Source: Sideroxydans sp. (GTDB taxonomy: Bacteria > Pseudomonadota > Gammaproteobacteria > Burkholderiales > Gallionellaceae). From it: a stretch of DNA of 64,000 nt. A model generated the notes under the pieces. The model was not told the origin of the DNA. It made no database searches and saw only the letters and a program-made list of their open reading frames with translations. The position numbers and the translations under genes were made by a program. Of the stretch, positions 1 through 64,000 are shown piece by piece; positions within the stretch are counted from its first letter, which is position 1; each line of letters begins with the position of its first letter. Where the stretch lies: the NCBI GenBank assembly GCA_013791855.1, contig VMTA01000047.1:62001-126000 (forward strand), read 5' to 3'.

Positions 1-286
1 TTGCATAGCCGGTCTTCTTCCCAGCGAAGTAGTCGTAAATTAGCTGGCGCGACACCCCCCCACCTTTTAATTTAGCCAACTCCCATAGCGCGGTTGGAGA
101 TCCTTCAGTAACGCTGACTATATTGACGGTAGCTACAATTCTTTGAGTAGGTGCAGATGAATAGATCACCAGCACATCAACTGGTTGAGCAGCCCAGCTT
201 CTTCTGAATTCCAGCTTCTTCTCACCAGACAGGATTTTTTCGACAAAGCATGGCCGGATGGAAATAAGCGCAACTCTAAGCGGCAT
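1..286 (-). CDS. ASCH-domain protein, C-terminal part missing (runs off left edge)
   Basis: The frame opens at an ATG whose first base is at 286 and stays open to base 1, so only the first 95 residues are present. The N-terminus reads MPLRVALISIRP followed by EKILSGEKKLEFRR, which is the characteristic start of ASCH domains, a PUA-related fold proposed to bind RNA or modified nucleotides. Its start overlaps the last 11 bases of the PIN-GNAT gene upstream, so the two are probably translationally coupled and work together. The DNA is richer in A+T than the housekeeping genes that follow, hinting at acquisition. The substrate cannot be stated from sequence. The family call is fairly confident, the role unknown. 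Confidence 0.75.
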   Translation of the reverse strand, partial: MPLRVALISIRPCFVEKILSGEKKLEFRRSWAAQPVDVLVIYSSAPTQRIVATVNIVSVTEGSPTALWELAKLKGGGVSRQLIYDYFAGKKTGYA

Positions 287-1748
287 GGGAAATAAGTCTT
301 TGGTACGCGTCATCATCAATTTCTCTGATAGTTTGGATGTTGCCACTTACAACTCGATTCTGTGTGAGCCAATCAAACGATGGCGGGTGAACAAAATGCT
401 TAACCAATCGGAATAGCATTACCTTGGTTGGCTTACGTGCCATTTCCTCAATCTCGGTCATGCCATATACCGTCCTGCGTCGCACTCGATCTACAATTTC
501 ATTCGCATTTTCGAGCGTTTCATATCGCTCAACGATACCGATACTGGTCACTGACATTTCATCCTTTGAGCGATAAAACAACACCACATCTCCCGGACTA
601 ATTTGCTTCAATTGTGCATGGCACAGATATGCCTGTTTTATCGCATTGCTTGCCGTGTGCGTTGCATCGAACAAAGCCATTTGTGGGTCACATGGGGATG
701 CGTAATCAGAAAACAGAATTCGGTGGTACTCAGGGCGAATCGGAATGACAAATTTCTTGATGCTGCGATCCTGACGAAAATGAGGAAAGAATCTTCTGAA
801 GTATTCAAATGCGGGCAAGTCCGCAGTGGATTCATCGGGCGCAACAACAGGATGTTTTTTCACATACACCACATCATCGTTGTATCGACCAAATTCGGCG
901 AATCCAAAGTCTGCCAGCAGTTCGAAAAGGAAGCCGTGCTTCTCAGCATCGCCATGAATAAATATGTGTTCAAGTCGGTTGTCTGTCGCATAGCGGAATG
1001 CTTGCTTCAAAAACAACTCGCCGACCTTTCTCCCCTGGCAGTCAGGTGCCACCTTAAACGTACACAGCTTTAGCGAAGCGCCCGGAAGGATATCCCCATG
1101 CCCTGTAATATCATCACTCTCCTTGCGGGCATAAATGCAAAGCGCCCCAATTCTTTCCGGATCAGCCCAGTAAGCCCATGCACGACGATCATTTCTTGCA
1201 CATCCACGAAACCATTCATCGAATCCTGAATACCCGTCTCGCAAGGAATCAAAGAACTCACTACTCAATAATCGCGTGATCGAATGAAGGGGAACATCCT
1301 GAATGTTTGGAAGCTGAACTGAAGTCGTTTCATGTAAACGACGCAGAAAGTCCTCTGCAGCTTGTATAGCAAAAACTCGATCCCCTAAATTTCGACTTAC
1401 CGCTTTCCTATGAATCTCGCGGTCTTCCGTAACCAAGTAATGTGCTGCATCGCATTCAAGGGCAAACAAGATAGCGTTGTCACAGGCATCGTTAGGACGA
1501 GTTTCCGTGGTGTTCCACGGACAATCAGAAACCCCATCAAGTCGCGTGTACTGAGCCAAACGATCCCGAGTACGCATGCGCCGATCTGCATTTTTGTCGC
1601 GGTTTATATCCTCTTCGGAAGCCGGATGGAATACTAAGGGGTGTCCATGCTCTTGAGCCAAACGCACGAAGTTCGCCAGCCCCGGCTGTAGCCGGACATT
1701 AGAATCCTCAAGTGGGATCAGAATGTTGGTGTCGAGAAGGAATCGCAT
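276..1748 (-). CDS. PIN nuclease - GNAT acetyltransferase - PUA-like (EVE/ASCH) fusion protein
   Basis: This 490-residue protein has three parts. Residues 1-135 look like a PIN (VapC/PilT-type) ribonuclease domain: LLDTNIL with Asp6, an acidic patch at Glu46, Asp90 in DACDNAIL and Asp109 in TEDRE fit the metal-binding acidic set. Residues 155-300 look like a GNAT fold, with the acetyl-CoA loop QGRKVGELF near 239-247. Residues 330-490 resemble a PUA-like EVE/ASCH domain (GDVVLFYRS near 386). The gene overlaps the next ASCH gene by 11 bases. No strong ribosome binding site precedes the ATG at 1748. A role in RNA cleavage or modification, as a toxin or defence factor, is inference only. No antitoxin-like partner is visible inside the window, although the downstream ASCH protein is a candidate partner. 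Confidence 0.72.
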   Translation of the reverse strand: MRFLLDTNILIPLEDSNVRLQPGLANFVRLAQEHGHPLVFHPASEEDINRDKNADRRMRTRDRLAQYTRLDGVSDCPWNTTETRPNDACDNAILFALECDAAHYLVTEDREIHRKAVSRNLGDRVFAIQAAEDFLRRLHETTSVQLPNIQDVPLHSITRLLSSEFFDSLRDGYSGFDEWFRGCARNDRRAWAYWADPERIGALCIYARKESDDITGHGDILPGASLKLCTFKVAPDCQGRKVGELFLKQAFRYATDNRLEHIFIHGDAEKHGFLFELLADFGFAEFGRYNDDVVYVKKHPVVAPDESTADLPAFEYFRRFFPHFRQDRSIKKFVIPIRPEYHRILFSDYASPCDPQMALFDATHTASNAIKQAYLCHAQLKQISPGDVVLFYRSKDEMSVTSIGIVERYETLENANEIVDRVRRRTVYGMTEIEEMARKPTKVMLFRLVKHFVHPPSFDWLTQNRVVSGNIQTIREIDDDAYQRLISHAA

Positions 1749-2002
1749 GAATAGAATTTAGGAGATTGACCTTATTGTACTGGGTGTAGGCCGGGGGTTG
1801 GTAGCCAACGTGAACGCAGGAGGAATGCTGTAGCGTTCTGCCTGCATATGCATAATGGTCCGGTTGGAAGAGGAATATCTTCTTTTGTCACAGAGCGAAA
1901 GTCCTGACGCGCAATTATGAGGGGCGGCTTAGTCCGAGCAGCAGAAGTAACGACACAAATACTCGCAACCGCTCCGCCCTCTCCGCTCCTACAAGACCCT
2001 GT

Positions 2003-3352
<1,350 letters not shown>

Positions 3353-3400
3353 GAACAAGCTCCTGTGCTGAAAGTATGGTTTTGTCGTTCCCGCCCTGCG

Positions 3401-3940
3401 TCAGCCGCGCACCGGCTCCAGCGTCGCGTCCAGATTGAGACTGTCGCAGTAATCGAGGAAATCGCCGCGCAGCGTGGCGATGTGCATCTTGGCCGGGATG
3501 CCCACCGTCATCATCACGGATAAAGTTGTCGAGCCGGTGTGCGGCGCGGGATAGGTGCTGGTCTGCAGGTCTTCAATGTTAATGCCGCTGCGCGCGAAGA
3601 ACGCCGCGAGGTTGCGCACGATGCCGGGATGATCCGGCGTGACGAGCTCGATGCTGTAGGGGATGGCAGGTTCGGCGCGCTTGCCGGTGCGTTCGTGATG
3701 CAGGTTCAGCGCTAGCGATGAACCGAGCGCATCCAGTTGCCCTTCCAGTTTGGAGAGCGCATGCCAGGGGCCGGTGGCGAGGATGATGATGATGCACTGC
3801 CCGCCCAGCACGGACATGCGGCTCTCTTCGATGTTGCATCCACTGTCGGTGATGCTGCCGCTGAGCCGCTCGACCAGACCGGTGCGATCCGGGCCGGCGG
3901 CGGTGATGACCAGATGGGTGTTCTCTATCTCGGATTGCAT
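3401..3940 (-). CDS. gcvR: GcvR-like tandem ACT-domain regulatory protein
   Basis: A 179-residue cytoplasmic protein with two ACT domains. The first begins at HLVITAAGPDRTGLVERL and includes CNIEESRMSVLGG. The second begins at YSIELVTPDHPGIVRN and includes INIEDLQTSTYPA. This layout matches GcvR, which in E. coli represses the glycine cleavage operon by binding the activator GcvA when glycine is low. Neither gcvA nor gcvTHP is in this window, so the target is inferred from family only. The frame extends upstream to 4087, but that part overlaps the YchJ gene; the ATG at 3940 starts right before the first ACT domain. An alternative ATG at 3979 would add 13 residues. Confidence 0.8.
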   Translation of the reverse strand: MQSEIENTHLVITAAGPDRTGLVERLSGSITDSGCNIEESRMSVLGGQCIIIILATGPWHALSKLEGQLDALGSSLALNLHHERTGKRAEPAIPYSIELVTPDHPGIVRNLAAFFARSGINIEDLQTSTYPAPHTGSTTLSVMMTVGIPAKMHIATLRGDFLDYCDSLNLDATLEPVRG

Positions 3941-4007
3941 GTTGTTGTGACCGTCGTTGTGCGTTGGATGTGAAGGCATTTTAGCGCCTGAGTGTGCCGA
4001 AGTGACC

Positions 4008-4394
4008 TTACTGGATGTCGCCGTCCACGTAGAACCAGCGCCCGGTTTCTTGCACGAAGCAACTGACTTCGTGCAGTCGATGCGCACGCCCGTTCACCTT
4101 GTAACGTGCGACGAATTCGACGATGGTGTGTTCGGCGTCTTGTTGGGCGTGACGTTTCACTTCCAGGCCTAGCCACTTGGTCGGTGCTTCATCGGCAAGG
4201 CCTAAAGCAGCGGGACGTGTGGAGGGATGCCAGCTTGCCAGCAGGTAGTCTTCTTTAAGCTGGGTGTAGGCGGTGTAGCGCGAGCGCATGAGGGCTTCGG
4301 CAGTCGGCGCTGGTGTTCCGCCTTCGATGTAGCGGGCACAACATTCCGTGTAGGGCTTGCTGCTACCGCAGGGGCACTCGATCAGTTTTGCCAC
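4008..4394 (-). CDS. ychJ: YchJ-family SEC-C motif protein
   Basis: A 128-residue protein of the YchJ (UPF0225) family. The N-terminus has the SEC-C zinc-binding motif CPCGSSKPYTECC at residues 8-20, like the zinc tail of SecA, followed by the conserved segment LMRSRYTAYT and a C-terminal NTF2-like region with WLGLEV and VEFVARYK. The molecular role is not established; a link to protein export or zinc handling is only by analogy with SecA. It begins inside the last 13 bases of srkA, so the two are probably co-translated. Confidence 0.88.
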   Translation of the reverse strand: MAKLIECPCGSSKPYTECCARYIEGGTPAPTAEALMRSRYTAYTQLKEDYLLASWHPSTRPAALGLADEAPTKWLGLEVKRHAQQDAEHTIVEFVARYKVNGRAHRLHEVSCFVQETGRWFYVDGDIQ

Positions 4395-5362
4395 AGTGGC
4401 GGTTCTTCCATCAGTGCTATCTGTTCGCGCAGTTCCAGGATGCGGTTCTGCCAGTAGATCTGCGTGTTAAACCAGGGAAAGGCTTGCTTGAAGGCGATGT
4501 CGTCCCAGCGGCGTGCGAGCCATGCGGAATAGTGAATCAGACGCAGGGTGCGCAGCGCTTCAATGAGGTGCAGCTCGCGCGCATCGAATTCGCAGAAGTC
4601 TTCATAACCTGCCAGCACGTCGCCCATCTGGCGTACACGGTCTTCGCGTTCGCCGGAGAGCAGCATCCACAGGTCTTGCACGGCAGGCCCCATGCGGCTG
4701 TCGTCGAAGTCGACGAAGTGCGGGCCTTCGTCCGTCCACAGCACATTGCCCGCGTGGCAATCGCCATGCAAGCGCAGTTGCTTCACATCGCCTGCCCGGT
4801 CGAAGCAGTGGCGCACGCCGTCCAGCGCCTGTTGCGACACAGTGCGCCAGGCTTCGAGGATGTCGGGCGGGATGAAGTCGTTGGTTAGCAGGTAGTCGCG
4901 CGGCTCGGTGCCAAAGGTGGCGATATCCAAAGTCGGGCGATGCTGGTAATCCTTGATCGCGCCGACGGCGTGGATGCGCCCGAGGAAGCGCCCCAACCAT
5001 TCCAGCGTGTCGCGGTCTTCCAGTTCGGGTGCGCGGCCGCCGTGTTTGGCGAAGACCGAAAAACGGAAACCGTCGAAGTGATGCAAGGTGCTGCCGTTGA
5101 TGGTCGAGGCAGGTACAACGGGGATCTCGTGTTCGACCAGTTCCTGCACGAAAGCATGCTCTTCGAGGATGGCGGCATCGGTCCAGCGCGCGGGTCGATA
5201 GAACTTGGCGACCAGTGGCGCGCCTTCGTCCATGCCGACCTGATATACACGGTTTTCGTAGCTATTGAGCGCAAGCAGCCGCCCGTCGCAACGCAGGCCG
5301 ATGCTTTCCAACGCGTTGAGTACGCAGTCGGGGGTGAGTTGCGAATAGTCGGGTGTAGTCAT
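4382..5362 (-). CDS. srkA: stress response serine/threonine kinase SrkA (YihE/RdoA)
   Basis: A 326-residue aminoglycoside-phosphotransferase-fold kinase. The catalytic loop LHGDCHAGNVLW (Asp201, Asn206) and the metal-binding VDFDD (Asp218) are intact. The N-terminal lobe has the conserved YENRVYQVG and an ATP-binding lysine in PLVAKFYRP near residue 53. In E. coli SrkA (YihE) is a Cpx-regulated kinase that counters the MazEF toxin pathway and protects against programmed death under stress; that role is assumed here from homology. It is 326 residues, close to the E. coli length of about 328. In E. coli it is followed by dsbA, but here it leads into ychJ. Confidence 0.9.
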   Translation of the reverse strand: MTTPDYSQLTPDCVLNALESIGLRCDGRLLALNSYENRVYQVGMDEGAPLVAKFYRPARWTDAAILEEHAFVQELVEHEIPVVPASTINGSTLHHFDGFRFSVFAKHGGRAPELEDRDTLEWLGRFLGRIHAVGAIKDYQHRPTLDIATFGTEPRDYLLTNDFIPPDILEAWRTVSQQALDGVRHCFDRAGDVKQLRLHGDCHAGNVLWTDEGPHFVDFDDSRMGPAVQDLWMLLSGEREDRVRQMGDVLAGYEDFCEFDARELHLIEALRTLRLIHYSAWLARRWDDIAFKQAFPWFNTQIYWQNRILELREQIALMEEPPLWQN

Positions 5363-5388
5363 GGATCAAGGATACCGTCATTCACCCA

Positions 5389-6045
5389 TCACAACTCCGA
5401 AATCACCTGCTCCATCGGGAAGCGTGATTTTGGCAGCTTGGCATTGAAGTCTTCTGCGCTGCGATAGCCCAGCGTGGCGATCACCACACTAGTCAGGCCT
5501 TGCTCACGCAGGCCGAGTTCTTCATTGAGAATGCGCGGGTCGAAGCCTTCGATGGGTGTGGCGTCGATCTCCAGTGCGGCGGCACCCAACAGCAGGGTGC
5601 CGAGGGCGAGGTACACCTGCTTTTCCATCCAGTGTTGCGTGTCTTTTAAGTCGTAGCGGTGCAGGCCGGTGTAGAAGCTGCGGCCCTTGCTTTGTGCCGC
5701 CTTGGCTTCGGGCGTGGGATAGCGTCCATCGGCTTCTTCCTGCGCGAGCAGGCTGGCGAGGTGGGCGTCATCCATGGTGGTGCGGGCGCAGAACACGACA
5801 ACGTGGGAGGCGTTGAGTATCTTGGGGCCGTTGGCTGCGTAAGCGCCTTGCTGTGCAGCCTTGGCTATGCGCGCCTTGCCTGCTTCGCTGGCGGCGATGA
5901 TGAAGTGCCAGGGCTGCGAGTTGATCGATGAGGGGGAGAACCTGAGCAGGGTCTTGAGTTGCTCGACCTGCGCTGCGGGTATTTTTCGTGCGGGATCGTA
6001 GGCTTTGCAGGTGTGGCGGTTCAGGGCGATGCGGGCGATATCCAT
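5389..6045 (-). CDS. nfsB: oxygen-insensitive NAD(P)H nitroreductase / dihydropteridine reductase
   Basis: A 218-residue FMN enzyme very close to E. coli NfsB over its whole length. Shared blocks include TLLRFSPSSINSQPWHF at the N-terminus, ASHVVVFCARTTMDD in the middle, and EDFNAKLPKSR at the C-terminus. The family reduces nitroaromatics, quinones and pteridines with NAD(P)H as a homodimer in the cytoplasm. I chose the start MDIARIALNRH at 6045, matching the E. coli N-terminus MDIISVALKRH, rather than an upstream in-frame codon six residues earlier. It lies 26 bases after srkA on the same strand but may have its own promoter. Confidence 0.93.
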   Translation of the reverse strand: MDIARIALNRHTCKAYDPARKIPAAQVEQLKTLLRFSPSSINSQPWHFIIAASEAGKARIAKAAQQGAYAANGPKILNASHVVVFCARTTMDDAHLASLLAQEEADGRYPTPEAKAAQSKGRSFYTGLHRYDLKDTQHWMEKQVYLALGTLLLGAAALEIDATPIEGFDPRILNEELGLREQGLTSVVIATLGYRSAEDFNAKLPKSRFPMEQVISEL

Positions 6046-6104
6046 GCGAGTCTCCAAGTTCAAGTTGAGCTGTGGGCTTGAGGCCGGGCAGGATTATGCC
6101 TGAA

Positions 6105-6677
6105 TCACTTTTTGCTTCTTTGCACTTCCGCCAGACCCAACGCATCCCACCCTTCGTGCCCCAGCTTGCGCATGGTCTCCATGTTCTTCTCGAAGATCAT
6201 TTCGGCCTCGGGGAAAGCGGCCACGGCCTCGTCGATGCTGTCTTCGCGTATCAGATGCAGCGTGGGATACGGCGAGCGGTTGGTGTAGTTGGTGATGTCG
6301 TCCGGCTCGGTGTCGGCGAACTGGTAGTCGGGGTGCATGCTGGCGACCTGCAATTCACCCGCCAGATCCACCTCTTCCAGCGCCGCATCCACCACGGCGA
6401 GGAAATCGTTGTAGTCGAGGAAATCGGTCAGCACCTGCGGATGGATCAGCAGTGTGGTGTCGATCTTGTCGCGCGGCGTCTCGGCCAGCAGCTCCAGTTC
6501 GCGCAACACATCGACCAGCAGTTCATCCGGCGTCTGTGCGGCGCTCACGAAATAGCGTATCTGTTTCTTGACGTGCACGCCCTTGGCGAACGGGCACAGA
6601 TTGAGGCCGATGACGGCCTTTTCCAGCCACAGCGTGGTGTCGGCGATGGCTTGTTCGTTGCTTACGGTTGTGTTCAT
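6105..6677 (-). CDS. DUF1415 family protein
   Basis: A 190-residue protein that matches the DUF1415 family of uncharacterised proteobacterial proteins. The conserved N-terminal NLCPFAKGV motif, followed by a lysine-rich strand, and the C-terminal SPYPTLHLIRE block are visible. The Cys in LCPF is the only obvious functional residue. The start is the ATG at 6677 (MNTTVSNEQA); the frame continues upstream into a REP-like palindrome and is not likely to be coding there. No function is known. It sits between nfsB and rhlE on the same strand, separated from rhlE by the palindrome. Confidence 0.85.
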   Translation of the reverse strand: MNTTVSNEQAIADTTLWLEKAVIGLNLCPFAKGVHVKKQIRYFVSAAQTPDELLVDVLRELELLAETPRDKIDTTLLIHPQVLTDFLDYNDFLAVVDAALEEVDLAGELQVASMHPDYQFADTEPDDITNYTNRSPYPTLHLIREDSIDEAVAAFPEAEMIFEKNMETMRKLGHEGWDALGLAEVQRSKK

Positions 6678-6691
6678 AGATACTCCATAGT

Positions 6692-6760
6692 CCGTTCGCC
6701 CCGAGCCTGTCGAAGGGCTTGCTGATATTACAAGTGGTTCGACAAGCTCACCACGAACGG
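6692..6760. repeat. REP-like inverted repeat
   Basis: Two near-complementary 24-base arms, 6692-6715 (starting ccgttcgccc) and 6737-6760 (ending cacgaacgg), are separated by 21 bases. The arms contain the gagcctgtcgaag / ttcgacaagctc core seen in dispersed extragenic palindromes of many proteobacteria. It fills the gap between the start of the DUF1415 gene and the end of rhlE. It could act as a transcript stabiliser or weak terminator. Only one copy was noticed in this window, so its status as a genome-wide repeat is inferred from familiarity with the motif. Confidence 0.7.
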
Positions 6761-6770
6761 TCATTGATGT

Positions 6771-8117
6771 TTATCGGCCACGCCCGCCGGAACGGTGCTG
6801 TGCACCTGATGGCGCACTACCGCGCCCTGCACCACCCGCCGGCTTGGCGCCGCCTGTGCGCGGAGCACCGCCTGCGCGAGCCTGACCGCCGCCACTACGC
6901 GGTGCGGATTGACCGCGACCTTGTCCTTGACGTTGACCACCGCCACGATTCGAACCGTTCAGGATAGGCTCGGCCTTGATGCGCGGATCGACATCGAAGC
7001 CCGGCACATTCACCACCGGGATCTCGCGCTTGATGAGGCGCTCGATGTCACGCAGCAGTTTATGTTCGTCGACGCATACCAGCGAGCTGGCTTCGCCTTC
7101 GCTGCCCGCACGGCCTGTGCGGCCGATGCGGTGCACGTAGTCTTCCGACACGTTGGGCAATTCGAAGTTGACCACATGCGGCAGTTCGATGATGTCGATG
7201 CCGCGTGCGGCGATATCGGTGGCGACCAGCACTTGCAGCTTGCCGGTCTTGAACTCGGCCAGCGCGCGTGTGCGGGCAGCCTGGCTCTTGTTGCCGTGGA
7301 TCGCCATGGCGGAGATGCCGTCCTTGTCGAGCTGTTCAGCCAAACGGTTGGCACCGTGCTTGGTGCGCGTGAACACCAGCACCTGGAACCAGTTGTGTTC
7401 CTTGATGAGATGCGTCAGCAGTTCACGCTTGCGTTCACGGTCAACCGGGTACACGCGCTGTTCGATCAGCTCGTTGGCCTGGTTGCGACGCGCCACTTCG
7501 ATCAGCGCCGGGTTGGTCAGCAGGCCGTCGGCCAGCAGCTTGATCTCGTCGGAGAAGGTGGCGGAGAACAGCAGGTTCTGGCGTTGCTTCGGCAACACGG
7601 CGAGGATCTTCTTGATGTCGCGGATAAAGCCCATGTCCAGCATGCGGTCGGCTTCGTCCAGCACCAGTATCTCGACTTGAGACAGGTTCACGGTCTTCTG
7701 CTGCAAGTGGTCGAGCAGACGACCCGGTGTCGCCACCAGAATGTCGACACGGCCGTGCAGTTGCTTGATCTGCGGATTGATGTTGACGCCACCGAACATC
7801 ATCATGGATTTGAGCGGCAGGTGTTTGCCGTACAAACGCACGCTCTCCTCCACTTGGGCGGCGAGCTCGCGCGTGGGCGTGAGCACCAGTGCGCGGATGG
7901 GCGCCTTGCCGGCGACATTCTTTTCCATCAGGCGTTGCAACAGCGGCAGTGTGAAGCCGGCGGTCTTGCCGGTGCCGGTCTGCGCGCCGCCCATGAGGTC
8001 GCCACCTTTGAGGATGACAGGGATGGCTTGGGCTTGAATGGGGGTTGGTTCGGTATAACCACGCTCGGTGACGGCGCGGACGAGTTCTTCGGACAGGCCG
8101 AGGGATGCGAATGACAT
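6771..8117 (-). CDS. rhlE: DEAD-box ATP-dependent RNA helicase RhlE
   Basis: A 448-residue RNA helicase. The Q motif EPTPIQ (23-28), motif I AQTGTGKT (45-52), PTRELAAQ (81-88), DEAD (154-157), SAT (185-187) and [10 protein letters not shown] are all present. The tail after about residue 388 is low-complexity Gly, Arg, Gln and Ala with RGG-like repeats, typical of RhlE and likely RNA-binding. RhlE helps remodel rRNA and the degradosome, and contributes to cold growth. I start at [11 protein letters not shown] (8117), preceded by an AAGAAAG stretch; the frame runs further upstream but without family similarity. The gene is divergent from the HDOD gene across 277 bases. Confidence 0.93.
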
Positions 8118-8394
8118 AGTTGTGCTTTCTTCTTGGTACAAACGGCCTGTCGCCCTGATGGGGCGCCAGTCTGAGGCTGAATGAGGTGGGTGTTGCGAAC
8201 CGGAATCGGCGGCAATCACTAGACTGAAACGAGATTGCGGCGCGGAGTGTAACAGAAGCCTGTCATTCTCAACGAAGCAATTCCAGGCCCCGCTCATCTA
8301 TACCTATGCATATGCATTTCGGCATATGGCATGGAAGCGGATATTTATGCATGATGCGCCTAGGCGTCTCAATCACTCAGACTCAGGAACCACG

Positions 8395-9240
8395 ATGAAC
8401 ACAGAATTGTCGCTCTCCGCCACCGAACAGACCCTGAATGGCATCTTCATCCCGCCCTGTCCCGCCACGCTGACCGAACTCATGCGCGAGATCAAACATC
8501 CGGAAGCCAGCCTGGAAAAGATCGCGCAGCTGATCAGCAGGGATGCGGGCATGCTCGCTCCCTTGCTGAAACTGGCCAATTCGCCCTTCGTAGGCCTGCG
8601 CACGAAAGTGACCTCGGTCATGCATGCGGCCAACATACTGGGCCTGCGGAACATCATGAATCTGGTGCACAACATCGCCTTGCGGCAGAGTTTGGGCGGC
8701 GAGGGGCAGAGCTTCGACAAGTTCTGGGAACGCTCCACCATCGCCGCCAGCGGCGCCGAAAAGATGGCAGCCAAGTTCCCGACGGTATCGCGCGAGGAAA
8801 GCTATATCGCAGCATTGTTCCACGACTGCGGCATTCCGGTGCTGATGCAGAAGTACCCGGACTACCGTGCCACTGTCATGGCGGATGGCAAGCAAGGTAT
8901 TCCACTCTGCGAAACAGAGGATAAACACTACTCCACCAATCATGCCGTGGTCGGCAATATGCTAACGCGCTCCTGGGCGCTGCCGGCCCGGGTCAGCATG
9001 GCCATTCTTCTCCATCATGACGAGACGATCTTCACCTCGCCCGACAACCGTGCCGGTGCAGACGTCCGAGACCTGATCGGACTGATACATATGGCAGAGA
9101 ATGTCACGGACGAGCATCTGCATGTCCGCGACAAGGATTGGGACAAGCATGGCGAGCTTGTACTGGCGCACTTCGAGCTGTCCGAGCAGGAGTTCTCAGA
9201 GCTCAAATGGGACATGCTGGCTTTCCTGAACGGCGAGTAA
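8395..9240 (+). CDS. HDOD-domain signalling protein
   Basis: A 281-residue protein made almost entirely of an HDOD domain, a non-catalytic relative of HD phosphohydrolases. The typical N-terminal IPPCPATLTELM, the ISRDAGMLAPLLKLANSPF block and the LFHDCGIPVL motif are visible, with several HD metal ligands replaced. HDOD proteins act in signalling, often linked to motility, chemotaxis or cyclic nucleotide pathways. The start at 8395 is supported by AGGAA eight bases upstream. It is a single-gene unit ending at a strong terminator. Its partner cannot be told from the neighbours, which are rhlE (divergent) and ychF (convergent). Confidence 0.85.
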   Translation: MNTELSLSATEQTLNGIFIPPCPATLTELMREIKHPEASLEKIAQLISRDAGMLAPLLKLANSPFVGLRTKVTSVMHAANILGLRNIMNLVHNIALRQSLGGEGQSFDKFWERSTIAASGAEKMAAKFPTVSREESYIAALFHDCGIPVLMQKYPDYRATVMADGKQGIPLCETEDKHYSTNHAVVGNMLTRSWALPARVSMAILLHHDETIFTSPDNRAGADVRDLIGLIHMAENVTDEHLHVRDKDWDKHGELVLAHFELSEQEFSELKWDMLAFLNGE

Positions 9241-9259
9241 GTTCGCCCGGATCCTTAAA

Positions 9260-9300
9260 TGCAAAAAGGCCAAGCCGGATTCCGGCTTGGCCTTTTTGCA
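9260..9300. terminator. bidirectional Rho-independent terminator
   Basis: Two perfect 20-base arms (9260-9279 and 9281-9300) form a GC-rich stem flanked by A5 on the left and T5 on the right. It serves both the HDOD gene on the plus strand and ychF, which ends at 9319, on the minus strand. Confidence 0.95.
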
Positions 9301-9318
9301 TCGAACGATGCGCTGAGG

Positions 9319-10410
9319 TTACACGTTGAACAGGAAGTTCATCACGTCGCCGTCCTGCACGACATATTCTTTTCCTTCCACACGCATCTTGCCCTTCTCC
9401 TTCGCACCGGCTTCACCGCCGCAGGCGATGAAATCCTCGTAGGAGATGGTCTGCGCGCGGATGAAGCCCTTCTCGAAGTCGGTATGGATGACCCCTGCCG
9501 CTTGCGGTGCGGTGTCACCCTTGTGGATGGTCCATGCGCGCACTTCCTTTACACCGGCGGTGAAGTAGGTCTGCAGGCCGAGCAAGTCGTAGCCGACACG
9601 AATCAGACGGTTCAGGCCGGGCTCTTCCAGACCGAGGTCTGCCAAAAATTCCTTTTTGTCGGCATCGTCGAGATCGGCCAGCTCCTGTTCGATCTTGGCG
9701 CACAGCGCCACCACCGGTGCGCCCTCTTTCGCGGCATGTTCGCGCAAACGATCCAGATACGGATTGTTCTCGAAACCGTCTTCCAGCACGTTGCCGACAT
9801 ACATCGCCGGTTTGATGGTGAGCAGACACAATGGTTTGATGAGCTCGATCTCTTCACCGCTCAGGCCGAAGGTACGCGCCGGCTTGCCTTCGTTCAGATG
9901 CGGCAGCAGCTTTTCCAGCAACGCAACCAACTTGATTGCGTCCTTGTCGCCGGATTTGGCTTTCTTGCCGTCGCGGTGGATGGTGCGCTCCACCACGGCC
10001 ATATCGGCCAGCGCCAGCTCGGTCAGGATGACTTCGATGTCGGAGATGGGATCGACCTTGCCGGCCACGTGCACCACGTTCTCGTCGTCGAAACAGCGCA
10101 CGACGTTGACGATGGCATCCGTCTCGCGAATGTTGGCGAGGAACTGGTTGCCCAGACCTTCACCTTTGGACGCGCCCGCCACCAGACCCGCGATATCGAC
10201 GAACTCGACGATGGCGTATTGCATGCGTTGCGGATTGACGATCTTGGCCAGACCATCCATACGCGGATCGGGTACTTCGACGATGCCGACGTTGGGTTCG
10301 ATGGTACAGAAGGGATAGTTCTCCGCCGCGATACCCGCCTTGGTGAGGGCATTGAACATGGTGGACTTGCCCACATTGGGCAGACCGACGATTCCGCATT
10401 TGAGACTCAT
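9319..10410 (-). CDS. ychF: redox-regulated ATPase YchF (Obg/OLA1 family)
   Basis: A 363-residue universally conserved P-loop NTPase. The N-terminus [20 protein letters not shown] carries the G1 motif, [10 protein letters not shown] is the G3 region, and a C-terminal TGS domain runs through [17 protein letters not shown]. YchF prefers ATP over GTP, binds ribosomes and affects leaderless-mRNA translation and oxidative-stress responses. Here it follows pth with a 14-base gap, the usual betaproteobacterial order. It is the last gene of the lolB to ychF run and ends at a strong terminator. Confidence 0.96.
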
Positions 10411-10424
10411 GGTTGTTTCCTTGG

Positions 10425-11003
10425 TTAATTGCTGTGCAGCTTCAACATCGCCGCTTCCAGTTTGCCTTCGATGATCAGCGCGGCAACATCCTGTGCGCGT
10501 TGCGATGCCTCATCGATCAAACCCTGCTCTTCCTTGCGCGGCGCATTGAGTACGTAGTTCACTACTTCCGCGCGATCACCCGGATGGCCTACACCGATAC
10601 GCAAACGCCAGAAATCCTTACTGCCCAGATGCGCGATGATGTCCTTCAGGCCGTTGTGTCCGCCGTGGCCACCGCCCAGTTTGAGCTTGGCACTGCCCGG
10701 CGGCAGGTCGAGTTCGTCATGCACCACCAGTATCTGTGCCGGGACGAACTTGTAGAACTGTGCCAGCGCCCCCACGGCGCGGCCGCTCACATTCATGAAG
10801 GTCTGCGGCTTGAGCAGATGCACCTCATGCCCGTGTAGATTGGTCTTGGCGACAAGGCCGTGGAACTTGCTGTCGGCCTTGAAGTTGGCGCTGTGCATAC
10901 GCGCGAGCTCATCCACCCACCAGAAACCTGCGTTGTGGCGCGTGGCTTCATATTCCTTGCCGGGATTACCCAGCCCGACGATGAGTTTGATCGGTTCGCT
11001 CAT
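10425..11003 (-). CDS. pth: peptidyl-tRNA hydrolase
   Basis: A 192-residue Pth1 enzyme that releases peptides from prematurely dropped peptidyl-tRNA. [24 protein letters not shown] holds the substrate-binding Asn and catalytic His, and [12 protein letters not shown] and [11 protein letters not shown] contain the conserved Asn and Asp. I start at MSEPIKL (11003). An earlier in-frame ATG at 11021 lies inside the stem of the terminator just upstream and would add MAGFFI. The ribosome binding site is poor and partly hidden in the terminator's 3-prime arm, so expression may depend on readthrough and refolding. Confidence 0.93.
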
Positions 11004-11007
11004 AATG

Positions 11008-11046
11008 AAAAAACCCGCCATGCACCGTCAGATGACATGGCGGGTT
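11008..11046 (-). terminator. Rho-independent terminator between rplY and pth
   Basis: On the minus strand an 11-base stem (11036-11046 pairing with 11012-11022) around a 13-base loop is followed by six T (11008-11013). It lies right after rplY and ends only four bases before the pth ATG at 11003, so it likely attenuates transcription into pth-ychF. Confidence 0.85.
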
Positions 11047-11060
11047 GTTCCTGTTGCGTA

Positions 11061-11711
11061 TTACTTCTTGGCTGCAGGTGCGGCGGCAGCAGTAGAAGCG
11101 GCGGACGCGTCTGCTGCAGCGGCAGCTTCGGCAGCAGCTTCGACATGGCCGCGCGGCACTGTGACCGTCGCCACTGCATCGGCAGCGTGGTGATGGGTCG
11201 CCACTTCAACGCCCTTGGGCAGCTTGACGTCGGAGATGTGGATGGAGTGTCCCAGTTCCAGACCGGCCAGATCGATCTCGATGGCTGTCGGCAGGTCTTT
11301 TGCCAGACAAGCGATATCAAGTTCATTCAGCACGTGGGTGATGATGCCGCCACCTTGCTTCACGCCCGGTGCGATCTCGGCGTTCACGAAGTGCAGAGGC
11401 ACCTTCATGTGCACCTTCTTCTTGGCATCGACGCGCTGGAAGTCAACGTGTTGCACTTGCTGGCGGAACGGGTGCATCTGGAAGTCGCGCAGCAGCACGG
11501 ATTCCTTCTTGCCTTCCACTTCCAGAGACAGCACGGAAGCGTGGAACGCTTCGTTCTTCAGTGCGAAATAGATGGTGTTGTGATCGAGTTCGATCATGAC
11601 TGCATCGCCGGAACCGTACACGACGGCGGGGACGCGGTTCGCTTTGCGCAGACGGCGGCTCGCACCCGTTCCTTGCACTTGGCGTTTTGTTGCGCTGATT
11701 TCGATAGACAT
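11061..11711 (-). CDS. rplY: 50S ribosomal protein L25, Ctc (long) form
   Basis: A 216-residue L25/Ctc protein that binds 5S rRNA. The N-terminal L25 domain starts [22 protein letters not shown] and includes VPAVVYGSG. The C-terminal beta domain contains HVDFQRVD, and the end is an Ala-rich tail (from about residue 190) closing in AAPAAKK. The long form with the extra domain is normal in Betaproteobacteria. GGAGAAG precedes the ATG. It lies between prs and pth, the standard order, and a terminator follows directly. Confidence 0.95.
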
Positions 11712-11795
11712 TTTTACTTCTCCACTTCAATTGGAACGCTCCGCGACCAGAGCATTCCGGGTTGTGTGATGACCGACATGGTCACCACTTGAAAC

Positions 11796-12743
11796 TCAAT
11801 CCACGAACAGGGAGCTGACGGACTCTTCCGCATTGATGCGGCGCAGCGTCTCTGCCATCAACTCGGCGACGCTGAGTTGGCGGATACGCTTACAGTTGCG
11901 TGCGTTCTCCTGCAACGGGATGGTGTCGGTCACGACCAACTCGTCGATGGCGGACTTCTCGATACGCTCGATGGCCGGACCGGACAGCACGCCGTGGGTA
12001 CAGTAGGCCAGCACACGGGTGGCGCCCTTCTCTTTCAGCGCATTGGCGGCTTCGCACAGTGTGTTGGCGGTATCGACCATGTCGTCCATGATCAGACAGG
12101 TACGGCCAGCCACGTCACCGATGATGTTCATCACCTTGGCCACGTTCGGCTTGGGACGGCGCTTGTCGATGATGGCGAGGTCGGCGTCCAGCTGTTTGGC
12201 CAGTGCACGCGCACGCACCACACCGCCGACGTCGGGCGACACCACGATCAGGTTGGGATAATCATTGCGCCACACATCGGACAGCAGGATGGGGCTGGCG
12301 TAGATGTTGTCCACCGGGATATCGAAGAAACCCTGGATCTGGTCGGAGTGCAGGTCCATGGTCAGCACGCGGTCTACACCCGCGCTGCTCAACATGTTCG
12401 CTACCACTTTGGCGGTGATCGCCACACGTGCAGAACGCGGACGGCGGTCCTGGCGGGCATAGCCGAAATAAGGGATGGCGGCGGTGATGCGGGCGGCCGA
12501 GGCGCGGCGCAAGGCATCGACCATCACCATGACTTCCATCAGATTGTCGTTGGTCGGGGCACAGGTCGATTGCAGGATGAACACATCCTTGCCGCGTACA
12601 TGTTCAAGGATCTCCACCATCACTTCGCCGTCGGAGAAACGGCTGACGGTTGCGCGACCAAGATGGATACCCAGATGCCTAGCTACGCTTTCAGCCAGCT
12701 TGGGATTGGCATTGCCGGTGAAAACCATCATGTCGCCGGACAT
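11796..12743 (-). CDS. prs: ribose-phosphate pyrophosphokinase
   Basis: A 315-residue enzyme that makes PRPP from ribose 5-phosphate and ATP for nucleotide, His and Trp synthesis. The flexible-loop [13 protein letters not shown], the metal site [16 protein letters not shown] and the PRPP loop [12 protein letters not shown] are present. I start at [16 protein letters not shown] (12743), preceded by AGGTG; the frame runs on through the upstream tRNA gene, which cannot be coding. It is about 60 bases downstream of tRNA-Gln and probably shares its transcript. Confidence 0.96.
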
Positions 12744-12804
12744 CGGGAGCACCTCTAGTAGAAAAATGAAAAGGGCGCGAACGCCCGTCGATACTTGAAT
12801 GAAC

Positions 12805-12879
12805 TGGCTGGGGAGGTAGGGATCGAACCTACGAATGTCGGAATCAAAATCCGATGCCTTACCACTTGGCGACTCCCCA
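12805..12879 (-). tRNA. tRNA-Gln (anticodon UUG)
   Basis: The minus strand folds as a full cloverleaf: acceptor TGGGGAG paired with CTCCCCA, D arm GCCAAGTGGTAAGGC, anticodon stem TCGGA/TCCGA with loop TTTTGAT (anticodon TTG at its centre), T arm GTAGG-TTCGATC-CTACC, and an encoded CCA end (12805-12807). It sits six bases after ispE and upstream of prs, so it is probably cut out of a polycistronic transcript. Confidence 0.97.
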
Positions 12880-12885
12880 AAAACC

Positions 12886-13749
12886 TTATGCAGCGAATTC
12901 CCTGAGAGGGTGCTGTTGCAAGCCGTGCGCGACAAATCCGCGCATATCCGGCGGCAACTGCTGCAATACCGCTTTTGCTTCCGATTCCGTTGCGAACTCG
13001 GCAAAAACGCAAGCGCCTGAGCCTGTCATCATCGCCGGGGCAAACTGCGCCAACCAGGCAAGATGTTCCGCAACTTCGGGGTACAACTTGCAGGCCACGG
13101 CCTGCAGATCGTTGTTCAAACCGGCTTGTCGACCGGCCCGAAATACTTCCCCCTTCGGAAGGGCGCGCATTGTCATCGAAATCGTATTTCGTGTCAATTC
13201 GGAATGCGTAAAAATCTTTGCCGTCGGCACATGCACCGGCGGACACAGCACGACATACCAAGCTTCCGGCAGGCCGTACGCCTGCAGACGCTCGCCGACG
13301 CCTTCGGCAAAGGCATTGTCGCCGAACACGAACACCGGCACATCCGCTCCCAGCGTCAGGCCCAGCGCCATCAGTCGTTCGCGACTCAAACCCAGTCCCC
13401 ACAGCTTGTTCAGGGCCAGCAAAGTGGTGGCCGCATCCGAGCTGCCGCCACCCAGACCGCCGCCCATGGGGATGCGTTTCTCGACCTCGATATCCGCCCC
13501 CAGCTTGCAGCCGGTCTCCTGTTGCAACAGACGCGCGGCACGCACGCACAGATCCTGCTCAGGCGGCACGCCTTCCAAGGCATTGAGTCGACACACCTGG
13601 CCGTCGTCGCGCAGCGTGAAATGCAGTGTGTCGTTCAGGTCGATGAAACGGAACAAAGTCTGCAGCAAGTGATAGCCGTCTTCGCGGCGGCCGACCACAT
13701 GCAGGAACAGGTTCAGCTTGGCAGGTGCGGGACATACTAGCGTTTTCAT
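12886..13749 (-). CDS. ispE: 4-diphosphocytidyl-2-C-methyl-D-erythritol kinase
   Basis: A 287-residue GHMP kinase of the MEP isoprenoid pathway, which phosphorylates CDP-methylerythritol using [23 protein letters not shown] is the N-terminal signature, [17 protein letters not shown] is the ATP loop, and [13 protein letters not shown] is the C-terminal GHMP motif. The ATG at 13749 overlaps the lolB stop (ATGA), and GGGAG lies just upstream. An earlier ATG at 13761 would add four residues. It is followed after six bases by tRNA-Gln. Confidence 0.95.
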
Positions 13750-14294
13750 CGCGTCTCCCATTCGTCGATCAGCACGCGCACTTCCATGCCTGCGCGCTGC
13801 AAGCTCAGACGCAAGGGCAACGCGTCACGTCCTTCGCCCGCATAGCGCGTGTAACGGATGGTCCAGCCCTGCTGATACAGGACGGAGATGCGGCCTGCCG
13901 CATCTTGTTCCCGAAGGAATTCCCCACCCGGTGCGGGCAAGGCCGCGATCCAGTAACGCAAGCCGGAAAGCGGCAACTGCCAGCCCAGCAAGTCCTGCGT
14001 GAGCGTCTCGGCATCCTGCGCGACATGGGTCTTGCCTTCCGCTTCCAGCGTCACGCCCTGTTTGCCGGAAGTGATGCGTGCCACGACTTGCCCCAGCGGG
14101 GCCAGCAACAGCACTTCGTCCGAAGCTGCATCATGCGTCCAGCGCAGACCGGCACTATCGCGCCGTTCAGGCTGGATGATCGCGATTCGTCCATTGATGA
14201 CGAATGGCGCATCTACTGCAACGGGTCGCTGCACGACGGTCGGCGTCGTGGAGCAGGCTGACATCAACAAGGACAGCAGGACTAACCGGCGCAT
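13746..14294 (-). CDS. lolB: outer-membrane lipoprotein LolB
   Basis: A 182-residue lipoprotein that receives lipoproteins from LolA and inserts them into the outer membrane. The signal peptide [14 protein letters not shown] has a lipobox with Cys14, and the residues after it (Ser-Thr) favour outer-membrane sorting. The body has the expected strand-rich pattern ([29 protein letters not shown]). It overlaps ispE by four bases and follows the TPR lipoprotein by four bases, the classic betaproteobacterial arrangement. Confidence 0.92.
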
Positions 14295-14298
14295 CGGG

Positions 14299-16044
14299 TC
14301 AAGGCAGGAACTTGTGGATCACATCGCGCAACAGGGTGTTGTCGGGATGCGCTTGTTCGCTGGCGCGCCAGACTTTCTGCGCGGCTTCGCGCTCCCCCTT
14401 CACCCACAGCACCTCACCCAGATGGGCGGCGATCTCGGGATCGGGATTGGCCGCATAGGCGCGGCGCAGGAATTCCAGACTCTTGTCCAGTTGCCCAGAA
14501 CGGTAGTAGCCCCACCCCATGCTGTCGATGATGGCCGCATCATCCGGTGCCAGCCGGTAGGCTTTCTCAACCAGCGCCAGGGCTTCCGGGATGCGGATGT
14601 TGCGCGCCAGCCAGCCGTAGCCCAGTGCGTTATAGGCATGCGCATTGTCCGGCTCGATCTTGATCAACTTGCGGATCAACCGTTCGAAGTCTTCATGCTT
14701 GTCCAGCCGGTCGGCAAGCAGGGCAGCCTGGTAAAGCAATTCCGGCTGTTCCGGGAAATTCTTCAGTCCACGCATCAGCGTCTGGAAACTTTCAGCATAC
14801 TGGCCGGCTTCGCGCAGGAACTGCGCATCCACCATCAGCAGTTGCACGCGCTGTGCATCCTCCTTCGCCTCGGTCTGCGCCAGCGTCTTGCGTGCAGCCT
14901 GCAACTCGCCCTGTTTATTCTGCAGATAGGCGATGCGCAAGCGCGCGGCATACAGCCTGTCGCCACCCTGTATCTCGCGGTATTGCTGCAGCGCGGCCGG
15001 CCAGTCCTGCTTCGCCTCGTACAGTTGGCCAAGATAGAAACGCAGCGTGTCGTTGTCGCCCCCCTTGCCGGACAAAGCCTGACGCAGTTCCTGTTCTGCC
15101 CTGTCCAGCTCGCCCAGCTGCAGCGAGATCATGGCGATGGCGAATGCCAGCTCGGCACTGCCCGGCCGCTGTTCCAGCAGCTTGGCGAACTGGTCGCGTG
15201 CCGGCTGATACTGTTTCTGCTCCAGCAACATGCGCGCGTAGAACAGCCGCACCTCGTTACGTTCGGGATGTGCTTTCAGAAAGCGCGACAGCATCGCGAC
15301 AGCACGCTGCGGGTCGTTGTGCTGAGTCTGCTGCGCGGCGAGCATCACCGCCAGATCCCAGTCCGGTTTTAGCTCCAGCGACTTGTTCGCTTCTGCCAGT
15401 GCCACTTCCTGCTTGCCGGCGGTGATAGCGGTCTGCGCCAGCGCCCAATGCGCCTCGGCGACCTCGGGATAAGGCTGCGCCACTTCGGTCAGCCAGTCCA
15501 ATGCGGCGGCCTTGTCCTGCACTCGCGCCAGCAAGCCATACAGACTCATGAAGGCACGCCCCTTCTGCGGTTCAGCCGCCAGCATCTCGATGACCAGGGG
15601 ACGCGCCTCGTCCAGCTTTCCGCCGGAAAGCAGCAATGAGACCAGCATCTGCTTCGCCAGCGGCGAGGTTGGTTCCAGCTCCTGCCACAGCTTGAACGCC
15701 TCCAGCGACTGGTCATACTGATGTGCTTCGAAGGTCAGTTGCGCGGCGCGGCGCGCCACACGCGGATCGCGGGTGGTACGTGCCAGATCGAGATAGGCTT
15801 GCGCTGCCAGTTCGGGACGGCCGCGTTGTGCCGCGATGTCGCCCAGCAGGAATCCATACATCAGGCGATCCGTCAGTTCGACATCGGGCAGATCCAGTCT
15901 GGGTTCGGGAGCGATCTGCTCCAGACGACCATGCTGCGAGCTATCGCTGGCTGGCTCGTCAGTAGCCGATCTCTGCGGCGTGTTCGCGCAGGCTGCCAGC
16001 ATGAGTATCAGCGGCAGGGCAAGGATTCGTGTCGGAAAGATCAT
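14299..16044 (-). CDS. tetratricopeptide-repeat lipoprotein
   Basis: A 581-residue envelope protein. The signal peptide ends in a lipobox LMLAAC with Cys19. From about residue 60 to the end there are many TPR helices, for example MYGFLLGDIAAQRG, AEAHWALAQTAITAGKQ, LRFYLGQLYEAKQDW, NALGYGWLARN and IDSMGWGYYRSGQLDKS, a segment widely conserved in these proteins. It lies directly upstream of lolB, and this pairing is common in Betaproteobacteria, suggesting an envelope or lipoprotein-assembly scaffold. The exact role is unknown. Confidence 0.85.
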   Translation of the reverse strand: MIFPTRILALPLILMLAACANTPQRSATDEPASDSSQHGRLEQIAPEPRLDLPDVELTDRLMYGFLLGDIAAQRGRPELAAQAYLDLARTTRDPRVARRAAQLTFEAHQYDQSLEAFKLWQELEPTSPLAKQMLVSLLLSGGKLDEARPLVIEMLAAEPQKGRAFMSLYGLLARVQDKAAALDWLTEVAQPYPEVAEAHWALAQTAITAGKQEVALAEANKSLELKPDWDLAVMLAAQQTQHNDPQRAVAMLSRFLKAHPERNEVRLFYARMLLEQKQYQPARDQFAKLLEQRPGSAELAFAIAMISLQLGELDRAEQELRQALSGKGGDNDTLRFYLGQLYEAKQDWPAALQQYREIQGGDRLYAARLRIAYLQNKQGELQAARKTLAQTEAKEDAQRVQLLMVDAQFLREAGQYAESFQTLMRGLKNFPEQPELLYQAALLADRLDKHEDFERLIRKLIKIEPDNAHAYNALGYGWLARNIRIPEALALVEKAYRLAPDDAAIIDSMGWGYYRSGQLDKSLEFLRRAYAANPDPEIAAHLGEVLWVKGEREAAQKVWRASEQAHPDNTLLRDVIHKFLP

Positions 16045-16125
16045 CTAGGGCCCGAGTGTTTTGATGCGAGCCGACATATTAGGTTATATTCGTCGCAACT
16101 CAAAACCGCGCGACTCCCGCCCCAT

Positions 16126-16863
16126 ATGCCTGCTCCAACCACGCTTTCCGCCCGCAATCTGGTGCGCTTTCACGGCAAACGCCGGGTCGTGGACGATGTG
16201 TCACTGGAACTGCGCCGCGGCGAGGTACTGGGATTGCTGGGCCACAACGGTGCAGGCAAAAGCACCACGCTGATGATGCTGTCCGGCGCGCTGCAACCGA
16301 ACAGCGGCAGCGTAGCGGTCTGTGATTTCGATCTGGCGCGGCGAGCTGATCTGGGCAAGGCCTGTCTGGGTTTTCTGCCGGAACATCCCCCTTTGTATCG
16401 TGATATGCGCGTGGATGACCAGCTGCTGTTCGCCGCCCGCTTGCACAAGGTGAGCAAGGCACAACTACCCGAATATCTGGAACTGACGAAACGACGTTGC
16501 GGCCTGCTGGACTGGGGGCCGCGCCTGATAGGCGAACTTTCCAAAGGTTACCAGCAGCGCGTGGGCATCGCGCAGGCGATCATCCACCAGCCCGCTGTGG
16601 TCATCCTGGACGAACCCACGGTCGGCTTGGACCCGGCACAGATCCGCGACATCCGCACACTGATCAGTGAACTGGGCGACAGCAGCAGCGTGATCCTGTC
16701 CACACACCTTCTGCACGAGGTCGAGCAAGTATGTGATCGCGCCGTGATCTTGCGTGAGGGACGCTCCATCTTCAATGGCACGCTGGACGAATTGCGCGCG
16801 CACAGCGACATCGAATCCAGCTTCCTGCGCCTGAACGCCGATGCGGAAAGCGAGCACGCATGA
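16126..16863 (+). CDS. ABC transporter ATP-binding protein (GldA-like)
   Basis: A 245-residue ABC ATPase. Walker A GHNGAGKS (39-46), a signature variant LSKGYQQR, Walker B VVILDEPTVGLDP and the H-loop STHLLHEVEQVC are intact. It resembles GldA/NosF-type ATPases that pair with ABC-2 permeases. The start at 16126 is the ATG in catATGcctgc; upstream codons overlap the divergent TPR gene and lack similarity. It overlaps the permease by four bases (ATGA). The operon with the following two genes forms a GldA-GldF-GldG-like export complex whose substrate is unknown. Confidence 0.9.
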   Translation: MPAPTTLSARNLVRFHGKRRVVDDVSLELRRGEVLGLLGHNGAGKSTTLMMLSGALQPNSGSVAVCDFDLARRADLGKACLGFLPEHPPLYRDMRVDDQLLFAARLHKVSKAQLPEYLELTKRRCGLLDWGPRLIGELSKGYQQRVGIAQAIIHQPAVVILDEPTVGLDPAQIRDIRTLISELGDSSSVILSTHLLHEVEQVCDRAVILREGRSIFNGTLDELRAHSDIESSFLRLNADAESEHA

Positions 16864-17591
16864 TCCGCACCCTCGCCCGCAAAGACCTGCACACCCTGTT
16901 CAGCGCGCCCTCGACCTGGATGATGCTGGCACTGTTGCAGTTCATCCTCGGCTGGTTCTTCCTTGCACGATTGGACGATTACCTGCAAGTGCAAACCCAG
17001 TTGGCGCAGATGGACGACGCACCGGGTGCGACCATCTCCATCGCCGCCCCGTTGGCCAACCTGCTCGCCCTGTTGCTGCTGATGCTGACACCCCTGTTCA
17101 GCATGCGCTTGATCGCGGAAGAGCGGCGCAACCAGACCTGGCTGCTGCTGGCGACTTCCCCGCTCTCTTCCGCACAGATCGTGCTCGGCAAGTTTTCCGG
17201 CCTGCTGGCGCTGCTCTCCCTAGTCATACTGGCCGCCGTGGCGATGATGGCGCTGCTGGCGCTGGGTACGCGAGCCGATATCGGACTGATCCTGTGCAAT
17301 CTTCTCGGCCTGTGGCTGCTGGCCGCCGCCTATGCCGCGCTCGGCCTGTATTTCTCCGCTGTCAGCCGCCAGCCGGTGGTCGCCGCCTTCACTGCACTGG
17401 CCGTCTCGGTCACGCTATGGCTGCTCGATATGGCGGGCGGTCTGTTGCGCGCTTTGTCACCCAACACGCATTTCCAGAATCTGAACTCGGGCTTGCTCAG
17501 CAGTGCTGACATCGCCTATTTCGTGCTGTTCTGCACCTTCTTCCTGATGCTGACCATCCATCATCTGCGGCGAGAACGGGGAGGCCATTGA
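16860..17591 (+). CDS. ABC-2 type permease (GldF-like)
   Basis: A 243-residue inner-membrane protein with six predicted hydrophobic segments: near 18-36, 58-78, 105-125, 140-165, 172-195 and 215-235. The conserved cytoplasmic stretch MRLIAEERRNQTWLLLATSP between TM2 and TM3 is typical of ABC-2 permeases. It is translationally coupled to the ATPase before it (ATGA) and to the Gld-like protein after it (TGATG). Exported substrate unknown. Confidence 0.88.
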   Translation: MIRTLARKDLHTLFSAPSTWMMLALLQFILGWFFLARLDDYLQVQTQLAQMDDAPGATISIAAPLANLLALLLLMLTPLFSMRLIAEERRNQTWLLLATSPLSSAQIVLGKFSGLLALLSLVILAAVAMMALLALGTRADIGLILCNLLGLWLLAAAYAALGLYFSAVSRQPVVAAFTALAVSVTLWLLDMAGGLLRALSPNTHFQNLNSGLLSSADIAYFVLFCTFFLMLTIHHLRRERGGH

Positions 17592-18916
17592 TGACTCGCC
17601 CGTTGATCTATCGCAGCCTGTTCTACATAGCCCTGATCGTAGTCTGTGTCGCCCTGTACCAACTGGCGGCACGTTTTCCGTTGCAGCGTGATTTCACGCA
17701 GAACGAGTTGAACAGTCTGGAAGCAGGCAGCGTGCACATACTGTCCCAGCTCGACAAGCCGCTGGACATCACCGTCTACGCCACCGAGCAGGATGCCAAG
17801 CAGGGCGACGTACGCAAACTGGTGAGTGATTTTGTCGCACTGTACCAGCGCTACAAACCTGACATCAGCCTCACTTTTGTCGACCCTTTGAAAGAGCCGG
17901 AAGCCGTGCGCAAGTCCGGCATACGCGGCAACGGCGAGATGGTGGTGAATTACGCCGGCCGCAGCGAGCACTTGACCACGCTGAACGAGCAAACGCTGAC
18001 CAGCGCCTTGATGCGCCTCGCCCGCAACCGTGAACAATGGGTGATGTATGTGAGCGGCCACGGCGAACGCAAATTGGACGGTGAGGCCAACCACGATCTG
18101 GGCGAATTCGGCCGCAGGCTGACGCAGAACGGTTATCGCGTCACCTCCCTCAACCTGACCGTCGCGCAGGAAGTGCCGGACAACATCGGCCTGCTGGTCA
18201 TCACCCAGCCGCAAAAGAAGCTATTCAAAGGTGAGATCGCAAAATTGCTGCGCTTCGTAGAACGCGGCGGCAACCTGCTGTGGCTACTGGATGCCGAGCC
18301 GCTGCGCGGCCTGGAGAGCCTTGCCGAACAACTGCATATCGACCCGCTGCCGGGCATGATCATCGACCCTGCAGCGCAGCAATTGGATGCGCCCAAGGAC
18401 TGGACACTGGGCGGCGGCTATCCGCCGCATCCCGTCACGCGCGATTTCGATCTGATCACCGCCTTCCCCTATGCCACTGCCTTGAGCGTGGACGACAGCG
18501 AAAGCTGGACGTATCACACTCTGGTGGAAGGCGCGGCCAACGGCTGGGTGAGCCAGCGACGCGACATGCGATTCGACGCGACCCAGGATGTGCCCGGCCC
18601 GTTCAGTCTGGCCGTCGCCCTGCAACGCGACGGCCCGAAACATGAGCAACGCATCGTGGTGGTCGGCAGTGCTGCTTTTCTGTCGAACGCGTATTCAGGC
18701 AACGGCGGCAACCTGGATCTGGGCATGAATATGGTGAATTGGCTGGCAGGCGACGAGCAATTCATCACCCTCGCCCCGCACACCGCCAAGGATGGCGCAC
18801 TCGCCTTCAGCAGACATCAACTGACTGTATTCACGTACAGCCTGCTGCTGGTGCTGCCGCTGCTGATGATCGCCATCGGCGGCTGGCTGTGGTGGCGCAG
18901 ACATCACGCCGCCTGA
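17591..18916 (+). CDS. GldG-family ABC auxiliary protein (DUF4350/ABC_transp_aux-like)
   Basis: A 441-residue protein with one N-terminal membrane helix (about 10-28), a large soluble part and a C-terminal helix (about 412-433) followed by WWRRHHAA. The soluble part has [11 protein letters not shown], a conserved GldG-type feature, and [19 protein letters not shown], the region that resembles a degenerate glutamine-amidotransferase-like fold. It is thought to sit in the periplasm as a partner of the permease. In Bacteroidetes GldAFG supports gliding; here only an export complex can be inferred. A TTG three bases earlier is a possible but unlikely start. Confidence 0.82.
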
Positions 18917-19731
18917 TGCCCGAGTTACCCGAAGTCGAAACCACGCTGCGCGGCATTGCGCCGCATCTGCAGGGCGCGCAAGTCACGGATGTCATCGTGC
19001 GCCATGCGCAACTGCGCTGGCCGATCCCCGCTGAATTGCCTGCTCTGCTGCGGGGACGCGAGATCCTCGCATTGCAGCGCCGCGCGAAATATCTGCTGAT
19101 CGCATTCGAGCACGGCACGCTCATCCTGCATCTGGGCATGAGCGGCAGCCTGCGCATCCTGCCGCACGGCACCCCGCCGGAAAAGCACGACCACTTCGAC
19201 CTAGTCCTGCACAACGGCAAGCTGATGCGCCTGCGCGACCCGCGCCGCTTCGGGGCGGTGTTGTGGCACGAGGGCGATATCGCCGCACACCCGCTGCTGA
19301 GTCGTCTCGGGCCGGAGCCGCTGAGCGAAGCATTCGATGCGGACTACCTTTATCGCGCGACACGGACACGCAGCGTCGCCATCAAACTGGCACTGATGGA
19401 CAATCATCTGGTGGTCGGCGTGGGCAACATCTACGCCAATGAGGCATTGTTCCGCGCCGGCATCCGTCCGCAACTGGCAGCCGGGAAGTTGTCCCGCGCC
19501 CGCTGCGCGGCTCTGGTACAGAACGTGCAGGAGGTTTTGCGCGCCGCCATTGAGAAAGGCGGCAGCACACTGCGCGACTTCATCCACAGCGACGGTTCCA
19601 GCGGCTATTTCCAACAGCATTATTTCGTCTACGGACGCGGCAACGAAGCTTGCCTCCACTGCGGGACGCCTGTCCGCATCATCAAGCAAGGACAGCGCTC
19701 GACCTTCTATTGCCCGCAATGCCAACGTTGA
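18916..19731 (+). CDS. mutM: formamidopyrimidine-DNA glycosylase
   Basis: A 271-residue base-excision repair enzyme that removes 8-oxoguanine and FapyG. After the initiator Met, Pro-Glu-Leu-Pro-Glu-Val-Glu holds the catalytic Pro and Glu. A conserved Lys (RRAKYLL), the helix-two-turn-helix [13 protein letters not shown] and a C-terminal zinc finger (Cys246, 249, 266, 269) are complete. The ATG overlaps the stop of the Gld-like gene (TGATG), so this repair gene is transcribed with the exporter operon. Confidence 0.96.
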
Positions 19732-19817
19732 ACGGCGGTTACTATCATGATGTTTCGGCCGTCCTGATCACTACCCCCATGCAACAAACACAACACTTTC
19801 TTGTTAAGATGCGCGGC

Positions 19818-21023
19818 ATGACACCTGCCACTCCCCATCGACGCATCGTACTCGGCATCACCGGCGGCATCGCGGCCTATAAGGCGGCGGAACTAGCGCG
19901 TCTGCTCATCAAGCAGGGTGTCGAGGTGCAAGTGGCGATGACCGATGCAGCGACACATTTCATCACGCCCGCCACCCTGCAGGCACTCACCGGTCAGCCC
20001 GTGCTACTCGACCAATGGCAGGACGACAAGGGTATGTCGCATATCCACAGCAGCCGCATCGCCGATGCCATCGTGATTGCGCCCGCCACGGCCGACTTCA
20101 TCGCCAAGCTGGCGCATGGCCTGGCCGACGATCTGCTATCCACGCTCTGCTTGGCACGCGATTGCCCGCTGCTGGTCGCACCGGCCATGAACAAGCAGAT
20201 GTGGTCGAATGCCGCGACACAGCGCAACGTCCGACAACTGGCTGCGGACGGCGTGACGCTGCTCGGTCCGGTCAGCGGGGTGCAGGCCTGCGGCGAGGAA
20301 GGCATGGGGCGCATGCTGGAAGCGGAAGCGCTGGCACAGGACATCCTGACTGCCTTGTCCGTAGCAAGCTCCGATGAACTGGCGGGCATGCGCCTGCTCA
20401 TCACCGCCGGCCCTACCTATGAAGCCATCGACGCGGTGCGCGGCATCACCAACCGCAGCAGCGGCAAGATGGGTTACGCCGTCGCGCAGGCTGCGCTGGA
20501 GATGGGCGCACAAGTCACACTGGTCTCCGGCCCGGTCTCGCTCACGCCGCCCGCCGGTGCGCGCGTGGTGGATGTCACCTCGGCAGCGGAGATGTTCGCA
20601 GCGGTGCAGCAGGCCGTACCATCGAGCGACATGTTCATCGGTGTCGCTGCGGTTGCGGATTACCGTGTGGCCCAGCCGAGTGAACAAAAGATCAAGAAGA
20701 GCGACACCAGCCTGAATCTGCAGCTGGTTCCCACCCCGGACATTCTCGGCTGGGTCGCCAGTCAGCCCAAAGCCCCGTTCTGCGTGGGCTTCGCTGCGGA
20801 GAGTGAGAAGCTGCGCGAGCACGCCACGGCCAAACGCAAGAAGAAGAACATCCCGTTGCTCGCCGCCAATCTGGCGCAGGACGCCATCGGCGCCGATGAC
20901 AACGAACTCGTGCTGTTCGACGATGCGGGTGAACATGTATTACCGCGCACCGACAAATCGACTCTGGCTCGCGCCCTGTTGCGTCATGCCGCCATGCTTT
21001 ACAAGAAAGGGAACCAGACATGA
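19818..21023 (+). CDS. coaBC: bifunctional phosphopantothenoylcysteine decarboxylase / phosphopantothenate-cysteine ligase
   Basis: A 401-residue fusion enzyme catalysing two steps of coenzyme A synthesis. Residues 1-185 are the FMN-dependent CoaC half: [28 protein letters not shown] and [10 protein letters not shown] with the catalytic Cys. From about 190 is Coa[21 protein letters not shown] and the CTP-binding KIKK region. The start is uncertain: ATGs at 19809 and 19818 are possible; 19818 leaves nine residues before IVLG, as in the E. coli enzyme. A TTAAGAT -10-like box ends at the first ATG. It overlaps dut (ATGA). Confidence 0.93.
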
Positions 21024-21469
21024 AGAAAGTGGACGTCAAGATACTCGACCCGCGCCTGCACGATCATCCGCCGATGTATGCCACACCGGGCTCTGCCGGC
21101 ATCGACATGCGCGCCTGCATAGACGAAGCCGTCACCATTCGGCCGGGACAATGCGAACTGATTCCCAGCGGCATCGCGCTGCACCTCAACGACCCCCACT
21201 ATGCCGCGATGATCCTGCCCCGCTCCGGCCTCGGCCACAAGCATGGCATCGTGCTCGGCAACTTGGTCGGCCTGATCGACTCCGACTATCAGGGCCAGAT
21301 CTTCATCTCGGTCTGGAACCGCGGTTCACACCCCTTCGAACTGATGCCGATGGAGCGTATCGCGCAGTTGGTCATCGTGCCGGTGGCACAAGTGCAGTTC
21401 AATATCGTGGAAGAGTTCCCGCACAGCCATCGCGGTGCGAACGGATTCGGCAGTACCGGCAAGCACTGA
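21020..21469 (+). CDS. dut: deoxyuridine 5'-triphosphate nucleotidohydrolase
   Basis: A 149-residue trimeric dUTPase that hydrolyses dUTP to dUMP, keeping uracil out of DNA. The five motifs are visible: SAGIDMRA (1), PRSGLG (2), GLIDSDYQG (3), RIAQLVI (4) and the C-terminal arm GANGFGSTG (5). The start overlaps the coaBC stop (ATGA), the usual pairing in proteobacteria. It ends at a strong terminator. Confidence 0.97.
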
Positions 21470-21482
21470 CACATCGGACAGA

Positions 21483-21521
21483 CCAAACAAAAAAGCCCGC
21501 ATCGCGGGCTTTTTTGTTTGG
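21483..21521. terminator. bidirectional Rho-independent terminator
   Basis: Perfect 18-base arms (21483-21500 and 21504-21521) around a three-base loop, with A6 on the left and T6 on the right of the GC core. It ends coaBC-dut on the plus strand and the PEGA lipoprotein gene on the minus strand. Confidence 0.95.
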
Positions 21522-21537
21522 CGGCTGGGCTGCTCAA

Positions 21538-22467
21538 TCAGTGATGCAACTCCACCTTCAGTTCGGTGCGATCACCACGACGCACCGAAACCTTTTCGCT
21601 GCTCTTGGCATAGCCATCCAGTTCGAAACGCAGCTGGTAGATACCCGCCGGCATCTCGGCTTCCAGCGGCGTCAAGCCGTAATAAACATCGTCGACATAG
21701 ACCTTGACGTTACCAGGCACCGAAGTCAGCACCAGCATGCCGGTTGCGGCGACCGGTTTGATAGTCGCTGCGGCCGGCGGAGCGACGACCGGTGGTGCAC
21801 CTGTATAGACCGTCACACCCGGCGCGGCTTTGGCCACACCCGCCGCACCGAACAGTTCAGGGCGGGTCGCCATCAGCACAGACAGGATCGACTCGCTGGT
21901 CTTATGGCTGACCGTAGCCAATCCTGTTTTCAGGAAGGCTGCCACATCGCCTTTGCTGTTACCCGAGACCCCGGCATAGCGTTCCTTCTTTTCAGCTACC
22001 ACGCCGGACCAGATGACGCGCCCGCTGGTAGCATCGGTCAAGGTCGATTCGATGGCGATGCTCAGATAATCTCGTTCCTTGATGTCCACTGACAGCGTCT
22101 TGACCACGCCGCTCAACTGGAATTGCGCTTGGTCGGCCTCGACGAATTGCAAGCCATCGTCGCTCAAACGCTTCTTCATGCTGGCACCGACCACCGCCGC
22201 CACCTCGCTATCCAGCATGATGTCCTTGCCTGTCATGCCCAGCACACGGGTAGTCGCCACACCCAGCAGATGCGGGTCGGATACATCGCGCGCATCCTGG
22301 TATGCCGACAGTCGCACCAACACTGGATATTTCTGCTGACGGGCAGTAGGTGAAGGTTTCTCGTCGACATGCATATAGATCGCATTCCCCGGTTCCTGGA
22401 TGCCCGCACACCCTGCAAGCATTGCAACCAGAAAGCCCGCTGAGAATAGCCACTGCAATTTCAACAT
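21538..22467 (-). CDS. PEGA-domain lipoprotein
   Basis: A 309-residue envelope protein. The signal peptide ends in lipobox MLAGC with Cys20. Residues 30-215 are similar in layout to outer-membrane lipoproteins that assemble with variable partners (conserved DIKERDYLSIAIESTL and GRVIWSGVV), followed by a Pro/Ala linker. Residues 245-308 form a PEGA domain (SVPGNVKVYVDDVYYGLTP, then MPAGIYQLRFELDGY). PEGA domains occur in surface or cell-wall-associated proteins. AGGAA precedes the ATG at 22467. Function unknown. It forms a minus-strand group with the CBS gene upstream. Confidence 0.8.
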   Translation of the reverse strand: MLKLQWLFSAGFLVAMLAGCAGIQEPGNAIYMHVDEKPSPTARQQKYPVLVRLSAYQDARDVSDPHLLGVATTRVLGMTGKDIMLDSEVAAVVGASMKKRLSDDGLQFVEADQAQFQLSGVVKTLSVDIKERDYLSIAIESTLTDATSGRVIWSGVVAEKKERYAGVSGNSKGDVAAFLKTGLATVSHKTSESILSVLMATRPELFGAAGVAKAAPGVTVYTGAPPVVAPPAAATIKPVAATGMLVLTSVPGNVKVYVDDVYYGLTPLEAEMPAGIYQLRFELDGYAKSSEKVSVRRGDRTELKVELHH

Positions 22468-22519
22468 TGAACGTTCCTTGTATGTTGGTAACTCAAGCCC
22501 TGAAAATGGGCGAGCGAAC

Positions 22520-23116
22520 TTAACTCTGGGCAATGACCGCTTCGATCTCGGCAAAAGTGCTTGCCAGCTCGAAGTTCTGCATTTGCGCACCGAGCTGGCG
22601 GGCGATCTGGGTGATGGAGAACAAACCGCATATGGTCTGCTTGCCGTCTGATCCCGTCGAAGCCACCATCGAGTGCTGGCGATGGGCCGCCTTCAGCGTC
22701 ATCACCACGTCACCGACCTTGGCCTTCTTGACATCCTCGATATCCAGCACTTCCATCTCGCGCTGCGTGGTCATGATGTCGCGCACCATGATGTCTGCAT
22801 GCGTGCCGCCCATGTTCTGCAGGAAACGCATCGGCTTCTCGCCCAGCACGTCGGTGGCGGTGATCAGACCGGCGATCTGCTCGTTGTCGTCCAGCACCAG
22901 CAGCATACGCACGCCATACTTGATCATCTTGGCGTTGGCTTTGTCCATCGAGGTCTTGGCACGCACGCTGACCACGGACACCTTGGTCAGGTCGGTCATC
23001 ACATCCGTCGCCGGGCTGCTGAGCTTGACGCGCTCCGGCAAGGCCTGGGTCGGACGTACGAAGGAAGAACCGGTCTTCAATGCTGCGGATACCAACGGCT
23101 TGTACTGGGTGATCAT
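22520..23116 (-). CDS. tandem CBS-domain protein
   Basis: A 198-residue cytoplasmic protein with a CBS pair (Bateman module). CBS1 runs about 38-95 (VMTDLTKVSVVSVRAKTSMD, then LLVLDDNEQIAGLITATDVL). CBS2 runs about 108-185 (VRDIMTTQREMEVLDIEDVK, then ICGLFSITQIARQLG). Such modules bind adenine nucleotides or SAM and act as energy sensors. No catalytic domain is attached, so it probably regulates another protein. AGGAGG precedes the ATG. It lies 28 bases downstream of rppH. Confidence 0.87.
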   Translation of the reverse strand: MITQYKPLVSAALKTGSSFVRPTQALPERVKLSSPATDVMTDLTKVSVVSVRAKTSMDKANAKMIKYGVRMLLVLDDNEQIAGLITATDVLGEKPMRFLQNMGGTHADIMVRDIMTTQREMEVLDIEDVKKAKVGDVVMTLKAAHRQHSMVASTGSDGKQTICGLFSITQIARQLGAQMQNFELASTFAEIEAVIAQS

Positions 23117-23144
23117 GATTCCTCCTGATTGAAATGAACGGCTG

Positions 23145-23645
23145 CTATTTTTGTGTTGCCAGATGCTCCTGACCGCGCAGGGCGGGCAGGAAACGCACCA
23201 GTTCGTTGAGCGCCAAACGATAAACGTCCCGTTTGAAATCGATCACGGTGTCCAGCTCTATCCAGTACTCGGTCCAGCGCCAAGCGTCGAACTCGGGATG
23301 TCCGGACGCTCGCAAAGACACATCGCAATCCCGTCCTGTCAGACGCAACAGGAACCATATCTGCTTTTGCCCCTTGTAATGCGAACGCGACTTGCCCCAA
23401 CTTTGCGGCACATCGTAACGCATCCAATCCCGGGTCCGGCCCAATATCTTCACATGGCAGGCATGCAAGCCCACTTCTTCGTGCAGTTCACGGTACATCG
23501 CCTGTTCCGGCGTCTCGCCGTGCTGAATGCCCCCTTGCGGGAACTGCCATGCGTCCTGCCTGATACGTTTGCCCCAGAATACCTGATTCTTTGCGTTGGT
23601 CAGAATGATGCCGACGTTCGGGCGATAACCTTCACGGTCTATCAT
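23145..23645 (-). CDS. rppH: RNA pyrophosphohydrolase
   Basis: A 166-residue Nudix hydrolase that removes pyrophosphate from mRNA 5' ends and triggers decay. It has the diagnostic N-terminus [15 protein letters not shown], the RppH stretch [15 protein letters not shown], and the Nudix box [22 protein letters not shown] at about 37-58. I chose the ATG at 23645 because MIDxxGYRxNVGI is the family start. It is divergent from proS, with which it is paired in many Betaproteobacteria. Confidence 0.95.
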
Positions 23646-23725
23646 GATTCGCCCCATACATTTTTCGATGGCCGGATTGTTCCACATTTCAGCCCTGCAG
23701 GAAAGACGGGACTGGCCGCTTGCAG

Positions 23726-23731
23726 TAGAAT
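23726..23731 (+). promoter_or_regulatory. probable -10 box of proS
   Basis: TAGAAT followed by cgcgccc lies 35 bases before the proS ATG. The same TANAAT plus C/G-rich GCGCC discriminator occurs ahead of hugZ, the RegB gene and the carboxypeptidase gene in this window. No good -35 hexamer was seen. Confidence 0.5.
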
Positions 23732-23766
23732 CGCGCCCTCTTACTTACGCCCCACGAGTCGATAAC

Positions 23767-25476
23767 ATGCGCGTTTCAAAATTCTTCATCTCCACCCTCA
23801 AGGAAGCTCCTGCCGAGGCCGAACTGCCCAGTCACCGCCTGATGCTGCGCGCGGGCTACATCCGCAAACTTGCCAGCGGACTGTACACCTGGATGCCTTT
23901 GGGACTGCGCGTGCTGCGCAAAGTCGAAGCCGTGGTGCGCGAAGAGATGGACAAGAGTGGCGGCATCGAGCTGCTGATGCCTGCCGTGCAGCCCGCCGAA
24001 CTGTGGCAGGAGACCGGCCGATGGGATGTGTTCGGCCCGCAGATGCTGAAGATCCGCGACCGCCACGACCACCAGTTCTGCTTCGGCCCCACACACGAGG
24101 AAGTCATCACCGACATCGCACGCCGCGAGGTGAAGAGCTACCGCCAGCTGCCGCTGAACTTCTACCAGATCCAGACCAAGTTCCGCGACGAGGTACGCCC
24201 CCGTTTCGGCGTGATGCGCGCGCGCGAGTTCATGATGAAGGATGCCTACTCCTTCCACGCCGACTTCGAGAGTCTGGAACAGACCTATCAAGTGATGTAC
24301 GAGACCTACTCGCGCATCTTCACCCGTCTGGGCTTGCAGTTCCGCGCCGTAGCCGCGGACACCGGCGCCATCGGCGGTTCCGGCTCGCACGAGTTCCATG
24401 TGCTGGCCGATTCCGGTGAAGACGGCCTGGCCTTCTGCCCGAACTCGGATTACGCCGCCAACGTGGAGCTGGCCGAAGCGCTTGCGCCTGCAACGTCTCG
24501 TGCCGCAGCAAGCGAAGAGATGCGCGATGTCGCCACACCGAGCCAAACCACTTGTGAAGATGTCGCCAAGTTGCTCGACATCCCTCTGCAGCGCACGGTG
24601 AAACTGCTGGCGGTGATCGCCGATGATAAGTTGGTCATCCTTCTACTGCGCGGCGACCACAGCCTGAACGAGATCAAGGTGAACAAGTTGCCCGGTCTGT
24701 CCGAATTCCGCTTCGCACGCGAAGACGAGATCCGCGCCTTCTTCAACTGCCCGCCGGGATTCCTCGGGCCGGTCGGAATCAACCGCAGCCTGACGCGCGT
24801 GATCGCTGATCGCAGCGTCGCCGCGATGAGCGATTTCGTGGCGGGCAGCAACAAGCCAAAATTCCACACCGCCGGCATCAACTGGGGACGCGATCTGCCC
24901 GAGCCGGATCTGGTTGCCGATATCCGCAACGTGGTCGCTGGCGACCCGTCGCCGGACGGCAAAGGCACGCTGGAACTGTGCCGCGGCATCGAAGTCGGCC
25001 ACATCTTCCAGTTGCGCACCAAGTATTCCGAAGCGCTTCAAGCCACTTATCTGGACGAGAACGGCAAAGCACAAGTTATAGAGATGGGCTGCTACGGCAT
25101 CGGCGTGTCGCGCATCGTGGCCGCCGCCATCGAACAGAACTTCGATGCACGCGGCATCGCGCTGCCGGCCGGCATGGCGCCCTTCCAGGTCGCCATCGCG
25201 CCGATCGGCTACAAGAAGAGTGAGGCGGTGAAAGCCGCCGCTGACCAACTCTATGCCGAGTTGCAGGCAGCCGGTATCGAAGTGTTGCTGGACGACCGCG
25301 ACGAACGCCCCGGTGTGATGTTCGCCGATCTGGAACTGATCGGCATCCCGCACCGCATCGTGATCGGCGACCGCAGTTTGAAAGAAAGCAACGTCGAGTA
25401 TCAGGGCCGCAAGGACGAAGCCGCCCAAGTCGTCGCCTTGCAAGATGTGCTCAAGCTCGTACAATCCAAACTATGA
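23767..25476 (+). CDS. proS: prolyl-tRNA synthetase (bacterial type with editing domain)
   Basis: A 569-residue class II aminoacyl-tRNA synthetase. Motif 2 regions [13 protein letters not shown] and [20 protein letters not shown] are present, and motif 3 [18 protein letters not shown] follows. Between about 225 and 405 lies the YbaK-like INS editing domain that clears Ala-tRNA-Pro ([20 protein letters not shown] and related strands). The C-terminal anticodon domain covers the last 100 residues. The ATG at 23767 gives the conserved [20 protein letters not shown] start. The stop overlaps the lytic transglycosylase gene. Confidence 0.96.
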
Positions 25477-26108
25477 AATTGAAAACCCTCAACAGATCCA
25501 GCTTGTTACTGTCGCTTGCGGCGGTGGGTTTGTGTCTGTCGTTCTCGGCCCAGGCCGGTGCGCAGAAGGAGGAACAGCTTTCTGCCAGCGTACGTGCGAT
25601 GCTGCATCGCGCGGTATCCGACCAGGCTGCCCCAAAACTGGCCTTCGCCTCGCAGCAGGAAGCGCAGGCTTGGCTGGACGAGATGTCGCGGCGCTTGGAA
25701 AAACGTATGCCCGATGCGAACTACCGATTTGATTTCCTGAGCACTGTGCACTATGAGGCGACGCGTGCCGGACTAGATCCGCACATGGTGCTGGGGTTGA
25801 TCGAGGTGGAGAGTCGCTTCAAGAAGTATGCGGTTTCAAAAGCCGGTGCGCGCGGCTACATGCAGGTGATGCCGTTCTGGACCAAAGCCATCGGCACGCG
25901 CGACCAGAACCTGTTCCACCTGCGCACCAACCTGCGTTACGGCTGTACCATCCTGCGACACTATCTGGATATCGAAAAAGGCAACTTGTACCGTGCACTG
26001 GGGCGTTACAACGGCAGTCTGGGAAAATCCAAATATCCGAACCTGGTCAAATCAGCCTGGCAGAAGCACTGGCAATCGCCGTTCAGCACCCCGCGCCAGG
26101 AAGGCTAG
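25473..26108 (+). CDS. lytic transglycosylase (SLT family)
   Basis: A 211-residue periplasmic murein hydrolase. A Sec signal peptide covers residues 1-30 (cleavage likely after SAQA). The SLT domain spans 88-200: the catalytic Glu is Glu113 in [13 protein letters not shown], followed by [12 protein letters not shown] and the [13 protein letters not shown] substrate loop. The gene overlaps the end of proS (ATGA), an unusual but clear coupling. It converges on the TlpA gene one base away. Confidence 0.9.
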
Positions 26109-26109
26109 A

Positions 26110-26568
26110 TCACTGCTTGCTCTTGATGTAGGACTCGACGCTGCTGCGCGTCAACATGCCTTCCTGATAACTGACCAACTCCCCTTTGGGATCGTAAAGG
26201 TAGGATGTGGGCAACACGCTCACCTCGCCCACTTGCGCGGCCTGATCGTAGTCGCTGACCGCCACAGGATATGAGATCGCAAAGCGGTTGACGAACTCGC
26301 GCACCGACTTCTCGGTGGAATCGAGCGCGACGCCGATCACCACCAGATCCTTGCGTCGGTGTGCCTCATGCAGTTCGACCAGATCGGGGATCTCTTCCAG
26401 ACAGGGCGGACACCAGGTCGCCCAGAAGTTCACCAGCACCCATTTCCCCTGATAGTCGGACAGGCGCTGCGGCTTGCCCTTGATGTCCTGAAACACGAAG
26501 GGCTGTGCCTGCAGTGGCGCCAGCCAGAAGGCCAGCACCAGTAGCGTCAGCGCCGACCGGAAAGACAT
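26110..26568 (-). CDS. TlpA/ResA-type thioredoxin-like protein
   Basis: A 152-residue exported thiol-disulfide oxidoreductase. A signal peptide covers about 1-21 (cleavage near LQA). The thioredoxin active site is WCPPC near residues 52-56 in VNFWATWCPPCLEEIPDL, and the cis-proline is in VLPTSY. TlpA/ResA proteins reduce periplasmic disulfides, for example on apocytochrome c or copper proteins. It is coupled (TGATG) to the YqhA gene upstream, so the two may work together. Confidence 0.88.
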   Translation of the reverse strand: MSFRSALTLLVLAFWLAPLQAQPFVFQDIKGKPQRLSDYQGKWVLVNFWATWCPPCLEEIPDLVELHEAHRRKDLVVIGVALDSTEKSVREFVNRFAISYPVAVSDYDQAAQVGEVSVLPTSYLYDPKGELVSYQEGMLTRSSVESYIKSKQ

Positions 26569-27131
26569 CAGTGCCCCGCCTTGTCGCCTTCATCGCCGCT
26601 CGCGGCGTGACTTTCGGAAGCATGCGTCCAGTACAAGGCCAATGCCACCAGCGCGATGCTCGCACCCAGATAGACCAGATCCAGCGGCGTCGCGATGTGC
26701 ATGGTGATCGCCTCTTCGAACAGGGTAACGATCAGGATCATCAGGATCACCTTGGCCAGTTTGGATTTCAGATCGTCCAGGCTGTTGATCACCATGATCT
26801 TGCTGGCGGCCTTGCTACCATGTGCCTGGTCGATGTCGCTGATAAACAGCTCATACAGACCCAGCGAGAAGATCAGCATCACCGTTGCCAGCAGATAACC
26901 GTCCACCACCTCGACGATATGCGACACGGTGCTGTCATGCAGCGCCTTGCGCGCCTCCTCACTCAGTGAGGAATCGGCATAGTGCAGCGCATGCTGGAAC
27001 AGATAGATCACGTCGACCGTGGCCATGTAGAAGATAGCGAAGCCCGCCAGCAGACTGCCAATGACCGCGGTCAGCACCACAAAGCGGCTGTTCCACAGTA
27101 CGCCTTCGAACAGTTGTTCAATGAATTTCAT
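26568..27131 (-). CDS. yqhA: YqhA/UPF0114 family membrane protein
   Basis: A 187-residue inner-membrane protein of the UPF0114 family. Hydrophobic segments lie near 15-38, 75-97, 122-140 and 147-165; the family pattern SRFVVLTAVIGSLLAGFAIF, LLATVMLIFSLGLYELFISD and LAKVILMILIVTLFEEA is clear. A polar His/Asp-rich tail ends the protein. The biochemical function is unknown. Coupling to TlpA suggests an envelope redox or stress role, but that is inference. Confidence 0.88.
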   Translation of the reverse strand: MKFIEQLFEGVLWNSRFVVLTAVIGSLLAGFAIFYMATVDVIYLFQHALHYADSSLSEEARKALHDSTVSHIVEVVDGYLLATVMLIFSLGLYELFISDIDQAHGSKAASKIMVINSLDDLKSKLAKVILMILIVTLFEEAITMHIATPLDLVYLGASIALVALALYWTHASESHAASGDEGDKAGH

Positions 27132-27210
27132 TTCTTCTCTCCTGGTTGATTCATGTAGCGGGATTCAAGCGGCGCGCATTAAAACCGAAAAGCCCGGCGA
27201 CAGCAACCGT

Positions 27211-28428
27211 TCAGACCGGGGTTGCCCAGATGTCGCGCAGGGTCTGCTGCGCTGATCCGTGCATGCGCTGTTCCAGCGCGGCGAACCAGGCCGTTATATG
27301 TGGATCGGCCGCCTGTTTGGGCATGCCAGATGTATCCAGCAGAAACAGGCGTATCAGCTCGGATACGGTGACATATTCCGGCGCACGCACCATCCCCCAC
27401 CCCTGCTCGGACAGCTTGCTCACGACCTTCGCATCGCCCAGCTTCTGCAGGATATGCTCGACATCTTCATAGCCGAGTCGCAGCTGGCGCGAAAGACTAT
27501 GCAGGACTTGGACCTCACCTGTCTTCAGGCCTTCGTCCATGAGTTTGAGCATATGCAGCGCGAAATAAAGCTGAGTCGGCTGATCCTTCCCGAATGAATG
27601 TTCGCTACGCCAGTGCGGGATGGCAGAGGAGATGATGGCGCCGAACAGCAGCATCAACCAGGACAGGTATATCCACAGCAGGAATATCGGCAGGCTGGCA
27701 AATGCGCCATACACCAGCTTGTAGGACGGAAAATGGGTGATGTAGTAGGCGAACGCCAGATTCATGGATTCGAAGGCGAAAGCCGCGATCACACCACCGA
27801 TCAGCGCATGCCGGATGGGTACATAGCGATTGGGCACGACGCTGAACAGCAGCGTGAAGGCTGCCGCAGTCAGGATCAGCGGAAACACCTTCAGGATAGA
27901 GATGCCGCCAAACGGCACATGCTGTGCATAGCCGGCCGACACGCTGGTCAACCATGAGGTCAAGGACAGGCTGGCGCCGACCAGCAAGGGCGCGAGGGTG
28001 ATGACCGCCCAGTAAACCAAGATACGTTGCACCAGCTTGCGCTGTCTGGATACGCGATAGATACGATGGAATGCGTTGTCTATGGTCATCATCATCATCA
28101 TCGCGGCTATGCCGAGGAATACGATGCCCACCGCCGTCAATCTGGAGGCGCTTTGCGCGAATTGTTCCACGTAGCGCGTGATCATCCGGCCCCCCGTCTC
28201 GGGCAGCATGTTGGACAGCACATAAGACTTGATCGCGCTCGACATGTCGGAAAAGACGGGGAAGGCGGCGAACACCGTCAGCATGATGGTGATCAAAGGC
28301 ACCAGTGACAGCAAGGTGGTGAAAGTCAGGCTGGCCGCCATCTCCATGCAGCGGTCATCACGCAGGCGCACGGAGACAAAGCGCAAGAAACGCAACGCGT
28401 CCAGCACATCCTGTTTTAGACGTTCCAT
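27211..28428 (-). CDS. YihY/BrkB family inner-membrane protein
   Basis: A 405-residue member of the YihY (UPF0761, formerly called RNase BN/BrkB) family. Six hydrophobic helices lie between about 30 and 265; the family hallmark AASLTFTTLLSLVPLITIML occurs near 27-46 and WIYLSWLMLLFGA near 250. The C-terminal 120 residues form a soluble domain with winged-helix-like character (LSRQLRLGYEDVEHILQKL). The old RNase BN name was an error in E. coli; the function remains unclear. It is divergent from hugZ across 29 bases. Confidence 0.88.
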   Translation of the reverse strand: MERLKQDVLDALRFLRFVSVRLRDDRCMEMAASLTFTTLLSLVPLITIMLTVFAAFPVFSDMSSAIKSYVLSNMLPETGGRMITRYVEQFAQSASRLTAVGIVFLGIAAMMMMMTIDNAFHRIYRVSRQRKLVQRILVYWAVITLAPLLVGASLSLTSWLTSVSAGYAQHVPFGGISILKVFPLILTAAAFTLLFSVVPNRYVPIRHALIGGVIAAFAFESMNLAFAYYITHFPSYKLVYGAFASLPIFLLWIYLSWLMLLFGAIISSAIPHWRSEHSFGKDQPTQLYFALHMLKLMDEGLKTGEVQVLHSLSRQLRLGYEDVEHILQKLGDAKVVSKLSEQGWGMVRAPEYVTVSELIRLFLLDTSGMPKQAADPHITAWFAALEQRMHGSAQQTLRDIWATPV

Positions 28429-28445
28429 ATTCCAACCCGACTCAA

Positions 28446-28451
28446 TACAAT
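28446..28451 (+). promoter_or_regulatory. probable -10 box of hugZ, leaderless arrangement
   Basis: TACAAT is followed by gcgccc and then directly by the ATG at 28458. Initiation about seven bases after the box would fall on the A of the ATG, giving a leaderless mRNA. No Shine-Dalgarno sequence lies between. Confidence 0.5.
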
Positions 28452-28457
28452 GCGCCC

Positions 28458-29126
28458 ATGATAACCGACAAAATCACTCCGCATGACCACGGCCGCACGG
28501 CACGCCAGTTACTGCGTGCCCACCGCTACGGCGCACTGGGCACGCTATCGAAAAAGTTCGACGGCCATCCCTTCACATCCATCACGCCTTACATGGTCGA
28601 TCACGATGGCAGCCTGCTGATCCTGATCAGCGGATTGGCGGAACACACCAAGAACATCCTGAACGATTCTCGTGTCAGCCTGATCACCCACAATCAGGAT
28701 GACCCGCACATCCAGACGCAGGGAAGAGTCACCGTAGTCGGCCATGCCGTGTTCCAGCCCGACAGAGAACGTTGCGGCAAGCGCTACCTGCGCTACTTCC
28801 CAGAAGCGCAGACCTACTTCGACATGGCCGACTTCAACTTCTACCGCATCACCCCGCTGGCGATCCGCTACATCGGCGGCTTCGGCGACATACACTGGGT
28901 CAAGACCGAGAACTATCTGGTGCCGCGCCATGCATTGATGGAAGAGGAAGAGATACTGCTTGCCGAGTCGAACGCCCGAACAGCAGGATCGACCACACAA
29001 TGGCTAGGAGTGGATTGCGATGGTTACGATCTGAAGATAGACGGCAAGACGCAGCGCCATGCGTTCAAGGGAGTCGCCCGGACCGCAGCGGAAGCCCGCA
29101 CAGCCATTGCGGACGGCGCAAGCTAG
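28458..29126 (+). CDS. HugZ-like haem-utilisation / pyridoxamine-phosphate-oxidase-fold protein
   Basis: A 222-residue split-barrel protein. The N-terminal domain (about 10-150) has ARQLLRAHRYGALGTLSK and PFTSITPYMVDHDGSLLILI, then the HTKNILNDSRVSL strand; a C-terminal DUF2470-type domain follows (GVDCDGYDLKIDG). This two-part layout matches HugZ/HutZ proteins that help degrade haem and release iron, though related members only bind haem or flavin. The last four bases overlap the small minus-strand gene at 29123. Confidence 0.82.
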   Translation: MITDKITPHDHGRTARQLLRAHRYGALGTLSKKFDGHPFTSITPYMVDHDGSLLILISGLAEHTKNILNDSRVSLITHNQDDPHIQTQGRVTVVGHAVFQPDRERCGKRYLRYFPEAQTYFDMADFNFYRITPLAIRYIGGFGDIHWVKTENYLVPRHALMEEEEILLAESNARTAGSTTQWLGVDCDGYDLKIDGKTQRHAFKGVARTAAEARTAIADGAS

Positions 29127-29401
29127 CCGCGCACGCCTTTCAGCTCCAGTGGCTGCGGTTCGCTGGCAGGCAGTTTCTCCGGAGAAGGAAGTTCACCCCC
29201 CCGCTTTTCCGCATGCACTTTTGAACCCGATTCAGGGCGGCTCTCGATAAAGTGCACCGCCTTACCTTTGCTGACTTTCTCAGGCTTTGGACTGGAGACT
29301 TTCTCGGCAAGCGGCACCGCCCCTGCTGTTGTAGCAGCAAAAGCCAGCGCCACCCCAAACATCAGGATCAGGCGCCAGCTCTGCTTGCTCGCCTCAGTCA
29401 T
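29123..29401 (-). CDS. small exported protein of unknown function
   Basis: A 92-residue open frame. An N-terminal helix RLILMFGVALAFAATTAGAV (about 10-29) looks like a signal peptide with a plausible cut after AGA or TGAVPLA. The rest is charged and low in complexity, rich in Lys, Glu, Pro and Ser (KPEKVSKGKAVHF, GSKVHAEKRGGELPSPEK). No family recognised. It begins six bases after leuA ends on the same strand, so it would share the leuA transcript. Real expression is likely but not proven; the signal peptide is the main argument. Confidence 0.55.
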   Translation of the reverse strand: MTEASKQSWRLILMFGVALAFAATTAGAVPLAEKVSSPKPEKVSKGKAVHFIESRPESGSKVHAEKRGGELPSPEKLPASEPQPLELKGVRG

Positions 29402-29406
29402 GCATC

Positions 29407-30942
<1,536 letters not shown>

Positions 30943-31148
30943 TTTTATGATGCTCCATCGCAATTGTTCATCCACGGCTCACGCCTACCGAGCCGCCTGC
31001 TTTGATACGTGTGGGGTAAGGTTCAGTATGCGCGCGAGCGCAGCTTCAGCGCTGCCAGCAGGCTGAAGGTGGAATGCAAAAGCGATATGTGGCGGGAGAA
31101 ATGCATGGCCCGCAATATAGCGGCTTTTATTGGGGGCCGCAACCGAGC

Positions 31149-31736
31149 TTATTTGAACTGCAGCAGCAATATCGCCCACTGCTGCGGCCACTGCTCCATC
31201 GGCAGTCGCTTGTAGCCGCTCTTGCCGAACTGCTGCCAGCGGCCGACCACATAGCACAGCAGCAGGTTGGCATGCGCCCCGACATCTGCATCCGCGGACA
31301 ATCTGCCCTGCGTGGAGGCGATGCGCAGCGATTGCTTGAGCGTGGTCTCGACGCGATCCAGGAACTGGTTGATGCGCAGTTGCAAGCGCTCATCCTCGTT
31401 CACCAGCGCATCGCCGATCAGCACGCGCGTCATGCCTCGGTTCTTCTGCGCGAAGCCGAGCAGCAGCGCAAGGATGCCCTCCACCTGCCGCAACCCGTCC
31501 TGCTCTTCCGTGACGATCTTGTTGATGAGACCGAACACGGTCTGCTCGATGAACTCGATCAGCCCTTCATACATCTGCGCCTTGCTGGCGAAGTGACGGT
31601 ACAGCGCCGCCTCGGACAGTTGCAATCGCCCCGCCAGGGCGGCAGTGGTGATCTTCTCGCCTTTGGGTTGTTCCAGCATCTCCGCGATGGTTTGCAGGAT
31701 CTGTAGCTTTCTTTCACCCGTTTGCTTGGTCGCCAT
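31149..31736 (-). CDS. slmA: nucleoid occlusion factor SlmA (TetR fold)
   Basis: A 195-residue DNA-binding protein that stops FtsZ assembly over the nucleoid. The N-terminal TetR-type helix-turn-helix runs about 27-52 (ITTAALAGRLQLSEAALYRH). The stretches LIEFIEQTVFGLINKI, LLLGFAQKNRGMTRVLIG and RLQLRINQFLDRVE align with E. coli SlmA throughout, so I prefer SlmA over a generic TetR regulator. It lies in the usual order argB - nucleotidase - slmA. Confidence 0.92.
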   Translation of the reverse strand: MATKQTGERKLQILQTIAEMLEQPKGEKITTAALAGRLQLSEAALYRHFASKAQMYEGLIEFIEQTVFGLINKIVTEEQDGLRQVEGILALLLGFAQKNRGMTRVLIGDALVNEDERLQLRINQFLDRVETTLKQSLRIASTQGRLSADADVGAHANLLLCYVVGRWQQFGKSGYKRLPMEQWPQQWAILLLQFK

Positions 31737-31749
31737 AATTCTTCCTTTC

Positions 31750-33786
<2,037 letters not shown>

Positions 33787-33842
33787 TTCGTTCTCCTTGA
33801 ATTTCGTTCACAGACTGGCGGGACAGCCCGCCTGTTTGCAAT

Positions 33843-33868
33843 CTATGGTCTCCAAGGAGAATTTCAAG
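33843..33868 (-). promoter_or_regulatory. RpoH (sigma-32) promoter of hsp20
   Basis: Read on the minus strand, a perfect CTTGAAA (33862-33868) is followed after 11 bases by GACCATAG (33843-33850), close to the sigma-32 consensus CTTGAAA-N11..16-CCCCATNT. The expected leader of about 50 bases contains a six-pair GC hairpin (33817-33832) before the Shine-Dalgarno sequence. Confidence 0.8.
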
Positions 33869-33874
33869 GGCATG

Positions 33875-33897
33875 AAAAAAGGCGGCTGCGAGCCGCC
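33875..33897 (-). terminator. Rho-independent terminator of the copper chaperone operon
   Basis: A seven-base stem (33891-33897 with 33881-33887), three-base loop and six T on the minus strand (33875-33880), 26 bases after the PCuAC gene stop. The hsp20 heat-shock promoter starts immediately after it. Confidence 0.85.
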
Positions 33898-33922
33898 TCT
33901 TTATCATGTGCAACGATAGGTG

Positions 33923-34396
33923 CTACTGGTGATCCATCACTGCCGGATCGTTGTAGTGCTTGTAGCTCAACTCCAATGCACGTACCGCTGCTTGCACTTC
34001 GATATCCCGTGTCTTGCCGCCTATCTTGAGGGACAAGGTCACCGGTACCTTGTCACCCACGTTGAGCGGCTGATTGAGCCCTACCAACATCAGATACAAG
34101 CCGCGCTCGCCGAACAGCGTGTTGCTATGACCGGCCAGCTTCAGGTCGCGCAATGTGCGTTGCTGCATCTTGCCGCTGCGTTTCATGACGTGGCGTATCT
34201 CCCCGGACGCTGCCAGCGGACTGCTGACACCCAGCAGTGTCGCGTCCCTGGTCACGTACAGATTTAGTTGCACGGTGGCGGCTGTCTGCCCCGGTACGCT
34301 CTCGCGCATCCAGACCTTATCCACCAGCACATCGCTGGCCGCATAGGCTTGCGGCGCAACGAGCAAGCTCAGGATAAGGAACAGGATTCTGCGCAT
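33923..34396 (-). CDS. PCu(A)C-like copper chaperone, degenerate copper site
   Basis: A 157-residue exported protein. The signal peptide covers about 1-19 (cleavage after AYA). The PCu(A)C fold is clear from KVWMRESVPGQTAATVQLNL, GLYLMLVGLNQPLNVGDKVP and VTLSLKIGG. The classic copper ligands are His-x(n)-Met-x22-His-x-Met; here the block reads EIRHVMKRSGKMQQRTL, with His and Met retained but lacking the later HLM in GLYLMLVG, where YLM replaces HLM. Copper binding may therefore be altered. A third of the family function is delivery of Cu(I) to cytochrome oxidase. It follows a better-preserved paralogue by 14 bases. Confidence 0.82.
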   Translation of the reverse strand: MRRILFLILSLLVAPQAYAASDVLVDKVWMRESVPGQTAATVQLNLYVTRDATLLGVSSPLAASGEIRHVMKRSGKMQQRTLRDLKLAGHSNTLFGERGLYLMLVGLNQPLNVGDKVPVTLSLKIGGKTRDIEVQAAVRALELSYKHYNDPAVMDHQ

Positions 34397-34410
34397 GCCG
34401 CCCTCCGCTA

Positions 34411-34917
34411 TCAATGCTGCATATGCTGGTGCATATTGCCCATGTCATGTCCGCCGGCTGCAGGCATGTCGTGCATGGGCTTGCTGGCACTGGCATTCAA
34501 GGCTTTGGCCGGTGCTTTGAACTTCACGTTCTTGGTCTTGCCGTTTTTGTGGCGCAGCGTGAGCATCAGCTCGATCTGCTGGCCTTCCTTGATCTGCTGT
34601 TTCAAGCCGATCAGCATCAGGTGATATCCAGCCGCCCCCAGATCGACTGCTGTGCCGGCCGGCAGATCGATAGCCTCGACCTGGCGCATCTTCATCATGC
34701 CGCCCTCGTGCACCATGCTGTGCAATTCTGCGGTGTCGGCACACTTGCAGCTGACGCCGACCAACTCCGCCGCTTGCTTGCTGGTGATGACGGCTTGCAC
34801 CATCGCGCTGTCCTGCCCCGGTGCCGTGGCACGCGTCCATGCTTGGGAAACCTCCACATCGGCCGCTTGCGCAGCAAAAGTAAGACCGAACAACACTGCA
34901 AAAAGAACCTTACGCAT
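34411..34917 (-). CDS. PCu(A)C family periplasmic copper chaperone
   Basis: A 168-residue exported protein. The signal peptide covers 1-19 (cleavage after AQA). The PCu(A)C motif is complete: AELHSMVHEGGMMKMRQV supplies His and Met ligands, and GAAGYHLMLIGLKQQIKEG supplies the later His-Leu-Met. The C-terminal tail is extended and His/Met-rich (KPMHDMPAAGGHDMGNMHQH), a likely extra copper-binding region. PCuAC proteins carry Cu(I) for cytochrome c oxidase assembly. AGGAG precedes the ATG at 34917. It lies between the second PCuAC gene and the copper receptor. Confidence 0.9.
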   Translation of the reverse strand: MRKVLFAVLFGLTFAAQAADVEVSQAWTRATAPGQDSAMVQAVITSKQAAELVGVSCKCADTAELHSMVHEGGMMKMRQVEAIDLPAGTAVDLGAAGYHLMLIGLKQQIKEGQQIELMLTLRHKNGKTKNVKFKAPAKALNASASKPMHDMPAAGGHDMGNMHQHMQH

Positions 34918-34981
34918 TTGATACTCCTTGTAAATGAGGCGCCGCATTGCTGCGGCGCACTATTCTAGCCCCGATTCCGCT

Positions 34982-37003
34982 TCAGAACGCGAAATCACCT
35001 TTCAGCCAAAGATTGCGACCCATCTCGTTCACGCGCGTGGTCTGCGTGTAGCCTGTCACCATCGTTCCGGCGCGGCTGATGTGCTCGGCATAGGTCTTGT
35101 TGAACAGATTGTCCACACCGGCGCTCACCTTGAAAGCCTTGTCCGCATGCCAGCCACCGTTCAGCGAGAACACGCCGAAACCGCTAGAAGCCGCGATGTC
35201 CTGACCGGCAATATTGCCCTGATTCACCGCCACGCGATCCTGTGCGGCTACGGCACGCAACAGCGCACCGAACGACCACACCTTGTCGTCGTAGTTCAGG
35301 CCGACACGCACTTCCAGCGGCGGCATCTGCCCCAGCGCCGTACCGTCGGTATCGTTGCTGCCATGTACATAGGCCAGACTGCCGTCCAGCTTCCAGTTTT
35401 CCATCAGCACATAGGCCACTCCCGCTTCTGCACCATAGGTGGTCGCGTCGACATTGCGCGTCACGGTCACGGCCGTCATGCCTTTCATCACGTTGGACTG
35501 GATCAGATTGAAGTCGGTGATCTTGCTGTAGAACGCCGACAGCGAACCGGACAGGTCGCCCGCGCGGTAGTTCATGCCGACATCCAGCTGCGTGGTCTTC
35601 TCGCTTCGTGTGTTGAATGAACTGGCGGTGGTCAGACTTTCCTTGTTGAACAGTTCCCAGTAATCCGGTGCGCGCGAGGTACGCCCTGCCCCGACATACC
35701 AGGTATGCGTCGCGGAAGTATCCTGCTCATAGCGCAGAAATCCGCTGGACAACGTCTCTTTGCGGGTCTGATTGGCGGTCGGGTTCATCACCGAACTCAT
35801 CATGCTGCGCATGATCATGCTGCGATAGTCGGTCGCCTGCCAGCTGTCTGCGCGCAGACCGGCGATCACGCGGCGCGTGTCGCTCACATCCTGATGCCAT
35901 TCACCGAACACGCCGAAGTTCTTGAACTCTGCATCTTTGGTGCGCGCTTTCAGTGTGTAGTCCCCCGTATAGCCGGGTGCTGCACCGGTGCGGTTGGTGT
36001 GCACATTGTTCTGCGTATCCAGTCCCAGCTTGAGCTGGCTGTCGTCTGCCAGTTGCAGTGTGCCTGCGACACGGCCACCGGTGGTTTTGCGATCCGGATT
36101 CATCGCCGCCATCATCGAAGCAGGATTGCCGCTGCGCAAGGTATAGCTATCCATCACATGGTCGACGTAGTTGTAATACGCCTGCGCTTCGACGGCTTCC
36201 AGCGTGCCGCCCAGGTTGCGCTTCTCGAACTTCGCCCCGAAGTTGTCGCGCGCGAACTTGGAACCGTCCACACTGCGATCCGCATAAGCCGCTTCGCCGT
36301 CGCTCTTGGCCAGTGTCACTTCCGTGCGCGTGTCGTCATCCGGCGTCCAGCCCAGTGCCGCGTTGCCGCTCCAGCGTGTGTAGGAAGAATGCACAGCCAC
36401 TCCGCTGCCGTCCTTGTAGTCGTTGGCATGGGTGCGCGTCGCATCGGCGCGCACATAGTATTTTTCGCTGCCGGTGGTGGCGCTCAACATCTCGTCGTTG
36501 CGGCCGAAGCTGCCCAGCATCAGAGATGCCTGACCATGCGTGCCGATTTGCGCATCGCGATCTATGCTGCGTTCGAACAACACCGTCCCTGCCGAGTTAC
36601 CCGCACCGTACAGCACGGTCTGCGGGCCTTTCAGCACGGTGATACGGTCATACGAACCGGGAAACACATACGCCGTGGGCGGGTCCATGCGGCCACCGCA
36701 TCCGCCGAAGATCTGCTCGCCGTCCAACAGGATATTCAAACGCGAACCGGCCATGCCGCGCAGCACAGGATCGCCGTCCGTGCCGCCTTTGCGGATCACC
36801 GAGAAACCGGGGATGGTCTTGAGATAATCGGCCCCGTCGTGGGCAGGCACCGGCTGGCGCGGCTTCCTCGGGTCGGTCTGCACGGTCAGCGGTGCGCTGC
36901 TCTGCGGCGCGGTAACCACTACTTCATCCAGCGCCTCTTCTGCGCCCATTGCCGAGTTGCTCAAAGCCAGTGCGGCGCACACCGCAATCATCTTCAACTT
37001 CAT
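34982..37003 (-). CDS. TonB-dependent copper receptor (OprC/NosA type)
   Basis: A 673-residue outer-membrane receptor. The signal peptide covers 1-20 (cleavage after SAMG/A). The TonB box region is LDEVVVTAP, the plug has YLKTIPGFSVIRKGGTDGDP and LRGMAGSRLNILLDG, and the stretch GGCGGRMDPPTAYVFP is diagnostic of the OprC/NosA copper receptor group. The barrel ends in a terminal Phe (WLKGDFAF). It probably takes up copper for the nearby PCuAC proteins. RegB lies divergently upstream across 118 bases. Confidence 0.92.
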   Translation of the reverse strand: MKLKMIAVCAALALSNSAMGAEEALDEVVVTAPQSSAPLTVQTDPRKPRQPVPAHDGADYLKTIPGFSVIRKGGTDGDPVLRGMAGSRLNILLDGEQIFGGCGGRMDPPTAYVFPGSYDRITVLKGPQTVLYGAGNSAGTVLFERSIDRDAQIGTHGQASLMLGSFGRNDEMLSATTGSEKYYVRADATRTHANDYKDGSGVAVHSSYTRWSGNAALGWTPDDDTRTEVTLAKSDGEAAYADRSVDGSKFARDNFGAKFEKRNLGGTLEAVEAQAYYNYVDHVMDSYTLRSGNPASMMAAMNPDRKTTGGRVAGTLQLADDSQLKLGLDTQNNVHTNRTGAAPGYTGDYTLKARTKDAEFKNFGVFGEWHQDVSDTRRVIAGLRADSWQATDYRSMIMRSMMSSVMNPTANQTRKETLSSGFLRYEQDTSATHTWYVGAGRTSRAPDYWELFNKESLTTASSFNTRSEKTTQLDVGMNYRAGDLSGSLSAFYSKITDFNLIQSNVMKGMTAVTVTRNVDATTYGAEAGVAYVLMENWKLDGSLAYVHGSNDTDGTALGQMPPLEVRVGLNYDDKVWSFGALLRAVAAQDRVAVNQGNIAGQDIAASSGFGVFSLNGGWHADKAFKVSAGVDNLFNKTYAEHISRAGTMVTGYTQTTRVNEMGRNLWLKGDFAF

Positions 37004-37108
37004 CTCATCTCCTCCGGTTTATCAAATTCAAGCGGAAAATATTGTAGGGAAAGTGCACTGCGCAGCCCTGCGTCATTTTGTCGCACGCCTGTAAACACGG
37101 GCATCCGG

Positions 37109-37114
37109 TAGAAT
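37109..37114 (+). promoter_or_regulatory. probable -10 box of the RegB-like kinase gene, leaderless arrangement
   Basis: TAGAAT followed by ccgcgcc ends directly at the ATG (37122). With initiation seven to eight bases downstream the mRNA would begin at the start codon. No Shine-Dalgarno sequence is present. No convincing -35 hexamer was found. Confidence 0.5.
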
Positions 37115-37121
37115 CCGCGCC

Positions 37122-38492
37122 ATGCATTCTTCCCTGCTCGCCTCCCAGACCGGACACTCGCATCTGCGCCGCCTGTTCATGTTGCGCAACTGGGCCATAC
37201 TCGCGCAGCTGGCCACGCTGATCCTGGTACACCGCTTCCTCAGCACAGATCTCGCCTGGCTGCCGATGCTCTCCACGGTCGGCGTGCTGACGCTGGCGAA
37301 CGCTCTGACCTGGTGGCGGCTGTCGCGCGACTACCCGGTCAGCCATCTGGAACTGTTCGTGCAACTGACGCTGGACGTGACCATACTCAGCGTGTTGCTC
37401 TATTACGCGGGCGGCTCTACCAATCCCTTCATCTCGCTCTACCTGTTGCCGCTGGTGCTGGCCGCCGCCATCCTGCCGCGCCGCTATACCTGGGGCATGG
37501 CGACCTTGACGCTGGCCTGCTACAGCCTGCTGATGGTGTGGTATGTGCCACTGCCGACAGGCGATGCCCATGCGCAACACACCCCAGCGATGACACAGAT
37601 CGCCCCGGATCAGCATGCCGGCCATGACGACCCCGATTTCTGCCGCACCGAGTCAGAACCCGTCGCCGCTGCTGCCTCCGACACCTCGCCGCTAGGCGAT
37701 GCCTTCAACACCCACGTGATCGGCATGTGGCTGGGCTTTCTCATCAGCGCGGCGGTGATCGCCTATTTCGCGGTAGAGATGGCGGCGGCGGTGCGGTTGC
37801 GCGACGCCCAGCTCAACCGTGTGCGCGAAGACACGTTGCGCAACGAACGCATCGTGGCGCTCGGCACGCTGGCCGCCGGTGCCGCACACGAGCTCGGCAC
37901 GCCGCTGTCCACCATGGCAGTGGTGATCGGCGAGATGCGCGATGAATGCGAGATTCCCGAACAGAAAGAGAATCTGAACCTGCTCGATGATCAGGTGAAA
38001 AACTGCAAACGCATCCTCGACACGCTGATCCGTCATGCACAGGAGACGCCGGACGAGGTGGATGTGGTGAGCTTCCTGCACGATGTGCTGGACGAATGGC
38101 AGTTGCTGCGCCCAACCGTGCATTACCACTACCAGATCGATGGCGCACAACCCGCCCCGCGCATGAGTGCCGACCCCGCATTGCGTGCCGCTTTGCTGAA
38201 CCTGCTCAACAACGCCGCCGATGCCTCGCCGGACGAGATGGACATCCTGCTGTACTGGAACGATGAGCGCACCGTGCTGGAGATACGCGACCACGGCCCC
38301 GGCCTCACACCGGAAGCGGCGGAACGCGCCGGTGCCGCGTTCTTCACCACCAAGGCGGAAGGTCGCGGACTCGGTCTGTTCCTCGCCAATGCCACGCTGG
38401 AAAGGCTGGGCGGCAGCGTGCAACTGTCCAACCGCGAAGGCGGCGGCGCGACCACCGAAGTGATCCTGCCCCGTGCCAAGGTGAACACATGA
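37122..38492 (+). CDS. regB: RegB/PrrB-type redox sensor histidine kinase
   Basis: A 456-residue membrane kinase. Six hydrophobic helices lie near 25-43, 48-65, 84-100, 107-122, 127-142 and 198-216. GGSTNPF after TM3 matches the quinone-sensing GGxxNPF of RegB. The H-box is AAGAAHELGTPLSTMAV, and N-, G1- and G2-like boxes follow (LLNLLNNAADASP, IRDHGPGL, GRGLGLFLA). A cysteine in QVKNCKRIL appears to match the redox Cys265 of Rhodobacter RegB, from memory. The loop between TM5 and TM6 is long and contains several His (HAQHTPAM, DQHAGHDD). It overlaps regA (ATGA). Confidence 0.9.
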   Translation: MHSSLLASQTGHSHLRRLFMLRNWAILAQLATLILVHRFLSTDLAWLPMLSTVGVLTLANALTWWRLSRDYPVSHLELFVQLTLDVTILSVLLYYAGGSTNPFISLYLLPLVLAAAILPRRYTWGMATLTLACYSLLMVWYVPLPTGDAHAQHTPAMTQIAPDQHAGHDDPDFCRTESEPVAAAASDTSPLGDAFNTHVIGMWLGFLISAAVIAYFAVEMAAAVRLRDAQLNRVREDTLRNERIVALGTLAAGAAHELGTPLSTMAVVIGEMRDECEIPEQKENLNLLDDQVKNCKRILDTLIRHAQETPDEVDVVSFLHDVLDEWQLLRPTVHYHYQIDGAQPAPRMSADPALRAALLNLLNNAADASPDEMDILLYWNDERTVLEIRDHGPGLTPEAAERAGAAFFTTKAEGRGLGLFLANATLERLGGSVQLSNREGGGATTEVILPRAKVNT

Positions 38493-39022
38493 GCGACCTG
38501 CCAACCCTGCTGCTGGTGGACGATGATGACACTTTCAGAGGTGTGTTGAGACGCGCGCTGGAAAAACGCGGCTATACCGTGAGCGACGCGAACAGTGTGG
38601 AAAATGCCTTGCCGCTGGCGGAAGAAAATCCGCCGGAGTTTGCGGTGATCGACCTCAAGATGAACGGTGCTTCAGGACTAGTGTTGGTACAGCGTCTGCA
38701 CGAGCTCGACCCCAACACGCGCATCGTCATGCTCACCGGCTACGCCAGCATCGCCACCGCGGTGGAAGCGATCAAACTGGGGGCCACGCAATATCTTTCC
38801 AAGCCTGCCAATGCCGACGAGATCGTGGCCGCCTTCGGCCACAGCGCCGATCCGGACAAAGCGGTGGATGCGCAACCCGCCACCGTTGACCGTCTGGAAT
38901 GGGAACACATCAACCGCGTACTACTGGAACAGCACGGCAACATCTCCGCCACGGCCCGCCTGCTCAACATGCACCGCCGCACCTTACAGCGCAAGCTGGC
39001 GAAACGGCACGTGGTGGATTGA
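38489..39022 (+). CDS. regA: RegA/PrrA-type response regulator
   Basis: A 177-residue regulator that pairs with the kinase before it. The receiver domain (1-120) has LLLVDDDDTFRGVLRRAL, phospho-acceptor Asp in AVIDLKMNGASG, Thr in MLTGYASI and Lys in YLSKPAN. A short linker leads to a Fis-type helix-turn-helix at the C-terminus: NISATARLLNMHRRTLQRKL, close to the RegA DNA-binding end. The RegBA system controls respiration, carbon fixation and redox genes in other Proteobacteria. Confidence 0.94.
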   Translation: MSDLPTLLLVDDDDTFRGVLRRALEKRGYTVSDANSVENALPLAEENPPEFAVIDLKMNGASGLVLVQRLHELDPNTRIVMLTGYASIATAVEAIKLGATQYLSKPANADEIVAAFGHSADPDKAVDAQPATVDRLEWEHINRVLLEQHGNISATARLLNMHRRTLQRKLAKRHVVD

Positions 39023-39034
39023 ACGGTGCGCAGC

Positions 39035-39937
39035 TCAGAGTGAGCTGACGAACTGTATCGCCTGTTCAGCCTGCTCAGCAGCTTGCGCAGCGACCTCGTC
39101 GGCCTTATCAGGGTCGATACCCAAAGCCGCCCATTCTTCGTCGGTAACTTGATTGCCGACGAATTCGCGCAGCCCCATGGGGGGGATCAGTTTTTCGGTG
39201 ACATGGATGATGCGTGCCAGCGGCAGTCCTGCTGCTGCCTCGGGCGCATCAGGGCTGTGGTGATAACGGATCACCGCAACCAGCTCTTCCGGCAGATTCC
39301 AGTATTTGGCCAGCTCTGCACCCAGTTCGTCATGCGTCGCCGCCAGCAATTCCCGTTCGATCTCGATGGAAGGGCGATCCGGTTCGATGGCGATACGCGT
39401 ATGTAAGTCATCGCTGCGCTGCACATCCAGATGCGCCAGCGCCAGAAAACCGATGTCGTGCAACATGCCGGCAAGGAAGATGAGATCGTCCTGCGGGCGC
39501 GACTTGAACGGCATGGCGCGCACCACCGGCAACATGGCGAACGCGACACTCAGGTTGTGCAGCCAAAGTTCCTGCGGATCGAAACGTCCGATGGATTTGC
39601 TCACCAGCGACATCACGGCGATGCCGGTGGCCACCGATTTGACCCGGTTGAGTCCGAGCAGCATGGCGGCTTCCTTGACCGAGCTGGCCTTGTGTGAAAG
39701 ACCGAGTAGCGGCGAGTTCGACAGGCCGATGATCTTGGCCGAAATGAGCGGGTCCTGCGAGATCAGCAGCATCATCTGCTGTTCCCCTTCATCGCTATTC
39801 AGATCCAGAGACATGAGTTTTTGCGCAATGACCGGCATAGCCGGGAGTGAATCCAGATGGCGGATACCTTGTCGCAGATCAACAGATCCACTCACTTCCT
39901 GAGTGAAATCCAGATTATGGGAGTTATCGACTGTCAT
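39035..39937 (-). CDS. HDOD-domain signalling protein
   Basis: A 300-residue protein with an HDOD domain over about residues 20-225. LPAMPVIAQKLMSLDLN, DPLISAKIIGLSNSPLLGL and FLAGMLHDIGFLALAHL mark the fold. An acidic Ala/Glu-rich tail ends the protein (ADEVAAQAAEQAEQ). It is convergent with regA and divergent from the carboxypeptidase gene. Like its relatives it may act in a c-di-GMP or motility pathway, but no partner is fixed by the neighbours. The ATG at 39937 has no strong ribosome binding site. Confidence 0.85.
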   Translation of the reverse strand: MTVDNSHNLDFTQEVSGSVDLRQGIRHLDSLPAMPVIAQKLMSLDLNSDEGEQQMMLLISQDPLISAKIIGLSNSPLLGLSHKASSVKEAAMLLGLNRVKSVATGIAVMSLVSKSIGRFDPQELWLHNLSVAFAMLPVVRAMPFKSRPQDDLIFLAGMLHDIGFLALAHLDVQRSDDLHTRIAIEPDRPSIEIERELLAATHDELGAELAKYWNLPEELVAVIRYHHSPDAPEAAAGLPLARIIHVTEKLIPPMGLREFVGNQVTDEEWAALGIDPDKADEVAAQAAEQAEQAIQFVSSL

Positions 39938-40020
39938 AGTGGTGAGGAGGATACGTGCAGAAAGCGTGCAACTCAAGCATGTCGGCAGGACCGGCAGGCA
40001 TAGGGGCTGCCATGGCACTG

Positions 40021-40026
40021 TATAAT
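40021..40026 (+). promoter_or_regulatory. probable -10 box of the carboxypeptidase operon
   Basis: A perfect TATAAT followed by ccgcgcc lies 18 bases before the ATG at 40044. It shares the TANAAT-CGCGCC form with the boxes ahead of proS, hugZ and regB. The -35 region is poor. Confidence 0.6.
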
Positions 40027-40043
40027 CCGCGCCTCACTCTGTC

Positions 40044-41183
40044 ATGACCGATATGCGATTCCCTTTCTTTCTGCTTTGCCTGTTGTCCGGCATGCTCACT
40101 TCCGCCCATGCCTTCCCGCCCGCCCCCACGCTGGCGGCGAAACACTACGCGTTGTATGACGCCAGCAGCGGCCAGATGCTGGTGTCCGAAGCGGCGCATG
40201 AACATATCGCTCCCGGTTCCCTGACCAAGCTGATGACCGCCTATGTGGTGTTCGGCGCAATCCAACGCGGTGACTTGTCAGCCAGCCAGCGCCTCGCCCC
40301 CACGCCCTACGCGCTGCGCTTGCAGAACGAAGAAACGCGCATGTTCCTGGAGGCGGACAAGGAGGTGACAGTCGAGATGTTGCTACGCGGACTGATCGTG
40401 CAATCGGCCAACGATGCCGCACGTGTACTGGCCGAAGGAGTCGCCCACCACGAGATCGCCTTCGCCGACCGCATGAACAGCGAAGCCCAGCGACTGGGAC
40501 TGCGCGACACGCATTTCACCAATGCGACCGGCGAGGCCGATGCACAGCATTACAGCAGTGCGCATGATCTGGCGCTGATCGCGGCGGCACTGGTGCGCGA
40601 CTTTCCCCAGTTCTACAGTTTGTATGCCTTGCGCGAATACAGCTACAACGGCATCAACCAGTTCAACCGCAATCGTTTGCTGTGGCTGGATCCGCATGTG
40701 GACGGCATGCAGACCGCATACAGCGAAGCGCTCGGCTACTCGCTGGCAGCGTCTGCCCTGCGCGCACCGCGCCGCCTGATCGCCGTGGTGATCGGTGCCG
40801 ACAAGGAGATATTGCGCACCTCCGAGACACAGCGTCTGCTCAACCACGGCTTCCGCCAGTATGAGTCGCTGCAGCTGTATCAAAAACAGCAGGCAGTGCG
40901 CAGCATGCCGGTCTGGAAAGGCACGCAGGACCAGCTCGACATCGGTTTCCGCGAAGATCGCTATATCACCATCCCCGCCGGACAACGCGAACAGTTGAGC
41001 GCACAATTGGAAACGATGCAGCCGCTGGTCGCACCGGTGAATGCTGGGCAGCAGGTCGGCACCTTGCACCTGACGCTGAACGGCCAGCCTTTCCTCGACC
41101 TGCCCGTGGTGGCTTTGCAAACCGTACCGCTGGCCAATGTGTTCTCGCGCGGGGTGGATGCGATACGATTGTTGTTCCAATAG
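40044..41183 (+). CDS. D-alanyl-D-alanine carboxypeptidase homologue (PBP5 family) with degraded KTG motif
   Basis: A 379-residue exported penicillin-binding-protein-like enzyme. The signal peptide covers about 4-23 (cleavage after AHA). The SxxK motif is Ser59-Leu-Thr-Lys62 in APGSLTKLMTAY, and SxN is Ser121-Ala-Asn123 in VQSANDAARV. The expected Lys-Thr-Gly is replaced by Gln-Thr-Ala at 223-225 in HVDGMQTAYSEALGY. The C-terminal beta domain and an amphipathic anchor (AIRLLFQ) follow. PBP5 normally trims the terminal D-Ala of peptidoglycan; with QTA, activity is doubtful or altered. It heads the conserved run with dat, ybeD and lipB. An ATG at 40053 is an alternative start. Confidence 0.87.
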   Translation: MTDMRFPFFLLCLLSGMLTSAHAFPPAPTLAAKHYALYDASSGQMLVSEAAHEHIAPGSLTKLMTAYVVFGAIQRGDLSASQRLAPTPYALRLQNEETRMFLEADKEVTVEMLLRGLIVQSANDAARVLAEGVAHHEIAFADRMNSEAQRLGLRDTHFTNATGEADAQHYSSAHDLALIAAALVRDFPQFYSLYALREYSYNGINQFNRNRLLWLDPHVDGMQTAYSEALGYSLAASALRAPRRLIAVVIGADKEILRTSETQRLLNHGFRQYESLQLYQKQQAVRSMPVWKGTQDQLDIGFREDRYITIPAGQREQLSAQLETMQPLVAPVNAGQQVGTLHLTLNGQPFLDLPVVALQTVPLANVFSRGVDAIRLLFQ

Positions 41184-41192
41184 GAGGCGACG

Positions 41193-42047
41193 ATGGATGT
41201 CTATCTGAACGGGGCGTTCATGCCCATCGAAGAAGCCAAAGTGCCGGTGCTGGACCGAGGCTTCCTGTTCGGCGATGGCGTGTATGAAGTCATCCCGGTC
41301 TATGCGCGCAATGCGTTCCGCATGCGCGACCACCTGCAGCGTCTGCAACACAGTCTGGACGGCATCCGCCTACCCAACCCGCACAGCGTGGAAGAATGGG
41401 AAGCGATCCTGGCTGTGTTGATCGCGCAACTCTCGCTGGACGACCATTACCTCTACCTGCACATCACGCGCGGCGTCGCCAAGCGCGATCACCCATTCCC
41501 CAATCCGCCGGTGCCACCCACCGTGTTCGTGATGAGCAGCCCGCTGACGCATCCCCCGGCTGAAGCGATCGCCAGCGGCGTCGCCTGCATCACGGTGCAG
41601 GACAACCGCTGGCTGCGTTGCGACATCAAGTCCATCTCGCTGCTGCCCAATGTGTTGATGCGTCAGGCATCTGTCGATGCAGGCTGCGGCGAAGCGATCC
41701 TGATCCGCAATGACAGCTTCATGACCGAAGGCTCGGCCAGCAACATCTTCATGGTGAAGGACGGCGTACTGCTCGCCCCCCCGAAAGACCATCTGATGCT
41801 GCCCGGCATCACCTACGACGTGATCCTCGAACTGGCAGCCGACCACGGCATCAAGACCGTGATACGCAAGATCATGAAAGAAGAACTGTTCAGCGCGGAC
41901 GAACTGCTGCTCACCTCCTCCACTCGCGAAGTGATGCCCATCACCTCGCTGGACGGCCTAGCCATCGGCAACGGCAAACCCGGCACGATGTTCGCGCAGC
42001 TATATCCGCTCTACCAGACATTCAAAAAAGAGATCATGCGCAAATGA
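41193..42047 (+). CDS. dat: D-amino acid aminotransferase (class IV)
   Basis: A 284-residue PLP enzyme of the branched-chain/D-amino-acid fold. VPVLDRGFLFGDGVYEVIPV is the N-terminal signature, the PLP lysine lies in CDIKSISLLPNV, and EGSASNIFMVKDG and LTSSTREVMPI hold the cofactor. It likely interconverts D-Ala and D-Glu for the cell wall, or acts on branched amino acids; residues alone do not settle this. An AGGAGG ribosome binding site precedes it, and it overlaps ybeD by four bases (ATGA). Confidence 0.9.
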   Translation: MDVYLNGAFMPIEEAKVPVLDRGFLFGDGVYEVIPVYARNAFRMRDHLQRLQHSLDGIRLPNPHSVEEWEAILAVLIAQLSLDDHYLYLHITRGVAKRDHPFPNPPVPPTVFVMSSPLTHPPAEAIASGVACITVQDNRWLRCDIKSISLLPNVLMRQASVDAGCGEAILIRNDSFMTEGSASNIFMVKDGVLLAPPKDHLMLPGITYDVILELAADHGIKTVIRKIMKEELFSADELLLTSSTREVMPITSLDGLAIGNGKPGTMFAQLYPLYQTFKKEIMRK

Positions 42048-42313
42048 ACGAACAAAAAGACTCCCTGATCGACTTTCCCTGTGACTTCCCCATCAAGGTG
42101 TTCGGCGTCGCACAGCAGGGTTTCGCGCAAGCGATGGCCGAAGCCGTGCAGCAGCACGCGCCGGACTTCAATGCCGCCAACATTGCGATGCGCGCCAGCA
42201 GCGGGGCGAAATATCTCAGCCTGACCTGCACGGTGCATGTCACCTCGCGCGAGCAGCTCGACGACATCTACCGCGCACTCAGCAGCCACCCGATGGTGAA
42301 GATGGTGTTATGA
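42044..42313 (+). CDS. ybeD: YbeD/DUF493 family protein
   Basis: An 89-residue ACT-like-fold protein of the YbeD family: [14 protein letters not shown], then [15 protein letters not shown] and [19 protein letters not shown]. In E. coli the gene lies between dacA and lipB, as here. It is thought to be a small regulator of unknown ligand. Start and stop overlap both neighbours by four bases. Confidence 0.93.
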
Positions 42314-42957
42314 CACCGCCCATCCACATCCGCGCGCTGGGGCTGGTCGACTACGAACCCACCTGGCGCGCCATGCAAAAGTTCACTGCCGAGCGCACAG
42401 CCGATACCGTGGATGAGATCTGGCTGGTGCAACATCCGCCGACCTACACGCAAGGCCAGGCAGGCAAGCCCGAGCATCTGCTGAACCCGACTTCCATCCC
42501 GGTCGTGAAGATCGACCGTGGCGGGCAGATCACCTACCACGGCCCTGGCCAGATCGTGATCTATCTGCTGCTCGATCTGCGCCGCTGGAAAATCAACGTG
42601 CGCGATCTGGTGCGTCTGATGGAACAGGCCGTGGTCGACCTGCTGGCGGAACACGGCGTACAAGCGGAAGGACGGACCGATGCGCCCGGCGTGTATGTGC
42701 ATGACGCCAAGATCGCCGCGCTGGGCTTGAAGATCAAGAATGGTTGCTGCTACCACGGGCTGTCATTCAATGTGGACATGGACCTGACACCGTTCGACAA
42801 CATCAATCCCTGCGGTTATCAGGGACTGCGTGTGACGCAATGTCTAGAACTGGGTATCGCACCGGAATTCGAGGAGTTACAGGCGGAACTGACGCAGAAC
42901 CTGGTGCATGGTTTGCAGCAGCATCTGCTGGCAAAGGGCTCAGTTAGCGCCGGTTGA
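42310..42957 (+). CDS. lipB: octanoyl-[acyl-carrier protein] transferase
   Basis: A 215-residue enzyme that moves the octanoyl group from acyl carrier protein onto lipoate-dependent enzymes. [20 protein letters not shown] is the hallmark, the conserved Lys is in [12 protein letters not shown], and the acyl-accepting Cys is in [12 protein letters not shown]. In most relatives lipA follows, but here the convergent motD gene comes next and overlaps the stop by 18 bases, so lipA must be elsewhere. Confidence 0.95.
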
Positions 42958-43704
42958 GATCGCCGCCTCGGGCGGCGGTGCCAGCACGGTGACCGTCACA
43001 CGGCGGTTGCGGGCTCTGCCTTCGATCGTATCGTTGGATGCCACGGGATCATTGTCCGCATGGCCGATGGCCTTGAGATGATCTGCGGTCAGCCCCTGCT
43101 CGATGAACAGTCGCACCACGCTGCTGGCACGGGCAGATGACAGTTCCCAGTTGGACGGGAACTGTGCTGTCGCGATAGGCAGGTTGTCGGTATAGCCTTC
43201 CACCTCCACCGGCATCGCCTCTTCCGCCAGTATCTTTGCGACATCCGTCAGCGTCGTTACTGCTTCAGCTTGCAGCGTCGCATCGCCCTGCTGGAACAGC
43301 ATGCTGGCGTTGATGTCCAGCGTGACGCCTCGATCGGTCTGGGTGACGCTCATCGCCCCCTTGTTGACGAAGCTCGCCAGTTTGCTGTTGAGCGCCGCGC
43401 TCAGGCGTTTCATGCGTTCCTGCTGTTTGATGTATTTTTCGGCCAGACGCGCGTTGCGGCGTTCGATCAGCGCCTTGAAGTACATCTCCTCTTCGCTCAG
43501 ACCGGTGCCGGCATCCCCTGTTCCCGCCTGTTTACCAAAGGCTTGGGTCATGGAACCGCTGAACACTTTGTATTTGCCTTCATTGACCGAAGAGATGCCG
43601 TACATCACCACGAAGAACGCGAACAGCAGGGTGATGAAGTCGGCATAGGAGACCATCCAGCGATCATGATTGTCCGGCCCTTGTCTTTTAGCCCGGCGTG
43701 CCAT
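42940..43704 (-). CDS. motD: flagellar motor stator protein MotD (MotB-like)
   Basis: A 254-residue stator subunit. The N-terminal helix [20 protein letters not shown] (about 14-33) carries the proton-binding Asp in SYADF. The C-terminal OmpA-like peptidoglycan-binding domain (from about 120) has [26 protein letters not shown] and [10 protein letters not shown]. It forms the stator with the MotA-like gene upstream, one base away. In Pseudomonas MotCD is a second stator set that drives swarming. The 3' end overlaps lipB. Confidence 0.93.
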
Positions 43705-43705
43705 A

Positions 43706-44446
43706 TCAGTGCAGGTAACCCCTGAGCTTGTTCTCGATGTAGTGCGGATTCTCCGCGTTGGCGATCATGCACAGCCCGTCGATCACCATCTCGCGCTTGT
43801 TCACCTCACGCTGGATGAGAATCTTGAGTTTGCCTGAGATAGGCAGGAACACCAGATTGGCGAAACCCACACCATAGATGGTGGCGATGAAAGCGACCGC
43901 GATACCGGCGCCCAGTTTGGCGGGTTCGCCCAGATTCTGCATCACGTGCACCAGACCCAGTACCGCCCCCAGGATACCGATGGTGGGCGAATATCCGGCG
44001 GCTGCCTCCCACACGCGCGCGCTCTGCCAGTGCAATGTCTCGTAACTGTTCAGGTCGATCTCCAGCACTTCGCGCACCTTCTCCGCGCTGTGCCCGTCCA
44101 CCAGCAACTGCAAACCCTTCTGTACGAAGGGATCGTTGATGGTTTTGATCTGCCCTTCGAGGGCGAGGATGCCGTCTTTGCGTGCCACATTGCCCCAGGC
44201 AGTCAGACGGTAGACCAGTTGCTGTGCTTCGCTCCTGGGCGTGACGAACACCCACTTGGCCATCTTCACGCCACTGATGAACACATTCATCGGATGCTGC
44301 ACCATCACCGCGCCCAGCGTGCCGCCGAACACGATGAGGAAGGCTGCCGCCTGCAGCAGCACATCGACCGAACCGCCTTCGAGGAACTGGCCGCCCAAGA
44401 TACCGGCGACGGCAATGACCAGTCCGAACAGGCTGAGTATATCCAT
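43706..44446 (-). CDS. motC: flagellar motor stator protein MotC (MotA-like)
   Basis: A 246-residue membrane protein of the MotA/TolQ/ExbB family. Hydrophobic helices lie near 2-20, 30-50, 145-165 and 178-200. The cytoplasmic part holds charged residues near WGNVARKDGILALEG, and PTIGILGAVLGLVHVMQNLG is the family signature. I start at MDILSLFG (44446), which overlaps the fliA stop (TGATG). Placed between fliA and motD, as in Pseudomonas-like MotCD loci. Confidence 0.93.
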   Translation of the reverse strand: MDILSLFGLVIAVAGILGGQFLEGGSVDVLLQAAAFLIVFGGTLGAVMVQHPMNVFISGVKMAKWVFVTPRSEAQQLVYRLTAWGNVARKDGILALEGQIKTINDPFVQKGLQLLVDGHSAEKVREVLEIDLNSYETLHWQSARVWEAAAGYSPTIGILGAVLGLVHVMQNLGEPAKLGAGIAVAFIATIYGVGFANLVFLPISGKLKILIQREVNKREMVIDGLCMIANAENPHYIENKLRGYLH

Positions 44447-45156
44447 CAATGTCCCCGCAAAGTGGTACGCAAGCGCGCCACGGCCTGGCTATGCAATTGG
44501 CACACGCGCGATTCCGAGACACCCATCACTTCGCCAATCTCGCGCAGATTCATCTCCTGCTCATAGTGCATGCCCATCAATAATCTCTCGCGTTCCGGCA
44601 GGCGTTCGATGGCCTGTACCAGTGCCGTGCGGAAACGGTCGTCCTGCAACAGCTCCAGCGGGTTGGCCTCGGTGCTGTAATCATGCCGGTCGAAGAAACC
44701 CTCATCGTCTTCGTTGTGGAAGTCTTCGTAGTAGACCAGCTGTGCGCCGCGCGCTTCCTGCAACAACTGCTGGTATTCGGTCAGGCTGACCGACATCTCT
44801 TTGGCGATCTCGGTCTCGGTCGGCGCGCGTCCCAACTTCTGCTGCAGCTTGCTGATGGCATTCTCGATACGGCGCGTGTCGCGGCGCATGCTGCGCGGCA
44901 ACCAGTCCGCCCCGCGCAGTTCGTCCAGCATCGCGCCGCGTATACGTTGCGCCGCATAGGTCTCGAACTGTGCACCGCGCAATTCGTCATAGCGGCTGGC
45001 TGCATCCAGCAGACCGATCATGCCGGCCTGTATCAGGTCGTCCACATCCACGCTGCCCGGCAGTTTCAGCATCATATGGTGAGCGATACGCTTCACCAAT
45101 GCCGCATGCTCCTGCAGGCATTGGTTCTTATCGTTCAGTCCATTGGGCGTGTACAT
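44446..45156 (-). CDS. fliA: flagellar sigma factor FliA (sigma-28)
   Basis: A 236-residue alternative sigma factor for late flagellar and chemotaxis genes. Region 2 is YTPNGLNDKNQCLQEHAALV followed by VDVDDLIQAGMIGLLDA and AQFETYAAQRIRGAMLDELR; region 4 is LPERERLLMGMHYEQEMNLR then IGEVMGVSESRVCQLHSQA. I chose the ATG at 45156 because relatives begin MYTxxG and GGAAG lies upstream. An earlier ATG at 45237 overlaps the flhG stop (ATGA) and would add 27 residues. The sigma-28 site ahead of the PAS gene in this window would be its target. Confidence 0.92.
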   Translation of the reverse strand: MYTPNGLNDKNQCLQEHAALVKRIAHHMMLKLPGSVDVDDLIQAGMIGLLDAASRYDELRGAQFETYAAQRIRGAMLDELRGADWLPRSMRRDTRRIENAISKLQQKLGRAPTETEIAKEMSVSLTEYQQLLQEARGAQLVYYEDFHNEDDEGFFDRHDYSTEANPLELLQDDRFRTALVQAIERLPERERLLMGMHYEQEMNLREIGEVMGVSESRVCQLHSQAVARLRTTLRGH

Positions 45157-45233
45157 TTTCTTTATTCTTCCGATCTTGCCGGCAGTGGACTGTGCCTGGC
45201 GCGTTACCGGCGCCTCAGCGACGGCAACGGGGC

Positions 45234-46163
45234 TCATGTCAGCGCTGCCATGCCGCCTGTGTGCGAGCGCATCGCCTGCGCACTGCGCGGCTGCGACATA
45301 CGCATCAGTCTTTGCATGACGCTGCTCAGACGGTCCTGCACATGTTCACTGACGCCAGGTGCGCGCAGCAGTCCTTGTGCGATCTCGCGCATCGCCATCG
45401 ACGATGCTGCCGAGGGGAACGCATCCACTACCGGACGGCACAATTGTGTCGCACGTTTCAACTTTTCATCAACTGGAATATAGCCCAGATACGAAAGGCT
45501 TACCTGCAAATGATGACGTGCGACCTTTGCCATGTTGTCGAACACGGCCAGTGCCTCGCGTTCGCTGCCGACACGGTTGACCACGATATCAAAGGCCTGA
45601 CGGCCGTTGTGCACCGCCATCTTCTTCAATAAGGCGTAGCTTTCGGTGATGCCGCTGGCGGTTGCGTTCAATACCAGCAGCAAGGGTTCGTCGCCGGACA
45701 GGCTAGCGCACACCGAATTGCCATCGCGGGCCGCATCCACCAGCACCACATCTCGCCCCACTGCCGCCCCCAGCAGCGATTCCAGCAGACGTTCTCGCTC
45801 GGCCTCCTCCATTTTGGGCAGTGCCTGCATCGCGCGCGCCACCGGCAACACGCCGGGACCGGCCATGCCCTGCAGCAGCACATCCTGCCAGGTCTTGTCG
45901 CCGCGTGCCGCATGCAGCAGGTCGTAACGCGGGCGCAATGCCAGCGTGTTGGCCACATTGTCGTGCGACAGGTTCTCGTCCAGTACCAGCACATCCTTGC
46001 CGGCATGGGCGAACACCGCCGCCAGATTGGTGACGATACTGGTCGCGCCCAATCCGTCGCGCGCGCCCAGCACGGTGATCACTTGGGCATTGCCACGTGC
46101 CAGCAGTTTGCGCAGTCCGGCGGCCTGATCGCCGAAGCCGAAGGTCTGGCTATCAGTGCGCAT
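45234..46163 (-). CDS. flhG: MinD/ParA-like FlhG (FleN/YlxH) with degenerate Walker A motif
   Basis: A 309-residue protein that limits flagellum number and stimulates the GTPase of FlhF. The N-terminal activator motif DQAAGLRKL (12-20) is present. The place of the P-loop reads GARDGLGATS (33-42): the usual KGGxGKT lysines are both missing, with Ala at position 40 where GK(T/S) is expected. Asp in VVLVDAARDG fits Walker B, and the C-terminus has LSYLGYIPVDEKLKRA. ATP binding is therefore questionable. The start at 46163 overlaps the flhF stop, with GGGAGG upstream. Confidence 0.9.
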   Translation of the reverse strand: MRTDSQTFGFGDQAAGLRKLLARGNAQVITVLGARDGLGATSIVTNLAAVFAHAGKDVLVLDENLSHDNVANTLALRPRYDLLHAARGDKTWQDVLLQGMAGPGVLPVARAMQALPKMEEAERERLLESLLGAAVGRDVVLVDAARDGNSVCASLSGDEPLLLVLNATASGITESYALLKKMAVHNGRQAFDIVVNRVGSEREALAVFDNMAKVARHHLQVSLSYLGYIPVDEKLKRATQLCRPVVDAFPSAASSMAMREIAQGLLRAPGVSEHVQDRLSSVMQRLMRMSQPRSAQAMRSHTGGMAALT

Positions 46164-47439
46164 ACTCCCTCCCTGCGGCGACACCGCTGGTCAGCCCGGC
46201 CATGAAGGCCGGGAAATCCATTTCCGGCAGTGCAAAGTTGGAGGCCTTGCCGACGTCCTTGAAGGTGCGGTGCAGCAGATAGTCCAGCTTCACCTCATGC
46301 AGGTCTTCCGGCACGCGCTGGCCGCTGGCGATGTAATGCATGGCCAGTTTGTGGCGCGCCACCACATCGAGCACCGTGCCCAGCGTAACCGCTTCGTCCA
46401 ATTTGGTCGGGATGCAACCGATCACACCCGGTCCGCCGTACATCTTCACCACATCATCCAGCGTGCCGCCTGCACTGGTAGCGTTCAGCAGCAGCAAGCG
46501 GCCGATGCCGGCTTCGTCGAACATGCGATTCTGCTCGGCCACGCGGCTGTCGCGCTGGCCCACACCCATGGTGTCGATCAGTACCAGATGCTTGTGTTTG
46601 AGACCGGACAGGGTGAGTTTCAGATCATTGGCATCGCGCACGGCATGTACGCTCACGCCGAGGATCTTGGCGTAGATGCGCAGTTGTTCATAGGCACCGA
46701 CACGGTAGCTGTCGGTGGTTACCAGTGCCACCTTGTCCGCCCCGTAACGCACCACCGCACGTGCGGCCAGCTTGGCGGTGGTGGTGGTCTTGCCCACGCC
46801 AGTGGGGCCGACCAGCGCATACACACCGCCGCGCGTCACCACGTCGTCCTGTACACCGGCCACGCGCAGGTTGTGCGCGAGGATGCGCTTGACCCAATCC
46901 AGATCGGCGTTGGCCGGCATCTTGTCCAGCAAGCGGCGCGACAAGGCCGGACTGAAACCGACATTGACCATGTCACGCATCAGACCGGAGCGCTTCGGAT
47001 CCTGTTGCTGGATGTTGCCCCAGGCCAAGGTGGCCATCTGCTCCTGCATCTGTTTGTGCATGGACTTGAGTTCGCTCAACAGGCGCTGTTGCTCGGCGGG
47101 TTCTTGCGCCGCTTCAGCGACAGCGGGAGTCGGCGTCACAACACGCTGCGTTTCCGCCGCGAGCACTTTCGCGCCCAGTGTGGCAGCCTGGTTCTGTGCA
47201 CGATCGGAAAGAGCGGGGCGCTGTTCGATGCGTTTGTCGAGGCGTGGCTTGGAGGAGGCGCGTGATTCGACCACACGTGTCTCGTTCAGATGGGCCAGCT
47301 CGCTGCCCGGGATGGCGACGATCTCGACCCCCTCGGCCACTTTGCGATTGGACAGGATGACGGCGTCCTCGCCCAGTTCGATGCGTACCAGTTTCAGGGC
47401 CTCGCGTGAGCTACCTGCGATGAATTTTCTTGCGTTCAT
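46153..47439 (-). CDS. flhF: signal-recognition-particle-like GTPase FlhF
   Basis: A 428-residue protein that places the first flagellar components at the cell pole. The N-terminal basic stretch MNARKFIAGSSREALKLV, the middle helical N domain, and the G domain follow: G1 LVGPTGVGKTTTTAKLAAR (about 216-234), TTDSYRVGAYEQL, VLIDTMGVGQRD and the G4/G5 loops near PTKLDEAVTLG. The start overlaps the flhA stop and is preceded by GGAGG inside flhA. FlhF with FlhG implies polar flagellation. Confidence 0.94.
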   Translation of the reverse strand: MNARKFIAGSSREALKLVRIELGEDAVILSNRKVAEGVEIVAIPGSELAHLNETRVVESRASSKPRLDKRIEQRPALSDRAQNQAATLGAKVLAAETQRVVTPTPAVAEAAQEPAEQQRLLSELKSMHKQMQEQMATLAWGNIQQQDPKRSGLMRDMVNVGFSPALSRRLLDKMPANADLDWVKRILAHNLRVAGVQDDVVTRGGVYALVGPTGVGKTTTTAKLAARAVVRYGADKVALVTTDSYRVGAYEQLRIYAKILGVSVHAVRDANDLKLTLSGLKHKHLVLIDTMGVGQRDSRVAEQNRMFDEAGIGRLLLLNATSAGGTLDDVVKMYGGPGVIGCIPTKLDEAVTLGTVLDVVARHKLAMHYIASGQRVPEDLHEVKLDYLLHRTFKDVGKASNFALPEMDFPAFMAGLTSGVAAGREYAH

Positions 47440-49520
47440 GCTCTACCTCCTACCATGGCTGTGACCCGGATAGTTTTGAAACCGGGCACTTCTTCTTGGG
47501 AAATGACTTTGAGTTGCGGTACGGCGCGTTTCAGGAAGCGTGCCAACAGATCGCGCAGGCCGCCGGGCACCAGCAATACGGTCGGCAGACCCAGCCGCTC
47601 TTGGGCGGCGGCGGCGGCGCGTGCTTCATTGAGCAGGGTATTGGCCAGTCCCGGCTCGATGGCGGAACCGCCCGCCTGCAAGGCCTGACCGAGCACGTAT
47701 TCCAGTTCCTTGTCCATACCGATGACCTGCAACTCCTGCGACGACGGGTAGTATTGCTGCACGATGGCGGCGCCCAGTCCGACCCGCACCAGCGAGGTGA
47801 GTACGGTAGCGTCCTGCGTTCTCGGCGCATGCTCGGCCAGTGTCTCGAGGATGGTGCGCATATCGCGGATATGCATGCCTTCGTCGAGGAGGTTCTGCAG
47901 CACCTTCTGCACGGTGGTGAACGGCAGCAGGTTGGGGATCAGGTCTTCGGTCAGCTTGGGCGCAAGCTTGCCCAGATGGTCCAGCAATTGTTGCAGTTCC
48001 TGACGGCCGAGCAGCTCGGCGGCATAGGTCTGGATCAGGTGGCTCATATGGGTCGCCACCACGGTACCGGCATCGACCACGGTATAACCCATGGCCTGCG
48101 CCTGGTCGCGCAGGTTCTGTTCGATCCAGATAGCGGGCAGTCCGAAGGCCGGGTCTTTGGTCGGCGTACCGGGTAACTGGCCACTCACGTTACCGGGATT
48201 GATCGCCAGCAGTTGTTGCGCATAGGCTTCGCCACTGCCGATCTCGGCCCCCTTGAGCGTGATGCGATAACTGTTCGGCGACAGATCGAGGTTGTCACGG
48301 ATATGCACGGGTGGCGGCAGGAAGCCCATGTCCTGCGTGAATTTCTTGCGGATTCCTTTGATGCGGCGCAGCAGGTCGCCGTCCTGCGCCTTGTCCACCA
48401 GCGCGATCAGGCGGTAGCCCACTTCCAGACCCAACACATCCACCTGGGACACGTCTTCCCAACTGGCTTCCGCCGCTTCGGGGATCACCACTTCCTGGGC
48501 ATGCACTTCCTGCTCCTGCACCTGCGCCTGCTTGCCCTTCTGCATCAGGAAATAGGCGAACCAGCCCATTGCGCCGGCCAGCATCAGGAAGGCGAAATGC
48601 GGCATGCCGGGGATCATGCCCATCAGGCCGATGATGGCGGCAGTCAGCACGATGACATGGGGATTGGAGATCAGCTGCTTGCTCAGTTGCTGGCCGATGT
48701 TGTCTTCGGAAGCGACGCGGCTCACCACCATACCGGCAGCAGTGGAGATCACCAGCGCCGGAATCTGCGCCACCAGACCGTCGCCGATGGTGAGCAATGT
48801 GTAGTACTTGGCGGCAGTCGCCAGATCGAGATCATGCTGCAACATGCCGACCACCAGACCGCCGACCACGTTGATTAGCATGATCATGATGCCGGCCACG
48901 GCATCACCGCGCACGAATTTTGAAGCACCGTCCATGGCACCGTAGAACTCGGCTTCCTGCGAGATCTCGGCGCGGCGTTTGCGTGCCGCGTCCTCGCCGA
49001 TCAAACCCGCGTTCAGGTCGGCATCGATGGCCATCTGCTTGCCGGGCATGGCATCCAGAGTGAAGCGCGCGCCGACCTCGGCGATACGACCCGCACCCTT
49101 GGTGATGACCACGAAGTTGATGATGACCAGGATGATGAACACCACCAGACCGACGGCGTAGTTGCCGCCGACCAGGAAGTGGCCAAACGATTCGATCACC
49201 TTGCCGGCCGCAGCCGGGCCGGTGTGTCCTTCCAGCAGCACCACGCGCGTGGAAGCGACGTTGAGCGACAGACGCAGCAGGGTGGAGATCAGCAGCACCG
49301 CAGGGAACACCGCGAAGTCCAGCGGCTTAGTGGTGTTCATCGCCACCAGCAGCACCATGATGGCCAGCGCGATGTTGAAGGTGAACAGCATGTCCAGCAG
49401 CAGCGGCGGCAACGGCAACACCATCATCGACAAGATCATCACGATCAGCAACGGCCCGGCCAAACCGCGCACGCCGGTACTGGTAAGTGATCCCTTGAGT
49501 GTATTGATGATGTCGTTCAT
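47436..49520 (-). CDS. flhA: flagellar biosynthesis protein FlhA
   Basis: A 694-residue export-gate protein of the flagellar type III secretion machine. About eight hydrophobic helices lie in residues 18-330, with the conserved FHIPEP-type loop VARFTLDAMPGKQMAIDADL (here GARFTLDAMPGKQMAIDADL). A large cytoplasmic domain follows, ending with LVLSEEVP-like strands. I start at MNDIINTLKGS (49520). It is separated from flhB by 143 bases that contain a hairpin. Confidence 0.95.
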   Translation of the reverse strand: MNDIINTLKGSLTSTGVRGLAGPLLIVMILSMMVLPLPPLLLDMLFTFNIALAIMVLLVAMNTTKPLDFAVFPAVLLISTLLRLSLNVASTRVVLLEGHTGPAAAGKVIESFGHFLVGGNYAVGLVVFIILVIINFVVITKGAGRIAEVGARFTLDAMPGKQMAIDADLNAGLIGEDAARKRRAEISQEAEFYGAMDGASKFVRGDAVAGIMIMLINVVGGLVVGMLQHDLDLATAAKYYTLLTIGDGLVAQIPALVISTAAGMVVSRVASEDNIGQQLSKQLISNPHVIVLTAAIIGLMGMIPGMPHFAFLMLAGAMGWFAYFLMQKGKQAQVQEQEVHAQEVVIPEAAEASWEDVSQVDVLGLEVGYRLIALVDKAQDGDLLRRIKGIRKKFTQDMGFLPPPVHIRDNLDLSPNSYRITLKGAEIGSGEAYAQQLLAINPGNVSGQLPGTPTKDPAFGLPAIWIEQNLRDQAQAMGYTVVDAGTVVATHMSHLIQTYAAELLGRQELQQLLDHLGKLAPKLTEDLIPNLLPFTTVQKVLQNLLDEGMHIRDMRTILETLAEHAPRTQDATVLTSLVRVGLGAAIVQQYYPSSQELQVIGMDKELEYVLGQALQAGGSAIEPGLANTLLNEARAAAAAQERLGLPTVLLVPGGLRDLLARFLKRAVPQLKVISQEEVPGFKTIRVTAMVGGRA

Positions 49521-49644
49521 GTCGCGCCCCGTTCTGCTATCCGTTTCGCCGCGCCCCAAAGGGGGCTCATGGCTCGTACGTATTATCTGGAGGGTGCGTC
49601 AAATCAAAGGTGGGAATAGAAGGGGAATTGTGCGGCTATTAATC

Positions 49645-49662
49645 GCAGTGCCTGGGCACTGC
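49645..49662. other. short perfect hairpin after flhB
   Basis: Two perfect eight-base arms (49645-49652 and 49655-49662) with a two-base loop lie directly after the flhB stop on the minus strand. No T-run follows, so it is not a clear terminator; it may protect the flhB 3' end or form part of a processing site. Confidence 0.45.
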
Positions 49663-49663
49663 A

Positions 49664-50827
49664 TCAATCAGCAGCCGCTTCGGCCAGCTCTTTGGTCAGC
49701 GGGTCGAGTTCCTTGGGCACGGGCAACTCGCCCGGCTTCACCGGCTTGACCCCGCCCTGCTTCTTGTAGCGACGCAGCTGGTAGACATAGGCCAGCACTT
49801 CCGCGACGGCCGTGTAAAGCGCTTCTGGAATAGGCGCACCTAACTCGCTGTGTTTATGCAAAGCACGCGCCAGCGGTGGTGCTTCGAGGATAGGCACGTT
49901 GTGTTCCTTGGCGATCTCTTTGATCTTGGCCGCCAACAGGTGTGAACCCTTGGCTACCACGATAGGCGCGCGCATCTTGTCCTCGCTGTATTTGAGTGCG
50001 ACCGAATAGTGGGTCGGGTTGGTCACCACCACGTCGGCGGTCGGGATCTCGGACATCATGCGGCGGCGTGCAATCTCGCGCTGCATGCTGCGGATGCGTC
50101 CCTTGACCTGCGGATTCCCCTCGGTCTCCTTACCTTCCTGGCGGACCTCTTCCTTGGTCATCTTCAGCTTCTTGGTGTGTTCGTAAAGCTGGAACGGTAC
50201 ATCGATGACCACGATCAACACCATGCCCGCCATGATGGCGGCATAGCTCCACCAGATCATGTTGTTAAGATGCGGGATGGCGCGCACGACCGGTTCGCTC
50301 ACCAGTTGCATCACTTCGTCGCGATTAGCCCACACCACCCAGGCACCGATGCCGCCGACCAGGATCGCCTTGCCCAGCGCCTTGACCAGCTCGATCAGGC
50401 TATGCGCGGAGAACATGCGCTTGATACCGCTGAAAGGATTGAGTTTGCCGAATTTCGGCTGTAAAGCCTTGGGCGAAAACAGCCAGCCACTCATCAGCAG
50501 CGGCGAGAGTAGCGCCACCAGCACCAGCATCACGAGGAATGGCACGAAGGTGAGCAGGATGTCCATGAACAGATCATGCAGCCTTGGTACCATCAGCTCG
50601 ATGTTGAAAGCGAGCGCCCGATCCAGTGTCAGCCCGTTATGCAGAAGCCGCAGCATCCCCTGGCCCAGCACCTCACCCATCATCCACAGCCCAGCACCAC
50701 CGGCCACAAGGCCCATGAAAGTGGACAGCTCGCGCGAGCGCGCAACCTGTCCGTCCTCGCGCGCCTTGTCAAGTTTGCGTTGCGAGGGTAATTCTGTCTT
50801 TTCGAGATCGCTGTCCTGACCGGCCAT
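49664..50827 (-). CDS. flhB: flagellar biosynthesis protein FlhB
   Basis: A 387-residue membrane protein that switches flagellar export from rod/hook to filament substrates. Four helices lie in about 30-210 (near AGGAGLWMMGEVL, FLVMLVLVALLSPLL, AILVGGIGAWVVW and YAAIMAGMVLIVVID). The autocleavage site Asn-Pro-Thr-His is intact in VVTNPTHYSVAL near 267-270. I start at MAGQDSDLEKTE (50827), which has AAGGA eight bases upstream; an ATG nine bases earlier would have no spacing. It is divergent from the PAS gene. Confidence 0.94.
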   Translation of the reverse strand: MAGQDSDLEKTELPSQRKLDKAREDGQVARSRELSTFMGLVAGGAGLWMMGEVLGQGMLRLLHNGLTLDRALAFNIELMVPRLHDLFMDILLTFVPFLVMLVLVALLSPLLMSGWLFSPKALQPKFGKLNPFSGIKRMFSAHSLIELVKALGKAILVGGIGAWVVWANRDEVMQLVSEPVVRAIPHLNNMIWWSYAAIMAGMVLIVVIDVPFQLYEHTKKLKMTKEEVRQEGKETEGNPQVKGRIRSMQREIARRRMMSEIPTADVVVTNPTHYSVALKYSEDKMRAPIVVAKGSHLLAAKIKEIAKEHNVPILEAPPLARALHKHSELGAPIPEALYTAVAEVLAYVYQLRRYKKQGGVKPVKPGELPVPKELDPLTKELAEAAAD

Positions 50828-50968
50828 GTCGTCCATCCTTTATCGGTGCGGCGATCATAGGACGGGTTCACGCGTGACAAGGGTTCGAAATGAAGGGGTT
50901 TTTCAGCCCTATTGCATAGATTCCAATGCACCGGACCGTCATAAGATGGCATCATTGCGGCAGGCACC

Positions 50969-50995
50969 TCAAGCAACTACAGAGGTGGCCGATAA
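50969..50995 (+). promoter_or_regulatory. sigma-28 (FliA) promoter of the PAS-chemoreceptor pair
   Basis: TCAAGCAA (50969-50976), 11 bases, then a perfect GCCGATAA (50988-50995) match the FliA consensus TAAAGTTT-N11-GCCGATAA. It lies 31 bases before the ATG at 51027, right for an ordinary 5' leader with a GGGGGAAG ribosome binding site. Confidence 0.82.
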
Positions 50996-51026
50996 GAATC
51001 ATCAGACATATGCATCAGGGGGAAGT

Positions 51027-51545
51027 ATGAAAAGGAATATCACGCCGACCACGGTCGAGAAAGTGATGCGGGACGACGACTTCATCGTCTCCATGACCGA
51101 CACCAAAGGGCGCATCACCTACGGCAACCGCATCTTCATCGAATTCTCCGGCTATAGCGAAGAAGAACTGCTGGGTACCCAGCACAACATCATCCGCCAT
51201 CCTGATATGCCGCGCGCTGTGTTCCAGTTGCTGTGGGACAAGATCCAGAAGAAGGAAGAGTGCTTCGCCTATGTGAAGAACATGTCCAAGGACGGCGCTT
51301 TCTACTGGGTGTTCACCAACGTGACGCCGACCTTCGATTCTTCCGGCAACATCAACGGCTACTTCTCGGTGCGCCGCAAACCCAAGCGCAGCGGCATCGA
51401 CGCGGTTACTCCGCTGTATGCGGCCATGCTGGAAGCGGAGCGCAAGGCCGGCCCTGCCAATGCCATCGCGGCATCCACCAAGATCCTGGTGGATATCCTG
51501 AACGAAAAAGGAATGAGCTATGACGAACTGGTCCTTGCAATCTAG
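51027..51545 (+). CDS. PAS-domain protein (Aer-like sensor half)
   Basis: A 172-residue soluble protein with one PAS fold over about residues 15-125. [39 protein letters not shown] and [17 protein letters not shown] align with the FAD-binding PAS domain of Aer. It lacks a membrane anchor and signalling domain; the next gene, overlapping by 26 bases, supplies them. It probably senses redox or energy state through FAD and acts on that receptor. Expression from a sigma-28 promoter fits. Confidence 0.88.
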
Positions 51546-52989
51546 GTTCTCCGCCCTGCTATGGGCGTTCTCCTTCGGTACACTGGTCATCATCCTGACC
51601 AGCTTCGCGCGTCACGGTTTCGATGCGTTCATGATCACCTTTCTGGTCGTCGGCATCGCCGTCTCGGCGGCAGGACAAATGCTGACCCGTCGCTGGCTGT
51701 CGCCACTGAAGAAGGTCGAAGAGGTGGTGCATGCCGTCGCGGCGGGCAAGTTCAATTCCCGCGTGACGGGCATCGGCCACTCCAGCGACGAGATCAGCAT
51801 GCTGTGCTGGGACGTCAACGACATGCTGGACCAGCTGGCCACTTTCTTCCGCGAACAGGAGACCAGCTTCCGCGCCAATCTGGCAGGCAACTTCGAACGC
51901 CAGGCGATGAGCGGCGGCGTGCATGGCGGCTTCAAGAAAGGGCTGACCAACCAGAACATCCTGCTGGAGGGCATGGCCGAACAGAAACGCAGCGCCATGC
52001 GCACCCATATGCTGTCGCGCGCCCACCATCTGAACACCGAGAATCTGCTGAAGAACCTGGTCTCTAACCAGAGCGACCTGAAGACCATCACCGACAACAT
52101 GGAAGATTTGGCCCGTCTCTCGCGCCGTACGCGGGCGGATGCCGAGGAAAGCCGCGCATCGGTGAAGGATGTGGTGCAGCGCCTGTCGGGCATCGTGGCA
52201 CGGGTGAACCATGCCAATGAGGCGATCACCAACCTCAATGCGCGCAGCAGCGAGATCACCAAGGCGGTCGGCCTGATCACTTCCATTGCCGACCAGACCA
52301 ACCTGCTCGCACTCAATGCCGCCATCGAGGCGGCCCGTGCGGGCGAAGCCGGACGCGGCTTTGCCGTGGTGGCGGACGAGGTGCGCAAGCTGGCCGAGAA
52401 CACCAAGAACGCTTCGGAATCCATAGGCCGCATCATGCTGATGCTGCAGAGCGAATCGGCCAAGATGCTGACCGACTCGCAGGAGATGCACGAGATCGCC
52501 AATTCCTCGCAAAGTGTCATCGGCAAGCTGGAACACAAGTTCGGCCAGTTCTACGAATCGGCGGTGACCTCGCTGTCCAGCGCCCGTTACGCGCAAGATC
52601 TGAGTTTCGCGTCGCTGGTGAAGGTCGACCACGTCATCTACAAGCAGCGCGCCTATGTACTGGTCAACGACTGGGACAACGAGGAATACAAGACAGCGGT
52701 CGGTGTCGACCATCACAATTGCCGCTTGGGCAAGTGGTATGAAGGTGCCGGTAAAGAGGTGTTCGGCGAGATGCCATCATTCCGCAAACTGGATGTGCCG
52801 CACAGCAAGGTGCACGGATCCGTGCAACGCATGCTGTCGCTGATGGAACTGAACTGGGCGCACGACGAATCCCTGCAGGACCAGATCCTGGAGCAACTGA
52901 AGGTGGCGGAAGATGCCAGCCTGGAGGTTATGTCAGTCATCGACCAGATGGTCGCCGACAAACATCCTCAAGTAGCGAAGCGAAGCTGA
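51520..52989 (+). CDS. chemoreceptor with HAMP, signalling and C-terminal CZB domain
   Basis: A 489-residue methyl-accepting chemotaxis protein. Two close hydrophobic helices (about 10-28 and 33-52) leave almost no periplasmic part, as in Aer. A HAMP domain follows ([20 protein letters not shown]), then the signalling hairpin tip [20 protein letters not shown] and [17 protein letters not shown]. The last 120 residues form a CZB zinc-binding domain: His in VKVDHVIYK, Cys in [10 protein letters not shown] and His in VPHSKVH. It overlaps the PAS gene, so the pair resembles an Aer receptor split into two proteins. Confidence 0.9.
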
Positions 52990-53029
52990 TCGTTAACGGG
53001 TGGTGAGGCGTCCGCGCATCGCCACCCGC

Positions 53030-53608
53030 TCAGTATTCCCGGCTGCGCATGATCGCCCGCTCGGCGATCCTTTCCAGCGTTAACACCTCATCCACCGCGC
53101 CCAGCTCGATCGCGGCACGCGGCATTCCGAACACCACGCAACTCTCTTCATCCTGGGCCAGATTGATGGCACCGGCCTGTTTCATCTCCAGCATGGCGAC
53201 CGCCCCGTCCTTGCCCATACCGGTCAGCATCACACCGACGGCGCGCGCGCCCAATACCCTGGCAGCGGAGCGGAACAGCATCTCTACCGAAGGACGATGG
53301 AAGTTCACAGGGGGCGCATCGTTCAGCTGGATGCGATAGCCGGTGCCATGTCTGGCGATCTGCAGATGTGCATTGCCCGGGGAGAGATATACCGTACCTC
53401 CACGGATATCCTCGCCCTGCTCAGCCAGTTTGACTTTCAACTTGCACAGTCCATCCAAACGCTCGGCGAAAGAAGGCACGAACGACTCCGGCATGTGCTG
53501 CGCGATCAGGATAGCCGGTGCATCGACAGGCATCTGCGAGAGAAATATGCGCAAAGCATCCGTCCCGCCGGTGGAAGAGCCCACGACGATGATGCGCCCC
53601 TCATGCAT
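53030..53608 (-). CDS. cheB: CheB-type methylesterase without receiver domain
   Basis: A 192-residue protein holding only the catalytic CheB domain. Ser12 in VGSSTGGTDAL, His38 in AQHMPESFVPS and Asp in LTGMGKDGAVAM form the expected triad. Ordinary CheB has an N-terminal receiver of about 120 residues that restrains the enzyme until phosphorylated; here the ATG at 53608 overlaps the cheR stop, leaving no room for one. It would demethylate receptors, but its control by CheA must differ. The upstream in-frame extension to 53689 has no receiver similarity and lies inside cheR. Confidence 0.9.
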   Translation of the reverse strand: MHEGRIIVVGSSTGGTDALRIFLSQMPVDAPAILIAQHMPESFVPSFAERLDGLCKLKVKLAEQGEDIRGGTVYLSPGNAHLQIARHGTGYRIQLNDAPPVNFHRPSVEMLFRSAARVLGARAVGVMLTGMGKDGAVAMLEMKQAGAINLAQDEESCVVFGMPRAAIELGAVDEVLTLERIAERAIMRSREY

Positions 53609-54416
53609 GCTTGGCCAACTCGTAGACGGTCTGGCCGCGCAATCTGAAATAGGCGGCGGCATGATAGAAACTCTCCGAATGCCCCGCAAATAGCAAACCG
53701 TGCGGGTGCAGCAAGGGCGCGAACTTCTTCAAAATGCCGAGCTGGGTATCCTTGTCGAAGTAGATCATCACATTGCGGCAGAAGATGCCATCCAGCTTTT
53801 CACGGACCGGATAGTTCGCATCGAGCAGATTGATGCGCTTGAACTCGATGCACTGCTGCAACTCCGGGCGCACTTTGAAATACCCGTCCCCGTCAGGAAG
53901 AAAGTAGCGGGCCACACGTTCCGCTCCAAGTTTGAGTACGGCATCCGCCTTGTAAAGGCCAGCTTTTGCCGTGACCAGCACATGACTATCCAGATCCGAA
54001 GCGATGATACGTACCGGATGATCGAAACCGCCGAACGTCTCCGCGGCGGTGATCGCCATCGAATACGCCTCTTCGCCTGTGGAACAGGCCGAACACCACA
54101 GATATATCGGGCGGGACGGACCGAGTTGCCGCAGAAAATCCGCTAGCAGGTTGAAGTGATGTGCCTCGCGGAAGAACGAGGTGAGATTGGTGGTCAGGGA
54201 ATTGACGAAGGCTTCCCATTCATCCTCGTGACCTTTCTGCAGGAAAGACAGATATTCCGAGAAGGTCTTGATCCCGGTCACGCGGAGCCTTCTCGCCAAG
54301 CGGCTGTAGACCAGTTCCTGCTTGCTGTCCGCCAGCGCGATGCCGGCATGGCGATGGATCAGGTCACGTATCTTCTGAAAATCCTGGTCGGTAAAAACAA
54401 ATTCACGATTCATCAT
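53601..54416 (-). CDS. cheR: chemotaxis protein methyltransferase CheR
   Basis: A 271-residue SAM-dependent methyltransferase that methylates glutamates on chemoreceptors. The N-terminal helical domain begins FVFTDQDFQKIRDLIHRHAG. The SAM site is LWCSACSTGEEAYSMAI, and ASDLDSHVL plus IFCRNVMIYFDK fit the Rossmann domain. Start is at 54416 or the adjacent ATG at 54413; the ribosome binding site is weak. It overlaps the receiver-less cheB. Confidence 0.93.
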   Translation of the reverse strand: MMNREFVFTDQDFQKIRDLIHRHAGIALADSKQELVYSRLARRLRVTGIKTFSEYLSFLQKGHEDEWEAFVNSLTTNLTSFFREAHHFNLLADFLRQLGPSRPIYLWCSACSTGEEAYSMAITAAETFGGFDHPVRIIASDLDSHVLVTAKAGLYKADAVLKLGAERVARYFLPDGDGYFKVRPELQQCIEFKRINLLDANYPVREKLDGIFCRNVMIYFDKDTQLGILKKFAPLLHPHGLLFAGHSESFYHAAAYFRLRGQTVYELAKHA

Positions 54417-54476
54417 GCTGGGACAAAACCCGGTTCCGGCTGTCATGTATCGAACAACCGGAACTCAGTACCGGTG

Positions 54477-55604
54477 TCATTTTGTGGAAGCGCACAACAG
54501 ACTGTTGTCCCCCTCCCCGGCGATGGCGATACGCTCCAGCGCGGACAGAACGGCCATGCTGTCCGATTCCATCTTGCCCACCAGTGCCATGCCGCGCAAC
54601 GGATCGCCAGCATGGAAGGCCGCCACGGCTTCTTTGCCGTTGTTGTGGAAGCTCTGGTGCGGTGCAGCGACCGCCTGATATCCGTCCAGTTTCGAGAAGC
54701 AATCCTTGCCTTCACCCTCGAAATACCATTTGCCCAGACGGCAAGCGGTATGCGAGGCGAAGCTCGCGGGCTCCCTGTCGGAGATGCCCATGAACACCTT
54801 GTAGATCTCGAACTTGTACAGGATATGGTCGATCTTGGCGACTTCGACGAAGCTACGCAGGGCCGCCGCCGAGATGGTGCCCTCCATGGTGTGCGCCAGA
54901 TCCAGCAGATGCTTCATGTTCCCCATCACGGTACCCACGTCGCTGCTGAACGTCTGCGACTTCGCGGCCCATTCTTCCATCTGGGTGCGCGCATGGTGTG
55001 TCTCGTCTTGGATCGCCGTCACGATGACCGATATCTCGCTGGTCGCCTTGGCGGTACGTTCCGCCAGCTTGCGCACTTCATCCGCCACCACCGCGAAACC
55101 GCGCCCCTGCTCGCCGGCACGGGCGGCTTCGATGGCCGCATTCAACGCCAGCAGATTGGTCTGATCCGCGATCTCCTTGATCAGCTTCACGATGCTGCCG
55201 ATCTGCGCTGCCCGTTCGGTCAGCCCCTGCACGTTCTTTGAAGTGCGCAGCGTGTCGCCGGACAGCGATTCCAGACTGGACGCGATATTCAACACCGCTG
55301 CACGGTTGTTCACCGAAACAGAAGCCGCTTCGACCGCGTGCTGCTTCTCTTCGCGCAAGGAAGTCGCCGCCGCGACTTGCGATGTTTGCAGGGCGATGAA
55401 CGATTCGCCAAAACCCTGCATGTTGACGAATATCTGGTCAGCCACTTCGCATTTCAGCTTAGCCTGCTCCGCTTCCTGACGGTACGACTCGCGCTGGCTC
55501 TCCAGCCTGGCCAGTTCGTCCCGCAGATTGCCGATGTCACGTTCCGTTTCTACCAGACGGCGCTGTGCCGTTTGATAGTCCTGCTTGATCTTTCCGCCAA
55601 ACAT
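54477..55604 (-). CDS. soluble chemoreceptor with CZB domain
   Basis: A 375-residue receptor without membrane helices. Residues 8-70 form a coiled coil ([20 protein letters not shown]). The signalling tip [20 protein letters not shown] with [18 protein letters not shown] follows near 130-180. The C-terminal CZB domain has His in AKIDHILYK, Cys in [11 protein letters not shown] and His in [10 protein letters not shown]. Such cytosolic CZB receptors sense zinc or, through the zinc thiolate, hypochlorous acid or redox state. It lies between cheR and a membrane receptor. Confidence 0.9.
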
Positions 55605-55646
55605 GACTTCCTCCAGATTGATGTTGTTGTTCTATAAGCGAACGGC

Positions 55647-57311
55647 TTAGACCTTGAAAACTTCAACCGACTGCCGCACAGCACTGGCCTTGTCTTCCAG
55701 CTCAGTCGCCAACTGCAGCAGACTTTTGGCTGCACCTGCGTTCTCCTCGGACATCTGCGACACTTGCTCGGTACTCTTCGCCAGTTCCGCTGCCGCCGCA
55801 TTCTGTTCCTGCAGCGCTCCGGCAATGTCATCGATCACGCCGGAGACTTCACTGAAACTGTTCTGGATATGTTTGATCGATGTCTGGGCTGTCTCGGCAT
55901 CTCCCACGCCCTTGCGGGTCGTCTGCACAACTTTGTCCATACCGGAAAGCGCATTGCCGGCCACTTCCCCGATCTTGGAAGACATCTGGCTGATCTCGTT
56001 GGTGGCACCGGCGGTACGCTCGGCCAGTTTGCGCACCTCGTCTGCCACCACGGCAAAACCACGTCCCTGCTCCCCGGCGCGCGCTGCTTCGATGGCTGCG
56101 TTCAAAGCCAGCAAGTTGGTCTGGTCGGCGATCTCCTTGATCACTTTCACCACATCGCTGATGCGTGACGCATCTTCACCCAGTCGGGAGACCTCTCCTG
56201 ACGCACTCTCTATCTCATTGGCGATCTCCAGCAAACCGGAGACGGTCATGTTCACCACTTTCGCGCCTTCCTGTGCGCTGTCACGCGAACTGTTCGCGAT
56301 CTGCTTGGCATTGCTGCCCTGGTCGCTGATATGCGTGGTGGATACGCTCAATTCCTCGATCGCAGCGGCCATGCCGGATACAGCATCGGATTCATGATTG
56401 ACGTTTTTGGCGATCTGGTTGGCCGAGGTCGCGAGACTGTGCGCCATGTCGCCGACATGGTGGGCCTGCGACTTCACTTGACCGATCATGTCGCGCAGAC
56501 TGGCCTGCATCTGGTAGGCGTTAGCCAGCAGACTACCCGGTACGGGCTGCCCTGCAGGCTGCCGCGAGAAATCGCCTTGCGCCATCGTATTCACCACGGC
56601 CGCCACATCACGCGGATCACCGCCCAACTGGCGCATGACCTGGCGGATGATGACGGTCGCCAGCAGGAAGGAGATAGCCAGCGAGGCCAGTACCCAGGCG
56701 ACGATCACGTTGCGCCGGTGCTCGTAATCTTCCTGCGCCATGGTGATCTTCTCTGCCGCCTTCTGCTCGGTGAAGGCCACAAAACCATCGCGCAGCTCGC
56801 TGACTTGTGCCAATACCGGCCGGTCGAGTCCCTCCACTTTCGCATCGGAGCCCATAGCATCCGCGCGGTGCGCATCGATCTGGGCGAGGTACTGGTCGCT
56901 GACAGTCTGGTGCATTTCCGCCAGCGCACCCAGTTTGCCGAGGAACCCGGTGAACTCCTGCTCATGACCCAATGCGAGCTGTTTCAATCCGGCGCTCGCC
57001 GCCTGCAGACTGCGCTCGAAACGCTCGCGTTCCTCGACGAAGCCGGCACGGTATTTCTTCTTCTTTTCCGCATCCTCGCCGCGCATCCACACGTTCTTGG
57101 CATGTTTGGTCTGTTTCAGGAACGCGATATCCATGGTGCTGATGTGCTCCATCACCATGATGTCCGCTTTCAGCCTTTCAACTCCTTCCTTCTCTGCATC
57201 AACCGAGCCCTTGAGCATGAACAGCGCAAAGAATGCCATGGCCACGAACATGGCGAACGACGTCGACTCGAGCGCCAGAAACTTCTTCTTCAACGACAGT
57301 GCGGCAAACAT
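55647..57311 (-). CDS. transmembrane methyl-accepting chemotaxis protein
   Basis: A 554-residue receptor. TM1 is about 13-35 and TM2 about 206-224, framing a periplasmic helical domain of roughly 170 residues rich in Lys and Glu, probably a four-helix-bundle ligand domain. A HAMP-like region ([20 protein letters not shown]) and the signalling domain follow, with the tip [20 protein letters not shown]. The ligand is unknown. GGAGGAAGAG precedes the ATG. It sits between the CZB receptor and cheA. Confidence 0.9.
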
Positions 57312-57343
57312 CTCTTCCTCCGGTTATTGTTCTTATTATCGGA

Positions 57344-59197
57344 TCAGTTGCCGCGCACATCGCTGAGTAGTTCCTTGATATCCAGGATCAGCACGATATC
57401 GCCCTCGCTGGACATAGTGACGCCCGCCACACCCTTGGGACGGAAGGTATCCAGCGATTTGATCACCACGTCTTCGTGACCGACAAAACCGTCTGCAGTC
57501 AAGATGAAGCTGTTACTGCCGAACTGCATCAGCACGCCGACTTCCGAGCGCTCGTTGTTACCCCAGCCGATCAGCTGGGTGAGCGGCAGTACCGGCAGCA
57601 CTTCGCCGCGCACGATCATGGTGGCCTTGCCGGAGACTTGTTGCAGCGCATCGCGCGTGACAGGCAGGATCTCGCGCACCATGGACAGCGGCACCGCGAA
57701 CGACTGGTCGCCAAGACGCAGCACCAGCACAGGCAGGATGGCCAGCGTCAGCGGCAGCGAGATGGAGAAGATCGAACCCTTGCCGGGTTCGGACTGGATC
57801 TGGATGCTGCCGTTCAGCTTCTGGATATTGGTTTTCACCACATCCATGCCGACACCGCGTCCGGACACACTGGATATCTCGTCCTTGGTGGAGAAACCTG
57901 GCAGGAACACCAACTCCAGACACTGGTTCTCGTCCAGCGTGTTGGCCACCTCATTGGTGATCAAACCCTTTTCCACTGCCTTGTTGCGGATCACTTCCGG
58001 ACGCATCCCTTTGCCATCGTCGGTGATGGTGATCAGGATGTGGTCCCCTTCCTGGCGCGCGGCCAGCTCGACCATGCTCTTCTCGGGTTTGCCCGCGGCA
58101 CGACGCTCTACTATGGTTTCGACACCGTGATCGACCGCATTGCGCACCAGGTGCACCAGCGGATCGTTCAAGTCCTCGATCATGGTCTTGTCCATCTCGG
58201 TCTCTTCACCGATCAGCACCAGTTCCACATCCTTGTTCAAAGAGCGCGCCAGATCGCGCGCCAAACGTGGATATTTCTTGAACAGGCGGCCGATGGGTTG
58301 CATGCGCGTCTTCATGACGGCGTTCTGCAGATTCACGACCAGCATGTCGAGTTGGGTCACCGACAAGTCCAGCTCGCGCAGCGTGTCGCTATCGCTGCGC
58401 CCCTGCAGGATATCGGAGCGCAGATGAGTCAAACGGTTCTTGGTCAGGCCGATCTCGCCGGACAGGTTGAGCACTTGGTCCAGACGTTCGGTATCTACGC
58501 GGATGGTAGTCTCTTTTGCTTCGGTTGCCGGTACATCCCCGCCGCGCCGCCCCACCGTGCTGCCCGGGACATCGGTAGAGCGTCTGCCGAAGGCCTTGCG
58601 CGTCGATTCTTCCTCGTTGATGGCCTGCTTAATCACTTCCGGATCGCGCTTGGCACCGACCTGCTCGACGATGTCGCTACCTGTGAGCGCCTTGTACAAG
58701 GCGTCCCAGTCGACGTTCTCAGCCTCGATGACAGGCAGACCTGCCGTAGCTTCGGTTGCTGCTTGGACTGTCGCAGGCGAGGCGGACTTGATGGCAGCGA
58801 CTGCCTTACCCTCCAGCGCATCCTTCAATGCACTGATGATCTCGACTGGCGCTGCCTGTGGCTGTTGATTCTTCTGCAGGGCGCCGAACATATGGCGCAC
58901 TTCCGCCGTAGCGGCGAAGATCACATCCATCAGTTCCGCGCTCAAGGTGAGTTCCTTGTTGCGCAGTTTGTCGAACAGGTTCTCGGTCAGATGACACAAG
59001 GTGACGAGCTCACCCGCATTCAGGAATCCGGCACCGCCCTTGATGGTGTGGAAACCGCGGAATATCTCGTTCAGCAGACCGCTCTCACCCGGAGATTTTT
59101 CCAGTTCCATCAGCTTGCTGTCCACATCGGACAACATGTCTCCGGCTTCCATCAGGAAATCGCTCAGCAGGTCTTCCATTCCGGCAAAATCATTCAT
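57344..59197 (-). CDS. cheA: chemotaxis histidine kinase CheA
   Basis: A 617-residue kinase that phosphorylates CheY and CheV. The P1 domain has the phospho-His in FHTIKGGAGFLNAGEL. P3 begins near LDQVLNLSGEIGLTKN; the P4 kinase has DPLVHLVRNAVDHG, ITDDGKGM and SVSGRGVGMDVV; P5 (SH3-like, receptor-binding) runs from about 490 to the end. The P2 region (about 130-230) is Ala/Thr-rich. The start MNDFAGMEDLL (59197) has GAGGAG six bases upstream; the ATG two codons earlier overlaps that site. Confidence 0.95.
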   Translation of the reverse strand: MNDFAGMEDLLSDFLMEAGDMLSDVDSKLMELEKSPGESGLLNEIFRGFHTIKGGAGFLNAGELVTLCHLTENLFDKLRNKELTLSAELMDVIFAATAEVRHMFGALQKNQQPQAAPVEIISALKDALEGKAVAAIKSASPATVQAATEATAGLPVIEAENVDWDALYKALTGSDIVEQVGAKRDPEVIKQAINEEESTRKAFGRRSTDVPGSTVGRRGGDVPATEAKETTIRVDTERLDQVLNLSGEIGLTKNRLTHLRSDILQGRSDSDTLRELDLSVTQLDMLVVNLQNAVMKTRMQPIGRLFKKYPRLARDLARSLNKDVELVLIGEETEMDKTMIEDLNDPLVHLVRNAVDHGVETIVERRAAGKPEKSMVELAARQEGDHILITITDDGKGMRPEVIRNKAVEKGLITNEVANTLDENQCLELVFLPGFSTKDEISSVSGRGVGMDVVKTNIQKLNGSIQIQSEPGKGSIFSISLPLTLAILPVLVLRLGDQSFAVPLSMVREILPVTRDALQQVSGKATMIVRGEVLPVLPLTQLIGWGNNERSEVGVLMQFGSNSFILTADGFVGHEDVVIKSLDTFRPKGVAGVTMSSEGDIVLILDIKELLSDVRGN

Positions 59198-59250
59198 GTT
59201 CATCTCCTCAATCGAACACGCAGCACTGCGTACTCAGCATCCAGCACCGC

Positions 59251-59973
59251 TTAAAATCCCAGACTCTCCAGCAGATCGTCGACCTGATCCTGGCTGGTGA
59301 CCACATCGTTCCTGCCTGCTGCGCTGATCACCGGGCCATTCAACAGACCCGAGTTTTCAGCACGTACCGCTGGCGGCGCGTTCTCAAGCAACAGTTCGAC
59401 CAGTTGTTTTTCCATCTCTTGCGTCAACTGGATGATCTTCTTGATGACCTGCCCAGTCAGATCCTGGAAATCCTGGGCCATCATGATCTCCAGCAGATAG
59501 GCATTAACTTCCTTGCCCTGCTTGGGCATATCGTGCAGATGGGCGTGTGTCTGCGTTACCAGCGCCTTGAACTGCTGCACATCCAGTTTCTTCTGGAACA
59601 GCAGATCCCATTGCGCAGCCAAGCGCTGCGAATCGTCGGAAAGTTTGTCGACCAGCGGCTGCGCCGATTCTGTGGCGGTCAACACGCGTTCGGCAGCCTG
59701 CTGCGTCAGAGTCGCCACATAGTTGAGACGGTCGCGCGCATCGGGGATGGAGGACGTCGCCTTCTCGATCTCCTTGTGCAGGCCAAGTTCACGCAGCGTG
59801 TCGTGCAGCTTGCGTGCCATATGACCGACCTGATTGAGGACCTTTGCGGGCTCCGCATCGGCGTTCAACTGGATCACCTTGGCAGCAGCCTTGGGTTCAT
59901 CGGTGTTGGCAGAGATGATGCTATCGAACAGTGCTTCGAGATCGTCCGAGTCGTTATTTGCAGGATTAGCCAT
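59251..59973 (-). CDS. cheZ: CheY-P phosphatase CheZ
   Basis: A 240-residue helical protein. The catalytic helix has AQDFQDLTGQVIKKI (Asp and Gln as in E. coli Asp143 and Gln147). The C-terminal tail that binds CheY is SQDQVDDLLESLGF, matching the E. coli end. CheZ together with cheY and cheA in one operon is typical of gamma- and betaproteobacteria. It precedes cheA with a 53-base gap. Confidence 0.93.
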   Translation of the reverse strand: MANPANNDSDDLEALFDSIISANTDEPKAAAKVIQLNADAEPAKVLNQVGHMARKLHDTLRELGLHKEIEKATSSIPDARDRLNYVATLTQQAAERVLTATESAQPLVDKLSDDSQRLAAQWDLLFQKKLDVQQFKALVTQTHAHLHDMPKQGKEVNAYLLEIMMAQDFQDLTGQVIKKIIQLTQEMEKQLVELLLENAPPAVRAENSGLLNGPVISAAGRNDVVTSQDQVDDLLESLGF

Positions 59974-59981
59974 GATTCACC

Positions 59982-60380
59982 TCACTTATTCAAATGCGGA
60001 TTTGCCGCAAATATCTTTTTCAATTTCTCGTCCAGCGTCGCGGCAGTGAACGGCTTGACCACATACCCGGACGCGCCTGCTTGTGCCGCCTCGATGATGT
60101 TTTCCTTCTTCGCTTCTGCCGTCACCATCAATACGGGCAGATGCTTGAGAGTCGCGTCGGCACGGATCGCGCGCAGCAGTTCGATACCCGTCATGTTCGG
60201 CATGTTCCAGTCCGACACCACGAACTCGAACGGCTCTCCGCGCAATTTGTTCAGCGCATCCACGCCATCTTCCGCCTCTTGCACATTGACGAAACCCAGC
60301 TCTTTCAGAAGATTGCGCACGATGCGTCGCATCGTGGAGAAATCATCCACCACCAGAAATTTTGTGTTCTCTATTCCCAT
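59982..60380 (-). CDS. cheY: chemotaxis response regulator CheY
   Basis: A 132-residue single receiver. Acidic pocket [14 protein letters not shown], phospho-acceptor Asp in [11 protein letters not shown], Thr in [10 protein letters not shown], and Lys in [10 protein letters not shown]. The segment [14 protein letters not shown] is close to E. coli CheY. It binds the flagellar switch when phosphorylated. Eight bases separate it from cheZ. Confidence 0.96.
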
Positions 60381-60414
60381 CTCAATCTCCTTAATACAAC
60401 TTGCATACAGCTTG

Positions 60415-61365
60415 TTATGTCAGCAACGGTCTCAGAGTCGACGACAACACCATCGAATCGAACTTGGGCACGTAATAATCGACACCCACCCGCTTGCCCA
60501 TCGCCCGGTTGGCGTCGGATGACAGCGAGGAATGCATCACCACCGGGATACCTTCGAAGCGCCTGTCGTTCTTCACGTACTGGGTCAACACATAGCCGTC
60601 CATAGCCGGCATCTCGGCATCGGTCAGGATCACCTGTATCTGGTCGTGCAGGTTCTGCCCGCTGCTCTGGGCGGCATCCGCCATCGCGCGCAAACGATCC
60701 CACGCTTCCTGCCCGTTGTTGGACTGGATGTGCTTGACGCCCATACGGTCCAGCACCTCGACGATCTTGCGCCGCGCCACCATGGAGTCGTCCGCAAAGA
60801 ACACGCACAGATCATGGGCGGATTCGATACGCTCTACGTTGCCGACGATTGCTTCACCAAAGGCATTGGAGAGTATCTGCTCCACATCCAGGATGGACAC
60901 CAGCGAGCCGTCATCCAGATTGGTGATGGCGGTGATCAGCGCATCCTTGTCGGACAGCATGCCCTCGGTCGGACGCACCTTGTCCCAATCGACACGGATG
61001 ATGCGATCCACATCCTTCACCAGGAATCCCAGGATATGGTTGTTGTATTCGGCCACCATCATGGTCTGGTGCGGCTCTTCTTCGCGTATCCCCATGAACT
61101 TCGCCAGATTCAGCACAGGCATCACGTGGCCGCGCAGGCTGACGATACCGTCCACGCCTTGCGGCATATTGGGCGTGCGTGTGATCTTGCCGGCCTGGGA
61201 CACCTCTTTCACCTTGAACACGTTGATACCGAACTTCTCATCCGTGCCCAGATTGAACAGCAGGATCTCCATCTTGTTGGTGCCCGCTAGATTCGTGCGC
61301 GCATCGATATGATCGAGCAGACCGTCATATTCACTGCTTGCCAGCATGTCTTCGTTGTATGCCAT
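60415..61365 (-). CDS. cheV: CheV coupling protein (CheW + receiver), copy 1
   Basis: A 316-residue protein with a CheW-like half (about 25-165: [20 protein letters not shown] and [19 protein letters not shown]) and a C-terminal receiver (about 188-310: [15 protein letters not shown], phospho-acceptor in [12 protein letters not shown], Lys in VPKFD). CheV links receptors to CheA and can adapt through phosphorylation. A second CheV lies 12 bases upstream. No CheW gene is in the window. Confidence 0.93.
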
Positions 61366-61377
61366 CTCGTGCTCCCC

Positions 61378-62322
61378 TTATCCCAGCAGACGCGCGAGCG
61401 TCTGCGACAATTTCTGCGGCTCGAACTTGGGCACATATTCATCCACGCCGACCGCCTTGCCCAACTGCTGGTTGGAATTACTGGACAGCGATGAATGCAT
61501 CAGCACCGGGATACCGTTGAAACGTTTGTCCGACTTGATCTTGCGCGTCAGCATATAACCGTCCATCTCCGGCATCTCCACATCGGTCAGGATCACCTGC
61601 ACCATATCTTTCAGAGGCGTGTTGGATGATTCCGCATAGTCCGCCATGCGCGCCAGCTCTTCCCAAGCTTTGCGTCCGTTGATGGCGGAGATGGATTTAA
61701 CCCCCATCGCCTCCAAAGTGCGGGCGATCTGGTTGCGGGCCACGGACGAATCGTCAGCGTAGAAAACAGTACGATCCGCCTTGCTGATCGGCTGGACTGC
61801 CTTGAATATCATCTCGTCCGAACCGAAATGTCCGGTCTCTGCCAGCACCTTTTCCACGTCCAGCATCATCACCAGTCGCTTGTCCTTCAATTCCGTGATG
61901 GCGGTCACCAGCCCACCCATCTCCGCCGCCAGCATCTCGGGGGGAACACGCATCGCCGACCAGTCCAGACGCAGGATGTTATCCACCGACTTCACCAGGA
62001 AACCCTGGGTATGTCCGTTGTACTCGGTCACGATCATGATGTCGGGCTTGCTGTCGGACTCCATACCGATGTACTTTGCCAGATCGATCACCGGCACCAA
62101 GGCTCCGCGCAAACTCACCATACCTTCCACCGCCGCCGGCATCTCGGGCGCGCGCGTGATCTCGGGTATGCGCATCACTTCACGCACCTTGAATACGTTG
62201 ATGCCGAAGGTCTCCTCGCGAGCGGTGCGCAGGTCCTTGCCCAGCGAGAACATCAGGATCTCCAGCTTGTTGGTGCCCGCCAGCTTGGTACGCGCATCGA
62301 TATTCTTTAACAGTTCAGACAT
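61378..62322 (-). CDS. cheV: CheV coupling protein (CheW + receiver), copy 2
   Basis: A 314-residue paralogue of the neighbouring CheV. The CheW-like half has LEILMFSLGKDLRTAREETFG, including a short insert (DLRTAREE) absent from copy 1, and AAVEGMVSLRGALVPVI. The receiver has YADDSSVARNQIARTL, LTDVEMPEMDGYM and YVPKFEP. I start at MSELLKNIDAR (62322), with AAGGAGAG upstream. The two copies differ enough to be an older duplication. Confidence 0.93.
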   Translation of the reverse strand: MSELLKNIDARTKLAGTNKLEILMFSLGKDLRTAREETFGINVFKVREVMRIPEITRAPEMPAAVEGMVSLRGALVPVIDLAKYIGMESDSKPDIMIVTEYNGHTQGFLVKSVDNILRLDWSAMRVPPEMLAAEMGGLVTAITELKDKRLVMMLDVEKVLAETGHFGSDEMIFKAVQPISKADRTVFYADDSSVARNQIARTLEAMGVKSISAINGRKAWEELARMADYAESSNTPLKDMVQVILTDVEMPEMDGYMLTRKIKSDKRFNGIPVLMHSSLSSNSNQQLGKAVGVDEYVPKFEPQKLSQTLARLLG

Positions 62323-62336
62323 TGCTCTCTCCTTGC

Positions 62337-64000
62337 TCAGCCTTGGTTCCGCATGCCGCACTTGGTCAGCGGATAACCTGCCTTGCTCAATTCATCGGCC
62401 GATTTCGCCAGTTCTACAGCCGCATCACGCGTCTGCTGCGAAGAGCGGGCATTCTCGTCCACCAAACCGGAGATATGCTCCAGGCTCTTGGCCACATTCT
62501 CGCCGGCCACCGATTGCTCCTTGGACGCCATGGTGATGTGGTCGATGCGCTGCGACATGCTGACCGTGGCCTCCATCACTTCTTGCAGCCGCTCACCGTT
62601 ACTCCGGATCAGCGTGATGCCGCTTTCGACCTCGACCACCGCCTCACCCATAGACTTCACTGCCTCCTCGGAGATTGCCGTGATGTCGGCGATGGTCTTG
62701 GTGATGTCCTTGGTACTGGAAGCCGTGCGCTCCGCCAGCTTGCGTACTTCGTCCGCCACCACCGCGAAACCGCGCCCCTGCTCGCCGGCACGCGCTGCCT
62801 CGATGGCTGCATTCAAGGCCAACAGGTTGGTCTGGTCGGCAATCTCCTTAATCGAATTGGCTATTTTACCGATTCTTTCTATGGAAGCCCCCAGATCCGA
62901 GATGGTCTTGCTGGAGCGCTGCACAGTCTCTGCCACCTTGGTGGTCGCGTCGATACTGAGCCCCATATTGGCATTGTTCTGTTCCACGATACCTTGGGTG
63001 CGCTTCATCTCGGTCAGCGAATCGGACGCCATGTTCGCCACCTCGGCAATGGACTGACTGAACTGTTCCATGGTCGCCGCGATACTCTGTATCTGAGCCT
63101 GCTCGGTCACGGCGTTACTGGCCACCACGCCCACCTTCTCATCCACCGATTTGACTTTGTCCCGCATCTTTACCACCGGCGTGACGATCTCGTCCACCAT
63201 GGTGCGCAGATAGGTCTGCATGGTCTGGATCGCACATAGCAGCTTGCCCATCTCGTCCTGGATAGTGATGTCCAGTTCGGTGTCCAGATTGCCTTCCATG
63301 ATATTGCGGAACTCTTTCTCGACCTGCGACAGCGGGCGATGGATGAAGCGATCCACACAGTAGCCGATGAAGAAGAACAGGAACAGTTGCAGCACGATCT
63401 GCCCGGCCAGCACCTTCATCTCCATCAGATGGATGCGGTCGAAATCGTCCTTGAGATCGATAGAGATGTCTGATGCTCCTGTCACCCAATTATCCGGCCC
63501 GGCGTGACACAAGGTGCAGTCGGTACCATGGAAGTCCTTGCTGGCCAGATATGGTGTGACGACACGCAGAACCGGCGAACCGGCACTGTCTTCCCCATAA
63601 CTCACTTTGGCTTTACCGGATTTCAGCACCTCGCGCTGGACGTCATCTCTGGCCTTCTGCTCCGGCGTGCCCGCGCCGTACTGGTCGATCAGATGATCCG
63701 AACGCAGTATGACTGCCGACTGCACATGACCCGATGATGTGACTTTCTCGATCAGCAGTTTGCGGTTCTCTTCGATACCGATCTGCCCGGTCACCATCAG
63801 CATATTGGCGTTATCGATGATCTGGGTGGCGATCTGAGCCCCCTTGGATTCCGCCTGCAGCTTCGCCTCTTCCTGCATGCTCCCAGTCAGGTATATCTGC
63901 GCCACGGTCAGGATGAGCAGCAGCGGGATCTGGATCGCAGCTTGCAGTTTGGTCTTCAATGACCAGTTCTTGACCTTGAGCCGCTCGTAGCGGGAAACGA
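62337..64000 (-). CDS. haem-c-type chemoreceptor, N-terminus cut by window edge
   Basis: At least 553 residues are visible and the frame is open to base 64000, with no ATG before the edge; [20 protein letters not shown] looks like the first helix of a receptor. A TTG at 63959 is possible but less likely. Between helices 1 and 2 (about residues 30-180 from that TTG) is a periplasmic domain with [10 protein letters not shown], a CxxCH haem-binding motif at 63504-63518. HAMP ([20 protein letters not shown]) and the signalling tip [20 protein letters not shown] follow. It probably senses redox state or a gas. Confidence 0.9.

Follow-up and report, generated by a model that had tools for sequence, protein, structure and literature searches.

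The cheB gene in the 64,000-nucleotide window (the whole stretch of DNA analysed here, from a Sideroxydans genome) encodes a chemotaxis methylesterase that consists of its catalytic domain only, and comparison across the Gallionellaceae indicates that this receiver-less state arose at least four times in the one family, with intermediates. We lean towards the explanation that the window protein is a constitutive methylesterase whose receiver decayed after a second kinase, CheA2, had been lost, with adaptation proceeding through activity-dependent demethylation and perhaps through CheV feedback.

The chemotaxis genes of the window lie on the minus strand in the order mcp-cheV-cheV-cheY-cheZ-cheA-mcp-mcp-cheR-cheB, followed by flhB and flhA, the last two named by reading of the sequence:

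53030..53608, minus strand: cheB, methylesterase domain only (192 aa); sole Pfam match PF01339; triad S12, H38, D134
53601..54446, minus strand: cheR, methyltransferase, with an 8-nt overlap with cheB; PF01739, PF03705
54477..55604, minus strand: MCP with a CZB domain, in which no membrane or ligand domain was found; PF00015, PF13682
55647..57311, minus strand: MCP; PF00015
57344..59203, minus strand: cheA (here CheA1), lacking P2 and a receiver domain; Hpt, H-kinase_dim, HATPase_c and CheW; linker disordered in the model
59251..59973, minus strand: cheZ; PF04344
59982..60380, minus strand: cheY; PF00072 alone
60415..61365, minus strand: cheV (a), CheW domain plus receiver; PF01584, PF00072; receiver residues intact
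61378..62361, minus strand: cheV (b), CheW domain plus receiver; PF01584, PF00072; receiver residues intact
62337..63959, minus strand: MCP whose start is perhaps beyond the window; PF00015, HAMP

A PAS protein and an MCP lie on the opposite strand between cheB and flhB (50826-52989, plus strand); the PAS-only ORF (50826-51545) overlaps the HAMP-MCP-CZB ORF (51520-52989) by 26 nt, a pair that resembles a two-gene version of an energy-taxis receptor, and an ortholog of the 51520-52989 MCP stands at the same place in several close relatives. The receptor-tethering pentapeptide has the motif W-x-x-F/Y, which was found at the C-terminus of none of the genome's 10 MCPSIGNAL proteins; the pentapeptides NWETF and GWEEF agree with this motif (PMC7698151).

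The cheB reading frame runs from an ATG at 53608 to a stop codon ending at 53030. Its CheB_methylest match (PF01339) scores 212.8 bits against a cut-off of 24 and spans residues 7-184 and profile positions 1-173 of 174, and no Response_reg match was found in the 192-residue protein, which bears out the original prediction that only the methylesterase domain is encoded. The prediction that the overlap with cheR leaves no space for a receiver also stands: the two genes share 8 nt (ATGCATGA; cheR ends at 53601), and the longest in-frame extension of cheB, from a TTG at 53689, lies inside cheR and has no receiver match.

The closest solved chains are those of Salmonella CheB (1a2o, full length; 1chd, catalytic domain) and Pectobacterium atrosepticum CheB (6ymz), with an unbroken alignment over window residues 5-186 at 226 bits for 6ymz, 217.5 for 1chd and 215.9 for 1a2o. 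The natural Salmonella and Pectobacterium proteins carry an N-terminal receiver, whereas the window CheB is naturally without one; 1chd we take to be a laboratory truncation. Alignment to these structures places the catalytic triad of the window protein at S12, H38 and D134, the counterpart of S165-H191-D287 in 6ymz (PMC7698151), and all 111 CheBs of the family survey described below have the same Ser, His and Asp there. The five closest named relatives are 79-91 % identical, four of them from Sideroxydans MAGs (the genome's own record may be absent from the collection), and the gene's dN/dS in comparisons with its five nearest relatives is 0.09-0.14. With domain and triad intact, the gene probably encodes a receptor methylesterase of putatively constitutive activity. 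It scores below the cut-offs of both NCBIfam CheB models (250.7 versus 293 bits and 242.7 versus 342 bits) because the receiver-holding half of the model is unmatched; as a practical point, receiver-less CheBs of this kind fall under both cut-offs.

The genome, from the Sideroxydans group of the Gallionellaceae, comprises 2,553,042 bases in 47 contigs and is 99.74 % complete and 0.4 % contaminated. PF01339 matches it once, so the window gene is its sole CheB, and the further full-length CheB that would have made this a secondary enzyme is absent. We rejected a frameshift or mis-assembly as the origin of the short gene because it belongs to a clade of 32 receiver-less members, itself included, of which four sit in single-contig genomes (G044, G050, G057 and G066). 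Long open frames of 338-828 aa around some receiver-less CheBs were also rejected as full-length genes: they cross cheR in a different frame and have no receiver match. That the window cheB is a decaying or secondary copy, or an artefact of the gene model, is very improbable: CheB can be lost, as 15 of 150 family genomes (several of them incomplete) have no CheB match, but this one is the sole CheB of a near-complete genome, its triad is invariant, its dN/dS is about 0.1 and gene order is mostly the same throughout its 32-member clade.

A receiver might instead have become detached, with CheY or another stand-alone receiver binding and controlling the catalytic domain. The genome does hold 31 receiver domains, and the five in open frames shorter than 215 aa were examined: CheY, a pair from a pil-type cluster, a receiver whose C-terminal extension of about 80 residues looks similar to a DNA-binding domain, and an isolated single-domain receiver on contig 42. 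None of these five (of 31) is a CheB-type stand-alone receiver, and the contig-42 protein scores weakly (5.1e-13) and lies outside any che cluster. Nor was a CheB-type receiver found between cheR and cheB in the receiver-less loci examined; what tblastn with the CheB receiver matched in L065, L087 and L089 lies beyond flhB and not near cheB. We therefore consider detachment quite unlikely. Because the protein consists of the methylesterase domain alone, a receiver would not fit, the genome has no second CheB and none of the five receivers examined is of the CheB type, phosphorylation of the window CheB itself is, on sequence grounds, excluded. Constant activity would follow naturally.

To place this gene in context, we surveyed CheB across 150 genomes of the family, examining the listed matches that scored 196 bits or more, 111 out of 112, with their surroundings (all but G045:C303, weaker paralogs being outside the scope). 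Of the 111 CheBs, 73 have the receiver (8 of these supplied the profile used to detect it) and 38 lack it, that is, 37 plus one set aside (L096). Presence followed the surrounding genes closely. Clusters with cheV, cheZ and cheA1 held 32 CheBs without and 5 with a receiver, and clusters with cheA2 and cheW2 held 0 without and 36 with; where cheD was adjacent and genes further upstream were out of view or different, the figures were 0 and 30, and where neither cluster type nor cheD was in view they were 6 (L096 included) and 2. All 32 receiver-less genes with resolved surroundings thus lie in cheV-cheV-cheY-cheZ-cheA1-cheR-cheB clusters, while outside the cheA1 clusters, beside cheD, 66 of 66 CheBs have a receiver with its phosphorylation residues (Asp-Asp, Asp, Ser, Lys) intact. 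Receiver-bearing loci mostly have 1.1-1.4 kb between the cheR stop and the catalytic domain, which accommodates cheD and the receiver; where cheR can be seen in receiver-less loci, the spacing is -8 to 213 nt. Fourteen positions conserved in receiver-bearing CheBs vary in the main receiver-less clade. L096 (G099:C281), a receiver-less CheB that groups with the receiver-bearing L106, comes from a short contig on which no cheR is in view; it may reflect either an assembly fault or a fifth loss within the family.

A quick tree made from all 111 catalytic domains and an outgroup needs four changes, three of them forced by well-supported branches. A careful tree, made from 76 of these rows with all 37 receiver-less proteins included, also needs four, all of them forced, and the count is four over the whole 5-95 % bootstrap range. 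A single origin of the receiver-less state is rejected by the AU test (log-likelihood 143 lower, p about 1e-44), and the trees thus require that the receiver was lost independently at least four times in the family. We infer that the changes are losses and not gains, because full-length CheB is widespread, including at most of the named loci compared. A further loss has probably occurred outside the family, in Amantichitinum ursilacus (L188:9896-10576, plus strand), where a receiver-less CheB that does not adjoin cheR lies between receiver-phosphatase-like and NtrC-like genes, with a cheV-cheV-cheY-cheZ-cheA cluster nearby; that genome has several other CheA and CheW proteins alongside its receiver-less CheB, which counts against an explanation by kinase loss.

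We wondered how the receiver's fate relates to the kinases of each genome. In a count by genome (104 genomes), cheA2 was scored at E <= 1e-100 (430 bits or more), a threshold that shorter fragments would escape; G035 was also counted, its match being partial (374 bits, 65 % identity). On this scoring, cheA2 was present in 0 of the 32 genomes with only receiver-less CheB of this type, in 5 of 5 with both kinds and in 57 of 67 with only full-length CheB. Five of the ten full-length-only genomes without cheA2 are those in which a receiver persists in a cheA1 cluster; the other five (G004, G019, G023, G049 and G073) have CheW2 or a CheW2 fragment at 67 % identity or more, so that cheA2 is probably missing from their assemblies. 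Among the 32 receiver-less-only genomes, no CheW2 match at E <= 1e-15 was found in 17, two of them single-contig (G057 and G066), and the other 15 had only weak matches (best 5.9e-30, with 32-40 % identity where listed), a complete CheW2 giving 1e-58 or better. Absences in general count for less in the many genomes that are incomplete MAGs. A more distant CheA match (46-50 % identity) occurs in at least 14 of these 32 genomes, and several carry a further CheB paralog (45-50 % identity); neither is found in the window's genome. Receiver loss therefore tracks the absence of the second CheA/CheW pair and of cheD; no CheD was found in the window's own genome.

The five receivers that persist in cheA1 clusters (L103, L119, L120, L124 and L155) look like stages of this process, in which cheA2-cheW2 is gone, cheD and then the phosphorylation residues are decaying, and the receiver is finally deleted. 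Phosphorylation residues are damaged in three of the five: Lys to Arg in L103, Ser to Ala and Lys to Arg in L119, and Asp to Ala in the acidic pair of L124. None of these three loci has a cheD match. L120 and L155 keep their residues intact; the cheD of L120 is found as three tblastn pieces, with a Pfam match to positions 1-55 of 108 only, and L155 has one adjacent cheD match, the best CheD match of its genome being weak (2.5e-11 in three matches). Damage in 3 of 5 receivers inside cheA1 clusters compares with 0 of 66 outside (Fisher p 0.00017, uncorrected for kinship). In kinship-corrected pairs, from which L131 was left out (its frame is broken in the receiver), an average of 4.7 of the 5 supported pairs linked loss or damage to a cheA1 location and none pointed the other way (median p 0.0625, p < 0.05 being out of reach with only five pairs); for loss alone the figure was 2.6 of 3 (p 0.25). 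Remnants of the deleted part are also evident: at the protein level, the linker survives in L098 and a stretch similar to the receiver's start in L099, both above shuffles, and protein-level remnants in L097, L100 and L101 are not above shuffles. At the DNA level, the L098 linker is collinear with both L119 and L155 and above shuffles against L119, not against L155; remnants in L097, L099 and L100 are not above shuffles.

These observations suggest a course of events. The ancestor would have had a full-length CheB in a cheY2-cheA2-cheW2-mcp-cheR-cheD-cheB cluster; loss of the CheA2-CheW2 pair would have placed cheR-cheB beside cheV-cheV-cheY-cheZ-cheA1, where the CheB receiver was either unneeded or unphosphorylated. 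Decay of cheD, then of the phosphorylation residues and finally deletion of the receiver would have followed. CheA1 of this family may not phosphorylate CheB, the one precedent being Rhodobacter sphaeroides CheA1, reported not to phosphorylate CheB1 or CheB2 in vitro (PMC2829493); it might still phosphorylate the CheBs of L120 and L155, since their residues are intact. Adaptation would now depend on CheB acting chiefly on active receptors, as in Escherichia coli with the CheB catalytic domain alone, and phosphorylation feedback, if any, would come from elsewhere, most plausibly from the two intact CheV receivers.

The case for CheV is that the flagellar chemotaxis cluster of the window is of the CheV-only kind. 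Five CheW-type domains occur in the genome: in CheA1, in the two CheVs, in a 1682-aa kinase beside an MCP end, and in a 164-aa protein, the sole stand-alone CheW-domain protein, which lies among pil-type genes (presumably a Pil-Chp system). No CheW of the flagellar cluster's own was found in the genome and two CheVs are present instead, so that these are likely to be the couplers; as the five key residues of the CheV receivers are conserved in all 37 clusters examined (apart from one Ser/Thr exchange), there is room for feedback at the coupling protein. Phosphorylated CheV might go further and replace the lost receiver, altering CheB's access to receptors or their susceptibility to it. CheV has been linked to adaptation in Bacillus subtilis (PMC4742279), and Campylobacter jejuni has CheV together with a receiver-less CheB (PMC3879368). 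However, a CheV of the window's pair occurs in 110 of the 150 family genomes, most full-length-CheB genomes included; we rejected the pair as a marker of receiver loss, with which it shows no association. Moreover, in a yeast two-hybrid assay of C. jejuni proteins CheV gave ++ with the Tlp signalling domain and CheB gave 0, CheV-CheB binding lying outside that assay (PMC3879368). We regard control of the esterase by CheV, in place of the lost receiver, as unlikely. The original prediction had offered adaptation that is constant or controlled by a protein such as CheV; the exclusion of CheB's own phosphorylation agrees with it, and CheV is a possible controller that the family does not specifically support, because the pair accompanies full-length CheB too.

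Returning to a constitutive enzyme with lost kinase CheA2, the engineered E. coli CheBc has the same domain content as the window CheB and is active without phosphorylation feedback (PMC5809149), and on this precedent the window CheB should be constitutive. CheBc differs in being engineered, in a background adapted to full-length CheB, where steady-state kinase activity without the feedback turns broad and bimodal (PMC5809149). The same source states that the supposed role of CheB feedback in precise adaptation is ruled out in E. coli and describes the role of that feedback as a long-standing open question (PMC5809149). The C. jejuni system resembles that of the window, by description, in a CheB without a CheY-like receiver and in the presence of CheV (PMC3879368), and differs in having CheW and a CheA with a fused receiver, whereas the window CheA1 has no receiver and no flagellar CheW was found. 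Within the family, full-length CheBs (for example L104 and G086) share 59 % identity in the catalytic domain and the position between cheR and flhB-flhA; they differ in the receiver and in having cheD, cheA2 and cheW2 in the cluster.

A 2014 paper called the C. jejuni receiver-less CheB unique among pathways characterised to date (PMC3879368). Among the papers listed for Gallionella or Sideroxydans che genes we found no report on the window gene, nor the term 'CheB' in an article on strains ES-1 and ES-2 (PMC3770913), and among those listed in general searches no paper on recurrent loss of the CheB receiver, subscription journals being mostly outside the scope. A receiver-less CheB is thus already known, and its recurrent loss tied to CheA2 appears to be new. 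The family offers a natural experiment on when CheB feedback is dispensable and what replaces it, and its members suggest that which kinase is present determines whether the CheB switch is retained. More tentatively, the receiver may be kept only while CheA2-CheW2 exists, CheA1-CheV arrays leaving CheB unphosphorylated, so that the feedback arm eroded (first cheD, then the residues, then the receiver) and feedback moved to a CheV pair working without CheW; if so, one family has given up and relocated a core control loop of chemotaxis at least four times, and the intermediates are extant.

The kinases themselves differ in the linker between the Hpt and dimerisation domains. A missing P2 domain in CheA1 was dropped as a cause of receiver loss; the family's own CheA2 (L104) also has no Pfam P2 match, and P2 is absent from about half of all CheAs (PMC10782961). 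The CheA1 linker is mostly disordered in its model, and the model of L189, a CheA2 relative not belonging to the family, shows a folded alpha/beta segment at this place; both models are of middling confidence (mean pLDDT 73.4 and 71.8). In all 23 CheA2 proteins compared (L104:1932-3962 and 22 relatives), the linker carries 1-6 YGFF-type repeats, which occur in 0 of 38 CheA1 proteins and are possible docking motifs for response regulators.
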